A program made the position numbers and the translations under genes. The notes under the pieces were generated by a model. It did not search any database, had not been told where the DNA came from, and saw only the letters and a list, made by a program, of their open reading frames with translations. 64,000 bases of DNA from Methanolobus sp. ZRKC5 (lineage in GTDB: Archaea > Halobacteriota > Methanosarcinia > Methanosarcinales > Methanosarcinaceae), in assembly GCF_038446525.1 (NCBI RefSeq), contig NZ_CP151792.1:2418001-2482000 (forward strand). The letters run 5' to 3'. Positions 1 through 64,000 of this stretch are shown in pieces; within the stretch, counting starts at the first letter, position 1; each line of letters opens with the position of its first letter.

Positions 1-204
1 GCAGCAATTGCATGTGTTGACATCCTCAACGATGCAGACAGCAAGAAACTCGTCATGTCCAAGTTTGAGCTTGGTGCACTTGCAGACGCAGAGGCAGCAC
101 TCAAAGCAATGACCGACGAATCAGAAACCTTCATGAGCGACAGCATGGAGAAATACAAGGCAGAGGTCGCTGTATTCAGACCAGACGCAAACTACAAGTT
201 CTAA
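1..204 (+). CDS. mtaB: Methanol:corrinoid methyltransferase MtaB, C-terminal fragment
   Basis: Only the last 67 codons are in the window and the gene continues upstream. MtaB cleaves methanol and passes the methyl group to the cobalt of the corrinoid protein MtaC in the cytoplasm. The visible tail, with LGALADAEAALKAM and KYKAEVAVFRPDANYKF, matches what I recall of the Methanosarcina MtaB C-terminus (LADAKAALEAL, KYKSEVKVFKP). The zinc ligands lie upstream and are not visible. The nearby mtaA supports the call. A poly-T terminator follows directly. Other methyltransferases of this superfamily cannot be fully excluded from a tail alone. Confidence 0.8.
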   Translation, partial: AAIACVDILNDADSKKLVMSKFELGALADAEAALKAMTDESETFMSDSMEKYKAEVAVFRPDANYKF

Positions 205-214
205 ATTTAGAACT

Positions 215-270
215 TGTTTCTTTTTTCTTTTTTTTACTTCCAATAATAAAAATCCATACTGTAAAGTATG
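215..270. terminator. Terminator region between convergent mtaB and hydantoinase-family gene
   Basis: On the + strand two long T runs (about 215-237) follow the mtaB stop, typical of archaeal U-tract termination. At 255-270 there is a small hairpin, CATACT-gtaa-AGTATG, with T-rich sequence on both sides, so it could also stop transcripts of the minus-strand gene ending at 323. Confidence 0.55.
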
Positions 271-322
271 CTGTTTTTCAGACTTATATAAAAAAGAAAA
301 ATTGTAGTCAAATAAAAAAAGA

Positions 323-2254
323 TTACAATATAAACTTCTTAGGATAACCCACACCTGAAATTGTAATTGTGGTTTCAAGAGGAGCATGCTTCCAATCCTC
401 TGGTGAAAAGGTCTTTTTTGTCATTTTGATGTCAATATTATCCTTACTTACACCACATTCACCCATATAATCAAGGACCATATGTTTCCCATGTTTGTTT
501 GCATATCCTACAGCATCATGATATTTTTCAAAATCTTTCCTTCCAATTGGGGAAAATACCATGTAGCCTGCATCAGGATCAGCAACTGAGATCGGCCTTA
601 TAACAATCTCGATTCTTTTGATGCCTTTTCCAAAAAGAGCTCCTGCAGCATTCCCGACTTCTGCATATTTAGGAATGATAATTTCCGCATCAATTATGTC
701 CTCCATATTCTTCCGGTAAGCAGCAACAGGACCACCAAGTAAAACCACAGGAACATCTACTTTAAATCTTGCATTGAATTTCCCATCAACTATGTTTTTA
801 ATACCTGATCTTTCAACATCATAAAGAATATAGGACATCAGATTGAAAGCCATATTTCTGGCCACAATATCTTTTACCTCATTGCAGAATTCGAGGATTT
901 CCATCTTATAAAGATTCCTAAGTTTATCCGCCCCTACTTTTGATGCTTCAGTATCCCATAAAGTATAATCGCCAAGTACATGGAGAGCATCTGTCGGAGT
1001 AAAACCAATTGCTTGTATCAACCTTTTCTGAATAAGAGAATCTATCATAATAGTAGAGGGATGCTTTTTAGACAAACTGGTGATTTCATTAAAGCTCATT
1101 GGCTCATCACCAATTACCTTGTATACCTCAGCTTCCGACTCATTAAGACCAATGGCTTCAAATCCTGACCTCATGAAGAATTTTGTGGGCTGGATATTCC
1201 TGTCAAGCACGCTTCTCATAGGAACAACGTTTTTCTTCAATTTTTCCAGGAATCCGGGGTACTTAGAGGAAGCAAGACAAAGAGGAATTACTCTCCTTGG
1301 CCCAATGTGTAATGCTTTAGAACATGTCCATACATGACTATCCCCCCCCATTGCAGAAGTTTCCATCCTTGTTGCACGGACCTTGGTTTTCCATCCACCT
1401 ACAATAGCCCCTGTTTCAGACAGTTCCGGAACCCCGTCGGTTATTGCTGAAACATCGGTGCTCGTTCCACCAACATCCACTACCGCACAGGTCTCCTTGC
1501 CTGAAAGGAATGATGCTCCAACAAGACTTGCAGCTGGCCCGGAAAAAATGGATTCAACTGGTTTATCCAACGCATCTTTCAAACCTACAACAGTACCGTC
1601 ACATTTTAGCATTAGTAATCTGGCATCGATATCTTTTCTTTTGATCTCATCAATAACAGAACGGATAAATTTATGTGAAATTGGAAGTAACTGAGCATTT
1701 AAAGATGCAGTTACTGCTCTTTCATATGCACCAAGATCCTGAGAAAGTTCATGCCCACAAACTACCGGTAATCCCGTCAGTTCATGTATCACATCAGTAA
1801 TTGCCAGTTCATGCTGGGGATTTCGAATACTGAAAACAGATGAAACTGCAAAGGCAGCAACATCATCTTTGATCTTTTGAGTAAATTTCCGTACTGCGCC
1901 AATATCAGGTTTTTCAATTTCCTCACCGTTAAAACCGTGACCACCAGGAATTGAAAGCACATGTTCTGCCGGGAATTCGCCCTTAATTGGATGTTCTCCC
2001 ACAAGAATCAGAGCTACTGGGCTTCCAGTACCCTCAAGCACTGTGTTTGTTGCAAGAGTCGTGGAAACCGATACAAGATTTACATTTTTAAGATACTGCG
2101 AATCAAGTCCATCAATCGCATTCCTGATGCCCACCACAAGATCAGGATATGTCGTAAGCGATTTATTAGAATCTACCACAGAAGCATCTGAATCCCTTAC
2201 CAGAATAGCATCCGTATACGTACCGCCAGCATCAATTCCCAGACTATAGTGCAT
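323..2254 (-). CDS. Hydantoinase/oxoprolinase-family protein (HyuA-like, ASKHA fold)
   Basis: A 643-residue cytoplasmic protein of the hydantoinase A/5-oxoprolinase family. Members are ATP-dependent ring-opening or activation enzymes, and several methanogen members have no known substrate. It shows the ASKHA phosphate-1 motif GIDAGGTYTDAIL at the N-terminus, phosphate-2 motif VDVGGTSTDVSAI mid-protein, and an adenosine-type motif LLGGPVAAY near the C-terminus. I chose the start at 2254 (MHYSLGIDAGG, with GGAG just upstream) rather than an earlier in-frame ATG, because the phosphate-1 motif normally lies within the first 10 residues. It is 225 bp downstream of mtaA on the same strand, behind a hairpin terminator, so it probably has its own promoter. 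A link to methyltransferase function is suggested only by position. Confidence 0.8.
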   Translation of the reverse strand: MHYSLGIDAGGTYTDAILVRDSDASVVDSNKSLTTYPDLVVGIRNAIDGLDSQYLKNVNLVSVSTTLATNTVLEGTGSPVALILVGEHPIKGEFPAEHVLSIPGGHGFNGEEIEKPDIGAVRKFTQKIKDDVAAFAVSSVFSIRNPQHELAITDVIHELTGLPVVCGHELSQDLGAYERAVTASLNAQLLPISHKFIRSVIDEIKRKDIDARLLMLKCDGTVVGLKDALDKPVESIFSGPAASLVGASFLSGKETCAVVDVGGTSTDVSAITDGVPELSETGAIVGGWKTKVRATRMETSAMGGDSHVWTCSKALHIGPRRVIPLCLASSKYPGFLEKLKKNVVPMRSVLDRNIQPTKFFMRSGFEAIGLNESEAEVYKVIGDEPMSFNEITSLSKKHPSTIMIDSLIQKRLIQAIGFTPTDALHVLGDYTLWDTEASKVGADKLRNLYKMEILEFCNEVKDIVARNMAFNLMSYILYDVERSGIKNIVDGKFNARFKVDVPVVLLGGPVAAYRKNMEDIIDAEIIIPKYAEVGNAAGALFGKGIKRIEIVIRPISVADPDAGYMVFSPIGRKDFEKYHDAVGYANKHGKHMVLDYMGECGVSKDNIDIKMTKKTFSPEDWKHAPLETTITISGVGYPKKFIL

Positions 2255-2423
2255 AATATATCTCCATTTTAAAATTAAAAATCCAAAGTTAAATTTCAAA
2301 AGACGAACTAGTAGCACAAATAACATTTGAGCATTTAGAGATGTGCCTAAGTCATATTAAAACGTTATGTTAACACTGAATAATAAAAACGAAAGCAATG
2401 GAATGTAATTAATACAAATCGAA

Positions 2424-2467
2424 TAAAAAAAGAATATAGACATGACCATAGTGAACTATGGTATGTC
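2424..2467 (-). terminator. Hairpin plus T-tract terminator of mtaA
   Basis: Just past the mtaA stop, positions 2438-2467 form a long stem (AGACAT.ACCATAG pairing with CTATGGT.ATGTCT, one bulged base, four-base loop). On the minus strand a run of seven T (2425-2431) follows it. Confidence 0.65.
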
Positions 2468-2479
2468 TGTTTAGAAAAA

Positions 2480-3490
2480 TTATGCGTAGTATTCGTTTCT
2501 TGCTTCGACCATTGCTTTAAGGTTTGCAACTGGAGTATCAGGTGCAATTCCACAGCCTGGTGCAAGTACATCAACGCCGTCTTCAAGAGCCTTTGTTGCA
2601 GCTGCCTTAACAGTTGCCTCATCGCCTGCAAGAAGAACGAAAGGACTTGAAACATTACCACAGATTGTGACCTTGTCGCCGACCTTTGCCTTTGCGCCTG
2701 CAAGATCCTTGACTTTCTCTTCAATACTGATTGACATGAAGTGGCAGTCTGCCATCATTTCAAGGATTGGGGAAACGTCACCACAAACGTGGAGAATCAT
2801 TGGGCCTTTTACACCATCAGCGAATTTCTGAAGGAATGGCTTGAGCTGCTTGTCAAATGTGTCTGGTGACATCAGGTCAGGTGAGGCTACTGGGTCTGGT
2901 ACACTGACAACATCTGCGCCTGCATCGAAGAGTGCGTTTGCGTACTCGATACATGCATCACATGCGAAGTCAAGAATTGTGTTGAAGTCTTCTGGCTTTT
3001 TGATTGACCATTTCATGAACTTCTTTACACTTGCGAGGTCGGATGCGAGGGTAACTGGACCTTCCATACCTGCAATTATAGGTACTTCATCTCCTACTTT
3101 CTCCCTGATTATCTTCATGGTCTCAAGTACAGCAGGAATTCTGCCTACACTGAGGAGATTCTCTGGCATAGCAAGATTGTCAACGCCCTTTGGATATGGA
3201 TGATCGGTTACTGAAGGCTGTCTGTTCTTTGTACCCATGTTGACTTCACAACCCATTGCTTCTGCAAGTACTGTGAGACAGTATGGAGCTCTTACACCCT
3301 CAAGACCACATACTTCGTATGATGCGATTGCAAGGTCTGCCATCATTTCTGCATTGCTGTGTGCTTCTGGCCATGCTGCACCAGTCTGGTCCATGAGCTC
3401 AACAATAGCGGACTGTGTTACGGTCAGAACTGGAACTTTGTCAACTTCTTCGCCTTTTAATGCTTTGAGTAATCTTTCTTTCATGTTCAT
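2480..3490 (-). CDS. mtaA: Methanol-specific methylcobamide:CoM methyltransferase MtaA
   Basis: A 336-residue zinc enzyme of the uroporphyrinogen-decarboxylase fold. It transfers the methyl group from methyl-MtaC corrinoid to coenzyme M, the last step of methanol activation before methyl-CoM reductase. Zinc ligands are visible as HVCGD (His and Cys) and APGCGIAP (Cys) near the C-terminus. The stretches MGTKNRQPSVT and GMEGPVTLASDL match MtaA from memory rather than the methylamine isozyme MtbA, which has GSMIGPFSLAQ at this place. It has the usual full length and the start MNMKERLLKAL is typical. It is monocistronic, with a terminator at 2424-2467 and two repeated TATA-containing elements upstream. 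Confidence 0.93.
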   Translation of the reverse strand: MNMKERLLKALKGEEVDKVPVLTVTQSAIVELMDQTGAAWPEAHSNAEMMADLAIASYEVCGLEGVRAPYCLTVLAEAMGCEVNMGTKNRQPSVTDHPYPKGVDNLAMPENLLSVGRIPAVLETMKIIREKVGDEVPIIAGMEGPVTLASDLASVKKFMKWSIKKPEDFNTILDFACDACIEYANALFDAGADVVSVPDPVASPDLMSPDTFDKQLKPFLQKFADGVKGPMILHVCGDVSPILEMMADCHFMSISIEEKVKDLAGAKAKVGDKVTICGNVSSPFVLLAGDEATVKAAATKALEDGVDVLAPGCGIAPDTPVANLKAMVEARNEYYA

Positions 3491-3543
3491 AATGAATCCT
3501 TCTCTGTTGAGTAGATTTAGTCACCCTGATTTAAGTGACATCG

Positions 3544-3647
3544 GATATAAAGCTATTGGATTAGAATTATTAGATTAAAGCTGAGGGATGCAGAAAACAA
3601 GGAAAAATATGCTGGGAGTAATCATCTGATATAAAGCTATTGGATTA
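3544..3647 (-). promoter_or_regulatory. Duplicated TATA-containing element upstream of mtaA
   Basis: A 20-base sequence (minus strand TAATCCAATAGCTTTATATC) occurs exactly at 3544-3563 and 3628-3647, and similarity extends a few bases (CATC on the + strand). Each copy contains TTTATATC, a plausible archaeal TATA box preceded by an A/G-rich stretch. Spacing of about 25 bases predicts starts near 3520 and 3605, giving leaders of roughly 30 and 115 nt for mtaA. The assignment as tandem promoters is inferred. Confidence 0.5.
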
Positions 3648-3725
3648 AACAAGGAAAAAAATTAAAGCAATTGATTCAAATGAAGAATAATTTGAAAAGT
3701 ATTATCAACTATTAAATACCTTTTA

Positions 3726-3911
3726 TTACTTTTTCCCATCACTCCAAATCGCAATGATCTTATCAATGGCAATGTGCGTGTACATATCATTGTCCTTTAT
3801 GGTCAGAACACCATCAGCACATGCTTCAACAACACCATAGAATCTGTCAGGTCCACCACAATAGATATCAATCTTCTTTTGCAGGTAATGTTCAACTATA
3901 AACGATTGCAT
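3726..3911 (-). CDS. Small Sm-like (LSm/Hfq-type) protein, function unknown
   Basis: A 61-residue protein of a type common in Methanosarcinales. The pattern, a short N-terminal helix (FIVEHYLQKK) followed by five predicted strands with IDIYCGG, FYGVVEACADGVLTIKDND and YTHIAIDKIIAIW, resembles the Sm fold (G-hinge after the first strand, a VV-D-hinge-type second half). RNA binding is therefore possible but not shown. I chose the start MQSFIVEHY at 3911 because GGAGG lies six bases upstream; an in-frame ATG 11 codons earlier lacks such a site. It stands alone, between mtaA and lhr. Confidence 0.6.
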   Translation of the reverse strand: MQSFIVEHYLQKKIDIYCGGPDRFYGVVEACADGVLTIKDNDMYTHIAIDKIIAIWSDGKK

Positions 3912-4023
3912 ATTTAGCCTCCCATCTATAAATCCATAGGTCAAAAAACCCTACACATTTAAATTTTGTACTTTTTTTTATATTAACATTATCTATCCGA
4001 ATAGCCTTACAGATAAAAGCAAT

Positions 4024-6855
4024 TTAGCTCCAAAATCTCTTATTCTTGGCATAGTTCCTTTCAGCAATCAGTATGTCACGGTAGAAAGCCTCCTCATCAT
4101 GACGCATTTTTTGTATCACCCTGGTTGCCATTTCCGGACCTACACCCCTGCTTGCAAGTGCAATAGCTGCCATCTTCCCATGAGTCATCACAATATTGGC
4201 ATTGCGGTAGACCCTGCGAATACGTTTGATATCCTCCTTTGAAGTGACCTTCTCCTGTTTTTTCACCAGCTTTATCTCTTCCTCCTCCCATGGCTTCAAA
4301 GCAGCTACAAGCCCGGAATCACAAACCGGACATATTATTTTGTCAGGAACATTTTTCACCTTTCTTCTTGAGGTCCACTTCTTACAATGAACACAGAAAA
4401 GTATCAGATTGTCATTCATGATACGCTCCTTCAGAGCCATGACAATTGACCTGTCAGCTTTTTCAGGAGCTACAAGGTCACGTTTCATGGAAAAACCGGA
4501 ACTGCCTATTGGTGTTGAACTGCTGACAACAACAAGAATATCCCCCGAGGAAAGTCTTGTAAGAATCTCCGTAACCCTTTCCACATCAAGCATATTATGG
4601 AATATTTCCCTTATGACTTCATCATACATTGCAGTGTCACGATAAATCTCAAGAAGTTTCTTCATGCTAATTCTATCATAATCAAGATTCTTGCTAAGAG
4701 CACCGAACTTCCTGGCAACATGCACCATCTTCCACTTCATCAGGGAAGTATTCTTCAGGGTCATCTCAATGATAGGTTCAATATGTTCCGGCTGAATATC
4801 TCTTAAAAGAACCTCTATCTCCTTTGCCTTTATCCTGCGTGGAAGTGTCATCCTTATCCTGTAAGGATCGATCTCCTGTGCAACACTACTTCCATATCTT
4901 GCAGCAAGCAGAGAAGTTAGGACTTTTGCCAGTGTTTCATTTGCATTATGACCCAGACATGAATTTATAAGAACTGCATCACCGTCATTCTCGATAACGA
5001 ACATATGCTGGTCAGGCAATGGATAACCACCCTCGACATGATCTCTCAGTACAGAAAGCAACTCCTCCAGACCTTCAGGTTCCAGAGGGTAAACAGAACA
5101 AACCTCCTTTGAGATATACTCATCATCTTTTCCATCATGGACCATACCAGCAACAAAGGAACGAATGTTTGCTACTTCCTGAGCAACCTCAAATGGTACA
5201 GGTATCTCCTCGCCAACCCAGCTTGGAATTTCTCCCATACCCCTTACAGGTTCTACTTTTATCCTGTCACGGTCACTGACCATCTCAATGACCCTCCACA
5301 TAGCACCCTTGGTAATGAAAACAGCACCAGGGGTTGCAAAATTAATGACAAATGCCTCATCAAGAACACCAACCGGTCTGCCGGTGACAATATCGAATAT
5401 TTCGTACTTCCTCTCATCCGGTATCATGGAAAGGTTCTCATAATAATACTGCCAGCTTTTTCTCCTGCGACTGATAGAATCCGACCCTTCTTCCTGCCAG
5501 ACCATCCGATAATCCAGTATCTGACTGATTACTTTTCTGAGAACCTCTATCCGCAGGTCTTTGAAAGGATATGCACGTTTCAGGATACTGTATATTTTAT
5601 CTATCTCAACTTCCCCGAAATCAAGAACCATTCCTGAAAGCTGATTAGCCACCACATCAAGGGAATTCATATGAGGGGAAATAGACTCTACTTTTCCTTC
5701 CATAGCCAGCTTGCATATAGCCATGCTTTCTGCAACATCGTCTGCATCCATGGAAATTATAGTACCCCTGGAAATCTCATGTATCCTGTGTCCTGCACGT
5801 CCCACACGCTGCAAGAGCCTTGAAACCTGCCTCGGGGAACCATACTGGACCACGTGGTCGACGTTACCAATATCAATACCAAGTTCCATTGATGAAGTAC
5901 ATATCAGACCCCTGAGGTCCCCGCTCTTGAATGATTCCTCTGCCTCGATACGTGAATCAACTGAAAGGGAACCATGATGAACGCCAATGGGAAGTTCCAG
6001 CATATTGAAACCCGCTGCCAGAGCTTCAGCACTTTGTCTTGTATTTACAAAAACAAGAGTAGAAACATTATTCAGGACTATATCCCTGACACAACGCAGA
6101 TGTGCAGCGAACTGAACATCACAGGCCAGCTTCTTTGAAAGTGCCACATCATCTTCTGTTACCTGCGGATTCACTACACTGAACTCCAGAAGCTTGAGCA
6201 TGGAAACCGAAACTACGGAAACTTCCCTCTCTGACCCTGCAAGGAATTTTGCCACTTCCTGCGGATTTCCCACTGTTGCCGAAAGCCCGATCCTCTGGAA
6301 CTCGCCTGAAAGTTCTACGAGTCTTTCAAGACCCACTGCAAGCTGAGTACCCCTTTTGGAAGAGGCCATCTCATGGATCTCATCCACAACAACGTGGGTT
6401 ACATATGATAGGTTCTTACGCAGGCGTGAACCTGTGAACATTGCCTGCAAAGTTTCAGGAGTTGTTATTAAAAAATCAGGCGGCTTTTTTGACTGCTTCT
6501 GCCTCTCGTACTGGGAAGTATCACCGTGCCTGACCTGCACATCAATACCAAGCTCCTTTCCCCACCACTGGATACGCGAGAGCATATCACGATTAAGAGC
6601 ACGTAGCGGAGTAATGTAAAGAACTGATATCCCAATTCTTTGCTCCTGGGTCTTGGCAAGTATAGCATGAAATATGGGAAGGACTGCAGATTCGGTCTTA
6701 CCCGAACCCGTAGGTGCAATCAGAAATGTGTGATCACCTCTGAGTATATATGGAAATACCTTTTCCTGAGGTTCAGTCGGAGCCTTAAAACCCTGTTTCT
6801 CAAGAGCATCCTGTATCCGTGGGTCGAATGAATCGAAAAGATTGTCGAAACTCAT
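4024..6855 (-). CDS. lhr: Lhr-family ATP-dependent DNA/RNA helicase
   Basis: A 943-residue superfamily 2 helicase of the large-helicase-related (Lhr) group, used in archaeal and bacterial nucleic-acid repair. RecA1 carries the Q-motif region, Walker A APTGSGKT (47-54), [18 protein letters not shown] and the DEIH box (158-161). SATVGN follows, and RecA2 carries [25 protein letters not shown] and QRVGRAGH. The Lhr winged-helix/beta domain comes next. Near the C-terminus a four-cysteine zinc ribbon (CVHCKKW...CPVCDSG) and a helical tail are seen. Its ATG overlaps the stop of the upstream metallophosphoesterase gene by four bases (ATGA), so the two are probably translationally coupled. Length is typical of archaeal Lhr2. 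Confidence 0.92.
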
Positions 6856-7700
6856 TTTTTAGCTCCCTTTCTTTTTCTTCCTGAGGGACGCATCTTACTC
6901 TCTTCCAGTTTTCTTATATTTTTCAGTTTCCCGAGATTTGTTCCGTCCAGAAGATAGGCCTGCGCATTGTCAATATCCACACTTTTTGATGAGAACAGAG
7001 GACCAAGCAGGTCATCATGCAGAGATTCATTGAAAGCAACACCACCACATAGTTCATTGAACGACGGTATGACTATCAACTCCGGGTCGTTCCAGTTGCC
7101 GTTTTCCTTCTTCAGGTCCTGACTTATGAAATGTCCCTGCAGTGCAGATAAATTCAGATGTGTCCGAATCCAGCTTTGCTCAACTGTGGCATACCCCAGT
7201 GAATCAGTTAAACGAATAGTAGGATGATTGTGAGCGGCGATTATGTATTTTGCGCAGAGCAGAGCCGGGTCAGGCCAGGTATGCCCGTGGAAATATCCCA
7301 CACCCTCTATTACAGAACCACGTACAGGATGTACGGTTATATTCTTCCTTTCCGGCAGCAGGTACTCAATACCACCGTCATGATTCCCTGGAAAGATATC
7401 CACCATTGCATGGTCGCAGAGCACTGAAAGGAAATACGGGATCTCGTCCCGCTCCTGCCAGGATATCTGGGGAACATTATGCTTCACATCACCAAGCAGG
7501 ATTATCCTGTCAGGAGATACTTTTTCAATATAACCAAGGATCCTCTCAAGACCATGTTTCATGCGGCTTGGAATCGAAAAGCCACTTCTGTAGAGATCCC
7601 ACTCTATCCCTAAGTGCACATCGGCAATTATCAGTGCCTTTGTATCATTGCTTACCACAAGTGCAGGTTCATCAATAAGAGGGTCTATCTCGATTGTCAT
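6852..7700 (-). CDS. SbcD-related archaeal metallophosphoesterase
   Basis: A 282-residue calcineurin-like phosphoesterase with all metal motifs: [25 protein letters not shown] and AAHNHP. Proteins of this archaeal SbcD-like type are regularly encoded next to lhr, and the four-base overlap with lhr here fits a joint role in nucleic-acid end processing. The C-terminus is Lys/Arg rich ([10 protein letters not shown]), consistent with nucleic-acid binding. I chose the start MTIEIDPL at 7700, because the in-frame extension to 7763 would overlap the preceding gene and adds non-family sequence. The substrate is unknown. Confidence 0.82.
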
Positions 7701-7722
7701 TGTTGATGGATAATTAACGGTT

Positions 7723-8127
7723 TTATTTTTCAGCCATGTGATCCATCTTTTTAGACAGCTCAATGACAGCAGTTTTTAGTTCTTCAATATCACTTTCGAT
7801 GTCCAGCACCTTGTTAAAAAGAGGACTTCTGTCATCCTTGATGGCCTGTTCCTGTGCAAATCGCTGTTTGCTTGGGAACACATACACATAGGTCAGCCAC
7901 ATGCCTATGAATGCAGCAATGAATAATGCTGCAAGGAAGAAGAGGTAATGAGGGAAAAGTGTTCTCATGAAACTGTCCCCTGAACTATAATACTGAAGCC
8001 TTGTTATCATCAGGAAATTCAGCAGTGAGAAAAGGAACATTGTCTCCCCCACGATTATCAGCAACCCGCCAACTTTTGTTGACATCTTTCGTTGCTTTGG
8101 GACTATCCGATCAACTATAGAACTCAT
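7723..8127 (-). CDS. Two-pass membrane protein with coiled-coil tail, unknown function
   Basis: A 134-residue protein. Two hydrophobic segments (about residues 18-42 and 58-84) are followed by a charged region and a C-terminal heptad-like helix (SDIEELKTAVIELSKKMDHM). It lies 22 bp upstream of the metallophosphoesterase start on the same strand, so it probably leads the membrane protein-phosphoesterase-lhr operon. I do not recognise the family. The topology suggests a small membrane anchor with a cytoplasmic oligomerising tail. Confidence 0.65.
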   Translation of the reverse strand: MSSIVDRIVPKQRKMSTKVGGLLIIVGETMFLFSLLNFLMITRLQYYSSGDSFMRTLFPHYLFFLAALFIAAFIGMWLTYVYVFPSKQRFAQEQAIKDDRSPLFNKVLDIESDIEELKTAVIELSKKMDHMAEK

Positions 8128-8402
8128 TAAGGAAATATTGGATTCATGTGATATTTAGATTATGTAGTGTGGACAGGGAGATAACTGATTCTTATGTTGG
8201 TGAGATATGGAATTCTCTAATGGTACTTTGCGTTATATGAAGAAGAATGCTGAAGTTGAGAAGCTATTTTGTTTGAATGAGCATGTTAGGGAAAGGTTGG
8301 AGATACCAGAGTTTAATCATCAAAATAGAATCGGTACATTTTAGGGTAAAGTCTAACTACTTATTCGTTTTTAAGTGACGTATCTTGGGACAATATACTC
8401 TT

Positions 8403-9548
8403 GAGGATTTCGATATTCCCTCATTTTAGATCATTAAAGTATTCAAACTCAATTATATCCTCTCATTTTTTATCATTTTGTTTATTTCTCTTCATTAATC
8501 CTTATTTTTAGTATAGCTCCCGCTATCCTAAATTACTCCTTTGGTTTTTAGTGTCCTCAATTGATGCAGATTAAAACAAAAAGCTGTCATCAACATTTTT
8601 GCATTCACTCTTTCTACAGTTGTAACAAGAACCTTTCTGGTTTTAAATATTTCTTTTGTCACTGCATACACTCTTTCGCAAGGGACTCTTTTCACACTTA
8701 TTCTTTCATTTCTGAGGATATCCATTATTCCTAAAGGATGTCCTCTTACAGCTCGTTGCATTGTTGCTGCAAAACCTTTTGCTATTGCTCCAAAATATCC
8801 TTTATCTCTATACACCACTTCACCCTTTTCAGACAGATCAACCTGTGAATCGTGAAGTGATGCAGTTGTTGTCTCAAATCTTCTGATTAGTTCATAATCC
8901 TTATCAATAATTGTATGAAGTTTGTATCCAAAGTGAGATTTACCATTTTTCTTAGTCCAGGTTCCATCTTTGCTTCTTCTTGTTTTCGCATCTTTTCCTC
9001 TGAGTACATCTGCTTTTGCATGTCCTGGATCTGAGTGAATAAAAGTTGCATCCTGGATCATTCCTTTTTTAATCTTCAAACCAAGAGCATCAAGCTGATT
9101 CTGCATTTCATCCCACACCGCTTTTTCTTTACCATTGTCGATAATTCTCTTCCTGAATGACCAGACAGTTGTACTGTCTGGTACATATTCAGGAAATCCC
9201 AGGAATTTCCTAAAGGATATCCTGTCAATACACTGCTTTTCAAGCTCAGCATCAGAAAGACCATGCCATTGTTGCAGAACAAGCATCTTGAACATTACAA
9301 TAACATCAGCTTCAGGCCGTCCGCCTGAAGCTGTTCTGTTTATGTACATTGACTCCAGAATAGGGCGAAAAGGCTTCCAATCTACTAAATATTCAATTTC
9401 AGCAAGCTTATCTCCGACAGATTGGAGACGCTTATATTCTTCATTTAAGGCAAAATCAGTAAAAGAATCCATAATAGTAAATTTGCTTTGCTATTATTTA
9501 AATTTTATTAAATTGTATGAGTATTGATGGTAGTTTCTCGAAATCCTC
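8403..9548 (-). mobile_element. IS5-type insertion sequence, copy 1 (1146 bp)
   Basis: Complete element bounded by terminal inverted repeats GAGGATTTCGA. Copy 2 has the longer GAGGATTTCGATA because of one base difference at the right end here. It is flanked by the 4-bp direct repeat TCTT (8399-8402 and 9549-9552). It contains one transposase gene on the minus strand. A second copy with the same length and identical protein lies at 20603-21748 in the opposite orientation. It is inserted in the last 14 codons of a membrane-protein gene. Confidence 0.92.
8528..9472 (-). CDS. IS5-family DDE transposase (copy 1)
   Basis: A 314-residue transposase with an N-terminal helical DNA-binding region (GGRPEADVIVMFKMLVLQQW, typical of the DUF772-like domain of IS5 transposases) and a DDE catalytic core. 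The DDE core shows DATFIHSDPG, YRDKGYFG and a late acidic/basic motif around VPCERVYAVTK. It catalyses cut-and-paste or copy-out movement of its own element. The protein sequence is identical to that at 20679-21623, so both copies are likely young and functional. Confidence 0.93.
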   Translation of the reverse strand: MDSFTDFALNEEYKRLQSVGDKLAEIEYLVDWKPFRPILESMYINRTASGGRPEADVIVMFKMLVLQQWHGLSDAELEKQCIDRISFRKFLGFPEYVPDSTTVWSFRKRIIDNGKEKAVWDEMQNQLDALGLKIKKGMIQDATFIHSDPGHAKADVLRGKDAKTRRSKDGTWTKKNGKSHFGYKLHTIIDKDYELIRRFETTTASLHDSQVDLSEKGEVVYRDKGYFGAIAKGFAATMQRAVRGHPLGIMDILRNERISVKRVPCERVYAVTKEIFKTRKVLVTTVERVNAKMLMTAFCFNLHQLRTLKTKGVI

Positions 9549-10684
9549 TCTTATATTTTTTAATCATGTTATCTAGGTCATCTGTTGACGATATTAACAT
9601 TAAATTACAATTACCCATATTTGCAGCCATTTGCAACTTTTTGAGACTAATCTTACAAAATAGAAGCAAATGTAGTTTGATTAACAAGTTAAGTCCTTTA
9701 CTTCGTTTTTTTCCATGTTCTAGCCTCCTGAAAAGATCATGATACACAACCCTGACTTTAAAAAGGTACATGTAAGGTATTGATATTATTGAATAAACTA
9801 CAGGGAACAAAAAACTTTTCAAATAACTAACATATCCAATTGAATGTATTTCACTTACTGATCTATACAAAGAATAAGATAGTATAAAAAACCAAGAATG
9901 CATAAAATTATGTTCAGGGATTTTTCTACATTTTTATATAATTCATCGGATTTAGATACGGCGTTCATCAATAATATAAGCCCTATAATCCCGGCTATGA
10001 ATATCTCAACAACCAATGAAAATGAACTAATAATAATAATAATCTCTACAAGCGTTATTAGTTTTATATTTTTCAGAATTAATCTTTTCCAGAAACCATG
10101 TTCTAAGTTATTCATTGCAACAAATATACCAATTGGTAACCCTGAAAAAATAAACCATATTGTTGTTTCTTTAAGGTCACTTATATCCCACAATTCAAAG
10201 TAATAAAGGAGATATATAAACAAAGATAGGTAGACGAAATACCAGAAGAAATACGAAAATATTATTCTTTTAAAAAAAGATTTAATGACTTGAAAAAACG
10301 AAATTCTTGCTTCCTTTATGGACAAAATTATTATAATGAGTAATATGGATAAAAATATTGATACTATTTCTCTGTTTGTTAAAACATCCATATTTAAAAG
10401 TAACTCCTGAGTAGGTTTGCATATTAAGATACAACAACCACGCATAAATATTTTTCACTGTTTATGTCCATGACAAATAGCGTACAAAAAAATAGAGTTC
10501 CTATATCCCCTTACCCACATGAAATGTCTTGAATTTGAACCTTGCATACTCTTCCACACAATAAAACAAACAATAGAAGATAACACCCTACTTGTTTTCC
10601 TTCAAATAATTTAAAAATACATACATTGCCGAAGAAACCTTAAAGAACATTGTTGCTGTAAAACAGCGTATACGAGGCTTTCAA

Positions 10685-11638
10685 ATGGAACATTGTCATT
10701 CAAAAGAAGAAAAACTTCAGAATCCTATCAGACCGGCTAAGATTACCGAAAACATGAGCGTTGACGAACTTGTACATGCCATTGATGGCTGCGCTTTTGG
10801 TGCTGGAAAACTAGCTGATGCTGCTGATATTTATACCGAGATGCTTGCCAAGGGATCTACCAGTTTCTTCGGGTTGGCAGGTGCAATGGTGCCTGCGGGA
10901 ATGCGGGACATAGTTACAGACCTCATAAAAGATGGTTATATTGACGTGCTGGTAACCACCGGTGCCAACATGGTGCATGAGATAGTTGAATCGATGGGAC
11001 TGCATCACTACAAGGGCTGTGCCGACTGTGATGATATCGAACTTAAGCACGATGAGATAAACAGGATATACGATGTCTACCTTCCAGAGCCTTACTTTGT
11101 TGATTTTGAAGAGAAATTGAAAGCAATTCTATCAGATATAGGTCCTGAGACCATCTCTATCAGAGAATTAATGACACATCTTGGAAACAATATAGATGAC
11201 AAGGATTCGATATTAAGGGCTGCAGCCGACATGAACGTTCCTGTCTACTGTCCTGCAATACAGGACTCAATGATAGGACTTCAGGCATGGCTCTACAAGC
11301 AGAAAAACCCACTGAACGTTGATGCTTTTGCAGACATGAGAGAGATAATCGATCACTGCTACGAGGCAAAGAATCCAGGAGCAGTGCTTATCGGTGGCGG
11401 TGTCCCGAAGAACTATATCTTCCAGTCAATGCTAGTCACTCATCAGGAATTCGAGTATGCCATACAGCTTACAATGGACACACCGGAAACAGGCGGACTC
11501 AGCGGTGCAACCCTCGATGAAGCACGTTCCTGGGGCAAGGTCAGCGAAACCGCACGCTCAGTAACCGTCCACTCAGATGCAACAATAACACTTCCGATCA
11601 TGGTCGCTGCAGCAAGAAGCAGACTTGCAAATTTGTAA
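10685..11638 (+). CDS. dys: Deoxyhypusine synthase family protein
   Basis: A 317-residue NAD-dependent enzyme of the deoxyhypusine synthase family. These enzymes move the aminobutyl group of spermidine to a lysine of translation factor aIF5A. Visible motifs are NAD-binding [12 protein letters not shown], the GGGVPK loop and the active-site segment [23 protein letters not shown], in which the SWGK lysine corresponds to the catalytic lysine of the family. The start at 10685 is preceded by GAGG at good spacing, and a TATA-like ATTTAAAAATAC lies near 10605. Only 23 bp separate it from pyrF, so they form an operon. Some archaea carry divergent paralogues of this family, so the exact substrate is less certain than the family. 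Confidence 0.88.
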
Positions 11639-11661
11639 AAAACATATCCAGGAGCAGTTAC

Positions 11662-12315
11662 ATGGAAAAGAACACAAGACTTATACTTGCACTTGATGTC
11701 ACAGACAGGGAAGAAGCCATAAAGATATCCGAAAAAGTTGCCGAATATGTGGATGCAATCAAAATTGGCTACCCTCTGGCTCTTGCAACTGGAATGGAAA
11801 TAATAGGCCAGCTATCAAAATACGCACCTATAATTGCGGATTTCAAGGTTGCTGACATACCAAACACGAACCGGCTTATCTGCGAACAGGTATTCAAGGC
11901 AGGTGCTGATGCTGTAATTGTCCAGGGATTCACAGGACATGACAGTCTTGAAGCAGCTGTTAAACTTGCAAAAGAGCAGAAAAAAGATATCTTCGTAGTT
12001 ACTGAAATGAGCCACCCAGGTGCCCTTGATTTCATGCAACAGGTTGGAGAAGGCATTGCAAAAATGGCAGCCGATGCAGATGCTTCAGGTGTCGTTGCAC
12101 CTGCAACCCGTCCGCAGCGTGTTACTGAAATAAGGAAGATAATAGGAAACAAGCTTTCAATAATCTCACCCGGAGTGGGTGCACAGGGCGGCACAGCTTC
12201 CGATGTCATAAAAGCAGGTGCCGACTGGGTAATCGTTGGCAGGAGTATTTACCAGTCAGATGAACCTGAAATGGCTGCCAAAAAAATAGTTGACGAGATT
12301 AAAGAAGTCATCTGA
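11662..12315 (+). CDS. pyrF: Orotidine 5'-phosphate decarboxylase
   Basis: A 217-residue TIM-barrel enzyme that converts OMP to UMP, the last step of pyrimidine synthesis. Diagnostic residues are the LALDVTDR start strand, the catalytic [11 protein letters not shown] (Asp-x-Lys-x-x-Asp), VVAPATRP, the phosphate-binding SPGVGAQGG and IVGRSIYQ. Length is typical of the archaeal form. The start has CCAGGAGC upstream. It is the second gene after dys. A C/D-box sRNA begins 16 bases after its stop and may be processed from the same transcript. Confidence 0.96.
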
Positions 12316-12330
12316 TATTTAATTTGAACT

Positions 12331-12395
12331 TGTGTGCCAATGATGATAAAACCAAATCTGATATATGATGAACCCTATGAGTACTGAGGCACACA
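12331..12395 (+). ncRNA. C/D-box sRNA (2'-O-methylation guide)
   Basis: A complete archaeal C/D-box layout in 65 nt. It has terminal stem TGTGTGCC/GGCACACA, box C ATGATGA (12340-12346), an 11-nt guide, box D' CTGA (12358-12361), a 3-nt spacer, box C' ATGATGA (12365-12371), a 12-nt guide and box D CTGA (12384-12387). By the D+5 rule the D' guide would direct methylation of the G in target 5'-AUUUGGUUUUA. The D guide would direct it to the fifth base (C) in 5'-UACUCAUAGGGU. The targets were not searched. It lies between the convergent ends of pyrF and the coiled-coil gene. Confidence 0.85.
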
Positions 12396-12397
12396 TA

Positions 12398-13861
12398 TCA
12401 TCCTATTAATTCCAGATTCTGTTTGAGGATCTGAGAAAATACCTCATTCTTTTTAACATCAGACTTTGCTTCCTCAAGACTCATTTTAAGACCTGAGATC
12501 GAGTTTTCAAGACTCTGTATATAGATAGTCTGCTGTTCCATTTTGTTATTGAGCTTCTTGATATCAAGATTCTGACGATGGATAGTGACATGGTTACCAA
12601 TTTCATTGTTAGTTTTCTCAACCATTTCTTCAAGCTCTTTTCTTTTGGATTCCATCTCTGCAAGAGTTTTTTCCATACTCCCTTCAAGTCTTGTATTTTC
12701 CTCACTTCTAAACCTTAGCTTTTCATCCTCAGCTTCAAGCTCGGTTTTCCTCTCTTTCAGAGCCTTCATCTCATCCTGGAAAGCAAGTTCCTTTTCTTTG
12801 TGAAGCTGGATATTTTCCTCATGCTTTAACATGAGTTTTTCATCCTCACCCACAAGCTCGGCTTTCTTATCCTCCAGAGCCTTAACCTCGTTCTGGAAAG
12901 CTATTTCCTTCTCCTTATGAGCCCTTACGCCTTCTTCATACTTTAGCCTGGAAGCTTCAAGTTCATCTGTCTTTGGACCAAGTTCAACGAGCTCTGTATG
13001 TATGTTTTCTTTTATTATCCCTATTGAAGAACGTTTTTCAGTGAGTAGTGCTTCTTCATCCTCAAGTTCAGACCTGAGTGTCTCAATATCCGCACGCTTG
13101 CGATTGAGCTCTTTCAATTCAGAATAATAACTGGACTTTATGGCCTCAACGGCTGCAGGATAAGTAATATCTGACAGCTCAAGGGAGATTTCCTCACCTG
13201 CTGAAAGTTTTTCCTCTAAAGACCGGCATTTTTCATCAAGCTCATTTTTCTGCTGCTTGTACTGTTTTAGCTCATTATCGTAGGCCGATCTTAGGGAAGA
13301 TAATTCTTCCATTTCTGAAGTGTACTCAGCAAGTTCTTTTTCATATCCAATTCTTGAGTCTTCAAACTCTTTAGCCTGAACTTCAAACACAGAACGCTTT
13401 TGTTCAAATGCAGTAATCTTCTTTTCGAGTTCTGCTGTCTGCTCAGGAGGGATGGACCTTTCAGCCCTCTGCACAGCAGACTTAATTATCGCGCATTTAT
13501 TCCTAAGCACTTTTTCCTGTTCGGAAAATTGACTTTTGAGTTCATCAAGTTCTTTCTGTTTTTCCTCATATTCACTGATATCGGATTCATAGCGCGTTTT
13601 TATTTCAGAAAGCACAGACTCTTTTTGGACAAGGTACTCTATCTCTGATTCCGGCACACTGTGAACAGATTCCTGATTTGCAGGGACATGAACTGAATTA
13701 TCCCCTGGCATGTAGTTTTGCGGACTGGAGGAAGATACATCTTGTGCTACCCCCTTTTCCCTATCATCTGTTGCAATGGGTTTTCTATAAATATTCGGAG
13801 TGAAAACCTTAGATGATTTTTCAGACTTCTTTTTTCCCCCTGACCAATTAGATGAGTTCAT
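12398..13861 (-). CDS. Long coiled-coil protein, partner of MamK-like actin
   Basis: A 487-residue soluble protein. The first ~70 residues are polar and low-complexity (NSSNWSGGKKKSEKSS, then a Ser/Pro-rich stretch). Nearly everything from about residue 75 to 480 is predicted coiled coil, rich in Glu, Lys and Leu, with near-repeats such as EENIQLHKEKELAFQ. No enzymatic motif is seen. Its ATG overlaps the stop of the upstream actin-like gene by four bases, so both are co-translated. The pairing and shape suggest a filament adaptor, cross-linker or spacer, comparable in role to coiled-coil partners of bacterial actins. This role is inferred; I do not recognise a named family. Confidence 0.75.
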   Translation of the reverse strand: MNSSNWSGGKKKSEKSSKVFTPNIYRKPIATDDREKGVAQDVSSSSPQNYMPGDNSVHVPANQESVHSVPESEIEYLVQKESVLSEIKTRYESDISEYEEKQKELDELKSQFSEQEKVLRNKCAIIKSAVQRAERSIPPEQTAELEKKITAFEQKRSVFEVQAKEFEDSRIGYEKELAEYTSEMEELSSLRSAYDNELKQYKQQKNELDEKCRSLEEKLSAGEEISLELSDITYPAAVEAIKSSYYSELKELNRKRADIETLRSELEDEEALLTEKRSSIGIIKENIHTELVELGPKTDELEASRLKYEEGVRAHKEKEIAFQNEVKALEDKKAELVGEDEKLMLKHEENIQLHKEKELAFQDEMKALKERKTELEAEDEKLRFRSEENTRLEGSMEKTLAEMESKRKELEEMVEKTNNEIGNHVTIHRQNLDIKKLNNKMEQQTIYIQSLENSISGLKMSLEEAKSDVKKNEVFSQILKQNLELIG

Positions 13862-14898
13862 AATATCAATTCCTTATCCTGTTTCCCGGCACGTAGTTGT
13901 TGCCAGAATTCCAGCGGCATGTTTCTGGCAAGTTCCAGTGCACCTTCAGAAATACCAAACGTAGAGTCTAAGTCAAGGAAAACTTTACCTCCACCAAGCT
14001 CTTTAAGTTCGTGCTCAATAAAGGTACCAAGGCCAGGCAGATTACTTGTACCTCCAAATATGTGGATATTGTTCCGTATGGACTCACGTATCTCAGGATC
14101 CACATCGGATAACATCCTGGTAATCCCTGAAACAACATCAGTTAACACAAACTCACATGAGATCTGCATTTCTTCAGCTATTGATTCCTGAATAGTGCCA
14201 TTTTCAAGGGGAATGTCTACAACACATTGATCTGAACAAGAACCAAGATATCCATACTCTTCTTTCCAACCCATAGCAAGTTCTTCTGTGATCCTTGAAT
14301 CCGGCCATCTTTCATTGATAAGCTTGACTATTTCACTATCGATATTTTTTCCGGCACATGGAAGGCTCAGGCAATCATCTTCTTGCGGGATATTGCTGTT
14401 AATAACGCAAATGTCTGTTTTATGAGAACCTATATCCACTATTAGTCCCCCTTCCAGAAGCGATTTTTTGTAAGCTATGCAAAAAAGTTCATCTACAACC
14501 ATTGCACCTGAAAATATCTCACTGAAAAGCTCCAGAAGCTTGATTTTGTATTCCCTGCCAGCATTTGAAGGAACACCTATCATTGCATAGGTACTATCTT
14601 TAGCAGGATTAACAGCATGTTTATTAAGAAAGTGTTTTAAAAACTTCTTAAAATGAAGAACATCATCTTCTTCTTTCAATTCACTTTTAAGGAAGTATTG
14701 GATAGTGCCATTTTCCAATGCCACAGCCTCTTTTCCGGATAGTATGCTCTCTTCAGGGTCTTCACTATCTTTCTGCAAAAAAGCTATTGCAGTTCTCTCA
14801 GAGAATTTTTTACCATCGCTGGTGCAAACCGATGTTTTGAACATACCCACGTCTATCCCAAGATACAGGCATCTACTATTGTTGTCAAACTCCTCCAT
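13858..14898 (-). CDS. MamK/MreB-type actin-like ATPase
   Basis: A 346-residue actin-superfamily protein whose whole length resembles the magnetosome actin MamK as I recall it. Features are phosphate-1 GIDVGMFKTSVCTSDGKKF, AMIGVPSNAG and the VVDELF segment carrying the presumed catalytic Glu (MamK: VVSEPF). Phosphate-2 is VDIGSHKTDICVI, the adenosine motif is FGGTSNLPGLG, and the tail is STFGISEGALELARNMPLEFW (split here for length). The phosphate loops are not canonical (GTSHT-like and GAGTTD are replaced by GMFKT and GSHKTD), so nucleotide handling may differ. The family forms ATP-dependent cytoplasmic filaments that position organelles or plasmids. A coiled-coil gene overlaps downstream and polyphosphate genes lie upstream on the same strand. 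It is not a magnetosome cluster. Confidence 0.8.
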   Translation of the reverse strand: MEEFDNNSRCLYLGIDVGMFKTSVCTSDGKKFSERTAIAFLQKDSEDPEESILSGKEAVALENGTIQYFLKSELKEEDDVLHFKKFLKHFLNKHAVNPAKDSTYAMIGVPSNAGREYKIKLLELFSEIFSGAMVVDELFCIAYKKSLLEGGLIVDIGSHKTDICVINSNIPQEDDCLSLPCAGKNIDSEIVKLINERWPDSRITEELAMGWKEEYGYLGSCSDQCVVDIPLENGTIQESIAEEMQISCEFVLTDVVSGITRMLSDVDPEIRESIRNNIHIFGGTSNLPGLGTFIEHELKELGGGKVFLDLDSTFGISEGALELARNMPLEFWQQLRAGKQDKELIL

Positions 14899-14948
14899 AT
14901 GATCTACCAGGTTTTAGTTAAGTCCCATGAATTTGAAGTAACTCTATC

Positions 14949-14999
14949 ATGGAATTATTTCCATGCTATGGAATCTTATTAAATCAGTATTTATATATT
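14949..14999 (-). promoter_or_regulatory. TATA box and inverted-repeat operator upstream of the actin-like gene
   Basis: On the minus strand TAATATATAA (14990-14999) is a good TATA box, predicting a start near 14965. Overlapping that point are three alternating half-sites, ATGGAA (14949-14954), TTCCAT (14959-14964) and ATGGAA (14968-14973), forming two nested palindromes. This arrangement is expected for a repressor site, but the regulator is unknown. Confidence 0.45.
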
Positions 15000-15131
15000 A
15001 TGAACATGGGATTTCATTCTATGGCGATGAATAAACATAAAAAAAATAGAGAAAAGGTAAGAAATAGATACTGTCGCCATTAAACAAGCTTTCTAGTTCT
15101 ATGAACAAAATAAGATATATATTCAGCTGAA

Positions 15132-16025
15132 TTATATATAACTCTCTTTATGCTTTTTGTACAAAACGTGTATGATACCATCTGCAAGACCCAGTTGAGG
15201 TACATGCATATGATTGATATTGCCCCATTTCATAACAGAATAATATATTTTTGAAGCAGGTACGATAACATCAGCCCTGTCCGGACGCAGACCTATTTTT
15301 GTTATACGCTGCTCCAGTGTAAAACCTTTAAGATATTTATTAAGATCCTTAATATCCTTATCCATTAGAAGAGTACCATCCTTCCTGCCGGACATACGAA
15401 AGAGCTTGTTGATATTGCCACCGCTTCCAATAGCATAATCTGGCATGTGATCACGGGTCACACTTTTCACCCAGCGTTTCATCTCATTCCAATCATGTTT
15501 TGTAACAATGCCTTCAAGCATTCGAATGGTACCGATATTAAATGACCTGTAGGCAAAAACCTTCCCGCCTTTAAAGAGTATCAATTCAGTACTACCACCA
15601 CCCACATCAATGTGGAGATAGGTCGAATCACTGCTTCCAAGTAGTTTTTCTATACGATTTGAATAAATTATTTTTGCTTCTTTCCTTCCGCTTATAACTT
15701 TAAGGTCAATACCACTTTTTTTCTTTATCAAAGAAACGATCTCATCGCTATTTTCAGCCTCTCTCATTGCTGAAGTTGCACATGCCATAAAATCAATTGG
15801 TTCATATGCATCCATAAGATGTCGAAATGCGATCATTGTACTTACAAGATGAGAAACCTTTTCCGGGGATATATTATTATGAACGAATGCATCTTCACCA
15901 AGGCGGATGGGCATTCGCATAAAGGATATCTTTTCATAAACTGGATCTACGCCTTCAGAATCAACTCTTGACAAAAGCAACCTCACCGCATTCGAACCAA
16001 CATCTATAGCCGCAAATTTCATCAA
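15132..16025 (-). CDS. ppx: Short exopolyphosphatase Ppx/GppA family (ASKHA domain only)
   Basis: A 297-residue Ppx/GppA-type phosphatase that hydrolyses terminal phosphates of polyphosphate or pppGpp-like molecules. It shows the phosphate-1 motif AAIDVGSNAVRLL, ATSAMREAEN, LHIDVGGGSTELILF and AIGSGGNINKL. Full-length bacterial Ppx has about 500 residues with a C-terminal HD domain; this one stops after the ASKHA domain. A separate CYTH-HD protein at 25469-26722 carries an HD domain of that kind. The start overlaps the ppk1 stop (ATGATG), giving a tight ppk-ppx operon, the classical arrangement for polyphosphate turnover. Confidence 0.88.
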   Translation of the reverse strand: MMKFAAIDVGSNAVRLLLSRVDSEGVDPVYEKISFMRMPIRLGEDAFVHNNISPEKVSHLVSTMIAFRHLMDAYEPIDFMACATSAMREAENSDEIVSLIKKKSGIDLKVISGRKEAKIIYSNRIEKLLGSSDSTYLHIDVGGGSTELILFKGGKVFAYRSFNIGTIRMLEGIVTKHDWNEMKRWVKSVTRDHMPDYAIGSGGNINKLFRMSGRKDGTLLMDKDIKDLNKYLKGFTLEQRITKIGLRPDRADVIVPASKIYYSVMKWGNINHMHVPQLGLADGIIHVLYKKHKESYI

Positions 16026-18091
16026 ACATCTCCATTGTTCAATTGCCTTTCAAGGAAATCATAAATATCGTTCTGAGTACGACAGGGTTTTTCCCCATCT
16101 GTTCTGTATTTATTATCCTGAAGGTCGTTGATTATTCTCGCCTTTCTGTTGTCCATAAACTGTATGTTCATGTATTCTTTCAACTCTTCCTGAAGAGACC
16201 TATCATATATGGGGGTTGCAACTTCCACACGTCTGTCAAGATTTCTTACCATCCAGTCAGCTGATGAAATAAAATATCTTTCATCATCATTGTTGCAGAA
16301 AATGAAAATACGTGAATGTTCAAGGTATCTGTCAACGATGCTGATGACCTCGATATTCTCACTGAGCCCTTTAACACCAGGAACAAGTGAACATATACCC
16401 CTGATGACCAGTTTTACCCTGACCCCGGCCTTGCTGGCATCATACAATTTATTGATCATCTCGCTATCCACAAGACTATTCATCTTAGCATGAATGTACG
16501 CAGGCTTCCCTGATCTTGCATTATCTACTTCATTTTCAATATATTTTTTGAACGTCTTGCGCATTTGAAGGGGAGCAACAATGAGATGTTTGTACTCATA
16601 TACTTTATAATTATGACTGAAGAAATCAAAAGCCTTTTCCACTTCAAACGTAAGATCAGGATTTGCAGTCATAAGCATATGGTCACAGTAGAGCTTTGCA
16701 GTAGATTCATTGAAATTACCTGTGCCGATACATGAATAACGAACAGGAACATCATCCTCATTCCTGGTAATATGGCAAAGTTTTGAATGTACTTTCAGAC
16801 CAGGTACGCCATCAATTATTCTTGCACCCGCATCTTCGAGTTTCTGGGTCCAGTAAATATTAGATTCCTCATCAAACCTTGCCTGAAGCTCAATTACAAC
16901 AGTAACAGTTTTGCCGTTTTTAATTGCATTAATAAGTGCATTGATAACATTGGAATTTTTGGCAACCCTGTAAAGAGTGATCTTTATGCTTGAAACATGC
17001 GGGTCAATTGCTGCCTCTCTTAGCAGATCGATGAAATAATCAAAGGATTGATATGGATAATGGAGCAAAATATCATGCCCCTTTATAGCACTAAAGAGAC
17101 TCTTGTGACTTACGAAGTATTTATGTGGCAAAGGATGTTTTGGCTCATAATAGAAGGAATCCGAACCAATTTTGGGAAAGCTCATGAAATCCTTTGCATT
17201 ATGATATTTGCCACCGGGAACAAGATTTTCGAAATTTTCGATACCCAGCCTCTTCAGAGTAAAATCAAGCAGGTAGTAAGGCATGTCCTTGTCATAAACA
17301 AAACGAACGGGCTGGCCTTTTTTTCTTTCCTCAAGACTCGCGGATACCTTTTCAAAGAAACTTTTAGTTACATCATCATCAATGTCGAGTTCAGCATCCC
17401 GTGTAAGCTTGATCGTATACGCAGCGATTGAATCATAATCAAAAATTGAAAAAATGTCATCAAGACCAAAACGAATCACATCATCCAGCATTATGACACA
17501 TTTCCTGTCGCCTGAATCTGGAAGATTTATATATCGGGGGAGTACATCAGCAGGAACCTCGATAAGAGCAAATTTTGAAGTTTGTGGATCCCATTTTTTC
17601 TGGACATCAATTAAAAGGTAAAGAACCTGATTTTTTAGATAAGGGAAATCGGGGATATCCTTCAGTATGACAGGAATGAGACGTGGCCTTACTTTTTCCA
17701 GGAAGTATTCTTTAACAAAAGCTTTCTGGCTACCATCGAGTTGTGTTTCATCAACAATGAAGATGTTATGCTCTGCCAATTCCTTTGTTAATCCAGTGAA
17801 CACTTTATCAAAATCATCGCGCAGTGTCAGTACCGTTTTATGTACCTGTTTCATGACTTTTTTCGGTGCAACTCCAACCACAGCTTTGGACTTCACCCCC
17901 GCATCTATCATGCGCTGCAGAGTCCCAACCCTTACACTGAAAAACTCGTCAAGGTTCGAAGAAAAAATACCAAGAAACTTCAAACGTTCCAGTAATGGGA
18001 CTTGTGGGTCTTTTGCTTCCTGAAGGACTCTTTCATTAAATGAAAGCCAGCTTATTTCCCTGTTGATATAATCATCTACTTCTTTGGACAT
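16022..18091 (-). CDS. ppk1: Polyphosphate kinase 1
   Basis: A 689-residue PPK1 that polymerises the gamma-phosphate of ATP into long-chain polyphosphate reversibly. Domain order is the N-terminal helical domain (NREISWLSFNERVLQEA), the head domain, then two phospholipase-D-like C domains. Catalytic region GLKVHSKLCHITR contains the His that is autophosphorylated; IGTGNFNEST, the ARFDEESNIYW loop and AKMNSLVD are also typical. I chose the start MSKEVDDYINREIS at 18091; the 32-codon extension to 18187 is hydrophobic and unlike family starts. The gene overlaps ppx by four bases. TATA-like sequences lie in the AT-rich 18120-18240 region. Confidence 0.95.
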   Translation of the reverse strand: MSKEVDDYINREISWLSFNERVLQEAKDPQVPLLERLKFLGIFSSNLDEFFSVRVGTLQRMIDAGVKSKAVVGVAPKKVMKQVHKTVLTLRDDFDKVFTGLTKELAEHNIFIVDETQLDGSQKAFVKEYFLEKVRPRLIPVILKDIPDFPYLKNQVLYLLIDVQKKWDPQTSKFALIEVPADVLPRYINLPDSGDRKCVIMLDDVIRFGLDDIFSIFDYDSIAAYTIKLTRDAELDIDDDVTKSFFEKVSASLEERKKGQPVRFVYDKDMPYYLLDFTLKRLGIENFENLVPGGKYHNAKDFMSFPKIGSDSFYYEPKHPLPHKYFVSHKSLFSAIKGHDILLHYPYQSFDYFIDLLREAAIDPHVSSIKITLYRVAKNSNVINALINAIKNGKTVTVVIELQARFDEESNIYWTQKLEDAGARIIDGVPGLKVHSKLCHITRNEDDVPVRYSCIGTGNFNESTAKLYCDHMLMTANPDLTFEVEKAFDFFSHNYKVYEYKHLIVAPLQMRKTFKKYIENEVDNARSGKPAYIHAKMNSLVDSEMINKLYDASKAGVRVKLVIRGICSLVPGVKGLSENIEVISIVDRYLEHSRIFIFCNNDDERYFISSADWMVRNLDRRVEVATPIYDRSLQEELKEYMNIQFMDNRKARIINDLQDNKYRTDGEKPCRTQNDIYDFLERQLNNGDV

Positions 18092-18249
18092 AAGAATCAG
18101 TTTTTTAAATTTTGAAAACGTAAGAATACTGTCGTATTTTAATAAAACTACAGCTATCCTATTATATAGCACTTTATACAGATTCATATATAGTCATACA
18201 TAGTACAATATAGATTTTTATAGCCAATACCAGTCTGAAGGAATCCTCT

Positions 18250-20166
18250 TCAGGAATTATAGATACCTGCTACTGCCTGCGAGAACCTTATACTGAAATC
18301 AGGATCAATGACCCTGGACCAAACTTCCGGGAAGGAATTCATCAGGTTCTGAAGGTCCTGTTTCTTGTATTCCATATAAGCATCAACACCCGGATAATCC
18401 CCAAGTCCGTTTGAAACAGGCACCTTCTTTTTATCCGTTTCACCCCACCTACCATATTTCTCAAAGTTCCCAAGAAGTTCTAGTGCAACCACTGTGTCAT
18501 GCATATCCCCCAGATTATCCTGAAGTGCCTTCAAATCCTTTATCAGGTCCCTGGATTCAGAACCAAGTGCTTCCCTGAAGAACTCAAGAGTGTAGCGTAG
18601 TATTTTCACATCAATTCTGAGCTGATGATATTTTTCAATATCCGGATCGATCATTGTTTCATCAGAAACAAGCTCTTCATATGCCCTTACAGCCGCAAAC
18701 TGTGTGTACAAGAGAACAGGTAACACATCCATGACCCTGCCTGGAACAGGTTCTCTATTCTTCTTTACAGACTTCATTTTCCAGAACTTTTTATTCAGCA
18801 GATAAGCAGCAAAGTTCTTCTTGAACTTGTTGTATTTGACATCATCCAGATATACAAGCATGCTACCACGCTGTTTTGCCTTTTCGATCAGAATGGAATC
18901 TACAAGTGGGTCCATTTCTGCTCTGCTTTCAGGTGGCTTATCCTCAAGATAATGTTCGATCTTCTCAAGGAAAACATCCAGATCACGTACAGAACCAAGT
19001 ACTCTTCTTGTAGTTTTGACGTTCTTATAATGAGAGAACATCTTTTTCATTTCAAGGTAGTTCTCAAGGACCTCAACTGCAGAACGCATACGCATTGCAG
19101 CAACCCGCATGTCGTGCAGTTCTTCGATGTCTTTTCCAACTTTGGTACCCCTCTCATGCTCTATCATTACTCCGAAGTGGAACATGAGTATCTTGTGCGC
19201 TGCTTCACGCATCGTATCAGTTGCCTTGATATTGGTCTTTTCCAGAGAACGGAATTCAGAGAACGGAATAACAGGAACGACTGTAGTTGATAATCCCCTG
19301 GTTTCCGTTACAGGCGCAAAAGTCGGCTCAACATTTTCATCTGAACCATCTTCAGGCAGTCCATTGTCCTCTGTTTCCAAAACATCAACTATTTCGGGAA
19401 ATTGTGTCGTTTCCATAGCTGTTGGTTCATTGAAACTATCATCTTCAAAATGAACATTTTCTTTCATCTCTGCATTAATTGAAGGATTATGAATTGTGTT
19501 TTTCTCAGGGATCATAGTTTCCTCAGTTTGTCCCATTATTTGTGGCTCTGGCTGTTTTTCTTCAGAAACTTTATCGTTTACAATAAAATGGTCATATCTT
19601 CCATTGGTATCAGTAAGGAAGGAAGGCTCATAGGAACCTGATGTTATATTAGTCACCATAATACCCGCAAAGGTTGCAAGTACGGAACGATCATTAAATT
19701 GACTATATTCATTACTGATATCAGGCTTTTGTTTCTGTGCCACTGTTGCTTGCGTTTCTGTGCCTGTAAAGGCCTGCAGGAAGTAATTGACAAAAATATT
19801 GATCAGTAACAGAAAAATACCCACTGAATAGAACATTATCACATAGGACACCTTTGGGTATGTCCAGCTTTCAGGGAAAGAGAATGTGAAAATAAGAAGT
19901 CCGGTTACAGAGAGCAATATACCTGTTATGAACGAATAACTTCGTGAAAATCGCTGGCGCATGCCCGCAAGAATGATGCCTGCAAGAATGAACAATATCC
20001 CGGCCCCCAGAAGGAAGCAAACTGTCAGTATAACTTCCGGACTGGAATTACGACTAAGTCTGCTCACCATAGCAAACAGAAGGCCAGTCATGCAAAATAC
20101 CAGACCGAACAAAAAACCAAGCGATGCAACTAAGGAGTACTTCTTAACAAGCATGTTCGATGACAA
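18250..20166 (-). CDS. Membrane-anchored CHAD-domain (polyphosphate-binding) protein
   Basis: A 638-residue protein. Four membrane segments lie in the first ~135 residues and an acidic, low-complexity linker runs to about 310. A CHAD domain fills the rest: conserved ELHDMRVAAMRMRSAVEVL and YHQLRIDVKILRYTLEFF each carry the His/Arg/Lys surface that binds polyphosphate in known CHAD structures. CHAD proteins target to polyphosphate granules, so this one could tie polyphosphate to the membrane (inference). The first codon is TTG behind GGGGAG; an ATG four codons later is possible. The ferredoxin gene ends 21 bp upstream, so the two are probably co-transcribed, and ppk1-ppx follows on the same strand. 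Confidence 0.85.
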   Translation of the reverse strand: MSSNMLVKKYSLVASLGFLFGLVFCMTGLLFAMVSRLSRNSSPEVILTVCFLLGAGILFILAGIILAGMRQRFSRSYSFITGILLSVTGLLIFTFSFPESWTYPKVSYVIMFYSVGIFLLLINIFVNYFLQAFTGTETQATVAQKQKPDISNEYSQFNDRSVLATFAGIMVTNITSGSYEPSFLTDTNGRYDHFIVNDKVSEEKQPEPQIMGQTEETMIPEKNTIHNPSINAEMKENVHFEDDSFNEPTAMETTQFPEIVDVLETEDNGLPEDGSDENVEPTFAPVTETRGLSTTVVPVIPFSEFRSLEKTNIKATDTMREAAHKILMFHFGVMIEHERGTKVGKDIEELHDMRVAAMRMRSAVEVLENYLEMKKMFSHYKNVKTTRRVLGSVRDLDVFLEKIEHYLEDKPPESRAEMDPLVDSILIEKAKQRGSMLVYLDDVKYNKFKKNFAAYLLNKKFWKMKSVKKNREPVPGRVMDVLPVLLYTQFAAVRAYEELVSDETMIDPDIEKYHQLRIDVKILRYTLEFFREALGSESRDLIKDLKALQDNLGDMHDTVVALELLGNFEKYGRWGETDKKKVPVSNGLGDYPGVDAYMEYKKQDLQNLMNSFPEVWSRVIDPDFSIRFSQAVAGIYNS

Positions 20167-20187
20167 CTATCTCCCCTCTTTAACTTA

Positions 20188-20532
20188 TTATAACTTTATG
20201 CGTTTCAATCCTTTCATCGTTTCCTGAAGGACCTTCTGCTGCATTTTCAGTTGTCGCATTTGACTTTTAATAAGGCGCTTCTTTGCCTTTTTACTCTTAT
20301 ATCCGGAAAGAGAACTATTTACTGCTTTTAATTTTGATTGAATCTTAAATTTCACTATTTCCCTGTCCTTAAGAATTGCTTTTACAGGGCAGATCTTTAT
20401 GCATTTTCCACAGTTGATGCATTTTTCGTCTATAATAATGGCTTTCCCTTTTACCATTTTAATTGCATCCACCGGACATTTCTTAACGCACTTTTTGCAT
20501 GCTGTACATTTCTTTTTATTGACCAATGGCAT
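20188..20532 (-). CDS. 2[4Fe-4S] ferredoxin with strongly basic C-terminal tail
   Basis: A 114-residue protein. Residues 1-55 are a ferredoxin with two CxxCxxCxxxCP clusters (CTACKKCVKKCP, CINCGKCIKICP) that would bind two [4Fe-4S] clusters. The remaining ~55 residues are Lys/Arg-rich and helical (KSKKAKKRLIKSQMRQLKMQ) and do not belong to usual ferredoxins. Position just upstream of a CHAD protein in a polyphosphate locus makes an electrostatic polyphosphate- or nucleic-acid-binding tail plausible. I chose ATG at 20532 over the in-frame TTG at 20541. The redox partner is not evident. Confidence 0.82.
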   Translation of the reverse strand: MPLVNKKKCTACKKCVKKCPVDAIKMVKGKAIIIDEKCINCGKCIKICPVKAILKDREIVKFKIQSKLKAVNSSLSGYKSKKAKKRLIKSQMRQLKMQQKVLQETMKGLKRIKL

Positions 20533-20602
20533 ATTACCCAATCCTAATTAACAATGGGTTAAGCAGGTATAAAAGTATATACAGTGAATATAATATACTA
20601 TA

Positions 20603-21748
20603 GAGGATTTCGATAAACTACCATCAATACCCATACAATTTAATAAAATATAAATAATAGCAAAGCAAATTTACTATTATGGATTCTTTTACTGATTTTG
20701 CCTTAAATGAAGAATATAAGCGTCTCCAATCTGTCGGAGATAAGCTTGCTGAAATTGAATATTTAGTAGATTGGAAGCCTTTTCGCCCTATTCTGGAGTC
20801 AATGTACATAAACAGAACAGCTTCAGGCGGACGGCCTGAAGCTGATGTTATTGTAATGTTCAAGATGCTTGTTCTGCAACAATGGCATGGTCTTTCTGAT
20901 GCTGAGCTTGAAAAGCAGTGTATTGACAGGATATCCTTTAGGAAATTCCTGGGATTTCCTGAATATGTACCAGACAGTACAACTGTCTGGTCATTCAGGA
21001 AGAGAATTATCGACAATGGTAAAGAAAAAGCGGTGTGGGATGAAATGCAGAATCAGCTTGATGCTCTTGGTTTGAAGATTAAAAAAGGAATGATCCAGGA
21101 TGCAACTTTTATTCACTCAGATCCAGGACATGCAAAAGCAGATGTACTCAGAGGAAAAGATGCGAAAACAAGAAGAAGCAAAGATGGAACCTGGACTAAG
21201 AAAAATGGTAAATCTCACTTTGGATACAAACTTCATACAATTATTGATAAGGATTATGAACTAATCAGAAGATTTGAGACAACAACTGCATCACTTCACG
21301 ATTCACAGGTTGATCTGTCTGAAAAGGGTGAAGTGGTGTATAGAGATAAAGGATATTTTGGAGCAATAGCAAAAGGTTTTGCAGCAACAATGCAACGAGC
21401 TGTAAGAGGACATCCTTTAGGAATAATGGATATCCTCAGAAATGAAAGAATAAGTGTGAAAAGAGTCCCTTGCGAAAGAGTGTATGCAGTGACAAAAGAA
21501 ATATTTAAAACCAGAAAGGTTCTTGTTACAACTGTAGAAAGAGTGAATGCAAAAATGTTGATGACAGCTTTTTGTTTTAATCTGCATCAATTGAGGACAC
21601 TAAAAACCAAAGGAGTAATTTAGGATAGCGGGAGCTATACTAAAAATAAGGATTAATGAAGAGAAATAAACAAAATGATAAAAAATGAGAGGATATAATT
21701 GAGTTTGAATACTTTAATGATCTAAAATGAGGGAATATCGAAATCCTC
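20603..21748 (+). mobile_element. IS5-type insertion sequence, copy 2 (1146 bp)
   Basis: Bounded by inverted repeats GAGGATTTCGATA and flanked by the 4-bp direct repeat TATA (20599-20602, 21749-21752). It has the same length as copy 1 and only a few base differences outside the gene. It sits about 70 bp upstream of the ferredoxin-CHAD operon start and about 55 bp upstream of the MgtC-like gene, so it has split their divergent promoter region. Confidence 0.93.
20679..21623 (+). CDS. IS5-family DDE transposase (copy 2)
   Basis: A 314-residue transposase, identical in protein sequence to the one at 8528-9472. DDE motifs DATFIHSDPG and YRDKGYFG are intact. The gene fills most of the element, and the start MDSFTDFAL lies 76 bp from the left end. 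Confidence 0.93.
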   Translation: MDSFTDFALNEEYKRLQSVGDKLAEIEYLVDWKPFRPILESMYINRTASGGRPEADVIVMFKMLVLQQWHGLSDAELEKQCIDRISFRKFLGFPEYVPDSTTVWSFRKRIIDNGKEKAVWDEMQNQLDALGLKIKKGMIQDATFIHSDPGHAKADVLRGKDAKTRRSKDGTWTKKNGKSHFGYKLHTIIDKDYELIRRFETTTASLHDSQVDLSEKGEVVYRDKGYFGAIAKGFAATMQRAVRGHPLGIMDILRNERISVKRVPCERVYAVTKEIFKTRKVLVTTVERVNAKMLMTAFCFNLHQLRTLKTKGVI

Positions 21749-21873
21749 TATATAATATTAGACAGAGCAGTATTTGATATGTATTCTATCAAGGAGAGAT
21801 TATTACGATCCAGGTCATCCAATGGGACATCGACCCTGTACATGTTGTTTTCCTGGAAAAGATAATACTTTCA

Positions 21874-23100
21874 TTGATGATAGGGATACTTATAGGCCTT
21901 GAAAGAGAACACTGGCGTGCGGACAAAAAGATATTTGCAGGTGTAAGGACCTTTGCAATAACCTGTATAACAGGCACTCTTGCCACTTTCCTCGCTTCAT
22001 ACATTGGTATCTGGATACTTGTTGTAACAACCCTGCTTGCTGCCTTTTCTTCAGCATCCCTCATATATATGATCAACGTACTAAAAGGGAAATCAGGTCT
22101 CACAACTGCAATTGCACTCTTCTGTACATACCTTTTAGGAATAATCGTCGCCCAGGGACTATATCTGATAGCAATAGTTACGGCTCTGATACTGACTTTC
22201 CTGTTGATAGAGAAAAAACCCCTGCACTCATTTGCAGAACATCTCTCAGAAGGTGACATTAATAGTGCACTAAAATTCCTTGCAGTCGCCTTCGTCCTTT
22301 ATCCTATCGTTCCGGAAGAACCTATCTATGGGATCATAAGGCTAAAGCAATCCATACTCATCGTTGTGCTTGTATCGTTCATCAGTTTTGTAAGCTACCT
22401 GTCCCTGAAGAAGATGGGACCACAAGGAGGTATTCCTTATTCCGGCCTGTTTGGAGGATTCATAAACAGTGAGGCTACAATAGCCGCACTGTCAGGACTA
22501 TCCAGAAAAAGACCAATACTTAAGGATTCTATCCACATTGGTGCGATGCTCTCTGTTGTTTCAATGATCATAAGCAACACAATAATAGCATTGATAGCGG
22601 ATCCAAGTGCAAAGACCGCATCAATGATGGCACCACCTTTCATAGTAATGGGAATCATTGCCATGGTTTTTGTAATACTGAAATGGAAGAAGACATTGAA
22701 CATTGAAGAAAGTATTGAGATCGGATCACCTTTTGCCCTTGGTCCGGCATTCAAATTCGGTGCGGTTTTCACAATACTTCTCATAATTGCAAACTTTGCA
22801 AATGAGTATGCAGGAGCAGGAGGAGCTTATGCAACAGCACTTGGTGGAATTGTCAGCAGTTCTGCTGTGACAGCTTCAGTTGCAGCATTGGCATTCACAG
22901 GAAACCTGTCGGTCCAGACTGCCGCTGAGACCGCAATACTCGCAGGGCTTGTCAGCACTCTCAGCAAACCACTTTACATAAAGATCAGCGGTTCACCGGA
23001 GTTATTCAGGACAGCACTGTTGTCATTCATCGCAATTGTAATTGCGGGGTCAGTTACACTTATAATATGGAGCTTTTACATGAGAGCATATCTGAGTTGA
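21874..23100 (+). CDS. MgtC/SapB-family (COG3174-like, DUF4010) multi-pass membrane protein
   Basis: At least 408 residues with about ten to eleven membrane segments. The N-terminal MgtC-like part (GILIGLEREHWRADKKIFAGVRTFAI) is followed by a DUF4010-like region (GPQGGIPYSGLFGGFINSEATIAALS, split here; GGIVSSSAVTASVAALA). Function in the family is unclear; MgtC proteins affect magnesium/phosphate homeostasis. The first ATG (21874) falls inside the first membrane helix. The frame stays open upstream to about 21799, adding IQVIQWDIDPVHVVFLEK, and AAGGAGAG sits just before it, but the codons there are ATT, ATT and ACG. The true start is therefore probably non-canonical. A PPK2 gene follows 56 bp downstream. 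Confidence 0.75.
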   Translation: MMIGILIGLEREHWRADKKIFAGVRTFAITCITGTLATFLASYIGIWILVVTTLLAAFSSASLIYMINVLKGKSGLTTAIALFCTYLLGIIVAQGLYLIAIVTALILTFLLIEKKPLHSFAEHLSEGDINSALKFLAVAFVLYPIVPEEPIYGIIRLKQSILIVVLVSFISFVSYLSLKKMGPQGGIPYSGLFGGFINSEATIAALSGLSRKRPILKDSIHIGAMLSVVSMIISNTIIALIADPSAKTASMMAPPFIVMGIIAMVFVILKWKKTLNIEESIEIGSPFALGPAFKFGAVFTILLIIANFANEYAGAGGAYATALGGIVSSSAVTASVAALAFTGNLSVQTAAETAILAGLVSTLSKPLYIKISGSPELFRTALLSFIAIVIAGSVTLIIWSFYMRAYLS

Positions 23101-23156
23101 TTCACCAATCTCTATAGCCATATATAAATAAGCAGTACTCTTTTTATTGATTAAAC

Positions 23157-24665
23157 ATGCTTGAAAATGTAGACCTCTCAAAAAGTATCAGCAAAGAAGA
23201 ATACGATAATGTAATTGAAAATTTGAAGATACGAATTGGGGAACTGCAGAGAAAAGCATGGAAAATGGATATACCTATCATTATAGTTTTTGAGGGATGG
23301 CATGCATCCGGCATGACCGATATAATAAACAAGTTCCTTTTAACCCTCAATCCAATGGGATTTAATCTTTACACAACCGGAAAACCCTGTTATCAGGAAG
23401 AACAAAAACCTCTTTTGTGGCGATTCTGGACAAAGATACCCAAAAAAGGCAGCATTGCTATTTTTGACAGGAGCTGGTATCGCAGGATAACCGTCGAGCA
23501 CAGCAGCAAAGGTAAAGCAAATGATAAAATGTCTAAATGTCTTGAAGGATCGAACTATTTTGAAAGACAGTTGACAGATGAGGGATATCTGCTCATCAAA
23601 TTCTTCCTGCACATAAGTAAAGAAGAACAGGGAAAAAGATATCGTGAGATGAAAAAACAGGGTATACCAATGTTCATCGTTGAAGAAGAAGAAGAAGAAC
23701 AGGAATACCTGAATGATTATGACAAACACCTGCCTCTGATAGAAAGCATTCTGGAAAGAACAGACCGGACTTCTGCACCATGGACCATTGTAGAATCAGA
23801 AGACAAGAACTTTGCAACCATTAAAATACTTGCAAAGGTAATCGAATCTATTGAAAATAAGATACAAAACAACGAAAATGAGATAAAGATAAGTCAAAAT
23901 CACCATAATGAAAATTGTATCATTCCCAACATAGATTCATCAATACTTGAAAAGACCGATCTGGACAAAAGTCTCACTTATAAAGAATATAAAAAAGAGA
24001 AAAAAATATGCCAGAAAAAGATAACGCAACTCCAGTATGAACTTTTTAAGCACCGTATACCCTTAATATGTGTATTTGAGGGATGGGATGCGTCAGGAAA
24101 AGGAGGAGGTATAAGGCGGCTTGCCCAGAAATTAAATCCCAGACTTTATCAGGTAATTCCTGTTGGCGTTCCCTCACAAACGGAGATTTCACACCACTAT
24201 CTTTGGAGATTCTATAACGAAATACCTGAAGCAGGTCATATAGCCATATATGACAGAAGCTGGTACGGAAGAGTACTTGTTGAAAGAGTTGAAAACCTCT
24301 GCGGTAACCAGGAATGGAAACGTGCTTACAGGGAGATTAATGAATTTGAGGAAACGCTTGCCAATTATGGCACTATCATCATCAAATTCTGGGCCCATAT
24401 TGATAAGGAAGAACAACTTAAAAGGTTCAAGCAAAGGGAAAATACCTCCCATAAACAGTGGAAAATAACTCCTGACGACTGGCGTAACCGTGAAAAGTGG
24501 AACCTCTACAGGGATGCTGCGGATGAAATGCTACAGAAAACAAGCACATCCTGGGCACCGTGGACAATTGTGGAATCAAACGACAAGTATTACTCAAGGA
24601 TTAAGATATTCCATACTGTTATTGACCGCATAGAAGAGGAGTTAAAACAGAGAGGAATTCAATAG
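23157..24665 (+). CDS. Tandem-domain polyphosphate kinase 2 (polyP:AMP phosphotransferase type)
   Basis: A 502-residue protein of two fused PPK2 domains (about 1-235 and 260-500). PPK2 enzymes use polyphosphate to phosphorylate nucleotides. The second domain has an intact P-loop (GWDASGKGG, about 308-316), lid and Walker B-like IAIYDRSWYGRVLVERV. The first has a degenerate loop (GWHASGMTD, 47-55, no Lys) but keeps FDRSWYRR. This matches two-domain class II enzymes, in which only the C-terminal domain is active and the product is ADP from AMP (family knowledge). TATATAAATA at about 23120, some 35 bases before the ATG, suggests a nearly leaderless mRNA. Its 3' end lies in a 34-bp direct repeat. 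Confidence 0.9.
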   Translation: MLENVDLSKSISKEEYDNVIENLKIRIGELQRKAWKMDIPIIIVFEGWHASGMTDIINKFLLTLNPMGFNLYTTGKPCYQEEQKPLLWRFWTKIPKKGSIAIFDRSWYRRITVEHSSKGKANDKMSKCLEGSNYFERQLTDEGYLLIKFFLHISKEEQGKRYREMKKQGIPMFIVEEEEEEQEYLNDYDKHLPLIESILERTDRTSAPWTIVESEDKNFATIKILAKVIESIENKIQNNENEIKISQNHHNENCIIPNIDSSILEKTDLDKSLTYKEYKKEKKICQKKITQLQYELFKHRIPLICVFEGWDASGKGGGIRRLAQKLNPRLYQVIPVGVPSQTEISHHYLWRFYNEIPEAGHIAIYDRSWYGRVLVERVENLCGNQEWKRAYREINEFEETLANYGTIIIKFWAHIDKEEQLKRFKQRENTSHKQWKITPDDWRNREKWNLYRDAADEMLQKTSTSWAPWTIVESNDKYYSRIKIFHTVIDRIEEELKQRGIQ

Positions 24666-24681
24666 TCTTCCCTGAAATAAA
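24648..24681. repeat. 34-bp direct repeat, left copy
   Basis: Identical to 25458-25491. It contains both the PPK2 stop (TAG at 24663-24665) and, on the other strand, the codons YFREDY-stop that end the CYTH-HD protein. Together the two copies bracket the DUF4256 gene. Confidence 0.9.
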
Positions 24682-24745
24682 CGTCTTTTTCGGCTCCAGT
24701 AAATGTAAATTTTGCCTTATTTTGCGTATTCCATAGCATCAACAG
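24659..24745 (-). pseudogene. Remnant 3' end of a CYTH-HD-type gene
   Basis: Reading the left repeat on the minus strand gives AKFTFTGAEKDVYFREDY and a stop, in the same frame as the intact protein's tail (RDIYFREDY). A one-frame shift upstream continues as VSVDAMEYAK. The intact gene has a different sequence here (DVDRADTKADMWRLLFE), so this is a diverged second tail and not a simple copy. It is too short for firm proof. Confidence 0.45.
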
Positions 24746-24851
24746 ACACTATGTTTTAAGATACTTTGATTATTAGCTCAGTAATTCACCTCTAGATGCA
24801 TCACGACAATCTTAGTTGAACCGTGATAAGTAAAGAACGTAAAGTCCAAAT

Positions 24852-25433
24852 TTAGACCCTTAGCGAGCCACGGAACCCCCTAACACCATAGTAAGAGGGC
24901 GCACTGTTGTGATACATGAACACATTGTCGTAGCGTCGATCAGCAAAGAGGGCGCCGCCGAGTTTTCTAATATCAGAAGGTGTTTTCACCCAACTCGACG
25001 TCTTCGTATCGAAATTTCCAATTTTCTGCAACTTCTGATATTGTTCCATCGTTAAAAGTTCAATGCCCATGGCAGCTGCCATATCGATAGCGTTATTTTC
25101 TGGTTTATGTTCTTTCCTTGACTCCAGCGCTTCACGATCGTAACAAACATTTCTGCGGCCTTTTGGGCTTTCCGCTGAACAATCATAAAAAATATATTCA
25201 CCCGTCTTTTTATCATGACCAACAACATCCGGTTCACCGCCGGTTCTTTCCATTTCATTGAGTGACCACAGTTTTTCAGTATTAGCTTCCAGCTTTGCTT
25301 GTACTTTAGCCCACTGAAGACCTTTATGGCGGTTCATGTTCTTCTCAAAACGGGTTTTCAGCGCTCTGAGTAGTTCTGCGTGTTGTTCTGTTGACAACTC
25401 TTTTTTGAGATTGTGCATAGTCATAATATTCAT
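24852..25433 (-). CDS. DUF4256 family protein
   Basis: A 193-residue soluble protein resembling the DUF4256 family, which I know mainly from bacteria. Recognisable parts are LLRALKTRFEKNMNRHKG, the aromatic/acidic EKLWSLNEMERTGGEPDVVG, EYIFYDCSAESPKGRRN and a C-terminal GGALFADRRYDNVFMYHN. The function is unknown. The gene sits between two convergent polyphosphate genes, bracketed by a 34-bp direct repeat, and looks like an insertion from elsewhere. I chose ATG at 25433 from three closely spaced candidates (25433, 25424, 25418). Confidence 0.7.
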   Translation of the reverse strand: MNIMTMHNLKKELSTEQHAELLRALKTRFEKNMNRHKGLQWAKVQAKLEANTEKLWSLNEMERTGGEPDVVGHDKKTGEYIFYDCSAESPKGRRNVCYDREALESRKEHKPENNAIDMAAAMGIELLTMEQYQKLQKIGNFDTKTSSWVKTPSDIRKLGGALFADRRYDNVFMYHNSAPSYYGVRGFRGSLRV

Positions 25434-25457
25434 AGGAATATAGAAAAATAGTTCATT

Positions 25458-25491
25458 CAGAGAGGAATTCAATAGTCTTCCCTGAAATAAA
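25458..25491. repeat. 34-bp direct repeat, right copy
   Basis: Identical to 24648-24681, starting CAGAGAGGAATTC. It includes the real stop of the CYTH-HD gene (25469-25471). Weak similarity continues for about ten more bases. Confidence 0.9.
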
Positions 25492-26722
25492 TATCTCTTT
25501 CAAATAGCAAACGCCACATATCTGCTTTTGTATCTGCTCTGTCTACATCCAATTCGGCTCCTGAACCCTGCACCTTAATTATTATGTCTTCTTTTTGAAG
25601 ATCAACACCAGTTATCATACTATTCATTCTGCTAAGATCCAGAGCATCTGCAATCCTCAGGATAGCTGCCATTTTAAGAATATCGTCCTGCATCTCAGCA
25701 GTTAATCGGGAAAACTTCTTTTTAGCAGACAATTTCAGCAGCTTGTTTTTGTCTATTTTTTTCTTGTGAAGGAACGTTGTCCATGGCAGGAACAGGCAAA
25801 GAGGATATGGAAGTTCCTCCGGACAGGAAGTGAGAAGGATGTCCCTTCCTACTTTGTGATGGGTTTTCATATCGGTCATGACACCTATGTCATGTACAAG
25901 AGCTGCAAACCTTAATGTTTGGCGCAGATTATCATTCAGATTGTGAATTGGTTTGAGAGCATCAAACAGTTTCAGGGAATTTTCTGCAACCTTTCGAGCA
26001 TGGTCCTGTTCAATATTGTATTCCTCGAACATATCCCTGAGAGGAGAATACACTATTTGCTTGTCTTTGGGAATGATCCCATAATCTATTATTTGAGCAT
26101 CATTTCGAATATTTTCCATGAACAGTGCAAAACCATTGTCAAATTTGGAACTAGTTCCAACAAGCAGACCCACATCATCCCTGAAGAACGAAGCTACCTG
26201 ATGAAGTTCAGCTTCATTCCCATCACCCACGAGCTCGACCTCAAGCTCAAGATAGCTATTTCTATTTTCATCGCAAGCGACAATTACATCATCAAAACTC
26301 AATTCCAAAATGTGTCTTTCTTTGTCGTAGGCCTGAAAGTCCGTCCTTTTGTGTTCCACAGTAAATAATGGAAATAGAGCACCTGAACCTATTATATTCA
26401 ATATCCGGTTTTTAAGGGCACATTCATCCCACTCTTTAACAGGAAGTTTCTTTGAAAGAGTGAATTCTGTTTCTTCCCTGATATGAATAAGAGAACTGGC
26501 ACTTTTCAGCGATTTGAGAGTATAGACTACCTTGTCTTTTTTTTCTCTGCACCTGAATGAGAAACCTGAAGCATATATTGCCATGTCCAGAGTATCAAGA
26601 TAAGTATCCCTGAATTCTTTAGGCACAGGATCTGAAACACTAAACCCAGCTATTGATCTTATACTCATGAGTTTATCAAAGACATCACGCTCTGAAACAA
26701 GGAACTTCGCTTCAATTTCCAT
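25469..26722 (-). CDS. CYTH domain-HD domain fusion protein
   Basis: A 417-residue protein. Residues 1-~190 form a CYTH/triphosphate-tunnel domain: the signature EIEAKF (ExExK) at residues 2-7, FRCREKKDKVVYTLK and late YLELEVELVG. Tunnel domains bind or hydrolyse triphosphates and short polyphosphate. Residues ~225-417 form an HD phosphohydrolase-like domain with ALVHDIGVMTDMKTHHKVG, similar in type to the C-terminal domain of long Ppx/GppA proteins. The local Ppx lacks that domain. The gene is convergent with PPK2, and their ends overlapped before the DUF4256 insertion. Activity is probably polyphosphate or nucleotide-phosphate hydrolysis; the exact substrate is unknown. Confidence 0.82.
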   Translation of the reverse strand: MEIEAKFLVSERDVFDKLMSIRSIAGFSVSDPVPKEFRDTYLDTLDMAIYASGFSFRCREKKDKVVYTLKSLKSASSLIHIREETEFTLSKKLPVKEWDECALKNRILNIIGSGALFPLFTVEHKRTDFQAYDKERHILELSFDDVIVACDENRNSYLELEVELVGDGNEAELHQVASFFRDDVGLLVGTSSKFDNGFALFMENIRNDAQIIDYGIIPKDKQIVYSPLRDMFEEYNIEQDHARKVAENSLKLFDALKPIHNLNDNLRQTLRFAALVHDIGVMTDMKTHHKVGRDILLTSCPEELPYPLCLFLPWTTFLHKKKIDKNKLLKLSAKKKFSRLTAEMQDDILKMAAILRIADALDLSRMNSMITGVDLQKEDIIIKVQGSGAELDVDRADTKADMWRLLFERDIYFREDY

Positions 26723-26758
26723 AAAAGAAATACTATGTCTTAAGTTAAAAGTTTTCTA

Positions 26759-27100
26759 TTAAAGAACAGGGTCATTTTTATGGAATATATAAGACCCTTC
26801 ACCAGTGCGTGAAAAACCCATCTTTTCCCAGAAGCCGACAGCTTTTGGTCTTACTCTGTCCGCAATGATAGTATTGAAGTGTTCTTTGAACATTTCTATC
26901 GTTTTACTGCCATAGTTATTTCCTTCGAATTCTGGAAAAATAATTATAGAATAAATGGTCAAAACATCATCATCTACTCTGCTCCGGGCCTTTCCAACCC
27001 TTTGGTCATTAAGATCGATATTCAGCCATCTGTAATCAGAACCTTTCATCGGCAGGAGAAGATCAAATGATAGCTCATGTGGCATGGTAAAGATATCCAT
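26759..27100 (-). CDS. GNAT-family acetyltransferase-like protein
   Basis: About 113 residues. TIYSIIIFPEFEGNNYGSKTIEMF resembles the acetyl-CoA-binding motif A of GNAT proteins (a degenerate R/Q-x-x-G-x-G/A), and KAVGFWEKMGFSRTGEG is the typical motif B ending. The substrate is unknown. The frame is open upstream into the CheR-like gene; I place the start after the CheR stop, at ATG 27100 (or 27085), without a strong ribosome site. It is the last gene of the CheR-like transcript. Confidence 0.65.
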   Translation of the reverse strand: MDIFTMPHELSFDLLLPMKGSDYRWLNIDLNDQRVGKARSRVDDDVLTIYSIIIFPEFEGNNYGSKTIEMFKEHFNTIIADRVRPKAVGFWEKMGFSRTGEGSYIFHKNDPVL

Positions 27101-27113
27101 CCAGTTACTGTGA

Positions 27114-27743
27114 TCAACCAACTTTTCGATATAGCTGTGCGTTTGCAACAACCGGCTCAAAGAATTTCTGCATTTGTGGAGGAACTTTCTGAGTTTGTTC
27201 AGTTGCAAAATAACCCCCATCCAAAGAATCATAGAACATCCTGAGGACTTCTATCTTTTTTTCGTCCTTAAAATGCAAAAGGACATTCTTGCAGAGAATG
27301 AGGTTAAAACCTGTCCTGACAGGTTTCAGATCCAAAAGATCATTTTTTGTGAACTCGACGCATTTCCTTATTTCTTTGGAAATCTGGAAGTTGCCAGGCT
27401 CATCTGTCGGTGAGAAATATTTGTTCAATATAGGCTCTGGTATCCTCTGAACCATTTCCCGGGGATATATGCCTTTTTTGATTATGTCCCCAAACAGGTT
27501 ACTATTATCTATATCAGTTGCATGTATCTTGACATTCCGGAAGGTCATACCCATATTCTCTCTCAATGTAATTGCCAGTGAGTAAGGTTCAGGACCCATA
27601 GCACAACCAGCATCCCATATGTGAATATAGTGTCTGCTTCGAAGTTCAGGAATTACATAGTCCCTGATCATTTCCAGTGTTTGCATATCCCTGAAAAAAT
27701 AAGTGAAAGCTATAATTATCCTCTCCTTTTGCCACACAGACAT
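27114..27743 (-). CDS. CheR-type methyltransferase lacking the N-terminal helical domain
   Basis: A 209-residue SAM-dependent methyltransferase of the CheR family, which methylates glutamates of chemoreceptors. The methyltransferase domain is complete: FFRD at the entry, SAM motif WDAGCAMGPEPYSLAI (GCAMGPEPY replaces the usual GCSTGEEPY), KIHATDID, YFSP, NLILCKNVLLHF. The usual ~70-residue N-terminal helical domain that binds receptors is missing; an AT-rich promoter-like sequence directly precedes the ATG, so this is not a start error. It lies next to cheW and an MCP gene on the same strand, 95 bp downstream of cheW. Confidence 0.78.
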   Translation of the reverse strand: MSVWQKERIIIAFTYFFRDMQTLEMIRDYVIPELRSRHYIHIWDAGCAMGPEPYSLAITLRENMGMTFRNVKIHATDIDNSNLFGDIIKKGIYPREMVQRIPEPILNKYFSPTDEPGNFQISKEIRKCVEFTKNDLLDLKPVRTGFNLILCKNVLLHFKDEKKIEVLRMFYDSLDGGYFATEQTQKVPPQMQKFFEPVVANAQLYRKVG

Positions 27744-27838
27744 AAAAAAATATATTTACAATTTCTTTCACAAAATGAAACTAATAATAGAACAAGTAAG
27801 AAATAGATAATAAAAAGAAAATATCGGTTGCCTGAATA

Positions 27839-28330
27839 TCAGGCAAGACTTGCGATATTTTCAACTTCTTTTTTGTTCAATACCTTAGCAAGGTCAAGAA
27901 GTATCAGAAGGCGATCATCCAATTTACCTACGCCCGTGATATATTGCTTGCTTACACTCGACGTGACAAGTTCAGGAGCGGGGTCGATGCTTGAAGCATT
28001 TATCCTCAATACTTCATTCACAGAATCAACTATCATACCCACGACATTGTCACCGATCTCAACGACAATTATACGTGAATGCTCATCTACATCCTTGGAA
28101 CTAAGATTGAAGCGCTTATCAAGATTTATAACCACAATGATCTTGCCACGAAGATTGATAACACCCTCTACATATTCTGGAGATTGTGGTATCTGTGTGA
28201 TCTCAGGCATCCTTATAATTTCCTGGACCTTCATGATCTCGACTCCAAATTCCTCACCACCTAGCTGGAAAACTACCATTTGTAACAGTTCATCGGTGGA
28301 ACCTGTTCCAGATATTAAATCATCTGCCAT
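27839..28330 (-). CDS. cheW: Chemotaxis coupling protein CheW
   Basis: A 163-residue CheW-domain protein that couples chemoreceptors to the kinase CheA. Family features are VFQLGGEEFGVEIMKVQEIIR, the conserved VEGVINLRGKIIVVINLDKRF and DSVNEVLRI. Fifteen extra polar residues precede the domain. It begins 17 bp after the upstream MCP gene, so the pair is co-transcribed and presumably dedicated to each other. No cheA, cheB or cheY is in the window. Confidence 0.93.
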   Translation of the reverse strand: MADDLISGTGSTDELLQMVVFQLGGEEFGVEIMKVQEIIRMPEITQIPQSPEYVEGVINLRGKIIVVINLDKRFNLSSKDVDEHSRIIVVEIGDNVVGMIVDSVNEVLRINASSIDPAPELVTSSVSKQYITGVGKLDDRLLILLDLAKVLNKKEVENIASLA

Positions 28331-28346
28331 ATTATATCACATTCCA

Positions 28347-31163
28347 TTAAACAAGAGCATGTTCCATTTTTTCAATTGATTCGGTTTTTTCTGAATTATC
28401 AGTCTGTCCACCTGACGTGGACGTGGAATCCAGTACAAATTTATCGACGACCACTTTCATTTCACCTGCAAGACTTGAGAGATCCTCTGCTGAATGTGAA
28501 AGTTCCTGCATTGTGGCACTTTGTTCCTGAACAGCAGCAGATGCTTCCTCAGTTCCGGCAGCCGATTCCTCGGAAATTGCACTGACCTCTTCTATTGAAG
28601 AAGTTACTTCTTCTATGGAAGCAGATTGTTCCTGTGCAGCAGCTGCAATATCCTGAACCATATTTGCTATCTGGTTACCTGCCTCTACTACATCTTTAAT
28701 GACTACTGCCACTTCGTTAAGAGCAGTTGCTCCGGTTTCAACCTCTACAGATCCCTGATTCATGGATGTAACTGCATTTTGAGTACCAACCTGAATTTCT
28801 GTGATCAGTGTTGCAATCTGTTTTGCGGCATTACCTGAATCCTCAGCAAGTTTTCTAACCTCATCTGCCACAACAGCAAATCCACGGCCATGCTCACCTG
28901 CACGTGCTGCTTCAATTGCTGCGTTGAGTGCAAGAAGGTTGGTCTGGTCTGCAACATTAGTGATAAGATTTACAATTTCACCTATCTGCTTGGACTTGCC
29001 ATCAAGTTCCATTATAACACTTGAAGACTCTGCAGATGCACTCTTTATGGATTCCATCTTGGCAAGAAGATCATTGGTTACAGAACCGAGGTTGTTTATC
29101 AGTTCGTTTGAATCCTTTGCATTTTCTGCTGCCTTCTGTGAGTTTGTAGCAACTTCCTGCACAGTCATGGTCATGTCCACCATTGCACGTGACACTTCTT
29201 CTGTCTTTGAGGCCTGGCTCTGAGCACCTCTTGAAATCTCAGATACTGTATCAGCTACCTGGTAAGATGAAGATGACATCTGCTCAACGGATGCAGACAT
29301 TTCTTCCGCTGTCGATGCAACGTTCCTTGAGCTGTCGTGAACCATGGAAACTACTTCATTTAATGACATTCTGGTGTTTTCGACACCATCAGTCAGGACT
29401 TTGAACTCGCCAACACCCTGAATTTGAACAGCTCTGCTAAGATCATTATTAGATATGGCTTCAAGAACATCGGAAGAATCTGCAATAATTGCCTGCAGGT
29501 TTTCTCCAAAATTATCAAGTGAATCAGAAAATACCTTAAAGTCACCTTTACTTGTGAAACTGAACCTCGCATCTAGTTCACCTTCGGAATAATCATTGAC
29601 TATGCGCATTGCCTCATTCAGAGGGGTCACAAGTGCATCTACAGCCTGGTTGACAGTGTTGATAGCATCATTAAAGCGTCCTTCGTAGATGGACCCATCA
29701 GCCCTGTAGTCAAGGTTTCCAGCCTCTGCAGCATTGCCAAGTTTAATGAACTCATCCACAATTCCTTCTATGTTGCTCATCATTGAGATATAACATGGGA
29801 TAAGTTCATCGTTGTCTGATCGCTTACCTACTTTCTTGAGTCCAGCAAGATCACTCAGATCACCTACAGCGATTTTCTTGTTCACGCCCATAACAGTCAG
29901 GATCCTGTCACGAATACCATTGGTGGCTGATGCCACTTCAGCGAATATCCCCTGATAATTACCTTCAACAGTTCTTGTATGGTCATTATTTTCTATCAAT
30001 TGCAAAACCTCATTGCTCTCTACAAGACCGGCAAGACCAGCAATACAGTCGTTGATGTTGTTCTTGATATGATTAAAATCACCCTTATATTCAGCAGTTA
30101 TTCTCTCAGGTACTTCTCCCCTAGATATCTGCTCAACATATTCAGCAGTCATGTTCAATGGGTTGATAACAGCATCAAAAGCATCGTTGACAGTCGTGAT
30201 AGCTTCGTTGAACAACCCCTGGAAATGTGATGCATCTGCCCTGTAGTCAAGCTTTCCGGTTTCAGCAGCATGACCTAGACTGATAAATTCATCTGCCATA
30301 CCCTTTACATTTTCCATCATTCCAATGGTATATGGAAGAAGTTTATCATTCTCAGAACGCTTGCCTACTGCTCTGTATTTTTCAAGATCGCTGAAATCTC
30401 CTTTGGTCATGTATTCAAAGGTACGCTGAATATTCTGAAGCCTCTTGCAAACTTCATTTACAGCATAGGCATTATCTTTGAATGTCCCATCGTACTGACC
30501 TTCAACACTTGTCTCAAAGTCGTTGACAGCCAGTTTAAGCAGAACATCAGTGCTCTCGTTAAGAGGCTTGGCGATGGAATCAAGTGTATTATTGAGATTC
30601 TCGATAATGGTCCTGAACTCTCCACCATGGCGGGAAGCATCAGCACGGACATCTACCTTGCCCTGAGAACCTGCTGTTGCGAGCATCTCTGAATCGACAA
30701 TCAAGGCATTGATAGCATCAACACAAATATTGAGATTGTTTTTAAGATCGTTGAAGCTACCCTTGAACTCCTTTGTTATCTTTGGCGGGATATCGCCATT
30801 TGAAAGGCGGGTTACATATTTGGAAGCTGCCATGAAAGGAATAACAATGGCATCTATCATTGAGTTGATACCTGTAACAAGTTCTTTAAAGTCACCTTCA
30901 AAGTTCTCAGGATCTGCACGAACATCAAGATGTCCTTCAACAGTAGAGTTTACAAGCAAAGTAATCTGTTCCGAGAGTTTTTCCTGTTGCTCTACCTCAT
31001 TCTTCCACCCTGTAGCTTTGTCCAGAAACGCATTCAATGCTTCTGACATCTCACCCTCTAATCCATTGGTCTGAGGACTCAACCTTGAATCTGAATTGCC
31101 ATTATCAATGGAAGTCAGAACATCAATTATCTCATTGTATAGTTTGTTATTTTTCCCTAGCAT
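28347..31163 (-). CDS. Soluble methyl-accepting chemotaxis protein with tandem HAMP-like repeats
   Basis: A 938-residue chemoreceptor with no membrane segment. The first ~590 residues hold at least five HAMP/helical-bundle-like repeats of the form LDYRADAS...F...[16 protein letters not shown], often with the linker [18 protein letters not shown]. The C-terminal signalling hairpin has the highly conserved tip [20 protein letters not shown] and [16 protein letters not shown], flanked by Ser/Gln/Glu methylation-helix sequence. It is likely a cytoplasmic sensor cluster component signalling through the adjacent CheW. I chose the start [12 protein letters not shown] at 31163, which matches the start of the broken paralogue (MLGMNDKL). 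Confidence 0.9.
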
Positions 31164-31365
31164 GTTTTCACCCTGCCGTATCAAAATTGATGCTCGGCGT
31201 AAGTTTAACTTTTGCACATTTAGACCTATAAATTTGCATTCGAACATACAATTCTATATAATTATAATTAGGCTTATTTAAAGATAAACACGATATTATA
31301 AAAGTATACCTACACAAAATATATATGTACAAATATAAAATAAGATTGGGTAATAAAGAACTAAT

Positions 31366-32987
31366 GTAACTATTCAGCCTGACTGTTTTAATGATGCAAA
31401 AAACAATATACTATGGCTTCATTCTATGTGTTAAAAAATATTCAGTAAAATATCATAAAAAACGTCTATCAATCTGAGGGGATTTGTATAGACCGCGAAG
31501 AAATACTTGCAGTTTATGAAGCTGGTCCAGAAGCAGTAGTAGAACTTGTAACTCGATTACTTGGGATAATTGAACATCAATCTCTCCAAATTGCACAACT
31601 TGAAGAGCGTGTCAGGCATTTGGAAGAAATGCTTGAAAAGAATAGTCGCAACAGTAGCAAACCACCTTCTACTGATTCTTATGCACGGAATAAACCAACC
31701 GTTAAAAGTCAAAGAAAAAAGACCAATAAGCATGTAGGTGGTCAAAACGGTCATCCTGGTACTACATTAAGAATAAATGATGATCCGGATGAAGTTATTG
31801 TTCATCCTGTTAATCAATGCGTCAATTGTGGGAGATCGTTAGCTTCTGTTCCCTCTAACTATGAAAGAAGACAGGTCTTTGACATTCCTCCTATAACTAT
31901 CAATTGCATTGAACATCGTTGCGAGATTAAAACATGTCCCAAATGTTCTCATGTAAACAAAGCTCTTTTTCCAGATGGTGTAACTCAGCCGACTCAATAC
32001 GGTCATCGAGTTAAGTCATTTGCAGTTTATTTGCACACTTACCAATTACTTCCTTATCAGCGTGTTACCAAGTTGTTCTCTGATATTTTGGGATGCAAGA
32101 TAAGTCCTGCTACTTTGGTGAACACGGAACGTAGTTGTTTTGAGAAGCTTGGAGCTTTTGAAAATACAGTGAAACATCTCCTGAAAGAATCTCCTGTCAT
32201 CAATCTGGATGAAACAGGAATGAGAATAAATGCAGTTCGTAATTGGCTTCATGTGGCAGGTACAGACAAACTGACCTATTATTTTGCACATCGCAAAAGG
32301 GGCTCAGAAGCAATGGATGCTATGGGCATATTACCAGGTTACACTGGTGTTGCAACACATGATTTTTGGAAACCGTACAACAAATATGAATGTCAACATT
32401 CATTATGTAATGCACATTTATTACGAGAGTTAACTGGAGCTTCCGAAAACAGGGATCAACAGTGGCCAAAGATAATGAGTGATCTCTTGATATGCATTAA
32501 ACATCATGTTGATAATGATCTTTTAGATACTGAGCTAATTCAAAGGTTCAGTGAGGATTATGATCACATAACTTGTTTAGGAGTGAATGAAAATCCTCCT
32601 GATCCGGAATCAAATGTGCGGTCTAAAAAACGAGGACGTAAGAAGCAGACCACGGTAAAGAATTTGCTGGATAGGTTTATTGGCCATAAAGAGGATATCT
32701 TACGATTTATGTACGACCAAAACGTTCCGTTTGATAACAATCAGGCTGAAAGAGATATCAGAATGACGAAAGTACAGCAGAAGATATCAGGTACTTTCCG
32801 CAGTGAACAGGGTGCAAAAAATTTCTGCCGTATAAGAGGATACGTGTCTACTGTTAATAAGAATTCTGAATCTGTTATCGATGCAATTAGTGCAATATTT
32901 TATGGCAATTCATTTGTTCCAAAGTTGCAGAATTGATCGTGGATGAAGAAATCAGCTTGGTGGAAGTGAGCTAGGCTGAATAGTTAC
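31366..32987 (+). mobile_element. IS66-type insertion sequence (1622 bp, single transposase gene)
   Basis: Ends are inverted repeats GTAACTATTCAGCCT / AGGCTGAATAGTTAC, flanked by a perfect 8-bp target duplication GAACTAAT (31358-31365, 32988-32995), the size expected for IS66 elements. It lies between two chemoreceptor genes. The same ends are found on two 194-bp MITEs at 54335 and 55159. Confidence 0.92.
31488..32936 (+). CDS. IS66-family transposase (TnpC-like)
   Basis: From the first ATG (31620) the protein has 438 residues. The frame is open upstream and encodes the expected N-terminus DREEILAVYEAGPEAVVELV, beginning at ATA (31488) with GAGGGG six bases before it, so an AUA start is likely. 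Features are an N-terminal leucine-zipper-like helix, NSRNSSKPPSTD, a zinc-binding region (CVNCGR, CPKC), DDE elements INLDETGMRI and VATHDFWKPY, and the C-terminal FDNNQAERDIRMTKVQQKIS typical of IS66. It is apparently intact. Confidence 0.88.
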   Translation: MDREEILAVYEAGPEAVVELVTRLLGIIEHQSLQIAQLEERVRHLEEMLEKNSRNSSKPPSTDSYARNKPTVKSQRKKTNKHVGGQNGHPGTTLRINDDPDEVIVHPVNQCVNCGRSLASVPSNYERRQVFDIPPITINCIEHRCEIKTCPKCSHVNKALFPDGVTQPTQYGHRVKSFAVYLHTYQLLPYQRVTKLFSDILGCKISPATLVNTERSCFEKLGAFENTVKHLLKESPVINLDETGMRINAVRNWLHVAGTDKLTYYFAHRKRGSEAMDAMGILPGYTGVATHDFWKPYNKYECQHSLCNAHLLRELTGASENRDQQWPKIMSDLLICIKHHVDNDLLDTELIQRFSEDYDHITCLGVNENPPDPESNVRSKKRGRKKQTTVKNLLDRFIGHKEDILRFMYDQNVPFDNNQAERDIRMTKVQQKISGTFRSEQGAKNFCRIRGYVSTVNKNSESVIDAISAIFYGNSFVPKLQN

Positions 32988-33008
32988 GAACTAATAATGA
33001 AAAGATAT

Positions 33009-33046
33009 GGTGAGAATGATTACGCTATCATTCTCAATTACTCACC
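33009..33046 (-). terminator. Hairpin downstream of the broken MCP gene
   Basis: Perfect 9-bp stem GAGAATGAT/ATCATTCTC (33012-33020, 33027-33035), with an alternative outer pairing GGTGAG/CTCACC. It lies about 70 bp after the MCP stop on the minus strand, so a transcription stop or mRNA 3' stabiliser is plausible. Confidence 0.4.
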
Positions 33047-35642
33047 CAAGAGTACAGTGAACACATATTATATCACGCCATATAGTATAATATTCTACTA
33101 TACCAGATATAATCACACAAAAGCATGCTCTTTCTTTTCAATCTCCGGACCTCTTGCAGAACTGGCTACTTTCCCATCTGATCTTGAAGTGGAATCCAGT
33201 ATGAACTCATCGACAACTGCTTTCATGTCACCTGCAAGACTTGAGAGGTCTTCTGCTGAACGTGAAAGTTCCTGCATTGTTGCACTTTGTTCCTGAACAG
33301 CTGCAGATGCTTCTTCAGTTCCTGCGGCAGATTCCTCTGAGATAGCACTGACCTCTTCTATTGAAGAAGTGACCTCTTCTATGGAAGCAGACTGCTCCTG
33401 TGCAGCAGCGGCAATATCCTGAACCATACTTGCTACCATATTACCGGCATTTACTACCTGCCCTATGACAGAAGCTGCCTCATTAAGAGCATCTGCCCCG
33501 GTTTCCACTTCTACAGAACCCTGCTGCATAGATGTAACCGCATTGTGAGTACCTGCCTGAATGTCACCTATAAGTGTTGATATCTGTTTAGCAGCATTAC
33601 CTGACTCCTCAGCAAGTTTCCTCACTTCATCTGCAACAACAGCAAATCCACGACCATGCTCACCTGCACGCGCCGCTTCAATGGCTGCATTTAGCGCAAG
33701 AAGGTTAGTTTGGTCTGCAATGTTTGTGATAAGATTGACGATCTCACCGATCTGCTTTGACTTACCATCAAGTTCCATAATAACACCGGAAGACTCGGCA
33801 GATGCTTTCTTTATTGAATCCATCTTATCAAGAAGATCAGTGGCAATTGTACCAAGATTATTTATCAGATCATTGGACTACCTTGCATTTTGTGCTGCCT
33901 TCTGTGAATTCGTTGCAACTTCCTGCACCGTAAGAGTCATGTCCACCATTGCACGTGAGACTTCTTCTGTCTTTGAGGCCTGGTTCTGTGCTCCTCTTGA
34001 TATTTCAGATACAGTATCTGCTATCTGATAGGAGGAAGAGCTCACTTCTTCAACAGAGGCAGACATTTCCTCGGCAGTTGATGCTACATCCCTTGAATTA
34101 TTATGTACCATTGAAATCACACGATTCAATGATTTTCTGGTATCCTCTATTCCATCTGTCAGCGCCTTGAAATCACCAACGCCATCAATGCCTACAGGAT
34201 GAGAAAGATCATTTTCAGAAATTGCTGTAAGTACAGCACTTAGATCGGATATGAGGCTTTGCAAAGAATTACCGAATCCATTGAGAGTATCACCAAGTTC
34301 TTTGAAATCTCCACGGACATCTATTGTAAATCTTGCATTAAGGTCGCCGTATGCATAGGCATTTATGACTTTTGTAGCTTCGTTGAACGGATGAATGACA
34401 GCATCTAGACATCCATTAACGCCCTCTACGATTTTACGGAAATCACCATGATGTCTGGATGCATCGGCACGTGTGCTTAGCTGACCGTTGATTCCTGCCT
34501 GGGCCAAATTATTGGCATCTTCAACTAAAGCATTAATAGCATCGATGCAACCATTAAGATTATTCTTGATATCATTGAAGTCACCATAATATTCCTCCGT
34601 GATCTTATCAGGAATATCACCTTTGGAAATGTGATCCACGTATTCAGCAGCAACATTGAGTGGAGATATTACTGAATCAAGGGTGTTATTGACAGCTATC
34701 ATGATCTCATGGTTATTGCCCGTGAACTTATCTGCATCAGCCCTTACATCCAGTTTTCCTTTAACAGCTGCTTCTGCAAGGTTTAGGACTTCTTCGGTAA
34801 CACCTACCTCAGTAGTAAGGTCAAACACATACTCAAGCGCACCCACTACGTTGCCATCTGCATCTTTAAGTACTGTGGCGGTGTAGCGTATTGGCAAATC
34901 TCCCGAAGGAAGTCTTGCAACAGTATCACTCGTACAAACCTCGCCGGTCTTAATGCTTTTTGCAACCTGACAGTTCTCTGTATTACAGTGCGGAGTCTTG
35001 AAAAGATCGTAACATTTCTTGCCAGTACATGCCTCGGTAGTGCTTTTAAGTGCAGCAGCTCCGGCAGGATTAATGAACTTGACATTAAGGTCCGTATCCA
35101 TTGCCATGATTGGTGTTGGAATACTATTAAGATAGTCGACCTTGGTTCTTGCATCTGCTATTGCAGTCCTGATTTGAGTTTGGTCTGTGAATATTTCCAG
35201 ACAGCCGATAACTTTGCCCTGTCTGTCCTTAAGAGGTGCACCACTACATTCAAGATTAATATCCTGACCTCCAATGCTAGCTACACCCTCACTTTTTTCG
35301 TTGTTTCCAGATACCATTGCCATATGGCAGACACATGAATCAGTCCCACAGGCACTGGTTTTGTAAATGTCATGACACTTACGTTCAAGCATGTCACCTA
35401 AACTAAGACTCGCCACACCTGCTGCCTGATTATTGACATAGTTAATTGAGTAGTCATTATCAATTATCATAAATGGAACAGGGACATTATCGAGATGGCC
35501 CACAAGTGTATTGACAATATCATTCATTTCCTGTATCAGCTTGGCATACTCACCATTGAACTTCTCAGGGTTTGCGCGAACAGTGAGTTTTCCCTCAATT
35601 GCGGAATCTGCAAGGAAACTGGCTTCATCAAGGAGTGAATTA

Positions 35643-36717
35643 TAGTTATTAACCAAACTTTTAATACTAATTGAGTATAACAATACTGTATGGCTAAACC
35701 CGAACAAATTCCGATAAAGCATCATCTTTCATCAGAAGAATTGCTTAAACATATTAAGTCATTAGAGAAAGACACACGAGTTCTACAACGTTTATATTTT
35801 GTTAAACATCGTTATGAAGGAGCTTCTGTTAATGAAGCAGCTAAACTTGTAGGGATATCAAAACCCGTTGCATATCAATGGCAAGAGCGGTGGAATCAAG
35901 ACGGATATGAAGGATTAAAGCCTAGGTTTTCAGGAGGATGTCCTTCCAAACTCACTGATGATCAAAAAGAAAAACTAAGGGACATGTTACATGAAAGAGA
36001 TGATTGGTCTACAAAAGAAGTTCAGGAACTCATTTATAATGAATTTAAGGTTCAATACACCATTAAGCAAATACTAGTGATCTTGAAGAAGTTTGGCATG
36101 CATCATGCCAAACCATATGCGCATGATTATCGAAGACCACAAAATGCAGAAGATTGTTTAAAAAAAACTTACCGTTAATCGATGATGATTGCGTTATCGG
36201 ATTTCTTGATGAATCATCTCCCCAAACAACATCAAATACGGTTCGTTTATGGTCTTTCAATAAACCTGCCATCTTCAAAAACACAACCAGGATAAAAGCA
36301 AACTCCTTCGGTTTTTATGCATTGAATGGTAATTCTGTTATTGATTTCAAAGAACATTCAACCAAGGAGGATGTATGTTCGTTTTTATCAGCTGTTAAAA
36401 ACAATAACATGGGAGAGAGAATCGTAATTATTCTCGACAATTTTAGATCACATCGAGCAAAATATACAGTGGAATTTGCACAGGCAAATGATATTGAATT
36501 GGTCTATTTACCTCCATATTCACCCGACTTGAATCCAATCGAATTCATCTGGAAAAGTGTCAAAAGAATTATTTCTCGCAATTTTGTGAAAGATCTGGAT
36601 CATATGAAAAATCTGATTGCTGAGGAGTTTATTGATTGTTCATCGAAGATTAGCTTCGCAAGAAAATGGATTGAGACATTTCTGGATAATAAGTTGAAAA
36701 TGTTAAGTTAATAACTA
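35643..36717 (+). mobile_element. IS630-type insertion sequence (1075 bp)
   Basis: Ends are imperfect inverted repeats starting TAGTTATTAAC, flanked by a TA dinucleotide duplication (35641-35642, 36718-36719), the hallmark of IS630/Tc1 elements. It carries two overlapping frames for one transposase. It is inserted in the chemoreceptor gene at GAT-TA-ATTC. Confidence 0.92.
35690..36711 (+). CDS. IS630-family transposase made by -1 frameshift
   Basis: The first frame (35690-36178) encodes a helix-turn-helix domain (SVNEAAKLVGISKPVAYQW) and a winged-helix segment. The second (to 36711, frame -1) encodes the DDE core: CVIGFLDESS, IVIILDNFRSHRAKY and LPPYSPDLNPIEFIWKSVK. They overlap at GATTGTTTAAAAAAAACTTACC, whose A run is a classical slippery site; slipping back one base joins DCLKK to NLPLIDDD. 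Programmed frameshifting is common in this family, so the element may be active. Confidence 0.85.
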
Positions 36718-37258
36718 TAATCGAATCAATGCACATGTTGAGATTGTTCTTGATCTCGTTAAAATCACCCTTATAATCGTCTGTGATCTTTTCAGGAATG
36801 TCACCTTTGGAAATACGATCAATATATTCAGCAGAAACATTCAACGGACCCATTACAGCATCCAGAAGCCTATTTATACCTCCAAGAATGTTTTTACAAT
36901 TGCCATCCAATTCTGAAATATCACCACGTGTATCGAGTTTTCCCTCTACAATTGCGTCGATAAGTAAAAGAACCTCATTTGCAAGTTTTTTGTTATGGAC
37001 TTCTTCAGCAGCCATTTGCTCCAATCTATTTTCCTTCTTCGATAATTCATTTTTCAAGGAAACATATTCATCTAAGATCAGATTCACTGATTCTGCCACT
37101 TTCTTATCTAAAGAACCATTTTTTGGAGATATTCTAACAGCTGAATCCCCAGATTCCACTGCATCAAGTACATTAATAAGCTCAGTTTTAAGTTTATCAT
37201 TCATTCCTAGCATTTTTAATCCGTCCGTAAATAAATAAGTTTTATAACTCAAATTTTA

Positions 37259-37321
37259 GCACGTTTCACTTTATTGCAAGAAAACGTGCATTTGATGAGC
37301 AGCTTTGCCTTGCAAAGCTGC
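37259..37321. promoter_or_regulatory. Two stem-loops in the leader of the broken MCP gene
   Basis: GCACGTTT/AAACGTGC (37259-37266, 37282-37289) forms one stem. GCAGCTTTGC-ctt-GCAAAGCTGC (37299-37321) forms a perfect 10-bp hairpin with a three-base loop. They lie 45-110 bases upstream of the MCP start and could be a leader structure or protein-binding sites. Confidence 0.4.
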
Positions 37322-37430
37322 ATATATACAATTGAATTATATAAAATAAATTAGATATTTAAAGTTATTGATTTTTCATGTGTAAAAATTATTTAACACA
37401 TGTCTGTTGTTTACGAATTTAGAACAATAT

Positions 37431-37492
37431 GTAACGGTGTTAACAATACACTTATATATGCAGTTGTTACACAAAACCGAAATTAGTAACAA
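37431..37492 (+). promoter_or_regulatory. TATA box flanked by GTAAC/GTTAC dyads, HTH-PAS gene promoter
   Basis: CTTATATATGC (37451-37461) is a good TATA box. It is framed by GTAAC (37431), GTTAAC (37439), GTTAC (37466) and GTAAC (37486), arranged as two inverted pairs, one on each side of the TATA box. The predicted start is about 37485, inside the right pair. The downstream gene encodes a helix-turn-helix protein, so autoregulation is a fair guess. Confidence 0.45.
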
Positions 37493-37575
37493 TCTCACAA
37501 ATGTGAATACGAAGTAAAAACTTTGCTACACTTGTGCATTACATTTACGTCAAAGAAACTATAGAGAATATATTA

Positions 37576-39012
37576 ATGCGCATATACAAAAAAGAAACAA
37601 GTATGATTAAAAATGTTCTAAAAGACAACCCTCGTGGCCTTAGTGTTACGGATATTTCTAAAAAAATAGGCATTAACCGAAATACTGTTGCAAAGTACCT
37701 GGAAATCCTTAGAATCAGTGGGCACATTGAAATGGAATCAATTGGTACTGCCAAAATATATTACTTATCGCAAAAGATACCAATCTCAACATTACTGAAT
37801 TTTACCTCAGATAATATACTGGTAATAGATAGCGAACACAAAGTCGTTCAGGCAAATGAAAGGTTTGCAGACATGCTTGGTATTCCTAAAAAAGAATTAA
37901 GTGGCAGGCCAATCGAAGAGCTAATCACTCCAATGATGTCAACTAGGACATTTATAGAAAAAATAGATGAAGGTATCAAAGGAAAAGAACTGGTAGAGAT
38001 CCTTGACCTGATCATAAAAAATGAACTACGTTTTTTCAAAACTAAAATAATTCCTTCAACGTTCGATGATGGTGAATCAAGCGTAACCGTGATCATGGAA
38101 AATATAACTGAAAACATGAATTCTCTAAATTATTTGAAAGAAGAACAGGAAAAACTTGAAATCCTTGTTTCTGAAAGAACATCAGAACTTAAAAAATCAA
38201 ACGAATTGCTCAAAAAAGAGATCACTGAGAGAAAAGTAGCAGAAGAGAGAATTCTGGAAGAACATGCAAAAGCACAGAATTATCTTGACGTTGCCGGCGT
38301 TTTGATAATGGTACTGGACAAGGATAAAAATTGCACTCTTATAAACAGAAAAGGACTTGGTATCCTTGAATGTGATATTGAGGATATTATTGGCAAAAAA
38401 TTCCTGGACAATTTCCTTTTAGAAGGGGACAAAGATAATGCTCTGATCAGATGCAATAGAATTCTGAATGAGGGATTTGAAACTAACTGTGAAAGCCACA
38501 TTGTCACATCCACTGGATAAAATAAATTAATCAAATGGATAAATGTAAGCCTTAAAGACAAAAATGGTAACATTTTGGGAATTATCACATCAGGTGAAGA
38601 TATTACTAAACAGAGAGAAATGGAAGAAAAACTAAAAGAGAGCGAGAGAAAACACCGGCTTCTTGCTGAAAACACCCTTGACAGTATATGGCAACTGGAC
38701 GAAAACCTTGTATTTACCTATGCCAATCCTGCCACAATAACAATAACAGATCTTAAATCGGAAGATGTCGTCGGGACTAAACTTCAGGACCATTTTCCTG
38801 AAAATGAAATAAAAAAAATGGAAGACGCAATGAAGTATTCTGTGGAAAATAGGTATGATGATGAATTTACAAAAATTGAAACGTTCACATACGATAAAAA
38901 TAGGAAGCTTGTACCATATAAATATACGCTAAAATATTACTTGATGATGACAGGAATTTTTGTGGATATCAAGGAACCAACAGAAAAAGATCAGATGATT
39001 GTGATTCACTAA
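37576..39012 (+). pseudogene. HTH-PAS sensor/regulator split by a stop codon
   Basis: An N-terminal winged-helix domain (LSVTDISKKIGINRNTVAKYLEIL) is followed by a PAS domain and a coiled coil (EKLEILVSERTSELKKSNELL). Two further PAS domains follow, the last ending near 39012. A TAA at 38518-38520 interrupts the second PAS, and the same frame continues downstream as NKLIKWINVSLKDKNGNILG, a normal PAS strand. The total is 479 codons including that stop. No histidine-kinase domain is present. It resembles the HTH-PAS transcription regulators of methanogens. The ATG at 37576 is the likely start; GTG at 37534 is also in frame. Confidence 0.78.
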
Positions 39013-39119
39013 AATAAATCATTCTGACTCCGGAAAAACCAGCATGTTTTTTTATTGATTACTAATTATATTTGATCAATGCCTTCTTTTTTTATTAATT
39101 ATTGTGTAGGGCAGGCAGA

Positions 39120-39168
39120 ATATATAAATTACTCACCAGAAACTACATAAAAGAACATGATATATATG
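39120..39168 (+). promoter_or_regulatory. Candidate promoters of the pycB-pycA genes
   Basis: Two TATA-like boxes, ATATATAA (39120-39127) and ATATATATG (39160-39168), precede pycB by about 130 and 90 bases. Starts near 39150 and 39190 are predicted. Which one is used cannot be told from sequence. Confidence 0.4.
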
Positions 39169-39253
39169 ATACAATTCCATCTGACACGGAGTTAGATGAT
39201 TCTCTATTATAATTTACCACTCACACTACTACATAATTTCCCGGAGGATTCCT

Positions 39254-40984
39254 ATGAAAGTAAAAATAACCGAAACTATTCTTCGAGATGCGCATCAATC
39301 TCTTATTGCCACCAGAATGCGCACCCGCAACATGCTTCCAATTGTAGACAAGCTTGATGAAGTCGGATACTATTCACTTGAGATGTGGGGGGGAGCTACA
39401 TTTGACAGCTCTATAAGATATCTCAATGAGGACCCATGGGAAAGATTGAGGGACCTTAAAAAACACATGAAAGAAACCCCTGCACAGATGCTTCTCAGAG
39501 GACAGAATCTGGTAGGATACAGACACTATTCTGATGATGTTGTGGAAAAGTTCGTTAAAAAAGCCCATGAAAATGGTATTGATATCTTCAGGGTATTTGA
39601 CGCTGTAAATGACATCCGCAACATGGAAAAAGCCATCACTGTAGCTAAAAAAGATGGAGCCGAAGTACAGGGTGCCATCGCTTATACCATAAGTCCGGTC
39701 CATACTATTGATAAGTATGTAGAACTTGCAACCGGACTAGCAGAACTTGGATGCGATTCACTTTGTATCAAGGACATGGCAGGCCTTATATCGCCACAGC
39801 AGGCATTTAATCTCGTGAAAGCTCTCAAGACAGAAGTGAACCTTCCTGTTGATCTGCACTCACACTGCACATCAGGAATGGCACCTATGAGCTACACAGC
39901 AGCATGCAGGGCAGGTGTTGATATACTTGATACTGCACTATCTCCCTTTGCATGGGGAACATCACAGCCACCAACCGAATCGATCGTGGCTGCACTTGCT
40001 GAAACAAAACGCGCTACAGGACTTGACCTTGAACTGATATCAGAGATATCACAGCACTTCAAGGAAATAAAAGAACACTACCGCTGCATACTTGATCCGA
40101 TCTCTGAACAGATAGACACCAATGTGTTGCTTTATCAGATACCGGGGGGAATGCTTTCAAATCTTGTATCCCAGCTCAAAGAGCAGAATGCACTGGATAA
40201 ATTCGATGAGGTCCTCAAAGAAATGCCACTTGTACGTGCAGAACTTGGATACCCGCCACTTGTTACGCCCACAAGCCAGATAGTTGGTACCCAGGCAGTG
40301 CTCAATGTGCTGATGGGTGAGAGATACAAGGTAATTCCAAAGGAAGTCAAAGATTATGTTCGTGGCCTTTACGGAAGACCACCACAGAAGATCAGTGATG
40401 AGATAATTGCAAAGATAATCGGTGATGAAGAACCAATTACCTGCAGACCTGCAGACCTTCTCAAGCCAGAGTATGAGAAGATGAAGAAGGAAGCAGAAGA
40501 GATGGGCATCATCAAAAAGGAAGAAGATATCCTCACTTACATACTCTACCCGGCAATAGCTCCTGCATTCCTGAAAGGAGAGCTTGAAGAGGAAGACCTT
40601 GCACCAATCATGGAAAAGAAAAATCCATGCGCTGCTTCATCCGATGTTTCCGGAATACCAACTGACTATACAGTGGAAGTTGACGGGGAAGTTTTCAATG
40701 TAAAAGTAAATCCTGTTGGCGGTTCTGTTAAAGTCGTTGAAGCAGATGAGAAGCCAACTGCAGATTCCATACCAGGAGCTGTGACAAGCCACATGCAGGG
40801 AATGGTGCTTTCCACAAAAGTTCAAGTCGGAGATATTATTGAAGAAGGCGACACATTATGTGTCATTGAAGCTATGAAGATGGAAAATTCAATCCATGCG
40901 CCACATGGAGGAACAGTAAAAGCTATACTTATCGCAGATGGTGATGCTGTAAAATCCGGCGATGTACTGATGAGTATAGAGTAG
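39254..40984 (+). CDS. pycB: Pyruvate carboxylase subunit B (carboxyltransferase and biotin carrier)
   Basis: A 576-residue subunit of the archaeal two-subunit pyruvate carboxylase, which makes oxaloacetate for biosynthesis. The carboxyltransferase TIM barrel has TILRDAHQSLIATRMRT, the metal-site KDMAG and DLHSHCTSG. The central PycA-interaction region comes next, and the C-terminal biotinyl domain has EAMKMEN (biotin on Lys, about residue 540) and a flexible linker before it. GGAGG precedes the ATG. pycA follows 10 bp downstream and birA, which attaches the biotin, comes next. Length fits the family. Confidence 0.95.
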   Translation: MKVKITETILRDAHQSLIATRMRTRNMLPIVDKLDEVGYYSLEMWGGATFDSSIRYLNEDPWERLRDLKKHMKETPAQMLLRGQNLVGYRHYSDDVVEKFVKKAHENGIDIFRVFDAVNDIRNMEKAITVAKKDGAEVQGAIAYTISPVHTIDKYVELATGLAELGCDSLCIKDMAGLISPQQAFNLVKALKTEVNLPVDLHSHCTSGMAPMSYTAACRAGVDILDTALSPFAWGTSQPPTESIVAALAETKRATGLDLELISEISQHFKEIKEHYRCILDPISEQIDTNVLLYQIPGGMLSNLVSQLKEQNALDKFDEVLKEMPLVRAELGYPPLVTPTSQIVGTQAVLNVLMGERYKVIPKEVKDYVRGLYGRPPQKISDEIIAKIIGDEEPITCRPADLLKPEYEKMKKEAEEMGIIKKEEDILTYILYPAIAPAFLKGELEEEDLAPIMEKKNPCAASSDVSGIPTDYTVEVDGEVFNVKVNPVGGSVKVVEADEKPTADSIPGAVTSHMQGMVLSTKVQVGDIIEEGDTLCVIEAMKMENSIHAPHGGTVKAILIADGDAVKSGDVLMSIE

Positions 40985-40994
40985 GTGAGCCGGC

Positions 40995-42476
40995 ATGTTC
41001 AAGAAAGTACTTGTAGCTAACCGAGGCGAGATAGCCATCCGTGCAATGCGTGCATGTCGTGAGCTTGGTGTCCAGACCGTGGCAGTGTACTCAGAAGCTG
41101 ACAGTAATGCTCTTTTTGCAAAATATGCGGATGAAGCATACCTGATAGGTCCTGCACCTTCCAGCCAGAGTTACCTGAATGGAGATAAGATAATAGAAGT
41201 CGCACTTGAATGCGGAGCAGAGGGCGTTCACCCGGGATACGGATTCCTGTCCGAAAACAGTAAATTCGCTCGTAAGTGTGAGGAAGCAGGAATTACTTTT
41301 ATAGGGCCTTCAAGCAAGTCCATTGAGCAAATGGGAAGCAAAATAGCTGCCAGAAATACCATGATAGAAGCAGGTGTACCGGTAGTCCCAGGAACAAATG
41401 AGGCCATAGCAGATCCGGAAGATGCAGCAGACGTTGCAGATGGTATAGGTTATCCTGTTATGATCAAAGCATCTGCCGGTGGTGGCGGTATAGGAATGAA
41501 AATAGTACATTCCAGAAAAGAGTTCCACACTGCCCTTAGTTCCATACAATCTGTTGCAAAATCAGCCTTTGGTGACTCAACAGTATTTATTGAAAAATAT
41601 GTAGAAGAACCAAGGCACATTGAATTCCAGATACTTGCAGATAAGTACGGAAATGCAGTCTATGCCATGGAAAGGGAATGTTCCATACAGCGCAGACACC
41701 AAAAACTTATCGAGGAAGCACCATCTCCTGTAATGACACCTGAACTTCGAAAGGAGATGGGCGAAACTGCTGTTAAGGCTGCAAAGGCCATCGGATATGA
41801 AAATGCAGGAACTGTCGAATTCCTTTACTCAAAGGGGGATTTCTATTTCCTTGAAGTCAATACCAGATTGCAGGTGGAACACACCATCAGCGAGATGATC
41901 ACAGGTATAGACCTTGCAAAACAGCAGCTTCATATTGCCTGTGGTGAGGAATTACCATTTAAACAGGAAGATATCAAAATCAATGGATGGGCAATCGAAT
42001 GCCGCCTTAATGCTGAAGACCCGCTGAACGACTTTGCACCCTCTCCTGGAAAGATAAGGAGATACAGATCTGCCGGAGGACCCGGTATAAGGGTTGATAG
42101 TGGAGTCCATATGGGATACACTATTTCACCTTATTATGACTCTATGATCTCAAAGCTCTGTGCATGGGGAAGTAACAGGGACGAAGCCATTGATAGAATG
42201 CAGCGTGCATTGTACGAATATGTGGTCGTTGGAGTCACAACCAATATCCCATTCCACAAAGCAGTCCTGAAACATCCTGCATTCAGGGAAGGAAAACTTA
42301 CTACTCATTTCATAGAGGACAACAACATCATAGAAGATGTGAAAAAGGTCGTGGAAGAAGATACTACCAAAGGTGTTACCCTGGCTTCAGTACTTGATAA
42401 CAAGGATCTGAAAATAGCTGCCGTAACAGCTGCTGTAGGTTCATATGTAAATGCTGTCAAAAAACAGACAAAGTAA
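40995..42476 (+). CDS. pycA: Pyruvate carboxylase subunit A (biotin carboxylase)
   Basis: A 493-residue ATP-grasp enzyme that carboxylates the biotin of PycB using ATP and bicarbonate. It has [17 protein letters not shown] at the N-terminus, the glycine-rich ATP loop [26 protein letters not shown] and the catalytic [17 protein letters not shown]. The C-terminal biotin-carboxylase domain is complete ([18 protein letters not shown]). It is co-transcribed with pycB. Acetyl-CoA carboxylase has a similar subunit, but archaea of this group use it for pyruvate carboxylase. Confidence 0.95.
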
Positions 42477-42531
42477 CAAAGTTTTGGTAGCAACATATAT
42501 CTAGATAGGGAATAAACTTTCGAAGGGGGGA

Positions 42532-43509
42532 ATGACTGTGAATGACAACAGAAAAGAAATCATAAGATTGTTAAGACAATCTGAAGGAAATCCAGTTTCG
42601 GGTCAGGAGATAGGAGAAAAACTAGGCATATCCAGGGCAATGGTATGGAAATATGTCAGAAATCTCAGAAGAGAAGGGTATGACATTCGTTCTTCTCCAA
42701 AGGTAGGTTACATACTTGATGCATGTCCGGACAGAATCGATCCTGATGAACTGAAAGCTATTTTGAAAACAAGTCTCATAGGAACTAATATCAGATATCA
42801 TACTGAGCTGGAGTCAACCAACAATACGGCCAGGGAAATTGCATTAAAATCGCCAGAGGGCACTGTGGTCATTGCAGAAACACAGAAAAACGGTCGCGGA
42901 CGTCTGGGGAGTGAATGGCAATCAAACCCTGGAGGTGTATGGTTGTCCCTTATTTTAAAACCGGCCATATCACTTGACAACCTGTCAAAGATAACACTTG
43001 TAGCAGGCATTGCTGTAACGAATACATTGAGAGATGCGGGAGTGGATGCACGCATCAAATGGCCAAATGACGTACTTGTTAAAGGCAAAAAGATATGCGG
43101 AATACTTACAGAGGTCAGTGCTGAAGTTGACAAGGTCGACTATGTAATCCTTGGAATTGGCATAAATGCAAACATCAAACTTGATGGACTTAAAGAAGAA
43201 ATTAGAAGAAAATCAACAAGTATTACTAATGAAGTAGGAAAAGCAGTCAACAGAACTACTTTCATTGCATCCCTTCTTTATGAACTGGAACAACAATACA
43301 TAAAGTTTAAAACGCAAAAATTCACGGACATCGTTGATGAATGGATCAATCTCTCTGATACAATTGGAAAGGAAGTCAGGATAAGGACACCAAACAAACT
43401 CATTGAAGGCAAGGTTGTTGGAATTACTGAAAAAGGTGCAATTGTTGTCCTTGACAGGGATAAAAAGAGACATGAGATCATTGCAGGTAACTGTCGCTAC
43501 TGCAATTGA
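42532..43509 (+). CDS. birA: Biotin-protein ligase with repressor HTH (BirA)
   Basis: A 325-residue bifunctional BirA. Residues 1-65 are a winged helix (SGQEIGEKLGISRAMVWKYV, RREGYDIRSSP). The central ligase domain has ETQKNGRGRLGSEW (biotinyl-AMP loop), KWPNDVLV and ILGIGINAN, and a small C-terminal SH3-like domain follows. It activates biotin with ATP and attaches it to the PycB lysine. The HTH suggests that it also represses biotin-dependent genes, perhaps this operon. It starts 55 bp after pycA with a strong GGGGGG-type ribosome site. Confidence 0.94.
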   Translation: MTVNDNRKEIIRLLRQSEGNPVSGQEIGEKLGISRAMVWKYVRNLRREGYDIRSSPKVGYILDACPDRIDPDELKAILKTSLIGTNIRYHTELESTNNTAREIALKSPEGTVVIAETQKNGRGRLGSEWQSNPGGVWLSLILKPAISLDNLSKITLVAGIAVTNTLRDAGVDARIKWPNDVLVKGKKICGILTEVSAEVDKVDYVILGIGINANIKLDGLKEEIRRKSTSITNEVGKAVNRTTFIASLLYELEQQYIKFKTQKFTDIVDEWINLSDTIGKEVRIRTPNKLIEGKVVGITEKGAIVVLDRDKKRHEIIAGNCRYCN

Positions 43510-43529
43510 TCAAATGAAGTGATACTTTC

Positions 43530-44113
43530 ATGCTATACTCAAACAGAACCTGCAATATTGTAATTGCATTTATACTTTTTTTTCAATGGCATCATCGGCA
43601 TGTGCTGACTCCGTATTCACAAGGGACTATAATGAACCCTTAATTATAAGAGAGTACAGAGAACCTTTGTTGATAAACGGAACCGGAATATTCCTGACAA
43701 CCGGAAACTCATGGAATTTCTATCAGGGATATATTTTTACGGTCAGTAGTGTGAATCTTGAGAAAAAACAGGTCTGGGTAAAACTCCTGAAGGAAGATGA
43801 ACTTCTGAAGGAAGCAATCTTGTCAGAAGATGAGAAGTTTATCTATTGTAAAGACGAGGAAATTTTAAACATTACAGTGGATACGATATACATCAGTTCC
43901 GGCAGAGAACTCATTACCTTCAAGCCGGTGTACCAATACCAGGATAGTGACCTCCCAGATGCCGTATTAGAAGAAGATGAAGAGAACAACGGTCAAAGCG
44001 ATGACAACCAGACATCTGGAAACAGTACTATCGGACAAACAAGCGGATTTACAATATTCCAGACATTCGCATGCATCTCTTTTTTAATGGCATGCAGACG
44101 AATTTTAAATTAA
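43530..44113 (+). CDS. S-layer-domain-related secreted protein (possible 1-base frameshift in signal peptide)
   Basis: From ATG 43586 the frame gives 175 residues starting inside a signal sequence. An ATG at 43530 begins a better signal peptide (MLYSNRTCNIVIAFILFF) in another frame; nine instead of eight T near 43580 would join them and make exactly 195 codons. The mature part (GTGIFLTTGNSWNFYQGYIFTV, VWVKLLKEDELLKEAILSEDE; first shortened here to its key residues Trp and GYIF) resembles the Methanosarcina S-layer duplication domain. The C-terminus is a Gln/Asn/Thr-rich stretch followed by a hydrophobic segment and RRILN, like an archaeosortase or membrane anchor signal. It is likely a cell-surface protein. 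Confidence 0.65.
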
Positions 44114-44139
44114 TTAAAAAAGAATAGTAGAAAAGGAAA

Positions 44140-45063
44140 TCAGAATTTCAGATCTCCCTTCTCCATTAATACCTTAAGGTCCTCAAGACTCAGGCGGCCA
44201 CTCTTCTCCAGTTTCTCTTTGGCAACCACGAGATGTTCTTCCTGCTTCTTGTCATCTTTTTCAATCTGGATATCGTTGAGCTTTTCAAGATAGACACCAA
44301 GCTCATCTCTAAGCAATTCAATCTTCTTCTTAAGAGGATCGATCTTTTCCCTTATAGGCGCAGTTACAGCATATTTCTCCGATATCTGAGAGTGTGCTTC
44401 ATCGGCAGCTTTTCTGAATTCATCAGCCTGATTATAGAAATCTATCATTTCAAGATGATATTTCTGGGATTCTTCTGCAAGCTTACCAATCTCATCACCA
44501 AAGTCTTCCCTTGAATCAAACACATCTTTTGAAGCTTCATATGTTTGCATTAATTTCTGATGGATATCGTTTGCATCAAATGCTGCTCCAAGACGCTCTT
44601 TAAGATCTATCAACCTGCTAAAGAGATCGATCTCATGTTTCAACGGAATATCAGCATTCAGGAAGAGATCAAGGTCTGCAGCATAGGCTTTTGAAAGTGT
44701 TTCAACACTACCCTTGGATAACTTGTTGAGATCATCCCTCTTTGTCTTGAGTTCATTGATATTATCTGAGAACTTACGTGTCTTTTCATTAACCACATTT
44801 CTTGAAGATTTCAAGGCAGCTATCTTTGCATTGATAGAATCTCTCTTAGACTTGACATCACGTGCCTTTGCCACCAGACCCTTTACCTTGGAATTAAGAC
44901 CATCACGCTTCTTTTTTAAGTCATCTGTGTTGGTTCGATGAAGTTTGAGTTCCCTGAAGATACCTTTAAGTTCACGCTCATGGTGGCCTACTTGAGTACG
45001 AATGTCGTTTACTTTGTTCTTCAGCTCTTTTTCATTCATTGATGAAACATCTATATCAGTCAT
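44140..45063 (-). CDS. Archaeal coiled-coil protein (COG1340-like)
   Basis: A 307-residue, almost entirely coiled-coil protein (KELKNKVNDIRTQVGHHERE; KKRDGLNSKVKGLVAKARDV) of a type widespread in archaea and resembling COG1340. No catalytic motif. Its start overlaps the stop of the upstream coiled-coil gene by four bases. The group is conserved but uncharacterised. The MCM-DUF424-coiled-coil order suggests a co-expressed set, not a shown function. Confidence 0.72.
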   Translation of the reverse strand: MTDIDVSSMNEKELKNKVNDIRTQVGHHERELKGIFRELKLHRTNTDDLKKKRDGLNSKVKGLVAKARDVKSKRDSINAKIAALKSSRNVVNEKTRKFSDNINELKTKRDDLNKLSKGSVETLSKAYAADLDLFLNADIPLKHEIDLFSRLIDLKERLGAAFDANDIHQKLMQTYEASKDVFDSREDFGDEIGKLAEESQKYHLEMIDFYNQADEFRKAADEAHSQISEKYAVTAPIREKIDPLKKKIELLRDELGVYLEKLNDIQIEKDDKKQEEHLVVAKEKLEKSGRLSLEDLKVLMEKGDLKF

Positions 45064-45737
45064 GCTTCAACCTCTCCCGCATCAATCACATCAGGTTGCT
45101 TCTCCCAGTGCTGCAATGCCTCTTTATGGCTTTGTATCCTGTTCTCTAACCATTTATACCTTGGAGAGATTTCGTTCATTTCATCCTCAAGTGAAGATAT
45201 AGAATTATTGTAACTTTCTTCTGAACTATCGATAGAACTTAGTTCTATTTTTGAACTGAGGGCTTGTTTTATCCTTTCATTAATAGCATCAAGACGATCA
45301 TCAACTCCTGATGCTTTTGAACTGAGAGCGGAGACACTCAGCAAAATAGAATCTACCCGTGTTTGCTCTTCATCAGGAGTAAGCGAACCTTTCACCTTTA
45401 AAAGCTTCTCTTTGACAAAAGACATTTCTCTGGAAAACTCGCTGTTATCGGAAACCGAATCATCCAACTCATCAAGCAACTTTTCTGCCTGATGGTAGAA
45501 CAATTGTCTCTTTTCAGTTAATATCTCTACTTTTTCCAGAACCATTTCCCTATTGTTCTTAGAGGAATCGATATTTTCCTGAACGACTTTCATTTTATTT
45601 CCGAGTTCATTGAATTCAGAAGCATATTCATCTAAGAATTTCTTATGCTTCTTAACAACTCCTTCAATGAGTCCTTTTCTGTCAAAGGTGTTTAGCGCAT
45701 TGTTTTCTACGCCCGAAACCGCCATCTCATCATTCAT
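45060..45737 (-). CDS. Coiled-coil protein, unknown
   Basis: A 225-residue coiled-coil protein (VVKKHKKFLDEYASEFNELG, MNEISPRYKWLENRIQSHKE). I chose the start MNDEMAVSG at 45737, because GAGG lies seven bases before it; the longer frame to 45755 lacks a site. It is translationally coupled to the downstream COG1340-like protein, with which it may form a heteromeric coil (inference). Confidence 0.7.
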   Translation of the reverse strand: MNDEMAVSGVENNALNTFDRKGLIEGVVKKHKKFLDEYASEFNELGNKMKVVQENIDSSKNNREMVLEKVEILTEKRQLFYHQAEKLLDELDDSVSDNSEFSREMSFVKEKLLKVKGSLTPDEEQTRVDSILLSVSALSSKASGVDDRLDAINERIKQALSSKIELSSIDSSEESYNNSISSLEDEMNEISPRYKWLENRIQSHKEALQHWEKQPDVIDAGEVEA

Positions 45738-45755
45738 AACAAAACCTCGTAACAT

Positions 45756-46046
45756 TTATAGCCTGAATACCTGGGCATGTGCTACTTCATTAATAATCCG
45801 TACATTATTTTGATTTACTGCACCGCATTTAACGGCGCATGAAACTGCTTTATCGCCAAATATGTTGATATTTGATGCCTTTGATATAATTTTTATAGCA
45901 TCTTCCTCTGATATGAGTTCCCCTTTGTAGAATTCTTCTGTTATTGTAACAGTGATATCTCCTTCTTTAAGGGTTTTTCCTATCAATTCCCTGTCGCATA
46001 GAGCAACGATAGTTGTGTCACCTGATTTGTGGATCTTGATATACAT
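45756..46046 (-). CDS. DUF424 family protein
   Basis: A 96-residue archaeal protein. The pattern YIKIHKSGDTTIVALCDRELIG, KGELISEEDA and NIFGDKAVSCAVKCG fits the DUF424 family, which is conserved in euryarchaea and unassigned. It sits 12 bp after MCM on the same strand and 18 bp before the coiled-coil gene. Cysteines at CAVKCG might bind metal. Function unknown. Confidence 0.75.
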   Translation of the reverse strand: MYIKIHKSGDTTIVALCDRELIGKTLKEGDITVTITEEFYKGELISEEDAIKIISKASNINIFGDKAVSCAVKCGAVNQNNVRIINEVAHAQVFRL

Positions 46047-46058
46047 GGGATCACTTCT

Positions 46059-48149
46059 TCAAACTACCTTTACATGTTCTTTATCGGGTTTTATTAAATC
46101 ACCGGAACGTCTCATCTTGGATATCAGCTCTTCAGCATGTTGCCGGTCTATCTGTTGGTTCTGAGCCTCCGTATAGACCTCTTCAAGTGGTGCCTTTCCA
46201 CCGGGATGCTTTTCACCGACCATTTTAATGACTTCCTTAATTATCTTTATTTTATCCCTTTGGCTCTTGCTTGTGCCGGAAGCTATGATGTCTACATCAA
46301 ATGCACCTGTATCAGGGTCAACACCGACCTGACGTAGACATGAATAAACTATTTTGGTAGTTCTTTTGGCATCTTCCATTGTCGCAACATTGCTGAGACG
46401 CAAACGTGCGCTTGCCTCGGCAAGTCTTACAAGGGCTTCTAGCTGACGCGCAGTGACCGGAACAGGAGCATCTTTACCATCCCCCATCTTTCGCAAATCC
46501 ATGTAGAACTTGACAAGATGCTCACGTGCATCCTCCTCCATTACCGGGAAGATATTCCTTCTTGAATAGGCAATATACTTCCTGAGCATATCTGCATCAA
46601 TGACAGGCTTGATAACTTCCATATGGTCGTCGACCTGTTCCTGAGTAACAGTGCTTGAAGGCAGGTTCTTACGCTGCTCAGAGAGTTCACCGGCATAATG
46701 TGACTTGAGAATGTGTTTTGCTATCCTTGAATCCAGATCCTCGTTCGGTGTATCCAGCATGACAAATATCATATCAAATCTTGAGATCAGGGCAGGTGGC
46801 ATGTTAATCTGTTGGGCTATGCCCTCATACCTGTCAAAACGCCCGTATTTTGGATTTGCAGCACCAAGAAGCGCACATCGCGACTTCAGTGTCGCAAGAA
46901 TTCCGGCTTTTGCTACACTTATGGTTTGCTGTTCCATTGCTTCGTGGAGTGCACTTTTGTCCTCTGTGCTCATCTTATCCATTTCGTCCACTGCAGCAAT
47001 TCCCATATCTGCCATAACAAGGGCACCTGCCTCCAATGTCCAGCGACCATCTCCCAGATCATCCTTTACTGCTGCGGCAGTAAGACCACTTGAAGAAGCA
47101 CTCTTACCTGATGCAAAAACTCCCCTTGGAGAGAGTTTGACCATGTAACGAAGCAGCTGACTTTTTGCAACACCCGGATCACCTATAAAAAGCATATGAA
47201 TATCACCACGCACTCTGGACCCATCCGGCAGATGTTTGGCAACGCCTGAAAACAATTGAAGTGAAAGGGCTTCTTTCACATCCTCATAACCATAAATAGA
47301 AGGAGCTATTGAACCGATCATTTTACTGTAGATTTCCGGATCCTTGCTCATGGCACGAATCTCCTCCTCTTCTTCAGGGCTTATCTCAAGTTCATCAAAC
47401 TCCAAATCCATGTATTCTATGGAATTAGCATGTAAGACCAGATCATAGAAAGGAGATTTACCTTCTCTGGTGGTTCTCTGATGAGAACGCAGAACTCCAT
47501 TGATAATAACACGATCTCCGGGTTTCACAATACCTGCAAGGTCATCCTCGATATCTACATCAAGACTTTGAGGTTGTGAACCACCTTTAAGGTTCTCAGG
47601 AGATTCCTGTATCTGGAGTTTCTGAGCATCAATGAAAACAGACTGGTTTATAAGTATCTTGAACGGACCTTTTCGGCCACATGTTTCATTTTCACAGTCA
47701 ATAGGTTCTATAAATTTGATCTCTGTCTGGGGAACCATTGTCACATGTTCACACCGCATGCACTGGAATGCAGCATTGAGCACCTTAGGCCGAACTTCTG
47801 TTGCCTTACGGATCATACCCTCAATTGCAACGAACTGTAGGAGATGTTTGCTACGCAGATCTCTGTTAGGTATCTTATTAGGGATCCTTACAAAACGGAC
47901 CTTTGCATCAATAAGGCTTTTCTCAACAGGGAGATCGATCTGCTGAAGTGCATTGTCTGCACTGGGCATTACCTCATCCGGGTTGAAAAGAAGTTCACTG
48001 GCAATTTCCCTGTCAAATATCTCAAGATCGGAGAACTCAACTTCCAGACTACGCTGGTCAGGATAGTTGTTCGCGAGTTGCAGAACGCTATCCCAATAAT
48101 ATTTTTTAAGGAACACTACGAATTTTTCGTCCCACTTACCTTCAGTCAT
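46059..48149 (-). CDS. mcm: Replicative helicase MCM
   Basis: A 696-residue MCM, the hexameric helicase that unwinds DNA at archaeal replication forks. The N-terminal domain has a zinc site (CMRCEH...CENETCG) and OB fold. The AAA+ core has Walker A GDPGVAKSQ, Walker B AAVDEMDKM, sensor 1 GAANP and the arginine-finger region SRFDMIF. A C-terminal winged helix ends the protein (EVYTEAQNQQIDRQHAEELI). No intein is present. Length is normal. It leads an operon with DUF424 and two coiled-coil genes. Confidence 0.97.
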   Translation of the reverse strand: MTEGKWDEKFVVFLKKYYWDSVLQLANNYPDQRSLEVEFSDLEIFDREIASELLFNPDEVMPSADNALQQIDLPVEKSLIDAKVRFVRIPNKIPNRDLRSKHLLQFVAIEGMIRKATEVRPKVLNAAFQCMRCEHVTMVPQTEIKFIEPIDCENETCGRKGPFKILINQSVFIDAQKLQIQESPENLKGGSQPQSLDVDIEDDLAGIVKPGDRVIINGVLRSHQRTTREGKSPFYDLVLHANSIEYMDLEFDELEISPEEEEEIRAMSKDPEIYSKMIGSIAPSIYGYEDVKEALSLQLFSGVAKHLPDGSRVRGDIHMLFIGDPGVAKSQLLRYMVKLSPRGVFASGKSASSSGLTAAAVKDDLGDGRWTLEAGALVMADMGIAAVDEMDKMSTEDKSALHEAMEQQTISVAKAGILATLKSRCALLGAANPKYGRFDRYEGIAQQINMPPALISRFDMIFVMLDTPNEDLDSRIAKHILKSHYAGELSEQRKNLPSSTVTQEQVDDHMEVIKPVIDADMLRKYIAYSRRNIFPVMEEDAREHLVKFYMDLRKMGDGKDAPVPVTARQLEALVRLAEASARLRLSNVATMEDAKRTTKIVYSCLRQVGVDPDTGAFDVDIIASGTSKSQRDKIKIIKEVIKMVGEKHPGGKAPLEEVYTEAQNQQIDRQHAEELISKMRRSGDLIKPDKEHVKVV

Positions 48150-48228
48150 AGTTACACAATAATTAGTTAAAAATCATTTAGGGAATCCAACATAGCCTTC
48201 AAATGATATGAACATTTCGAAACATATC

Positions 48229-48948
48229 TCAAATGTCATCATCATCAGAGTCGCTTTCACCGATGTACTGCCTCTGCATCTTGCGAATGATACCACGAAG
48301 TGTCTGTACTTCCCTTGGAAGCAGGCAGGCTCTTCCAAATATTCTCCTGAGCATCAGCTCGGTCTTTTCCCTCTTATGCTCCGGATAGTCAATATCATTA
48401 AGAAGTTCGGTAAGATGTTCATACAGTAATTGAATATCAAATGGGTCTGCCAGTGGAGTATCACCGTTTGTAATTTCACTTAACTCATAAAGAACAACAG
48501 CTACAGCGTGTGACAGGTTCATGACTGGATAAATATCTGATGTGGGAATCGTCATGATCATATCACATTTCTTTAGTTCCTCTTTTGCAAAGCCATTATC
48601 TTCCCTTCCAAAAAGTATTGCCACCCTGCCACTTAAACCATTCAAACGTTCTTTCATCTGGGCAGGAGAGTATCCCGGAACTCTCAGGTGCAGATCAAAC
48701 CTGGAACCGGAAATACCCGTAGTACCTATGATAATACTACAGTCATCAATAGCCTCTTCAAGAGTTGAAACTATTCTTGCATTTTCCAGCAAGTCCCTTG
48801 CATGTGAAGACATAGCCCTTGCTTCCCCTTCAAGTTTACAGGGATTTACAAGCACAAGGTCAGAAAAACCGAAATTTTTCATTGCCCTTGTAACAGAGCC
48901 AACATTTCCCTGATACAGGGGTTCAACAAGTACTATTCTAAGGTCCAT
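48229..48948 (-). CDS. trmJ: TrmJ-type tRNA 2'-O-methyltransferase (SPOUT)
   Basis: A 239-residue SpoU/TrmH-family RNA methyltransferase. Motif 1 is EPLYQGNVGSVTRAMKNFG, motif 2 ILFGREDNGFAKEE and motif 3 IPTSDIYPVMNLSHAVAVVLYE. The C-terminal helical extension (HKREKTELMLRRIFGRACL) is typical of TrmJ, which methylates the ribose of tRNA position 32. The protein ends in an acidic tail (ESDSDDDDI). It lies 79 bp upstream of mcm in the same direction. Confidence 0.85.
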   Translation of the reverse strand: MDLRIVLVEPLYQGNVGSVTRAMKNFGFSDLVLVNPCKLEGEARAMSSHARDLLENARIVSTLEEAIDDCSIIIGTTGISGSRFDLHLRVPGYSPAQMKERLNGLSGRVAILFGREDNGFAKEELKKCDMIMTIPTSDIYPVMNLSHAVAVVLYELSEITNGDTPLADPFDIQLLYEHLTELLNDIDYPEHKREKTELMLRRIFGRACLLPREVQTLRGIIRKMQRQYIGESDSDDDDI

Positions 48949-49136
48949 TTAAAAGCTACAACCATTACATCCTTTTGTGATTTGCGTTACTTAAGCATGT
49001 TACGGCATATAAGGTTAATTAGACTGAAACACTTTGCATTTTGTTAATTAAGAACAACAAAAGGGCTACTGATATAGATTTCTTGAATGAAAATCTTTAA
49101 ATAATATCGACACCACAATCATGCAAACCAAACCGG

Positions 49137-49191
49137 TTACTTATAAGTAAAAAACAAAAAATAATTTTTCTTGTAATAATTATACTTATAT
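49137..49191 (+). promoter_or_regulatory. Promoter region of hdrED
   Basis: ACTTATAAGTA (about 49137-49147) is a palindromic TATA-type box predicting a start near 49170. A second box ACTTATATC (about 49183-49191) is too close to the ATG at 49212 for a leader that would include the AGGAG ribosome site. Confidence 0.4.
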
Positions 49192-49211
49192 CGATATCAG
49201 GAGAAAACTAA

Positions 49212-50006
49212 ATGGCTATGGAGTATTTTGCAGGCGTAAGTGACGCCTTAAGACTTACATTTGTGCAGGTTATGATAATGGCAAACCTGTCCATTGGTAT
49301 TTTCATTATAGGAATGTATATAAACATAAAGAAGTGGGGAATGGGTTCCACCGGCTATGGACAGGCGCCTTCAAAAAGCATCCTTGCCTTCCCTAAGATG
49401 CTCATGTACCAGATGAGCGAGCATGCCCATGCCCACAACCAATCTGTTCTGGAAACCTTTGTCCTTGACATAGTATTCCAGAGAAGGATACTGAGAAGAA
49501 GTCCTCTCAGATGGTTCATGCACTTCACTATTTTCGTTGGCTGGATGGTTCTTTTCGTAATGTCCCTTGCAATGTTCCTTGTAGAAATGATACACATGGT
49601 AACTGCAAAGATGGGAATTCACGGACTTCCCGAGTTTTTAGACCCTGAGATATTCAGAGAAATACTTGCAGTACCAAACGACATATTCAGTTACATACTA
49701 CTTGTAGGAATTATAATCGCAATATACAGGAGACTCTTCGTTGCAAAGATGAGAGAAGCCACAATTGCATATGACTCAGTACTTCTTATCGGACTCACCG
49801 TTATCACAGTATCAGGATTCATTGCAGACGGAATCAGAACCGGAAGATTCTGGGGATTCGCTATGCCTGTTGAATGGGCACCGCCAGCATCACTGTTCCA
49901 CGTAATCATTTCACTGCTGTTCTGTATAGCATACATCCCATTCAGCAAGTACATACACATGATCGCAATACCACTCGCACTCCTTGCAAACAAGGGAGGA
50001 GAATAA
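49212..50006 (+). CDS. hdrE: Heterodisulfide reductase subunit E (membrane cytochrome b)
   Basis: A 264-residue integral membrane protein with about five membrane helices. It is the b-type cytochrome of HdrDE, which passes electrons from methanophenazine to HdrD and contributes to the proton gradient. Histidines that may bind haem are seen in [24 protein letters not shown] and [13 protein letters not shown]. The ribosome site AGGAG precedes the ATG. hdrD starts two bases after its stop. Length is close to Methanosarcina HdrE. Confidence 0.93.
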
Positions 50007-50008
50007 AA

Positions 50009-51256
50009 ATGGCAAAACGTGAACCTTCAATTAATACAGAGAATTTTACAGCAGTCCAGCTCATGGAACTGGACTCATGCAGTCGTTGTGGCGAATGTGT
50101 GGAATGGTGTCCAACATACGATGCATCCGGACAAAAGCCCGGACTTGCACCAAGGGACAAGATCCTCAGGTGGAGAGAGTACATGAATAAGTCCTATGGA
50201 CTTCGTGCAAAACTCTTTGGCCCAAAGGAGATCCCCGAAGAAGAAATAGAAGAATTCAAAGACGATGTATACGGCTGTACAACCTGTGGTATGTGTGCAA
50301 CAGTCTGTGAATCGGGAATCAACACCGTCGAACTCTGGGAATCCATGCGCGCAAACCTCGTGAAACGTGGAAACGGTCCATTCGGCAAGCAGGGTGCTTT
50401 CCTCAAACTCATTGGACAGTACAAGAATCCCTACATGGCAGACAACAAGGACAGGACAAACTGGTTCCCTGAAGACGTCAAGATCGAAGAAAAAGCAGAA
50501 GTGCTCTACTATGGAGGATGTACTGCAGAGCTTAGACAGAGAAAGCTTGCACTTGCAACAGCACGTGTACTCAATAAGTTAGGCATCAAGTTCACAATGC
50601 TCGGTGAAGATGAGATATGCTGTGGTTCTGCACTTATCAGAACAGGGCAGTACTATGTCGATGATATTGCAAAGAAAAATGCACAGACAAACATAGACAA
50701 TATCGCTGCAAGAGGTGCAAAAACAGTACTGTACGCATGTGCAGGATGTTACAGATCATCACTCATTGACTGGCCAAGACTCACAGGACAGGAACTTCCA
50801 TTCAAGGTAGTTCACATCACAGAGTTCCTGCAGGATCTCATCGAGAAGGGCGATATCAAATGGGAGAAATCCATTGACAAGAAGGTTACATACCACGACC
50901 CATGCCACCTTGGACGTCACGTTGGAGTATATGAACCACCAAGAGCTGTGCTCGAAGCAATCCCAGGAATCGAATTTGTCGAAATGGACAGAGTCGAAGA
51001 GAACCAGCGTTGCTGTGGAGCTGGCGGTGGTGTCAAGGCAGGTATTCCAGATCTTGCACTCGGTGTTGCATCAACACGTGTTGAAGATGCACTTGCAACA
51101 AAGGCTGACCTCCTTTCAAGCGCCTGCCCATTCTGTAAAAGAAATCTCAGTGATGGAAGAGATGCAATCGGTGCAAAGGAACTTGAGGTTGAGGATGTCA
51201 TTGTTCTGACTGCAGAAGCAATGGGAATCGACCTTAGCGACACACCAGACGAGTGA
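50009..51256 (+). CDS. hdrD: Heterodisulfide reductase subunit D (catalytic)
   Basis: A 415-residue iron-sulfur protein that reduces CoM-S-S-CoB in the last step of methanogenesis. Two [4Fe-4S] motifs ([24 protein letters not shown]) are followed by two CCG domains (GGCTAEL...[10 protein letters not shown]...[15 protein letters not shown]...[10 protein letters not shown]...CPFCKR) that hold the noncubane active-site clusters. I chose the start MAKREPS at 50009 with GGGAGGAG upstream; the longer frame overlaps hdrE. T-rich sequence follows the stop. Confidence 0.96.
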
Positions 51257-51261
51257 TTTAC

Positions 51262-51285
51262 TTCACTCTTCTTTTTTTTATTTAC
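51262..51285 (+). terminator. T-tract terminator after hdrD
   Basis: CTTCACTC followed by TTCTTTTTTTTATTT directly after the hdrD stop, with eight consecutive T at 51272-51279. No strong hairpin, as is usual in archaea. Confidence 0.5.
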
Positions 51286-51326
51286 AGGACAAATTGAATA
51301 TACTTATTACTACTATTTACTTTCAC

Positions 51327-51965
51327 ATGCAAATCCCTTATGAATTACTTGGTAAGGTCTTTATTATACTCGCAATAGCTGCAATGGTAGTGCTGGGAAT
51401 AGCATTATTACTTGGAGCTTACAGTTTTAAGAAACATAGAATACTGTTTCCCAATTTTGTCCTGTTCATTCTTTACCTGTTCTACGGCCCTGCAAAATGG
51501 ATATGCAGGATATTTGGTATCAAGGACACTCTGGTCGACGAGATATTAGTAGAAGTCCGTAACGCTGTTATGCTGGAAGGATTCAGGAAAATCAACAATA
51601 ACAGGGTTATATTCCTGCCACAATGTCTGCGCCATCCGAATTGTAAAGCCCGCTGTGACCCTTTGATAGGATACGAATGCAAAATGTGTGGCCTTTGTGA
51701 CATAGGAACCATATGTAAAGCTGCTAAGGAGAGAAACTTTAAGGTTTATGTAATACCTGGTGGTAGCTTTGTTAAAAAAATAATAAAAGCCAGACGGCCT
51801 GAAAGCTGCATAGGAGTAGCATGTTATCCGGAACTGTCAGAATCCATGCAGGGAGCATCACCTTTTATGATAGTACAGGGAGTTTCATTATTGCAGGATG
51901 GATGTTATAACACTAAAGTAGACGTTGAAGAAGTGATCAGGAAAATGGAGGAATGCGATGTATAG
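51327..51965 (+). CDS. DUF116 family protein 1
   Basis: A 212-residue protein with an N-terminal membrane helix (about residues 5-30), a second hydrophobic stretch, and a Cys-rich DUF116 domain: FLPQCLRHPNCKARCDP, CKMCGLCDIGTIC, VACYPELSE and GCYNTKVD. The cysteines could bind an iron-sulfur cluster or zinc. Function unknown. I chose ATG 51327 over an upstream TTG. It overlaps the next DUF116 gene by eight bases, so a heteromer is possible. It follows hdrD but is separated by a terminator. Confidence 0.78.
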   Translation: MQIPYELLGKVFIILAIAAMVVLGIALLLGAYSFKKHRILFPNFVLFILYLFYGPAKWICRIFGIKDTLVDEILVEVRNAVMLEGFRKINNNRVIFLPQCLRHPNCKARCDPLIGYECKMCGLCDIGTICKAAKERNFKVYVIPGGSFVKKIIKARRPESCIGVACYPELSESMQGASPFMIVQGVSLLQDGCYNTKVDVEEVIRKMEECDV

Positions 51966-52578
51966 AACAATAGGAATATTGGTTACTATAATCGTTGTAT
52001 TGTCCGTTCTGCTGGCACTCATTGCCTTGGCCGTAAGCCGCATTAGCCTTAACAGGCATGTATGGCTTGCAGGTTTCTTTGCCGGAATACTTGACTTCTT
52101 TTATATGCCCTTGAAATATTTCTTTTATAAATTCTCAGACCCACGAATACTTGACAAATGGATGGTATCCCTTAAGAACATTTCAAACAAGAATGAGTTC
52201 AGTAAGACTCAAAAGCGCATGATAATAGCACCTCACTGTATGCGTTCCATGGATTGTCCTGCAATATCCACAAGAACAGGGATACAATGTGTTTCCTGTG
52301 GTAAATGCGTATTTAGCGAACTTAAGGACGATGCAAAAAAATACGGATATGACCTCTATATCGTAACAGGCTCATCATTTGTAAAACATGTTCTGAAGGA
52401 GAAGAACTACGATGCAGCTTTGCTGATAGCCTGTGATTATGAGCTAAACAAGGTTATGATGGGACTTAAAGGGAAGAACCTGATAACATATGGTATTCCC
52501 ATGCTCAATGATGGGTGTTTCAATACAAAAGTTGAGTATGATGAAGTGATTAAAACGTTAGAGATGTTTTCTGAGTGA
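51958..52578 (+). CDS. DUF116 family protein 2
   Basis: A 206-residue paralogue of the preceding protein: one N-terminal membrane helix, then IIAPHCMRSMDCPA, GIQCVSCGKCVFSELKDDAK, LLIACDYELNK and DGCFNTKVEYDEV. It has fewer cysteines than its partner in the first motif (one of three missing), so the two are probably not interchangeable. Function unknown. Confidence 0.78.
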   Translation: MYRTIGILVTIIVVLSVLLALIALAVSRISLNRHVWLAGFFAGILDFFYMPLKYFFYKFSDPRILDKWMVSLKNISNKNEFSKTQKRMIIAPHCMRSMDCPAISTRTGIQCVSCGKCVFSELKDDAKKYGYDLYIVTGSSFVKHVLKEKNYDAALLIACDYELNKVMMGLKGKNLITYGIPMLNDGCFNTKVEYDEVIKTLEMFSE

Positions 52579-52645
52579 AATCTCAGAGCTAACACAATTG
52601 CAGAAATCAATGTAAGCTCTGATCAAAAAACAGGACGTTGATTTA

Positions 52646-53841
52646 TTGATATATGATTAATTGTTATTGGTGGAGGCTCAAGCGGAGCCATGGCTGCAAA
52701 AACATGTGCCGAAAGTGGTATGAGTGTATTGCTTCTGGAAAAAGAAAAAATACCACGCTACAAAGCATGTGGTGGAGCGGTTTCTAAAAAAGCATTTGAC
52801 CTTATAGGGAAATATGATGAACTTGAACCATTTTTTAATTTATATGGAGCCAGAACCTTTACACCAGATCTAGAACCATTGGTCCATAAATTTGATGATG
52901 TTGTCTCAATATTGACATTCAGGAATTCATTTGATGAATTCCTAATCAAAAATGCAGAATCAAATGGGGCAAAAATCATAGAAAATGAAAAGGTTGTAAA
53001 CATCAACCAGACAAGCGAAGGTGTGGAAGTTTCAACTTTAAAAAACAAATATCTTTCAAAAATACTGATTGGTGCAGACGGAGTTAACGGAATTGTTGCC
53101 AAAAGTAAAAACATGAGAAAGAATTGGGGCAAAGGCAACTCCGGCATTTGTGTTGAGTTAGAGATCGAACTTGATGATACCGCAATAAAAGAATATGTTT
53201 TCGACCCGCAACTTATTGATTTCTATTTTATTGAAAACTGGGGTTATGGTTGGATGTTCCCAAAAGGAAACATACTGTCAGTTGGAATTGGGGGTATGAG
53301 AAATAGAGTAAATGACCCAATGAGTTCATTATCCACTTTCTTACATTTGTTATCTGATGGGAAAAGTACCAAACTGGATGAACACATAGTTTCAAAAAAA
53401 GCACATTTAATACCTGCCGGTGGAGTAAATAGAGTCACATATAGTAACCGTGTTATGTTAGTGGGTGATGCTGCTGGTTTTGTTGATCCTTTTCTGGGAG
53501 AAGGTATTTATTACGCAATTGCCAGTGGAATAATAGCAGGAGAAGTCGCCACTGAAGCAATAAGAAGCAACGATTGTTCAGCCGACTTTTTAAAAGAATA
53601 TGAAAAAAGATGTGATAAGGAATTCAACAATGACCTGAGATTTGCATTCAAATTTGCAAAGAATGCATATAATCATTTAGATTTCTTCATGCTTTGCCTG
53701 AAAAGCGACCCTATTTTGTATAAGAACTATCTGCTGACTGCGAAAGGGGATTACACATATAAACAATATTTTAATCAATGCGTGAAAAGATTCCCTATAA
53801 CTGTTGGAAAAATAATATACAAAAAATACGTGAAAATATAA
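52646..53841 (+). CDS. Geranylgeranyl reductase family FAD protein, 5' end frameshifted
   Basis: FAD-dependent reductase of the family that saturates archaeal lipid chains. From ATG 52690 it has 383 residues but lacks the start of the FAD motif. The same frame upstream reads LIVIGGGSSGAMAAK from 52657, preceded by a stop. Adding one T at GATTA (52655-52659) would give IYDLIVIGGG from TTG at 52646, and the total becomes 399 codons. Other features are PRYKACGGAVSKKAFD, LIGADGVNG and VGDAAGFVDPFLGEGIYYA. It is either a sequencing error, a frameshift mutation, or a protein lacking its dinucleotide loop. The substrate could be phospholipid or another isoprenoid. Confidence 0.75.
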
Positions 53842-53848
53842 ATATTTA

Positions 53849-54235
53849 GTGAGTGAGGAGAGTAAGCTCCCTTCTGTTAATGCAATATATTCATCCCGCA
53901 TGGCAGGATTATACGCTCCTAAGAGCTGCATTGACGGCATTCGGCTACGCGTCCACAAACTTCGGGAATGGTCTAAACAACCATTGCCCCCTACTCCTGA
54001 CTTGCACCCACGAGGATTCGCCGTTCCATCCGCAAACCATGCGACCTCAGCTTTTCAGCATCACAGCATTAACATGGTACGGTATCGTTTCTGTGCCAGC
54101 ATGCAGAAACTGCATGAGTTGCCAAGCAACTGCCCAGGCTCTCGCCTGATACCCTTTACAAGTATTCGTGTGTTTAGAAGGTGGGGAGACTTTCCTCAGG
54201 TCAAATGACCCGGCGGCCGTCCTTCCTCTCTCACC
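53849..54235 (-). ncRNA. rnpB: RNase P RNA
   Basis: The catalytic RNA that trims tRNA 5' ends. On the minus strand I recognise the conserved 5' core GAGGAAAGTCTCCCC (near 54190), the internal ACAGAAACGATACC and the 3' core ACAGAAGGGAGCTTAC (near 53880), which together form P4. The ends pair as P1 (5' GUGAGAGAGG at 54234-54225 with CCUCACUCAC at 53858-53849, one mismatch). Length of about 387 nt fits archaeal type A. A TATA box lies at the right distance upstream. Small open frames here are not genes. Confidence 0.93.
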
Positions 54236-54254
54236 CAGAGACTGGATACCATGT

Positions 54255-54266
54255 CATATATACCTT
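54255..54266 (-). promoter_or_regulatory. TATA box of rnpB
   Basis: Minus strand AAGGTATATATG, centred about 25 bases before the predicted RNA 5' end near 54235. Position and sequence agree well with an archaeal promoter. Confidence 0.65.
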
Positions 54267-54334
54267 ATGATAAACAAGACAATATTGTTACGCATTTTTA
54301 ATTTCATAAAGGATTGTAATTTCATAGTTATTTT

Positions 54335-54528
54335 GTAACTATTCAGCCTGATAAAAACGCTATCAATAACAATCTTGACAAAAAGTTGAAACGTAAATTT
54401 CATTCGGATCATTTATTTTGATTGTTGCTATTGATTGCTTTTTTGATTGTTAGATTGTTAGTGAGCAGACATCTCTATTTCGATGAAATCAGTACCAATA
54501 GGCAAATCGTGCCAGGCTGAATAGTTAC
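54335..54528. repeat. 194-bp MITE, copy 1
   Basis: A non-coding element with ends GTAACTATTCAGCCTG / CAGGCTGAATAGTTAC (one end CCTGA, the other CCTGG) and an exact 8-bp duplication GTTATTTT (54327-54334, 54529-54536). Its ends match the IS66-type element at 31366-32987, and the duplication size is the same. It differs by one base from copy 2. Confidence 0.92.
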
Positions 54529-54610
54529 GTTATTTTTAAAAATAAAGCCTCTGCTTAAAATTATTAGACATAAGTCACAACATTTATTAGCTATACAATG
54601 AAACAACTAA

Positions 54611-54856
54611 ATGGTTGGTATGAAATATAACAGATACCTTATAGCAGGTATCACTTTGGTAACAATACTATTGTTGTTCATCTTCTCAGGAGCAGTTACT
54701 GAAACCGAAACCGAGTTATTCAAAACTAATGGTTTCGATGCGGCAGAGCATGGATACAGTATGTTATTGTTAGGAATAGGATTGCCCCTCCTACTGGCAA
54801 CAATTTTTATCTTTACCAGAATGAGAAAAGGCGAACCTCTCCAAAAACAAAAGTAA
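54611..54856 (+). CDS. Small two-helix membrane protein, unknown
   Basis: An 81-residue protein: short basic N-terminus (MKYNRY), membrane helix at about 9-28, polar loop rich in Glu/Thr (AVTETETELFKTNGFDAAEHG), second helix at about 50-68 and a Lys/Arg-rich tail. Both ends are thus probably cytoplasmic. It lies between two MITEs and is unrelated by sequence to its neighbours. I do not recognise it. Confidence 0.55.
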   Translation: MVGMKYNRYLIAGITLVTILLLFIFSGAVTETETELFKTNGFDAAEHGYSMLLLGIGLPLLLATIFIFTRMRKGEPLQKQK

Positions 54857-54868
54857 GGTGTAATTAAA

Positions 54869-55087
54869 TTAAAGTTTAAGTACACCACAGCCGCAGCCAC
54901 GGTTCAGCAGGAAATCAACTTTTGAAATTATCTCTTCCTGATGAAAATCAGATAGTTCTTCGAACTCTTCTTTATGCTTATCCTTTACGTGCTCTATCAT
55001 TTTGTCCTTAGCTTTTTTTGGATCGTTGTCTACCACAATGAAATCGTCATTAAAACCAAGGTCTCTGCATCTTAGTATATGTACTAT
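54869..55087 (-). CDS. DUF1059-like small protein with apparent AUA start codon
   Basis: A 72-codon frame. The sequence begins VHILRCRDLGFNDDFIVV, the typical DUF1059 opening (cysteine-Arg-Asp, Gly-Phe-Asp), with a helical middle (KAKDKMIEHVKDKHKEEF) and an unusual C-terminal CGCG. No ATG, GTG or TTG is in frame before residue 30. GGAGG (55095-55099) lies seven bases before an ATA codon at 55087-55085, so initiation at AUA is the simplest reading; a lost start codon is the alternative. Function of the family is unknown. Confidence 0.65.
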   Translation of the reverse strand: MVHILRCRDLGFNDDFIVVDNDPKKAKDKMIEHVKDKHKEEFEELSDFHQEEIISKVDFLLNRGCGCGVLKL

Positions 55088-55158
55088 GATAAAACCTCCC
55101 TGATTTAATTAGAAACTCCTGCTTTATTAATTTTTGTTTTAACTGCAAAAAAGATATT

Positions 55159-55352
55159 GTAACTATTCAGCCTGGCACGATTTGCCTATTGGTACTGATT
55201 TCATCGAAATAGAGATGTCTGCTCACTAACAATCTAACAATCAAAAAAGCAATCAATAGCAACAATCAAAATAAATGATCCTAATGAAATTTACGTTTCA
55301 ACTTTTTGTCAAGATTGTTATTGATAGCGTTTTTATCAGGCTGAATAGTTAC
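55159..55352. repeat. 194-bp MITE, copy 2 (inverted)
   Basis: Reverse complement of copy 1 with one base different (CATTAGG for CATTCGG). It is flanked by an exact 8-bp duplication AAGATATT (55151-55158, 55353-55360). It has no coding capacity. Confidence 0.92.
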
Positions 55353-55375
55353 AAGATATTAATAATGGTCGTACT

Positions 55376-55927
55376 TCAAAGGAAGAATGAGACACCAATC
55401 ACAATGAACAGGACACCTGCAGCTGTGGAAATGGTTTTCTTGTCAATCCTTTCCATTAATATCCTTCCAACATATACAGCCATAGAGGACAAGATGAGTA
55501 AAGCAAGTACCACCCCTATGAACACAAGTACAGGATCGTACTGTGTGGCAAAGAGAGCAGATGCAAGTTGCGTCTTATCCCCCATCTCAGAAACAAGGAT
55601 TAGAGCAAATCCAGACATAAATGGACTTTTCAGTTCATAAGAGCCATCGTCATCATCATCTTTCCTGTTCAGCAGCGTTGTTAGGCCAAATATTATGAAC
55701 AGTATGCCTGCACCTATCTGCACATAGTCCATGGGAATCCTGTTTGCTATGAAATTCCCTAAAAGGATAGCAAGACCATCCGTCAATATGAAGGCAAGCA
55801 TTACACCAGCAAGTAGCGAAACATATTTTGTGGTCTTTGTAGACAGGACAAGCACTGCAAGCTGGGTTTTATCACCCAATTCAGCGAGGCCAACAAGCAG
55901 GAATGGAATAACAATGTCCTGAATCAT
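55376..55927 (-). CDS. GDT1/UPF0016 family cation transporter
   Basis: A 183-residue membrane protein with six predicted helices and two copies of the family signature, AELGDKTQLAVL near the N-terminus and SEMGDKTQLASAL in the middle. Between the halves is a charged cytoplasmic loop (RKDDDDDG). GDT1 family members move Mn2+ or Ca2+ across membranes. Orientation and length fit the family. It ends 23 bp from MITE copy 2. No regulatory riboswitch is seen. Confidence 0.9.
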   Translation of the reverse strand: MIQDIVIPFLLVGLAELGDKTQLAVLVLSTKTTKYVSLLAGVMLAFILTDGLAILLGNFIANRIPMDYVQIGAGILFIIFGLTTLLNRKDDDDDGSYELKSPFMSGFALILVSEMGDKTQLASALFATQYDPVLVFIGVVLALLILSSMAVYVGRILMERIDKKTISTAAGVLFIVIGVSFFL

Positions 55928-56356
55928 AATCCATAAATCCCAGACCTAGTATAAAAGTTATTCCAAAGACCATCGGAAAATTGGACCTAAATTAGAATTT
56001 AAATGAATATTTAATAGCCAGTTCCCTCCCAAGTCAGGCTTGATAACATCTCTCTTTTTAAGATAATCTATCCGATTTTATGATACTACAATTGTTTCAA
56101 TTTGATACGATAAAGTATATACTCAGAAATCCATCCAAACTGTTAAAAATTTCAAATACTATTAAATACTGCTAGTCGGAAACAGGCTGGCTGTTGTTGG
56201 TTATCCAAGCAAAAAAACCATAGATAATAGATACTTATTAATAATAGCATGCACCAACCGTTAGCCTACTAGTACTATCCAGACGGTTAGGAAAAGGTCG
56301 GAGGTAGGAAGACCGACCTTAAAAAGTAGTAACAAAAATAGAGGAAGTAATAAAGC
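55928..56356 (+). promoter_or_regulatory. Long structured leader of the glutamate-synthase-family gene
   Basis: A 429-bp gene-free stretch. A TATA-like AAAGTATATACTC (about 56113-56125) predicts a start near 56145, giving a leader of about 210 nt. Within it, AAGGTCGG (56294-56301) pairs with CCGACCTT (56313-56320) across an 11-nt loop, and ACCGTT/GACGGT-like segments upstream can pair too. The hairpin ends 36 bases before the ATG. I do not match it to a known riboswitch. Confidence 0.4.
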
Positions 56357-57949
56357 ATGGCTAACCTTAGGCAACCAAATGCAAATGATGCCACTCGGAC
56401 CTTTAACAGGTCTAAGAGTGTAGTACCGATGTCAGGAATCTGTACACGTTGTGTGGACGGATGTCGTGGAAATTGCGAAATTTTCAAATCAACATTCAGA
56501 GGACGTGAAGTTCTGTACCCTGGACCTTTCGGTGAGATTACAGCAGGCGCAGACAAGAACTATCCTGTTGACTACTCCCACATAAACATACAGGGATACG
56601 CAGTCGGTGCAATAGGAATGCCAGACGATATGGTCCCTGGTCCGGAAACTGCAAGATTCCCAAATGTCAGTACTGAGACAGAATACGGATGGGATAAAAA
56701 AGTAAAAATGAAGGTACCGATCTTCACCGGAGCATTAGGCTCAACCGAGATTGCAAGGAAGAACTGGGAACACTTCGCAATTGGAGCAGCTATATCAGGC
56801 GTAACCATCGTTTGTGGCGAAAATGTTTGTGGTATAGATCCAGGACTTAAAAGAGGCAATGACGGTCTTGTAACAGAATCTCCTGAAATGGACCGTAGAA
56901 TAGAACTCTACAAAAAATACCATGATGGCTACGGTGAAATGCTCGTTCAGATGAACGTAGAGGACACAAAGTTGGGTGTTGCAGAATACCTTTCCAGCAA
57001 GCATGAAATGGACACCATTGAACTCAAATGGGGACAGGGTGCAAAATGTATCGGTGGAGAGATCAAAGTAAAAGACCTTGACCGTGCTATCGAACTTAAG
57101 AAAAGAGGTTACATCGTAACACCAGACCCTGAACTTGCATCTGTCCAGGAAGCATTCAAGGTTGGCGCTATCAGAGAATTTGAGAGACATTCCAGACTTG
57201 GTTTCGTCACAGAAGAAGGCTTCCACGCAGAATGTGACAGACTCAGAGACCTTGGATTCAAGCGTATTACATTGAAGACCGGTGCTTACTCCATGGCAGA
57301 AACTGCAATGGCTATCAAATACAGCTCCGATGCTAAGATAGACCTGCTCACCTATGACGGTGCCCCTGGTGGAACCGGTATGAGCCCATGGCCAATGATG
57401 GAAGAATGGGGAACACCAACAATATACCTGCAGTCACTTGTCCAGGAATTCGCAGATAAACTTACTGCAAAGGGCAAGAGAGTACCAGACCTTGCAATGG
57501 CTGGTGGATTCTCAAGTGAAGATGGTATCTACAAGGCTCTGGCAATGGGTGCTCCATACTTTAAGGCAGTGTGCATGGGCCGTGGCCTTATGATCCCAGG
57601 AATGGTAGGTAAGAACATTGGTAAATGGCTTTCTGAAGATGACCTTCCAAAGACTGTTTCCGAATTCGGACACAGGAAAGAAGAGATCTTTGTACACTAC
57701 GAAGAACTGCAAGAACGCTTTGGAGCAGACGTAGAAAATATACCACTGGGTGCTATCGGTATATACTCATATGCTGAAAAGACAAGAGTAGGCCTGCAGC
57801 AGCTTATGGCTGGTTCCAGAAGGTTCAACCTTTCCACACTCTCACGTAAGGATCTTATGACACTTACGGAAGATGCAGCAAAAGTAACCGGAATCTCTTA
57901 TGTAATGGATGCCTACAGGGACATCGCAGAAGAGATACTTGACGGATAA
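56357..57949 (+). CDS. FMN-binding glutamate synthase family protein
   Basis: A 530-residue protein of the archaeal GltB-domain-2 type, a TIM barrel binding FMN that in glutamate synthases converts 2-oxoglutarate and ammonia to glutamate. Seen are a Cys cluster at residues 29, 32, 36 and 40 (GICTRCVDGCRGNC), PIFTGALGSTEIA, KWGQGAKCIGGE, TYDGAPGGTGMSPWPMMEEW and LAMAGGFSSEDG. The N-terminal amidotransferase domain is absent, as usual in archaea. The extra Cys cluster could bind iron-sulfur. Some members serve amine or methyl-compound metabolism, so the reaction is not certain. A terminator follows; gdhA is nearby. Confidence 0.85.
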   Translation: MANLRQPNANDATRTFNRSKSVVPMSGICTRCVDGCRGNCEIFKSTFRGREVLYPGPFGEITAGADKNYPVDYSHINIQGYAVGAIGMPDDMVPGPETARFPNVSTETEYGWDKKVKMKVPIFTGALGSTEIARKNWEHFAIGAAISGVTIVCGENVCGIDPGLKRGNDGLVTESPEMDRRIELYKKYHDGYGEMLVQMNVEDTKLGVAEYLSSKHEMDTIELKWGQGAKCIGGEIKVKDLDRAIELKKRGYIVTPDPELASVQEAFKVGAIREFERHSRLGFVTEEGFHAECDRLRDLGFKRITLKTGAYSMAETAMAIKYSSDAKIDLLTYDGAPGGTGMSPWPMMEEWGTPTIYLQSLVQEFADKLTAKGKRVPDLAMAGGFSSEDGIYKALAMGAPYFKAVCMGRGLMIPGMVGKNIGKWLSEDDLPKTVSEFGHRKEEIFVHYEELQERFGADVENIPLGAIGIYSYAEKTRVGLQQLMAGSRRFNLSTLSRKDLMTLTEDAAKVTGISYVMDAYRDIAEEILDG

Positions 57950-57951
57950 AA

Positions 57952-57987
57952 AAGTAAGTTCAATACTTACTTTTATTTTATTTTTTT
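57952..57987 (+). terminator. Hairpin/T-tract terminator after the glutamate-synthase-family gene
   Basis: AAGTAAG (57952-57958) pairs with CTTACTT (57966-57972) across seven bases, followed by TTATTTTATTTTTTT. It lies directly after the stop. Confidence 0.7.
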
Positions 57988-58004
57988 AAAAGAGAGGAAG
58001 TTGC

Positions 58005-58211
58005 TTAGTCTTCAACTTCCAGTGCCTGGATTATATCGTGAATGGTGAACTCGCCCTTTGCAACCCTGAGAACCATCGGATAGATGAATGAACAATCATC
58101 AATGGCACTCCAGCGCTTTTCCCCAACTGTTCTTATCAATTCGTCCATAACCTTCCCGCACTCATTACAATATTTGGTTTCACTTTCAATACCACAAACA
58201 ATACAGTTCAT
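58005..58211 (-). CDS. Small zinc-ribbon protein, unknown
   Basis: A 68-residue protein with two CxxC pairs (CIVCGIESETKYCNECG), a clear zinc ribbon. A helical C-terminus follows (CSFIYPMVLRVAKGEFTIHDIIQALEVED). I chose the start MNCIVCG at 58211; the upstream in-frame ATG adds basic residues not expected before the ribbon. Standing between two nitrogen-metabolism genes is its only context. Function unknown. Confidence 0.65.
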   Translation of the reverse strand: MNCIVCGIESETKYCNECGKVMDELIRTVGEKRWSAIDDCSFIYPMVLRVAKGEFTIHDIIQALEVED

Positions 58212-58449
58212 GAATTTACCTCCACATTTTGGTTTTACCATTAGTTCTAATCTATGGTTATTTTAAATGTTTGTACTGATACTATTTAGGTTTTGAGTTA
58301 CTCAATAATCAATTGTGTACATATTTGAAAATTCAGACATCCACTAATTTTCTAAAAATACTTTGCACAAGAATTATCCCGATAATACGATCATTCCTAC
58401 GATATCTTTTAGTACATTAGCATAAAAACGTTAAGCAGTTAATCATAAA

Positions 58450-59739
58450 ATGGGGGAAATGATATTGATACCTAATAATATCGAAAGGATTCATTTTGAC
58501 AGCATGAATACATGCAACCTGTGCATGATGGAACTGGAAAATGTGTATGATAATCTAATCCTTTCACCTGAAGAAATTGACCTGCTCGACATGCCAAAAC
58601 GTTCCTTTACGGTTCATTTCCCAGTCCACATGGATTCAGGAGATACAAAAATGTTCGTTGGACACAGAGTTCAGTATAACGATGCACGGGGACCGACAAA
58701 AGGAGGTATCAGATATCACCCCGAACTTAACCTTGAAAACCTCAAGAACCTTGCATTCTTGATGGCAATAAAATGTGCCCTGGTAAACATACCTTTTGGA
58801 GGAGCAAAAGGTGGAATTGTTGTCAATACGAAGGAAATCAGCAGGGACGAAATGGAAAGGATAACAAGAGCTTATATTCGTGAAATATCGGACATAATCG
58901 GACCATTCAAGGACATACCTGCACCCGACGCGTACACTGATGAAAAGGTCATGGTCTGGATACTTGACGAATTCGAAAGGATCAAAGGAAAGCATGTCCC
59001 TTCGATAGTTACAGGCAAACCAATTGAACTGGGGGGCAGTGAAGTAAGAAATATTTCTACAGCCCTCGGCGGGGTTTATGTACTTGAGGAAGCCCTGAAA
59101 ACAACAGATCTGGACAAAGCCACCCTTGGTGTTGCGATCCAGGGATTTGGAAACGTAGGGAGGAATGCCGCTGAGATCCTTTATGAAAGAGGATACAGGA
59201 TATGTGCTATTAGTGATTCCAACGGCGGAATAGCCAACAAAGATGGCCTTGATATTCCTAAAGTAATAGAGCATAAATACCAGACAGGAACCGTGCTCGA
59301 TTTCCCAAATAGTAAAAACATAAGCAACGAGGAATTGTTGACATCAGACTGTGATATCCTTATACCTGCTGCTCTTTCAAAGCAGATCGATGGGAAAAAT
59401 GTCAGGGACATCAAGGCAAAGATAATCATGGAACTGGCAAATGCACCTACAACACTTGAGGCCAGCAAGATGTTGATCGATCAAGGAGTATTGGTCATAC
59501 CTGACATACTGGCAAATGCAGGTGGTGTAGTGGTAAGTTACTTCGAATGGATACAGAACCTCAATCAAGACTACTGGGAAGAAGAAAGGGTTCTGAAGAA
59601 ACTCAACCAGACAATGATAGATGCCTTTGCAAATGTCCACATGATCTGCATTGATGAAAAATGCACCATGAGACGTGCAGCACTGCAATTTGCAATAAGG
59701 AGTATCCTGCATGCAGAGAGATTAAGGGGCAATCTTTGA
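58450..59739 (+). CDS. gdhA: Glu/Leu/Phe/Val dehydrogenase (glutamate dehydrogenase type)
   Basis: A 429-residue enzyme that interconverts glutamate and 2-oxoglutarate plus ammonia with NAD(P). Signature residues: RVQYNDARGPTKGGIRYHP, substrate and catalytic lysines in CALVNIPFGGAKGGI, PAPDAYTDEKVMVWI, the Rossmann GFGNVGRNAAEILYERGY and ANAGGVVVSYFEW. Length is typical. A GGGGGA run overlaps the first codons, so an alternative start at ATG 58462 is possible. It is single-gene, with its own upstream AT-rich promoter region. Confidence 0.92.
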   Translation: MGEMILIPNNIERIHFDSMNTCNLCMMELENVYDNLILSPEEIDLLDMPKRSFTVHFPVHMDSGDTKMFVGHRVQYNDARGPTKGGIRYHPELNLENLKNLAFLMAIKCALVNIPFGGAKGGIVVNTKEISRDEMERITRAYIREISDIIGPFKDIPAPDAYTDEKVMVWILDEFERIKGKHVPSIVTGKPIELGGSEVRNISTALGGVYVLEEALKTTDLDKATLGVAIQGFGNVGRNAAEILYERGYRICAISDSNGGIANKDGLDIPKVIEHKYQTGTVLDFPNSKNISNEELLTSDCDILIPAALSKQIDGKNVRDIKAKIIMELANAPTTLEASKMLIDQGVLVIPDILANAGGVVVSYFEWIQNLNQDYWEEERVLKKLNQTMIDAFANVHMICIDEKCTMRRAALQFAIRSILHAERLRGNL

Positions 59740-59884
59740 GCATTGATTTTTTCATTTATATTCCACTCAAAATTTCTTCATACTACTTTTTTGGTCCTAA
59801 TCAAAATTACAGCGTTATATTAATAAAATAACCGTCCGTTATTCAGCGACATAATACTAATTCATATTTTCCAGAGGTAAAAAC

Positions 59885-61030
59885 TTGTCAGATAATATTT
59901 TTGATATTAAGGTCGGTAATTTCTCTTTCAGAAACCCAATTGCACTTGCTCCCATGGGAGGAATAACCAACAGTAGTTTTGCAAATGAAAAAGCAAAGGA
60001 TGCAGGTCTTGTAATAATTGGAGGATACAACCTTGACGCTGCAACACAGAAGGCAGCATCTGAAATGCTTGCAAGAGGCAGAGACGATTTTGTATCGGAC
60101 GAGCCTTTAAAGCTCATTGAAAATGAGATCAAAGCAGTAGCTGAAGGACCTATTGTAGGCGTCAATGTAAGAAGTGCAACGATAGAACCTCTGATTGAAG
60201 CTGCCAAAATTGTAAAGGAAGCAGGTGCCATTTTGGAACTGGATGCTCATTGCAGGCAAAAGGAGATAACAGATATCGGTATTGGACAGGCACTTCTCAG
60301 TGACCTTACAAAACTTTGTGAATGGATTGGCAAAATCAAGGAAACCGGTGTTGTACTTTCTGTCAAGGTACGTGCAAATGTAGTTGATGACATTGAGCTG
60401 GTAAAGCAAATAGAAGCTGCAGGAGCTGATATACTTCATCTTGATGCAATGCAGGAAGGTGCCGGAGCTGACCTCAAACTTATAAAGAACGTACGCGATT
60501 CCACAAGAATATTCCTTATATGTAACAACTCCGTAACTAACATAGATGCTGCAAAAAATATGTTCACAAGAGGAGCAGAGATGGTTTCCGTTGCACGGGG
60601 AGTTCTTGAGCAACCAGGGCTTGTAAGTAACCTTGTCAACAGAATATCGATCCAGCAGAAAGATATGGGTTGGTACAATGCACCAAAGCATATTTGCAGA
60701 GGAGAAGGAGACCTGAGAGGACTGGCATTTTGTTGTATGCCTGTTAAACAATGTCCCATACATAATAGCATCGCAAAACTTGGTTACTCTGCGCAGGAAT
60801 TTGCAGACACTAAAATGGAATTTGCTAAAGGTACTATGTTAGAATATGGAGATAGCACTTGTTTTGGAAGCCTTGCATGGTGCTGTAAGTTATCAAAACC
60901 CTGTTATCTCAGAGATGGGGTACTGGAAACATTAGGACTTTCAGATGCAGAATATATGCGCCTGAAAAAAGAGCTAGCAGATTACATAATTGAAAATGCT
61001 AAAAAGCCCATCAATGGCTCAAAGAATTAA
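59885..61030 (+). CDS. Methanogenesis marker protein 9
   Basis: A 381-residue protein found, from memory, in nearly all methanogens. An N-terminal dihydroorotate-dehydrogenase-like TIM barrel (FRNPIALAPMGGITNSSFA; SVKVRANVVDD; LHLDAMQEGAG; GAEMVSVARGVLEQP) is followed by a Cys-rich C-terminal part (CRGEGDLRGLAFCCMPVKQC, CFGSLAWCCKLSKPCYLRDG) that could hold iron-sulfur clusters. The exact reaction is unknown. The start is TTG with AGAGGT upstream. It is first in a compact operon with a CitG-like gene, DUF447 and a DmrX-like gene. Confidence 0.88.
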   Translation: MSDNIFDIKVGNFSFRNPIALAPMGGITNSSFANEKAKDAGLVIIGGYNLDAATQKAASEMLARGRDDFVSDEPLKLIENEIKAVAEGPIVGVNVRSATIEPLIEAAKIVKEAGAILELDAHCRQKEITDIGIGQALLSDLTKLCEWIGKIKETGVVLSVKVRANVVDDIELVKQIEAAGADILHLDAMQEGAGADLKLIKNVRDSTRIFLICNNSVTNIDAAKNMFTRGAEMVSVARGVLEQPGLVSNLVNRISIQQKDMGWYNAPKHICRGEGDLRGLAFCCMPVKQCPIHNSIAKLGYSAQEFADTKMEFAKGTMLEYGDSTCFGSLAWCCKLSKPCYLRDGVLETLGLSDAEYMRLKKELADYIIENAKKPINGSKN

Positions 61031-61036
61031 GCAGAC

Positions 61037-61993
61037 ATGAAAGACTCACTTTATGCAATAGACAGAGGGAACTATCCTCTCCCATCCTACATTGCTCGCT
61101 GCGCCCAGCTTGCAATGTGCCTGGAAGTTTCCGCCTCCCCAAAACCGGGGAATATTGACAGGCATAATGACTATGAGGATACACGCTACGAGCATTTCCT
61201 GGCATCAGCCACCGGTATTTATCCAGTCATAGAGGAAGTTTCATCAGAGACAAAGGGTATTGGCAGGTTTATCAGGAATGCTGTTACCGAGAGTGCAAGA
61301 TGGCAAAGAGGCGGAAATACTCATTTTGGAGCATTTATACTGCTAATGCCCCTTGCAATGGCTGCCGGAGAGATACTTCAGGAGGATGAACCTTTTACCA
61401 TCCAACAGTTGGTGGAATGCGCATACAGAATCGTAAAGAATACGGACACATCAGATTCTGTTAACTTTTATAGCTGTTTTGAAGCGGCAGCCGTAAAGGT
61501 AAATCCTGCAGATGAGTTCGATCTTCAGAATCAGGAAGCTATTGATGAGCTAAACGAAAAGGACATGAGTCTCTACAAACTAATGGATATTGCCAGGGGA
61601 TACGACCTGATAGCAAACGAGTGGGTCACTGGTTTTAAAAGATGTGCTAATTGTGCTGAAATAATAATTGATGGTATGAACGGTAACCTTAATCCAAAGG
61701 TTAAAACTGACATCAATGACGTAACCGTCTATGCTTTTCTGAAAACACTTGCTGAGAATGAAGACACCTTCATCAGTACTAAGTACGATGATGAAACTGC
61801 TACTTATGTGTCAGGGCAGGCAAAATTAATATTTGGAGAAATATATAAAACGAATGAAGACTTTAATACTATACTACCATTGATAAAAAAACTGGATGAA
61901 GAGCTTCTGGAAAGAAAAATAAATCCAGGGTCCACGGCAGACATTGTAATTGCAGGTCTGTTTATCTCATTGCTTGCAGGAGTCAGGTTCTAA
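61037..61993 (+). CDS. CitG/MdcB-like triphosphoribosyl-dephospho-CoA synthase family protein
   Basis: A 318-residue all-helical protein. It shows EVSASPKPGNIDRHNDYEDT near the N-terminus, RWQRGGNTHFGAFILLMPLA and the C-terminal PGSTADIVIAGLFISLL, all typical of the CitG family. In bacteria CitG makes a CoA-like cofactor for citrate lyase; here no lyase exists. Relatives lie in tetrahydromethanopterin gene sets of methylotrophic bacteria, so a role in methanopterin synthesis is likely (inference). It starts seven bases after the marker 9 gene and overlaps the DUF447 gene by one base. Confidence 0.82.
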   Translation: MKDSLYAIDRGNYPLPSYIARCAQLAMCLEVSASPKPGNIDRHNDYEDTRYEHFLASATGIYPVIEEVSSETKGIGRFIRNAVTESARWQRGGNTHFGAFILLMPLAMAAGEILQEDEPFTIQQLVECAYRIVKNTDTSDSVNFYSCFEAAAVKVNPADEFDLQNQEAIDELNEKDMSLYKLMDIARGYDLIANEWVTGFKRCANCAEIIIDGMNGNLNPKVKTDINDVTVYAFLKTLAENEDTFISTKYDDETATYVSGQAKLIFGEIYKTNEDFNTILPLIKKLDEELLERKINPGSTADIVIAGLFISLLAGVRF

Positions 61994-62580
61994 TGCTTAA
62001 TAAGATAAAATATGACAATTATGGTATTTATGACGGCATATCAGAAACCATTGTTACAACGAGCAGAGGATGGACACCAAACGCCGCCCCCATGGGCATC
62101 ATCCGGAAAAAAGACAAATTATTCGTACGTATGTTCAAAGGTTCTAATACCTACAACAATGTGCTTTCAGAGAAAACTCTCGTCGTAAATATTACTTTGG
62201 ACCCTTTGGTCTTCGTCAATTCAACATTTACTGACCTTGATGATTCTGATTTTGAAAGCGTGAATATAGGTGGCAGGAATTTTGCTGCTCTTAAAAAAGC
62301 CCAGTGCTGGATCGCTTTTGATTGTACGAACACTAAACTTACATCAGAAGCACTTGTAACAGAACTTGTGCCTGTAGGAACCCGTATGAATAAGCCACTA
62401 ATAAGAGCCCCTAACCGTGGTCTTTTCGGAGTAATTGAAGCATGCATACATGCAACCAGATATCAGCTTACATCCGAGGATAGATACCTCAAACTTATCA
62501 AAGCATATGGGGACATAGTAGACAAATGCGGCGGAGATAATGAAAAAGAAGCAATGAAATTGCTTTATGGATATCTCTGA
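61993..62580 (+). CDS. DUF447 family protein (flavin-reductase-like fold)
   Basis: A 195-residue protein, whose opening YGISETIVTTSRGWTPNAAPMG (split: ISETIVTT, NAAPMG) and VRMFKGSNTYNNV match DUF447. The fold resembles FMN-binding split barrels. Relatives occur with methanopterin biosynthesis genes in methanogens and methylotrophic bacteria. Start and the preceding stop share bases (TAATG), so it is translationally coupled. The substrate is not known. Confidence 0.82.
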   Translation: MLNKIKYDNYGIYDGISETIVTTSRGWTPNAAPMGIIRKKDKLFVRMFKGSNTYNNVLSEKTLVVNITLDPLVFVNSTFTDLDDSDFESVNIGGRNFAALKKAQCWIAFDCTNTKLTSEALVTELVPVGTRMNKPLIRAPNRGLFGVIEACIHATRYQLTSEDRYLKLIKAYGDIVDKCGGDNEKEAMKLLYGYL

Positions 62581-62628
62581 ACTGTCCCAATGAAAAGAGT
62601 ATAATACGAAAAAGACTATTTTCTCCCC

Positions 62629-63333
62629 ATGACAAAAACGATAGCATGGGGAATTACCGGAGCCGGTCATTTCCTTACATCCAGTTTCGGGATATTCAAA
62701 CAACTCAAAAGTGAGAACGACATCAGAGTGAACACTTTCCTTTCTAGTGCTGCCGAAGAAGTTGTAAGGATGTACGGACTTGAGAGCGAACTGGAAACAA
62801 TATCCTGTGGTGAATATCTTGAAGAGATCTTACTTGAGACTCAGCAGGGAAAAAGCTGGCCAAAAACAGGACGTTTCCTGCTCGATAAATATGATGCACT
62901 TATCGTGACCCCGGCCACCTCCAACACCGTATCCAAGATAGCACACGGCACTGCAGATTCACTTGTTAATAACGCTGTTGCGCAGGCTGTGAAAGGAAGC
63001 GTGCCGGTCTATATCGTGCCTGTTGACATTGCAGGTGTCGTGGTATCGGAACTTCCATATGGCATTGCCAGGGAACTATGCCAGAAATGTGATCCATGCC
63101 CACCAAGAGATAGCTGTCCTAATAATGCTATAAGCGACCAGATAGACCTGCTTAAATGTAGTGGTTGTGGAATTTGCAAGGAACTTTGCAATTTCAATGC
63201 TATAAAAGGCGGGCCTGTTGAACTGAAAGTAAGGGATATCGATGCAAGAAATGTGGACATCATCAAAGAACTTGAAGGTATAACAGTATTGGAAAAACCG
63301 GAAGACATACCTGGAATTCTCGCAGATATCTAA
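62629..63333 (+). CDS. DmrX-like dihydromethanopterin reductase (flavoprotein-ferredoxin)
   Basis: A 234-residue archaeal flavoprotein. The N-terminal half is a flavoprotein (Rossmann) domain (IAWGITGAGHFLTSSFGIF; ALIVTPATSNTVSKIAHGTADSL; PVYIVPVD). The C-terminal part has two Cys clusters (CQKCDPCPPRDSCP, CSGCGICKELC) for [4Fe-4S]. This arrangement matches DmrX of Methanosarcina mazei as I recall it, which reduces dihydromethanopterin to tetrahydromethanopterin, the final step of C1-carrier synthesis. It ends the operon, 48 bp after DUF447. Confidence 0.85.
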   Translation: MTKTIAWGITGAGHFLTSSFGIFKQLKSENDIRVNTFLSSAAEEVVRMYGLESELETISCGEYLEEILLETQQGKSWPKTGRFLLDKYDALIVTPATSNTVSKIAHGTADSLVNNAVAQAVKGSVPVYIVPVDIAGVVVSELPYGIARELCQKCDPCPPRDSCPNNAISDQIDLLKCSGCGICKELCNFNAIKGGPVELKVRDIDARNVDIIKELEGITVLEKPEDIPGILADI

Positions 63334-63358
63334 GTTAAGAGAACTTCATCTGATCTTA

Positions 63359-64000
63359 TTATCTTATTCCAAGACGTCTTCCAAGTTTATTCAAATGACC
63401 GACAAACATCTGTTTTACAACAAAGGACGTTGGAGTTTTTCCACCACCGGGACTGGTATGGCCTTTGCGTATGGCATCAAGCACAGCTTCAACTGTTCCG
63501 GACTCTGCGTCTATATTTGTATATGACCTGCCAACCATCTCTGCTTCGTGAGAATCACTTCCACCGACCATGGGAAATCCCAGTTCCTGAGCAGCTTTTC
63601 TGGCTTTGTTATTTGGACCATCAGTTACACAACGGGAATTCAACACTTCCACTGCATCAGTATCCAGCCCTTCAACATAGCCGATGCCGTGGGATGTCAT
63701 TTTAAAAGGATGAGGAATAACTACAACAGCTCCCTGTTGTCGTGCTTTTTTGATGGTTTCTTCAGGACTTAGTCCCGGCTCTATAGGTTCACGGATACCA
63801 AGTACAAGAATATGACCTTTGGATGAACTTACTTCCACCCCTGGTATGACAATAATATCCGAACCGATTTCCTTTGCCCTTCTGGAACATTCCATGCCAC
63901 CTTCTATGACATCATGATCACATATGGCAAAACCGTCAAGCCCGTTTTTGGATGCATATTCAAGAATATTATCAAGACTGGCATTGCTATCTTTTGAATA
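63359..64000 (-). CDS. PHP-domain phosphoesterase, 5' end outside window
   Basis: The 213 visible codons run to the window edge without a start. PHP-domain (polymerase and histidinol phosphatase) motifs are AICDHDVIEGG, VIPGVEVSSSKGHILVLG, VVIPHPFKM and VGGSDSHEAEMVG, all with metal-binding His/Asp/Glu. The first motif (HxH) lies beyond the edge. Such archaeal proteins are metal-dependent phosphoesterases with unclear substrates. The C-terminus is basic (HLNKLGRRLGIR). It converges on the DmrX-like gene. Confidence 0.85.
   Translation of the reverse strand, partial: YSKDSNASLDNILEYASKNGLDGFAICDHDVIEGGMECSRRAKEIGSDIIVIPGVEVSSSKGHILVLGIREPIEPGLSPEETIKKARQQGAVVVIPHPFKMTSHGIGYVEGLDTDAVEVLNSRCVTDGPNNKARKAAQELGFPMVGGSDSHEAEMVGRSYTNIDAESGTVEAVLDAIRKGHTSPGGGKTPTSFVVKQMFVGHLNKLGRRLGIR

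Follow-up and report, generated by a model that had tools for sequence, protein, structure and literature searches.

The window (the whole 64,000-nucleotide stretch of Methanolobus DNA that was analyzed here) contains an actin gene and, overlapping it, the gene of a coiled-coil partner, next to polyphosphate, Che, and housekeeping genes (Table 1). The actin reading frame reported in the earlier note was recovered at exactly the same coordinates; it runs on the minus strand, from 14898 down to 13858, and the plus-strand reading of this interval is full of stop codons. The protein had been likened to MamK, a bacterial actin that aligns magnetosomes (magnetic organelles); no magnetosome genes were seen in the neighborhood. 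Two identical genes for a 314-aa transposase, in opposite orientation (8528-9472 and 20679-21623), flank the actin/polyphosphate block, and a further copy lies near a gene discussed below, that of the second tail protein.

Table 1. Features of the actin locus and related genes (window positions unless a locus is named)
Feature	Position	Strand	Remarks
Coiled-coil partner, 487 aa	12398..13861	-	ATG overlaps actin stop by 4 bases
Partner C-terminal tail, 75 aa	12401..12625	-	homologous in all three actin-bearing genera
FTPNIYRKP motif near partner N-terminus	13778..13804	-	sole pattern match in this genome
MamK-like actin, 346 aa	13858..14898	-	ORF, NCBIfam, PDB, tree, AlphaFold model
Phosphate loop 2, D155-I-G-S-H-K-T-D162 (MamK D161..D168)	14413..14436	-	K160 at MamK T166, the actin V159 position
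Catalytic Glu, E137 (MamK E143)	14488..14490	-	kept here, replaced in 10/26 genus sequences
Phosphate loop 1, D16-V-G-M-F-K-T22 (MamK D17..T23)	14833..14853	-	K21 at MamK H22; D and G invariant, rest variable in genus
Promoter-like block CATAATATATAAATACTGATTT upstream of actin	14981..15002	-	at most 2/22 mismatches in 26/26 genus sequences; single copy in window
Ppx exopolyphosphatase	15132..16025	-	233 bp away; outside module
Polyphosphate kinase 1	16022..18187	-	
CHAD-domain membrane protein	18250..20166	-	
Polyphosphate kinase 2	23157..24665	+	
CheR, CheW, multi-HAMP chemoreceptor	27114..31247	-	beyond polyphosphate block; directly upstream of actin in congeners without polyphosphate genes
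Second tail protein gene	L160:9000-9929 (G000:C1 about 1817500-1818430)		no known family

The actin gene is the only one of its kind in the 3.05-Mb genome, is chromosomal, and keeps its position across the genus. It was detected in 25 of 26 congeners, and in the exception (G010) the contig breaks off 215 bp past ppx, at the expected start of the actin gene. Outside the genus, the actin is present in two other genera of the same order (hereinafter g12 and g16); of the 136 genera represented among 393 sampled genomes of the phylum, only 3 have it; a scan of genome contigs yielded one close relative only. A viral origin was considered and rejected, the g16 actin having no relative in viral contigs in a search that detects close relatives only. 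Identification with plasmid ParM was also rejected: the annotated plasmid matches are MreB or rod shape-determining proteins.

The resemblance of this actin to MamK is not due to chance. The MamK of AMB-1 aligns with it at residues 9-335 (phmmer E 3e-43, 151 bits), in keeping with the whole-length alignment previously made by eye, and the C-terminal tail GALELARNMPLEFW is present in the translation. The nearest solved structure is MamK (3e-43; 28% identity), with BeeR next. The profile search proposed in the earlier note ranked MamK (210 bits) ahead of BeeR (103), Salactin (40), and MreB (33). The top NCBIfam match is the MamK profile NF040964 (5.7e-62, 209.7 bits), for which the curated cut-off is 400 bits; the g12 and g16 relatives score 372-387 bits against the same profile. 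All other scores are also below the respective cut-offs: 103 vs 530 bits for BeeR (NF053558), 39.7 vs 400 for Salactin (NF053533), 32.6 and 21.1 vs 293 and 366 for MreB (NF010539 and TIGR00904), and 24 and 16 vs 31.8 and 175.9 for FtsA (PF14450 and TIGR01174). A search of this genome (G000) for Salactin (E 1e-15) returned no match.

An AlphaFold model of the actin, made from 28 sequences (pLDDT 85, pTM 0.83), best matches the MamK filament (Z 36.3, rmsd 2.5, 319 residues), followed by BeeR (Z 33.9) and actins (Z about 31.8). In the phylogeny, likewise proposed earlier, which took in one MamK and one BeeR sequence with Salactin left out, the archaeal proteins group together in a single clade (99/99), joined to MamK on a branch that is not fully supported (91/78; sister branch not starred); the alternative join to BeeR is less likely, although not rejected (AU p 0.07). 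Trees that include Salactin are unstable: it forms a very long branch and breaks up the archaeal group. Given the NCBIfam and PDB rankings, the match of the model, and the tree, the description of the protein as MamK-related is well supported, and its placement with MamK rather than with MreB, ParM, FtsA, or Salactin stands on profiles, solved structures, and the tree. The label MamK in the curated sense is not supported, with the score under the cut-off and a neighborhood free of magnetosome genes.

The nucleotide-binding site is partly invariant and partly rebuilt. In the numbering of AMB-1 MamK, D17, G19, D161, G163, and G288 are invariant in the genus set of 26 sequences. Around these residues, loop 1 has changed from D17-x-G-T-S-H-T in MamK to D-V-G-M-F-K-T, and loop 2 from D161-I-G-A-G-T-T-D to D-I-G-S-H-K-T-D, such that the altered loops GMFKT and GSHKTD noticed previously are indeed in the translation. 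Throughout the genus, T20-S21-H22 mostly become M/T-F/Y/S-K, G165 is replaced in 25 of the 26 sequences, and the basic residue in loop 2 is a genus-wide trait (T166 to K or R in 25/26); the g12 and g16 relatives and MamK have T. The catalytic Glu (E143), described in the earlier note as kept, is kept in the window protein (E137) but not in the genus as a whole, where 16 sequences have E, 8 have G, and one each has D and S; both g12 sequences have D. The site of the g16 relatives is fully canonical (GTNHT or GTDHT, DIGAGTTD, and E). The tree requires at least four changes at E143 and two for the K/R state. By simple motif alignment, MamK positions 165 and 166 correspond to actin G158 and V159, both of which are changed here. 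The V159N substitution renders actin filaments more stable, and the structure of this variant (1yvn) is among the structural matches of the actin model.

Although the catalytic Glu is dispensable in the genus, the actin gene is under purifying selection. In most pairs, dN/dS is 0.10-0.22 for the actin and 0.10-0.21 for the partner, and a pair of species with Gly at E143 in each gives 0.12 for the actin, so the gene is not decaying; the actin of one outlier pair (L051/L052) shows 0.45. Taken at face value, the residues at the site suggest that hydrolysis would be slow and the filaments stable.

The partner gene lies directly downstream of the actin gene in all 31 loci examined in the three genera, frequently with a 4-base overlap; in three g16 loci (L056, L059, and L060), the actin stop codon is followed immediately, and in frame, by the partner ATG. 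Partners are 200-209 aa long in g16 and 888-1940 aa in g12 (the 888-aa ORF is broken by masked bases). Between genera, the tails align with E of 4e-7 (g12) and 3e-6 (g16), compared with 0.06-0.85 for five other windows of the same coiled coil used as hhalign controls. The tail profile matches 32 of 60 relatives, all within the three MamK-bearing genera, and finds nothing at 1e-4 in the remaining 28; the actin is present in 31 of the 60, and in the single genome in which the two disagree, the contig stops at the expected place of the actin (Fisher's p 2e-16 for co-occurrence, a value that ignores shared ancestry). In 25 of 27 genus genomes, the profile also detects a second tail-bearing coiled-coil protein (about 285 aa), encoded at another site. 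At the other end of the protein, partners from g16 and g12 start with an ArlD/E domain (PF04659; 3e-16, 4e-13, and 1e-10). The window partner lacks this domain, and the genus partner carries instead the FTPNIYRKP motif, which occurs once per genome in 25/25 MamK-bearing congeners and has no match in any other genus searched. A fused actin-partner model of a g16 relative (AlphaFold, read through the stop) reached a pTM of 0.59 and gave no confident docking.

Several observations concern ArlD/E domains and the partner locus at large. In this genome, a 968-aa protein (L129:8174-11080; G000:C1:1074257) that combines an extended low-complexity region with an ArlD/E domain at its C-terminus is encoded apart from the canonical arlCDE, and similar long ORFs are found in several archaellated genera of the family. 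Two g12 loci (L057 and L058) encode an ArlD/E domain in genomes with no archaellin and no other ArlD/E gene, in which CheA, CheW, CheR, CheC, and a chemoreceptor are present. In L047 and L048, an 893-aa ORF is located between the partner gene and pyrF.

The actin-partner pair probably has its own promoter, as suggested by a 22-bp block that precedes the actin start by about 80 bp, has a TATA-like core, and is kept in all 26 genus sequences, including those of members without polyphosphate genes. The block was not found near the arl genes or the second-tail genes. The actin promoter contains (window 15000-15008) CATGTTCAT, the reverse complement of ATGAACATG, and of 13 orthologous promoters of the second tail gene (L160-L173), 12 carry the core TGRACATG a short distance upstream of their TATA-like box (0.055 expected per region). 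Possibly, this TGRACATG-type element, shared by the actin and second-tail promoters, is a common operator; the orthologues are not independent.

The neighborhood bears on the cargo of the putative filament, and polyphosphate granules, which the filament might organize or segregate as MamK does magnetosomes, suggest themselves: the actin gene lies beside ppk1, ppx, the CHAD gene, and ppk2, the pair comes after Fd-CHAD-ppk1-ppx in about 20 congeners, and CHAD domains bind polyphosphate (PMC6537752). However, the pair persists in four congeners without PPK1 or PPK2 (G005, G012, G015, and G023, all 99% complete), two of which show dN/dS of 0.12 and 0.15 between them, and a relative, G033, has CHAD-ppk1-ppx without the actin, which makes polyphosphate unlikely as an obligate cargo. 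The actin tree further implies at least three changes of PPK state, there is no PPK1 match in the g12 and g16 MamK carriers, the actin has a promoter block of its own, and the unrelated pyrF is an equally constant neighbor on the other side; altogether, we consider a granule-positioning role very unlikely. Upstream of the pair, the four PPK-less congeners have an operon of the chemoreceptor-CheW-CheR type. All 10 MamK carriers tested, g12 among them, have CheW, and the only g16 genome tested that lacks the actin has none, a pattern drawn from 11 genomes in all; Methanosarcina acetivorans, a control, has CheW and no MamK match, so that chemotaxis does not depend on such an actin and the link is at best one-way. 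ArlCDE binds CheF, linking it with the motor of the archaellum, and possibly touches the polar cap (PMC8978795). Together with the ArlD/E domain of the g12 and g16 partners, these data make chemosensory or polar (motility) machinery our leading guess for the cargo, and a guess only. The more specific proposal of an organizer of the chemosensory/archaellum pole, in which the adaptor joins MamK-like filaments to chemotaxis output via the ArlD/E domain, draws on the same evidence and appears possible but doubtful: the genus partner is devoid of this domain, none of the eight g12 che-cluster proteins tested is CheF, and archaellins are absent in g12. Archaella are thus not an obligate cargo, and the archaellum was rejected as a universal one.

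The other alternatives concern the actin itself. It could be a conventional dynamic MamK-like ATPase in which the new Lys residues make up for lost phosphate contacts and hydrolysis continues. In this species, the equivalents of E143 and D161 are both kept, as is the Glu in 16 of the 26 genus sequences, but the Glu is lost in the other 10 while the gene as a whole is not relaxed, the G158 and V159 positions of actin are both altered, and other actins lose ATPase activity and dynamics when the counterparts of MamK D161 or E143 are mutated (PMC5059902); we regard continued dynamics as rather unlikely. Degenerate loops and loss of the Glu would also fit a non-polymerizing pseudo-actin that acts as a nucleotide-sensing regulator, but the full-length actin fold predicted by the model, the conserved MamK-like C-terminus, and the obligate coiled-coil partner render such a protein quite improbable. 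Finally, a DNA-partitioning actin of the ParM or Alp type, to which a weak PHROG partition-protein match (2e-6) might point, is extremely unlikely for a chromosomal, single-copy gene with a stable position in the genus and no recognizable DNA-binding partner.

The explanation that we favor, with somewhat better than even confidence, is a cytoskeletal scaffold module that consists of a stable MamK-type filament and dedicated coiled-coil adaptors, namely, the partner and the second tail protein. The actin would polymerize as MamK does, the adaptor tail would bind the filament, and the other end of the adaptor would bind cargo, through the ArlD/E domain in two genera and the FTPNIYRKP motif here. 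ATP would be bound but hydrolyzed slowly or not at all, so that the filament would serve as a stable scaffold and would not treadmill. An extended version, which we think unlikely, is that this actin has dispensed with ATP-driven turnover: the basic residue would replace the phosphate sensor, the filament would be locked, and the dynamics would be passed to the tail-bearing adaptors that tether chemosensory machinery (by ArlD/E in two genera and the short motif here). Whichever version applies, a MamK relative with a defined partner in methanogens makes it possible to test what this branch of actins does in general, apart from magnetosomes. Canonical loops in g16 and rebuilt ones in the genus, where the Glu is either kept or lost, make up a natural series, in effect an experiment on how much of its hydrolysis site an actin can lose while selection still retains it. 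The partner is a concrete candidate for a link that connects an actin of archaea with a domain of the archaellum type; to our knowledge, there is no earlier one.

Among known systems, MamK itself (NF040964; PDB 5ljv and 5ljw) shares with the window actin the fold over its whole length, the C-terminal G-A-L-x-L-A...P-x-x-W tail, and the invariant phosphate-binding Asp and Gly. Unlike MamK, the window actin has rebuilt loops, a score under the curated cut-off, a Glu that is dispensable in the genus, no magnetosome genes nearby, and a coiled-coil partner with a distinct tail family. BeeR of Verrucomicrobiota is, similarly, a MamK-related actin of a non-magnetotactic organism, but the window actin attains with BeeR only half its MamK score, and in BeeR the N-terminus is extended and disordered and the ATP site is canonical (PMC11929497). 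Salactin of haloarchaea is a euryarchaeal actin reported to be nearest to MamK (PMC10746226), whereas the window actin scores 40 bits against the 400-bit Salactin cut-off and its genome has no detected Salactin. The ArlCDE of the euryarchaeal archaellum (PMC8978795) shares the ArlD/E domain with the g12 and g16 partners, but in this genome the canonical arlCDE stands as a gene of its own within the arl operon, and the window partner lacks the domain. In Desulfovibrio magneticus RS-1, MamK works with the coiled-coil proteins Mad20, Mad23, Mad25, and Mad26, which build and position magnetosome chains (PMC12748827). There, too, a MamK-type actin is combined with coiled-coil proteins, and the Mad set organizes an organelle; no magnetosomes are expected in this methanogen, but in outline, with one actin and several coiled-coil adaptors, the actin-partner module may resemble the MamK-Mad system.
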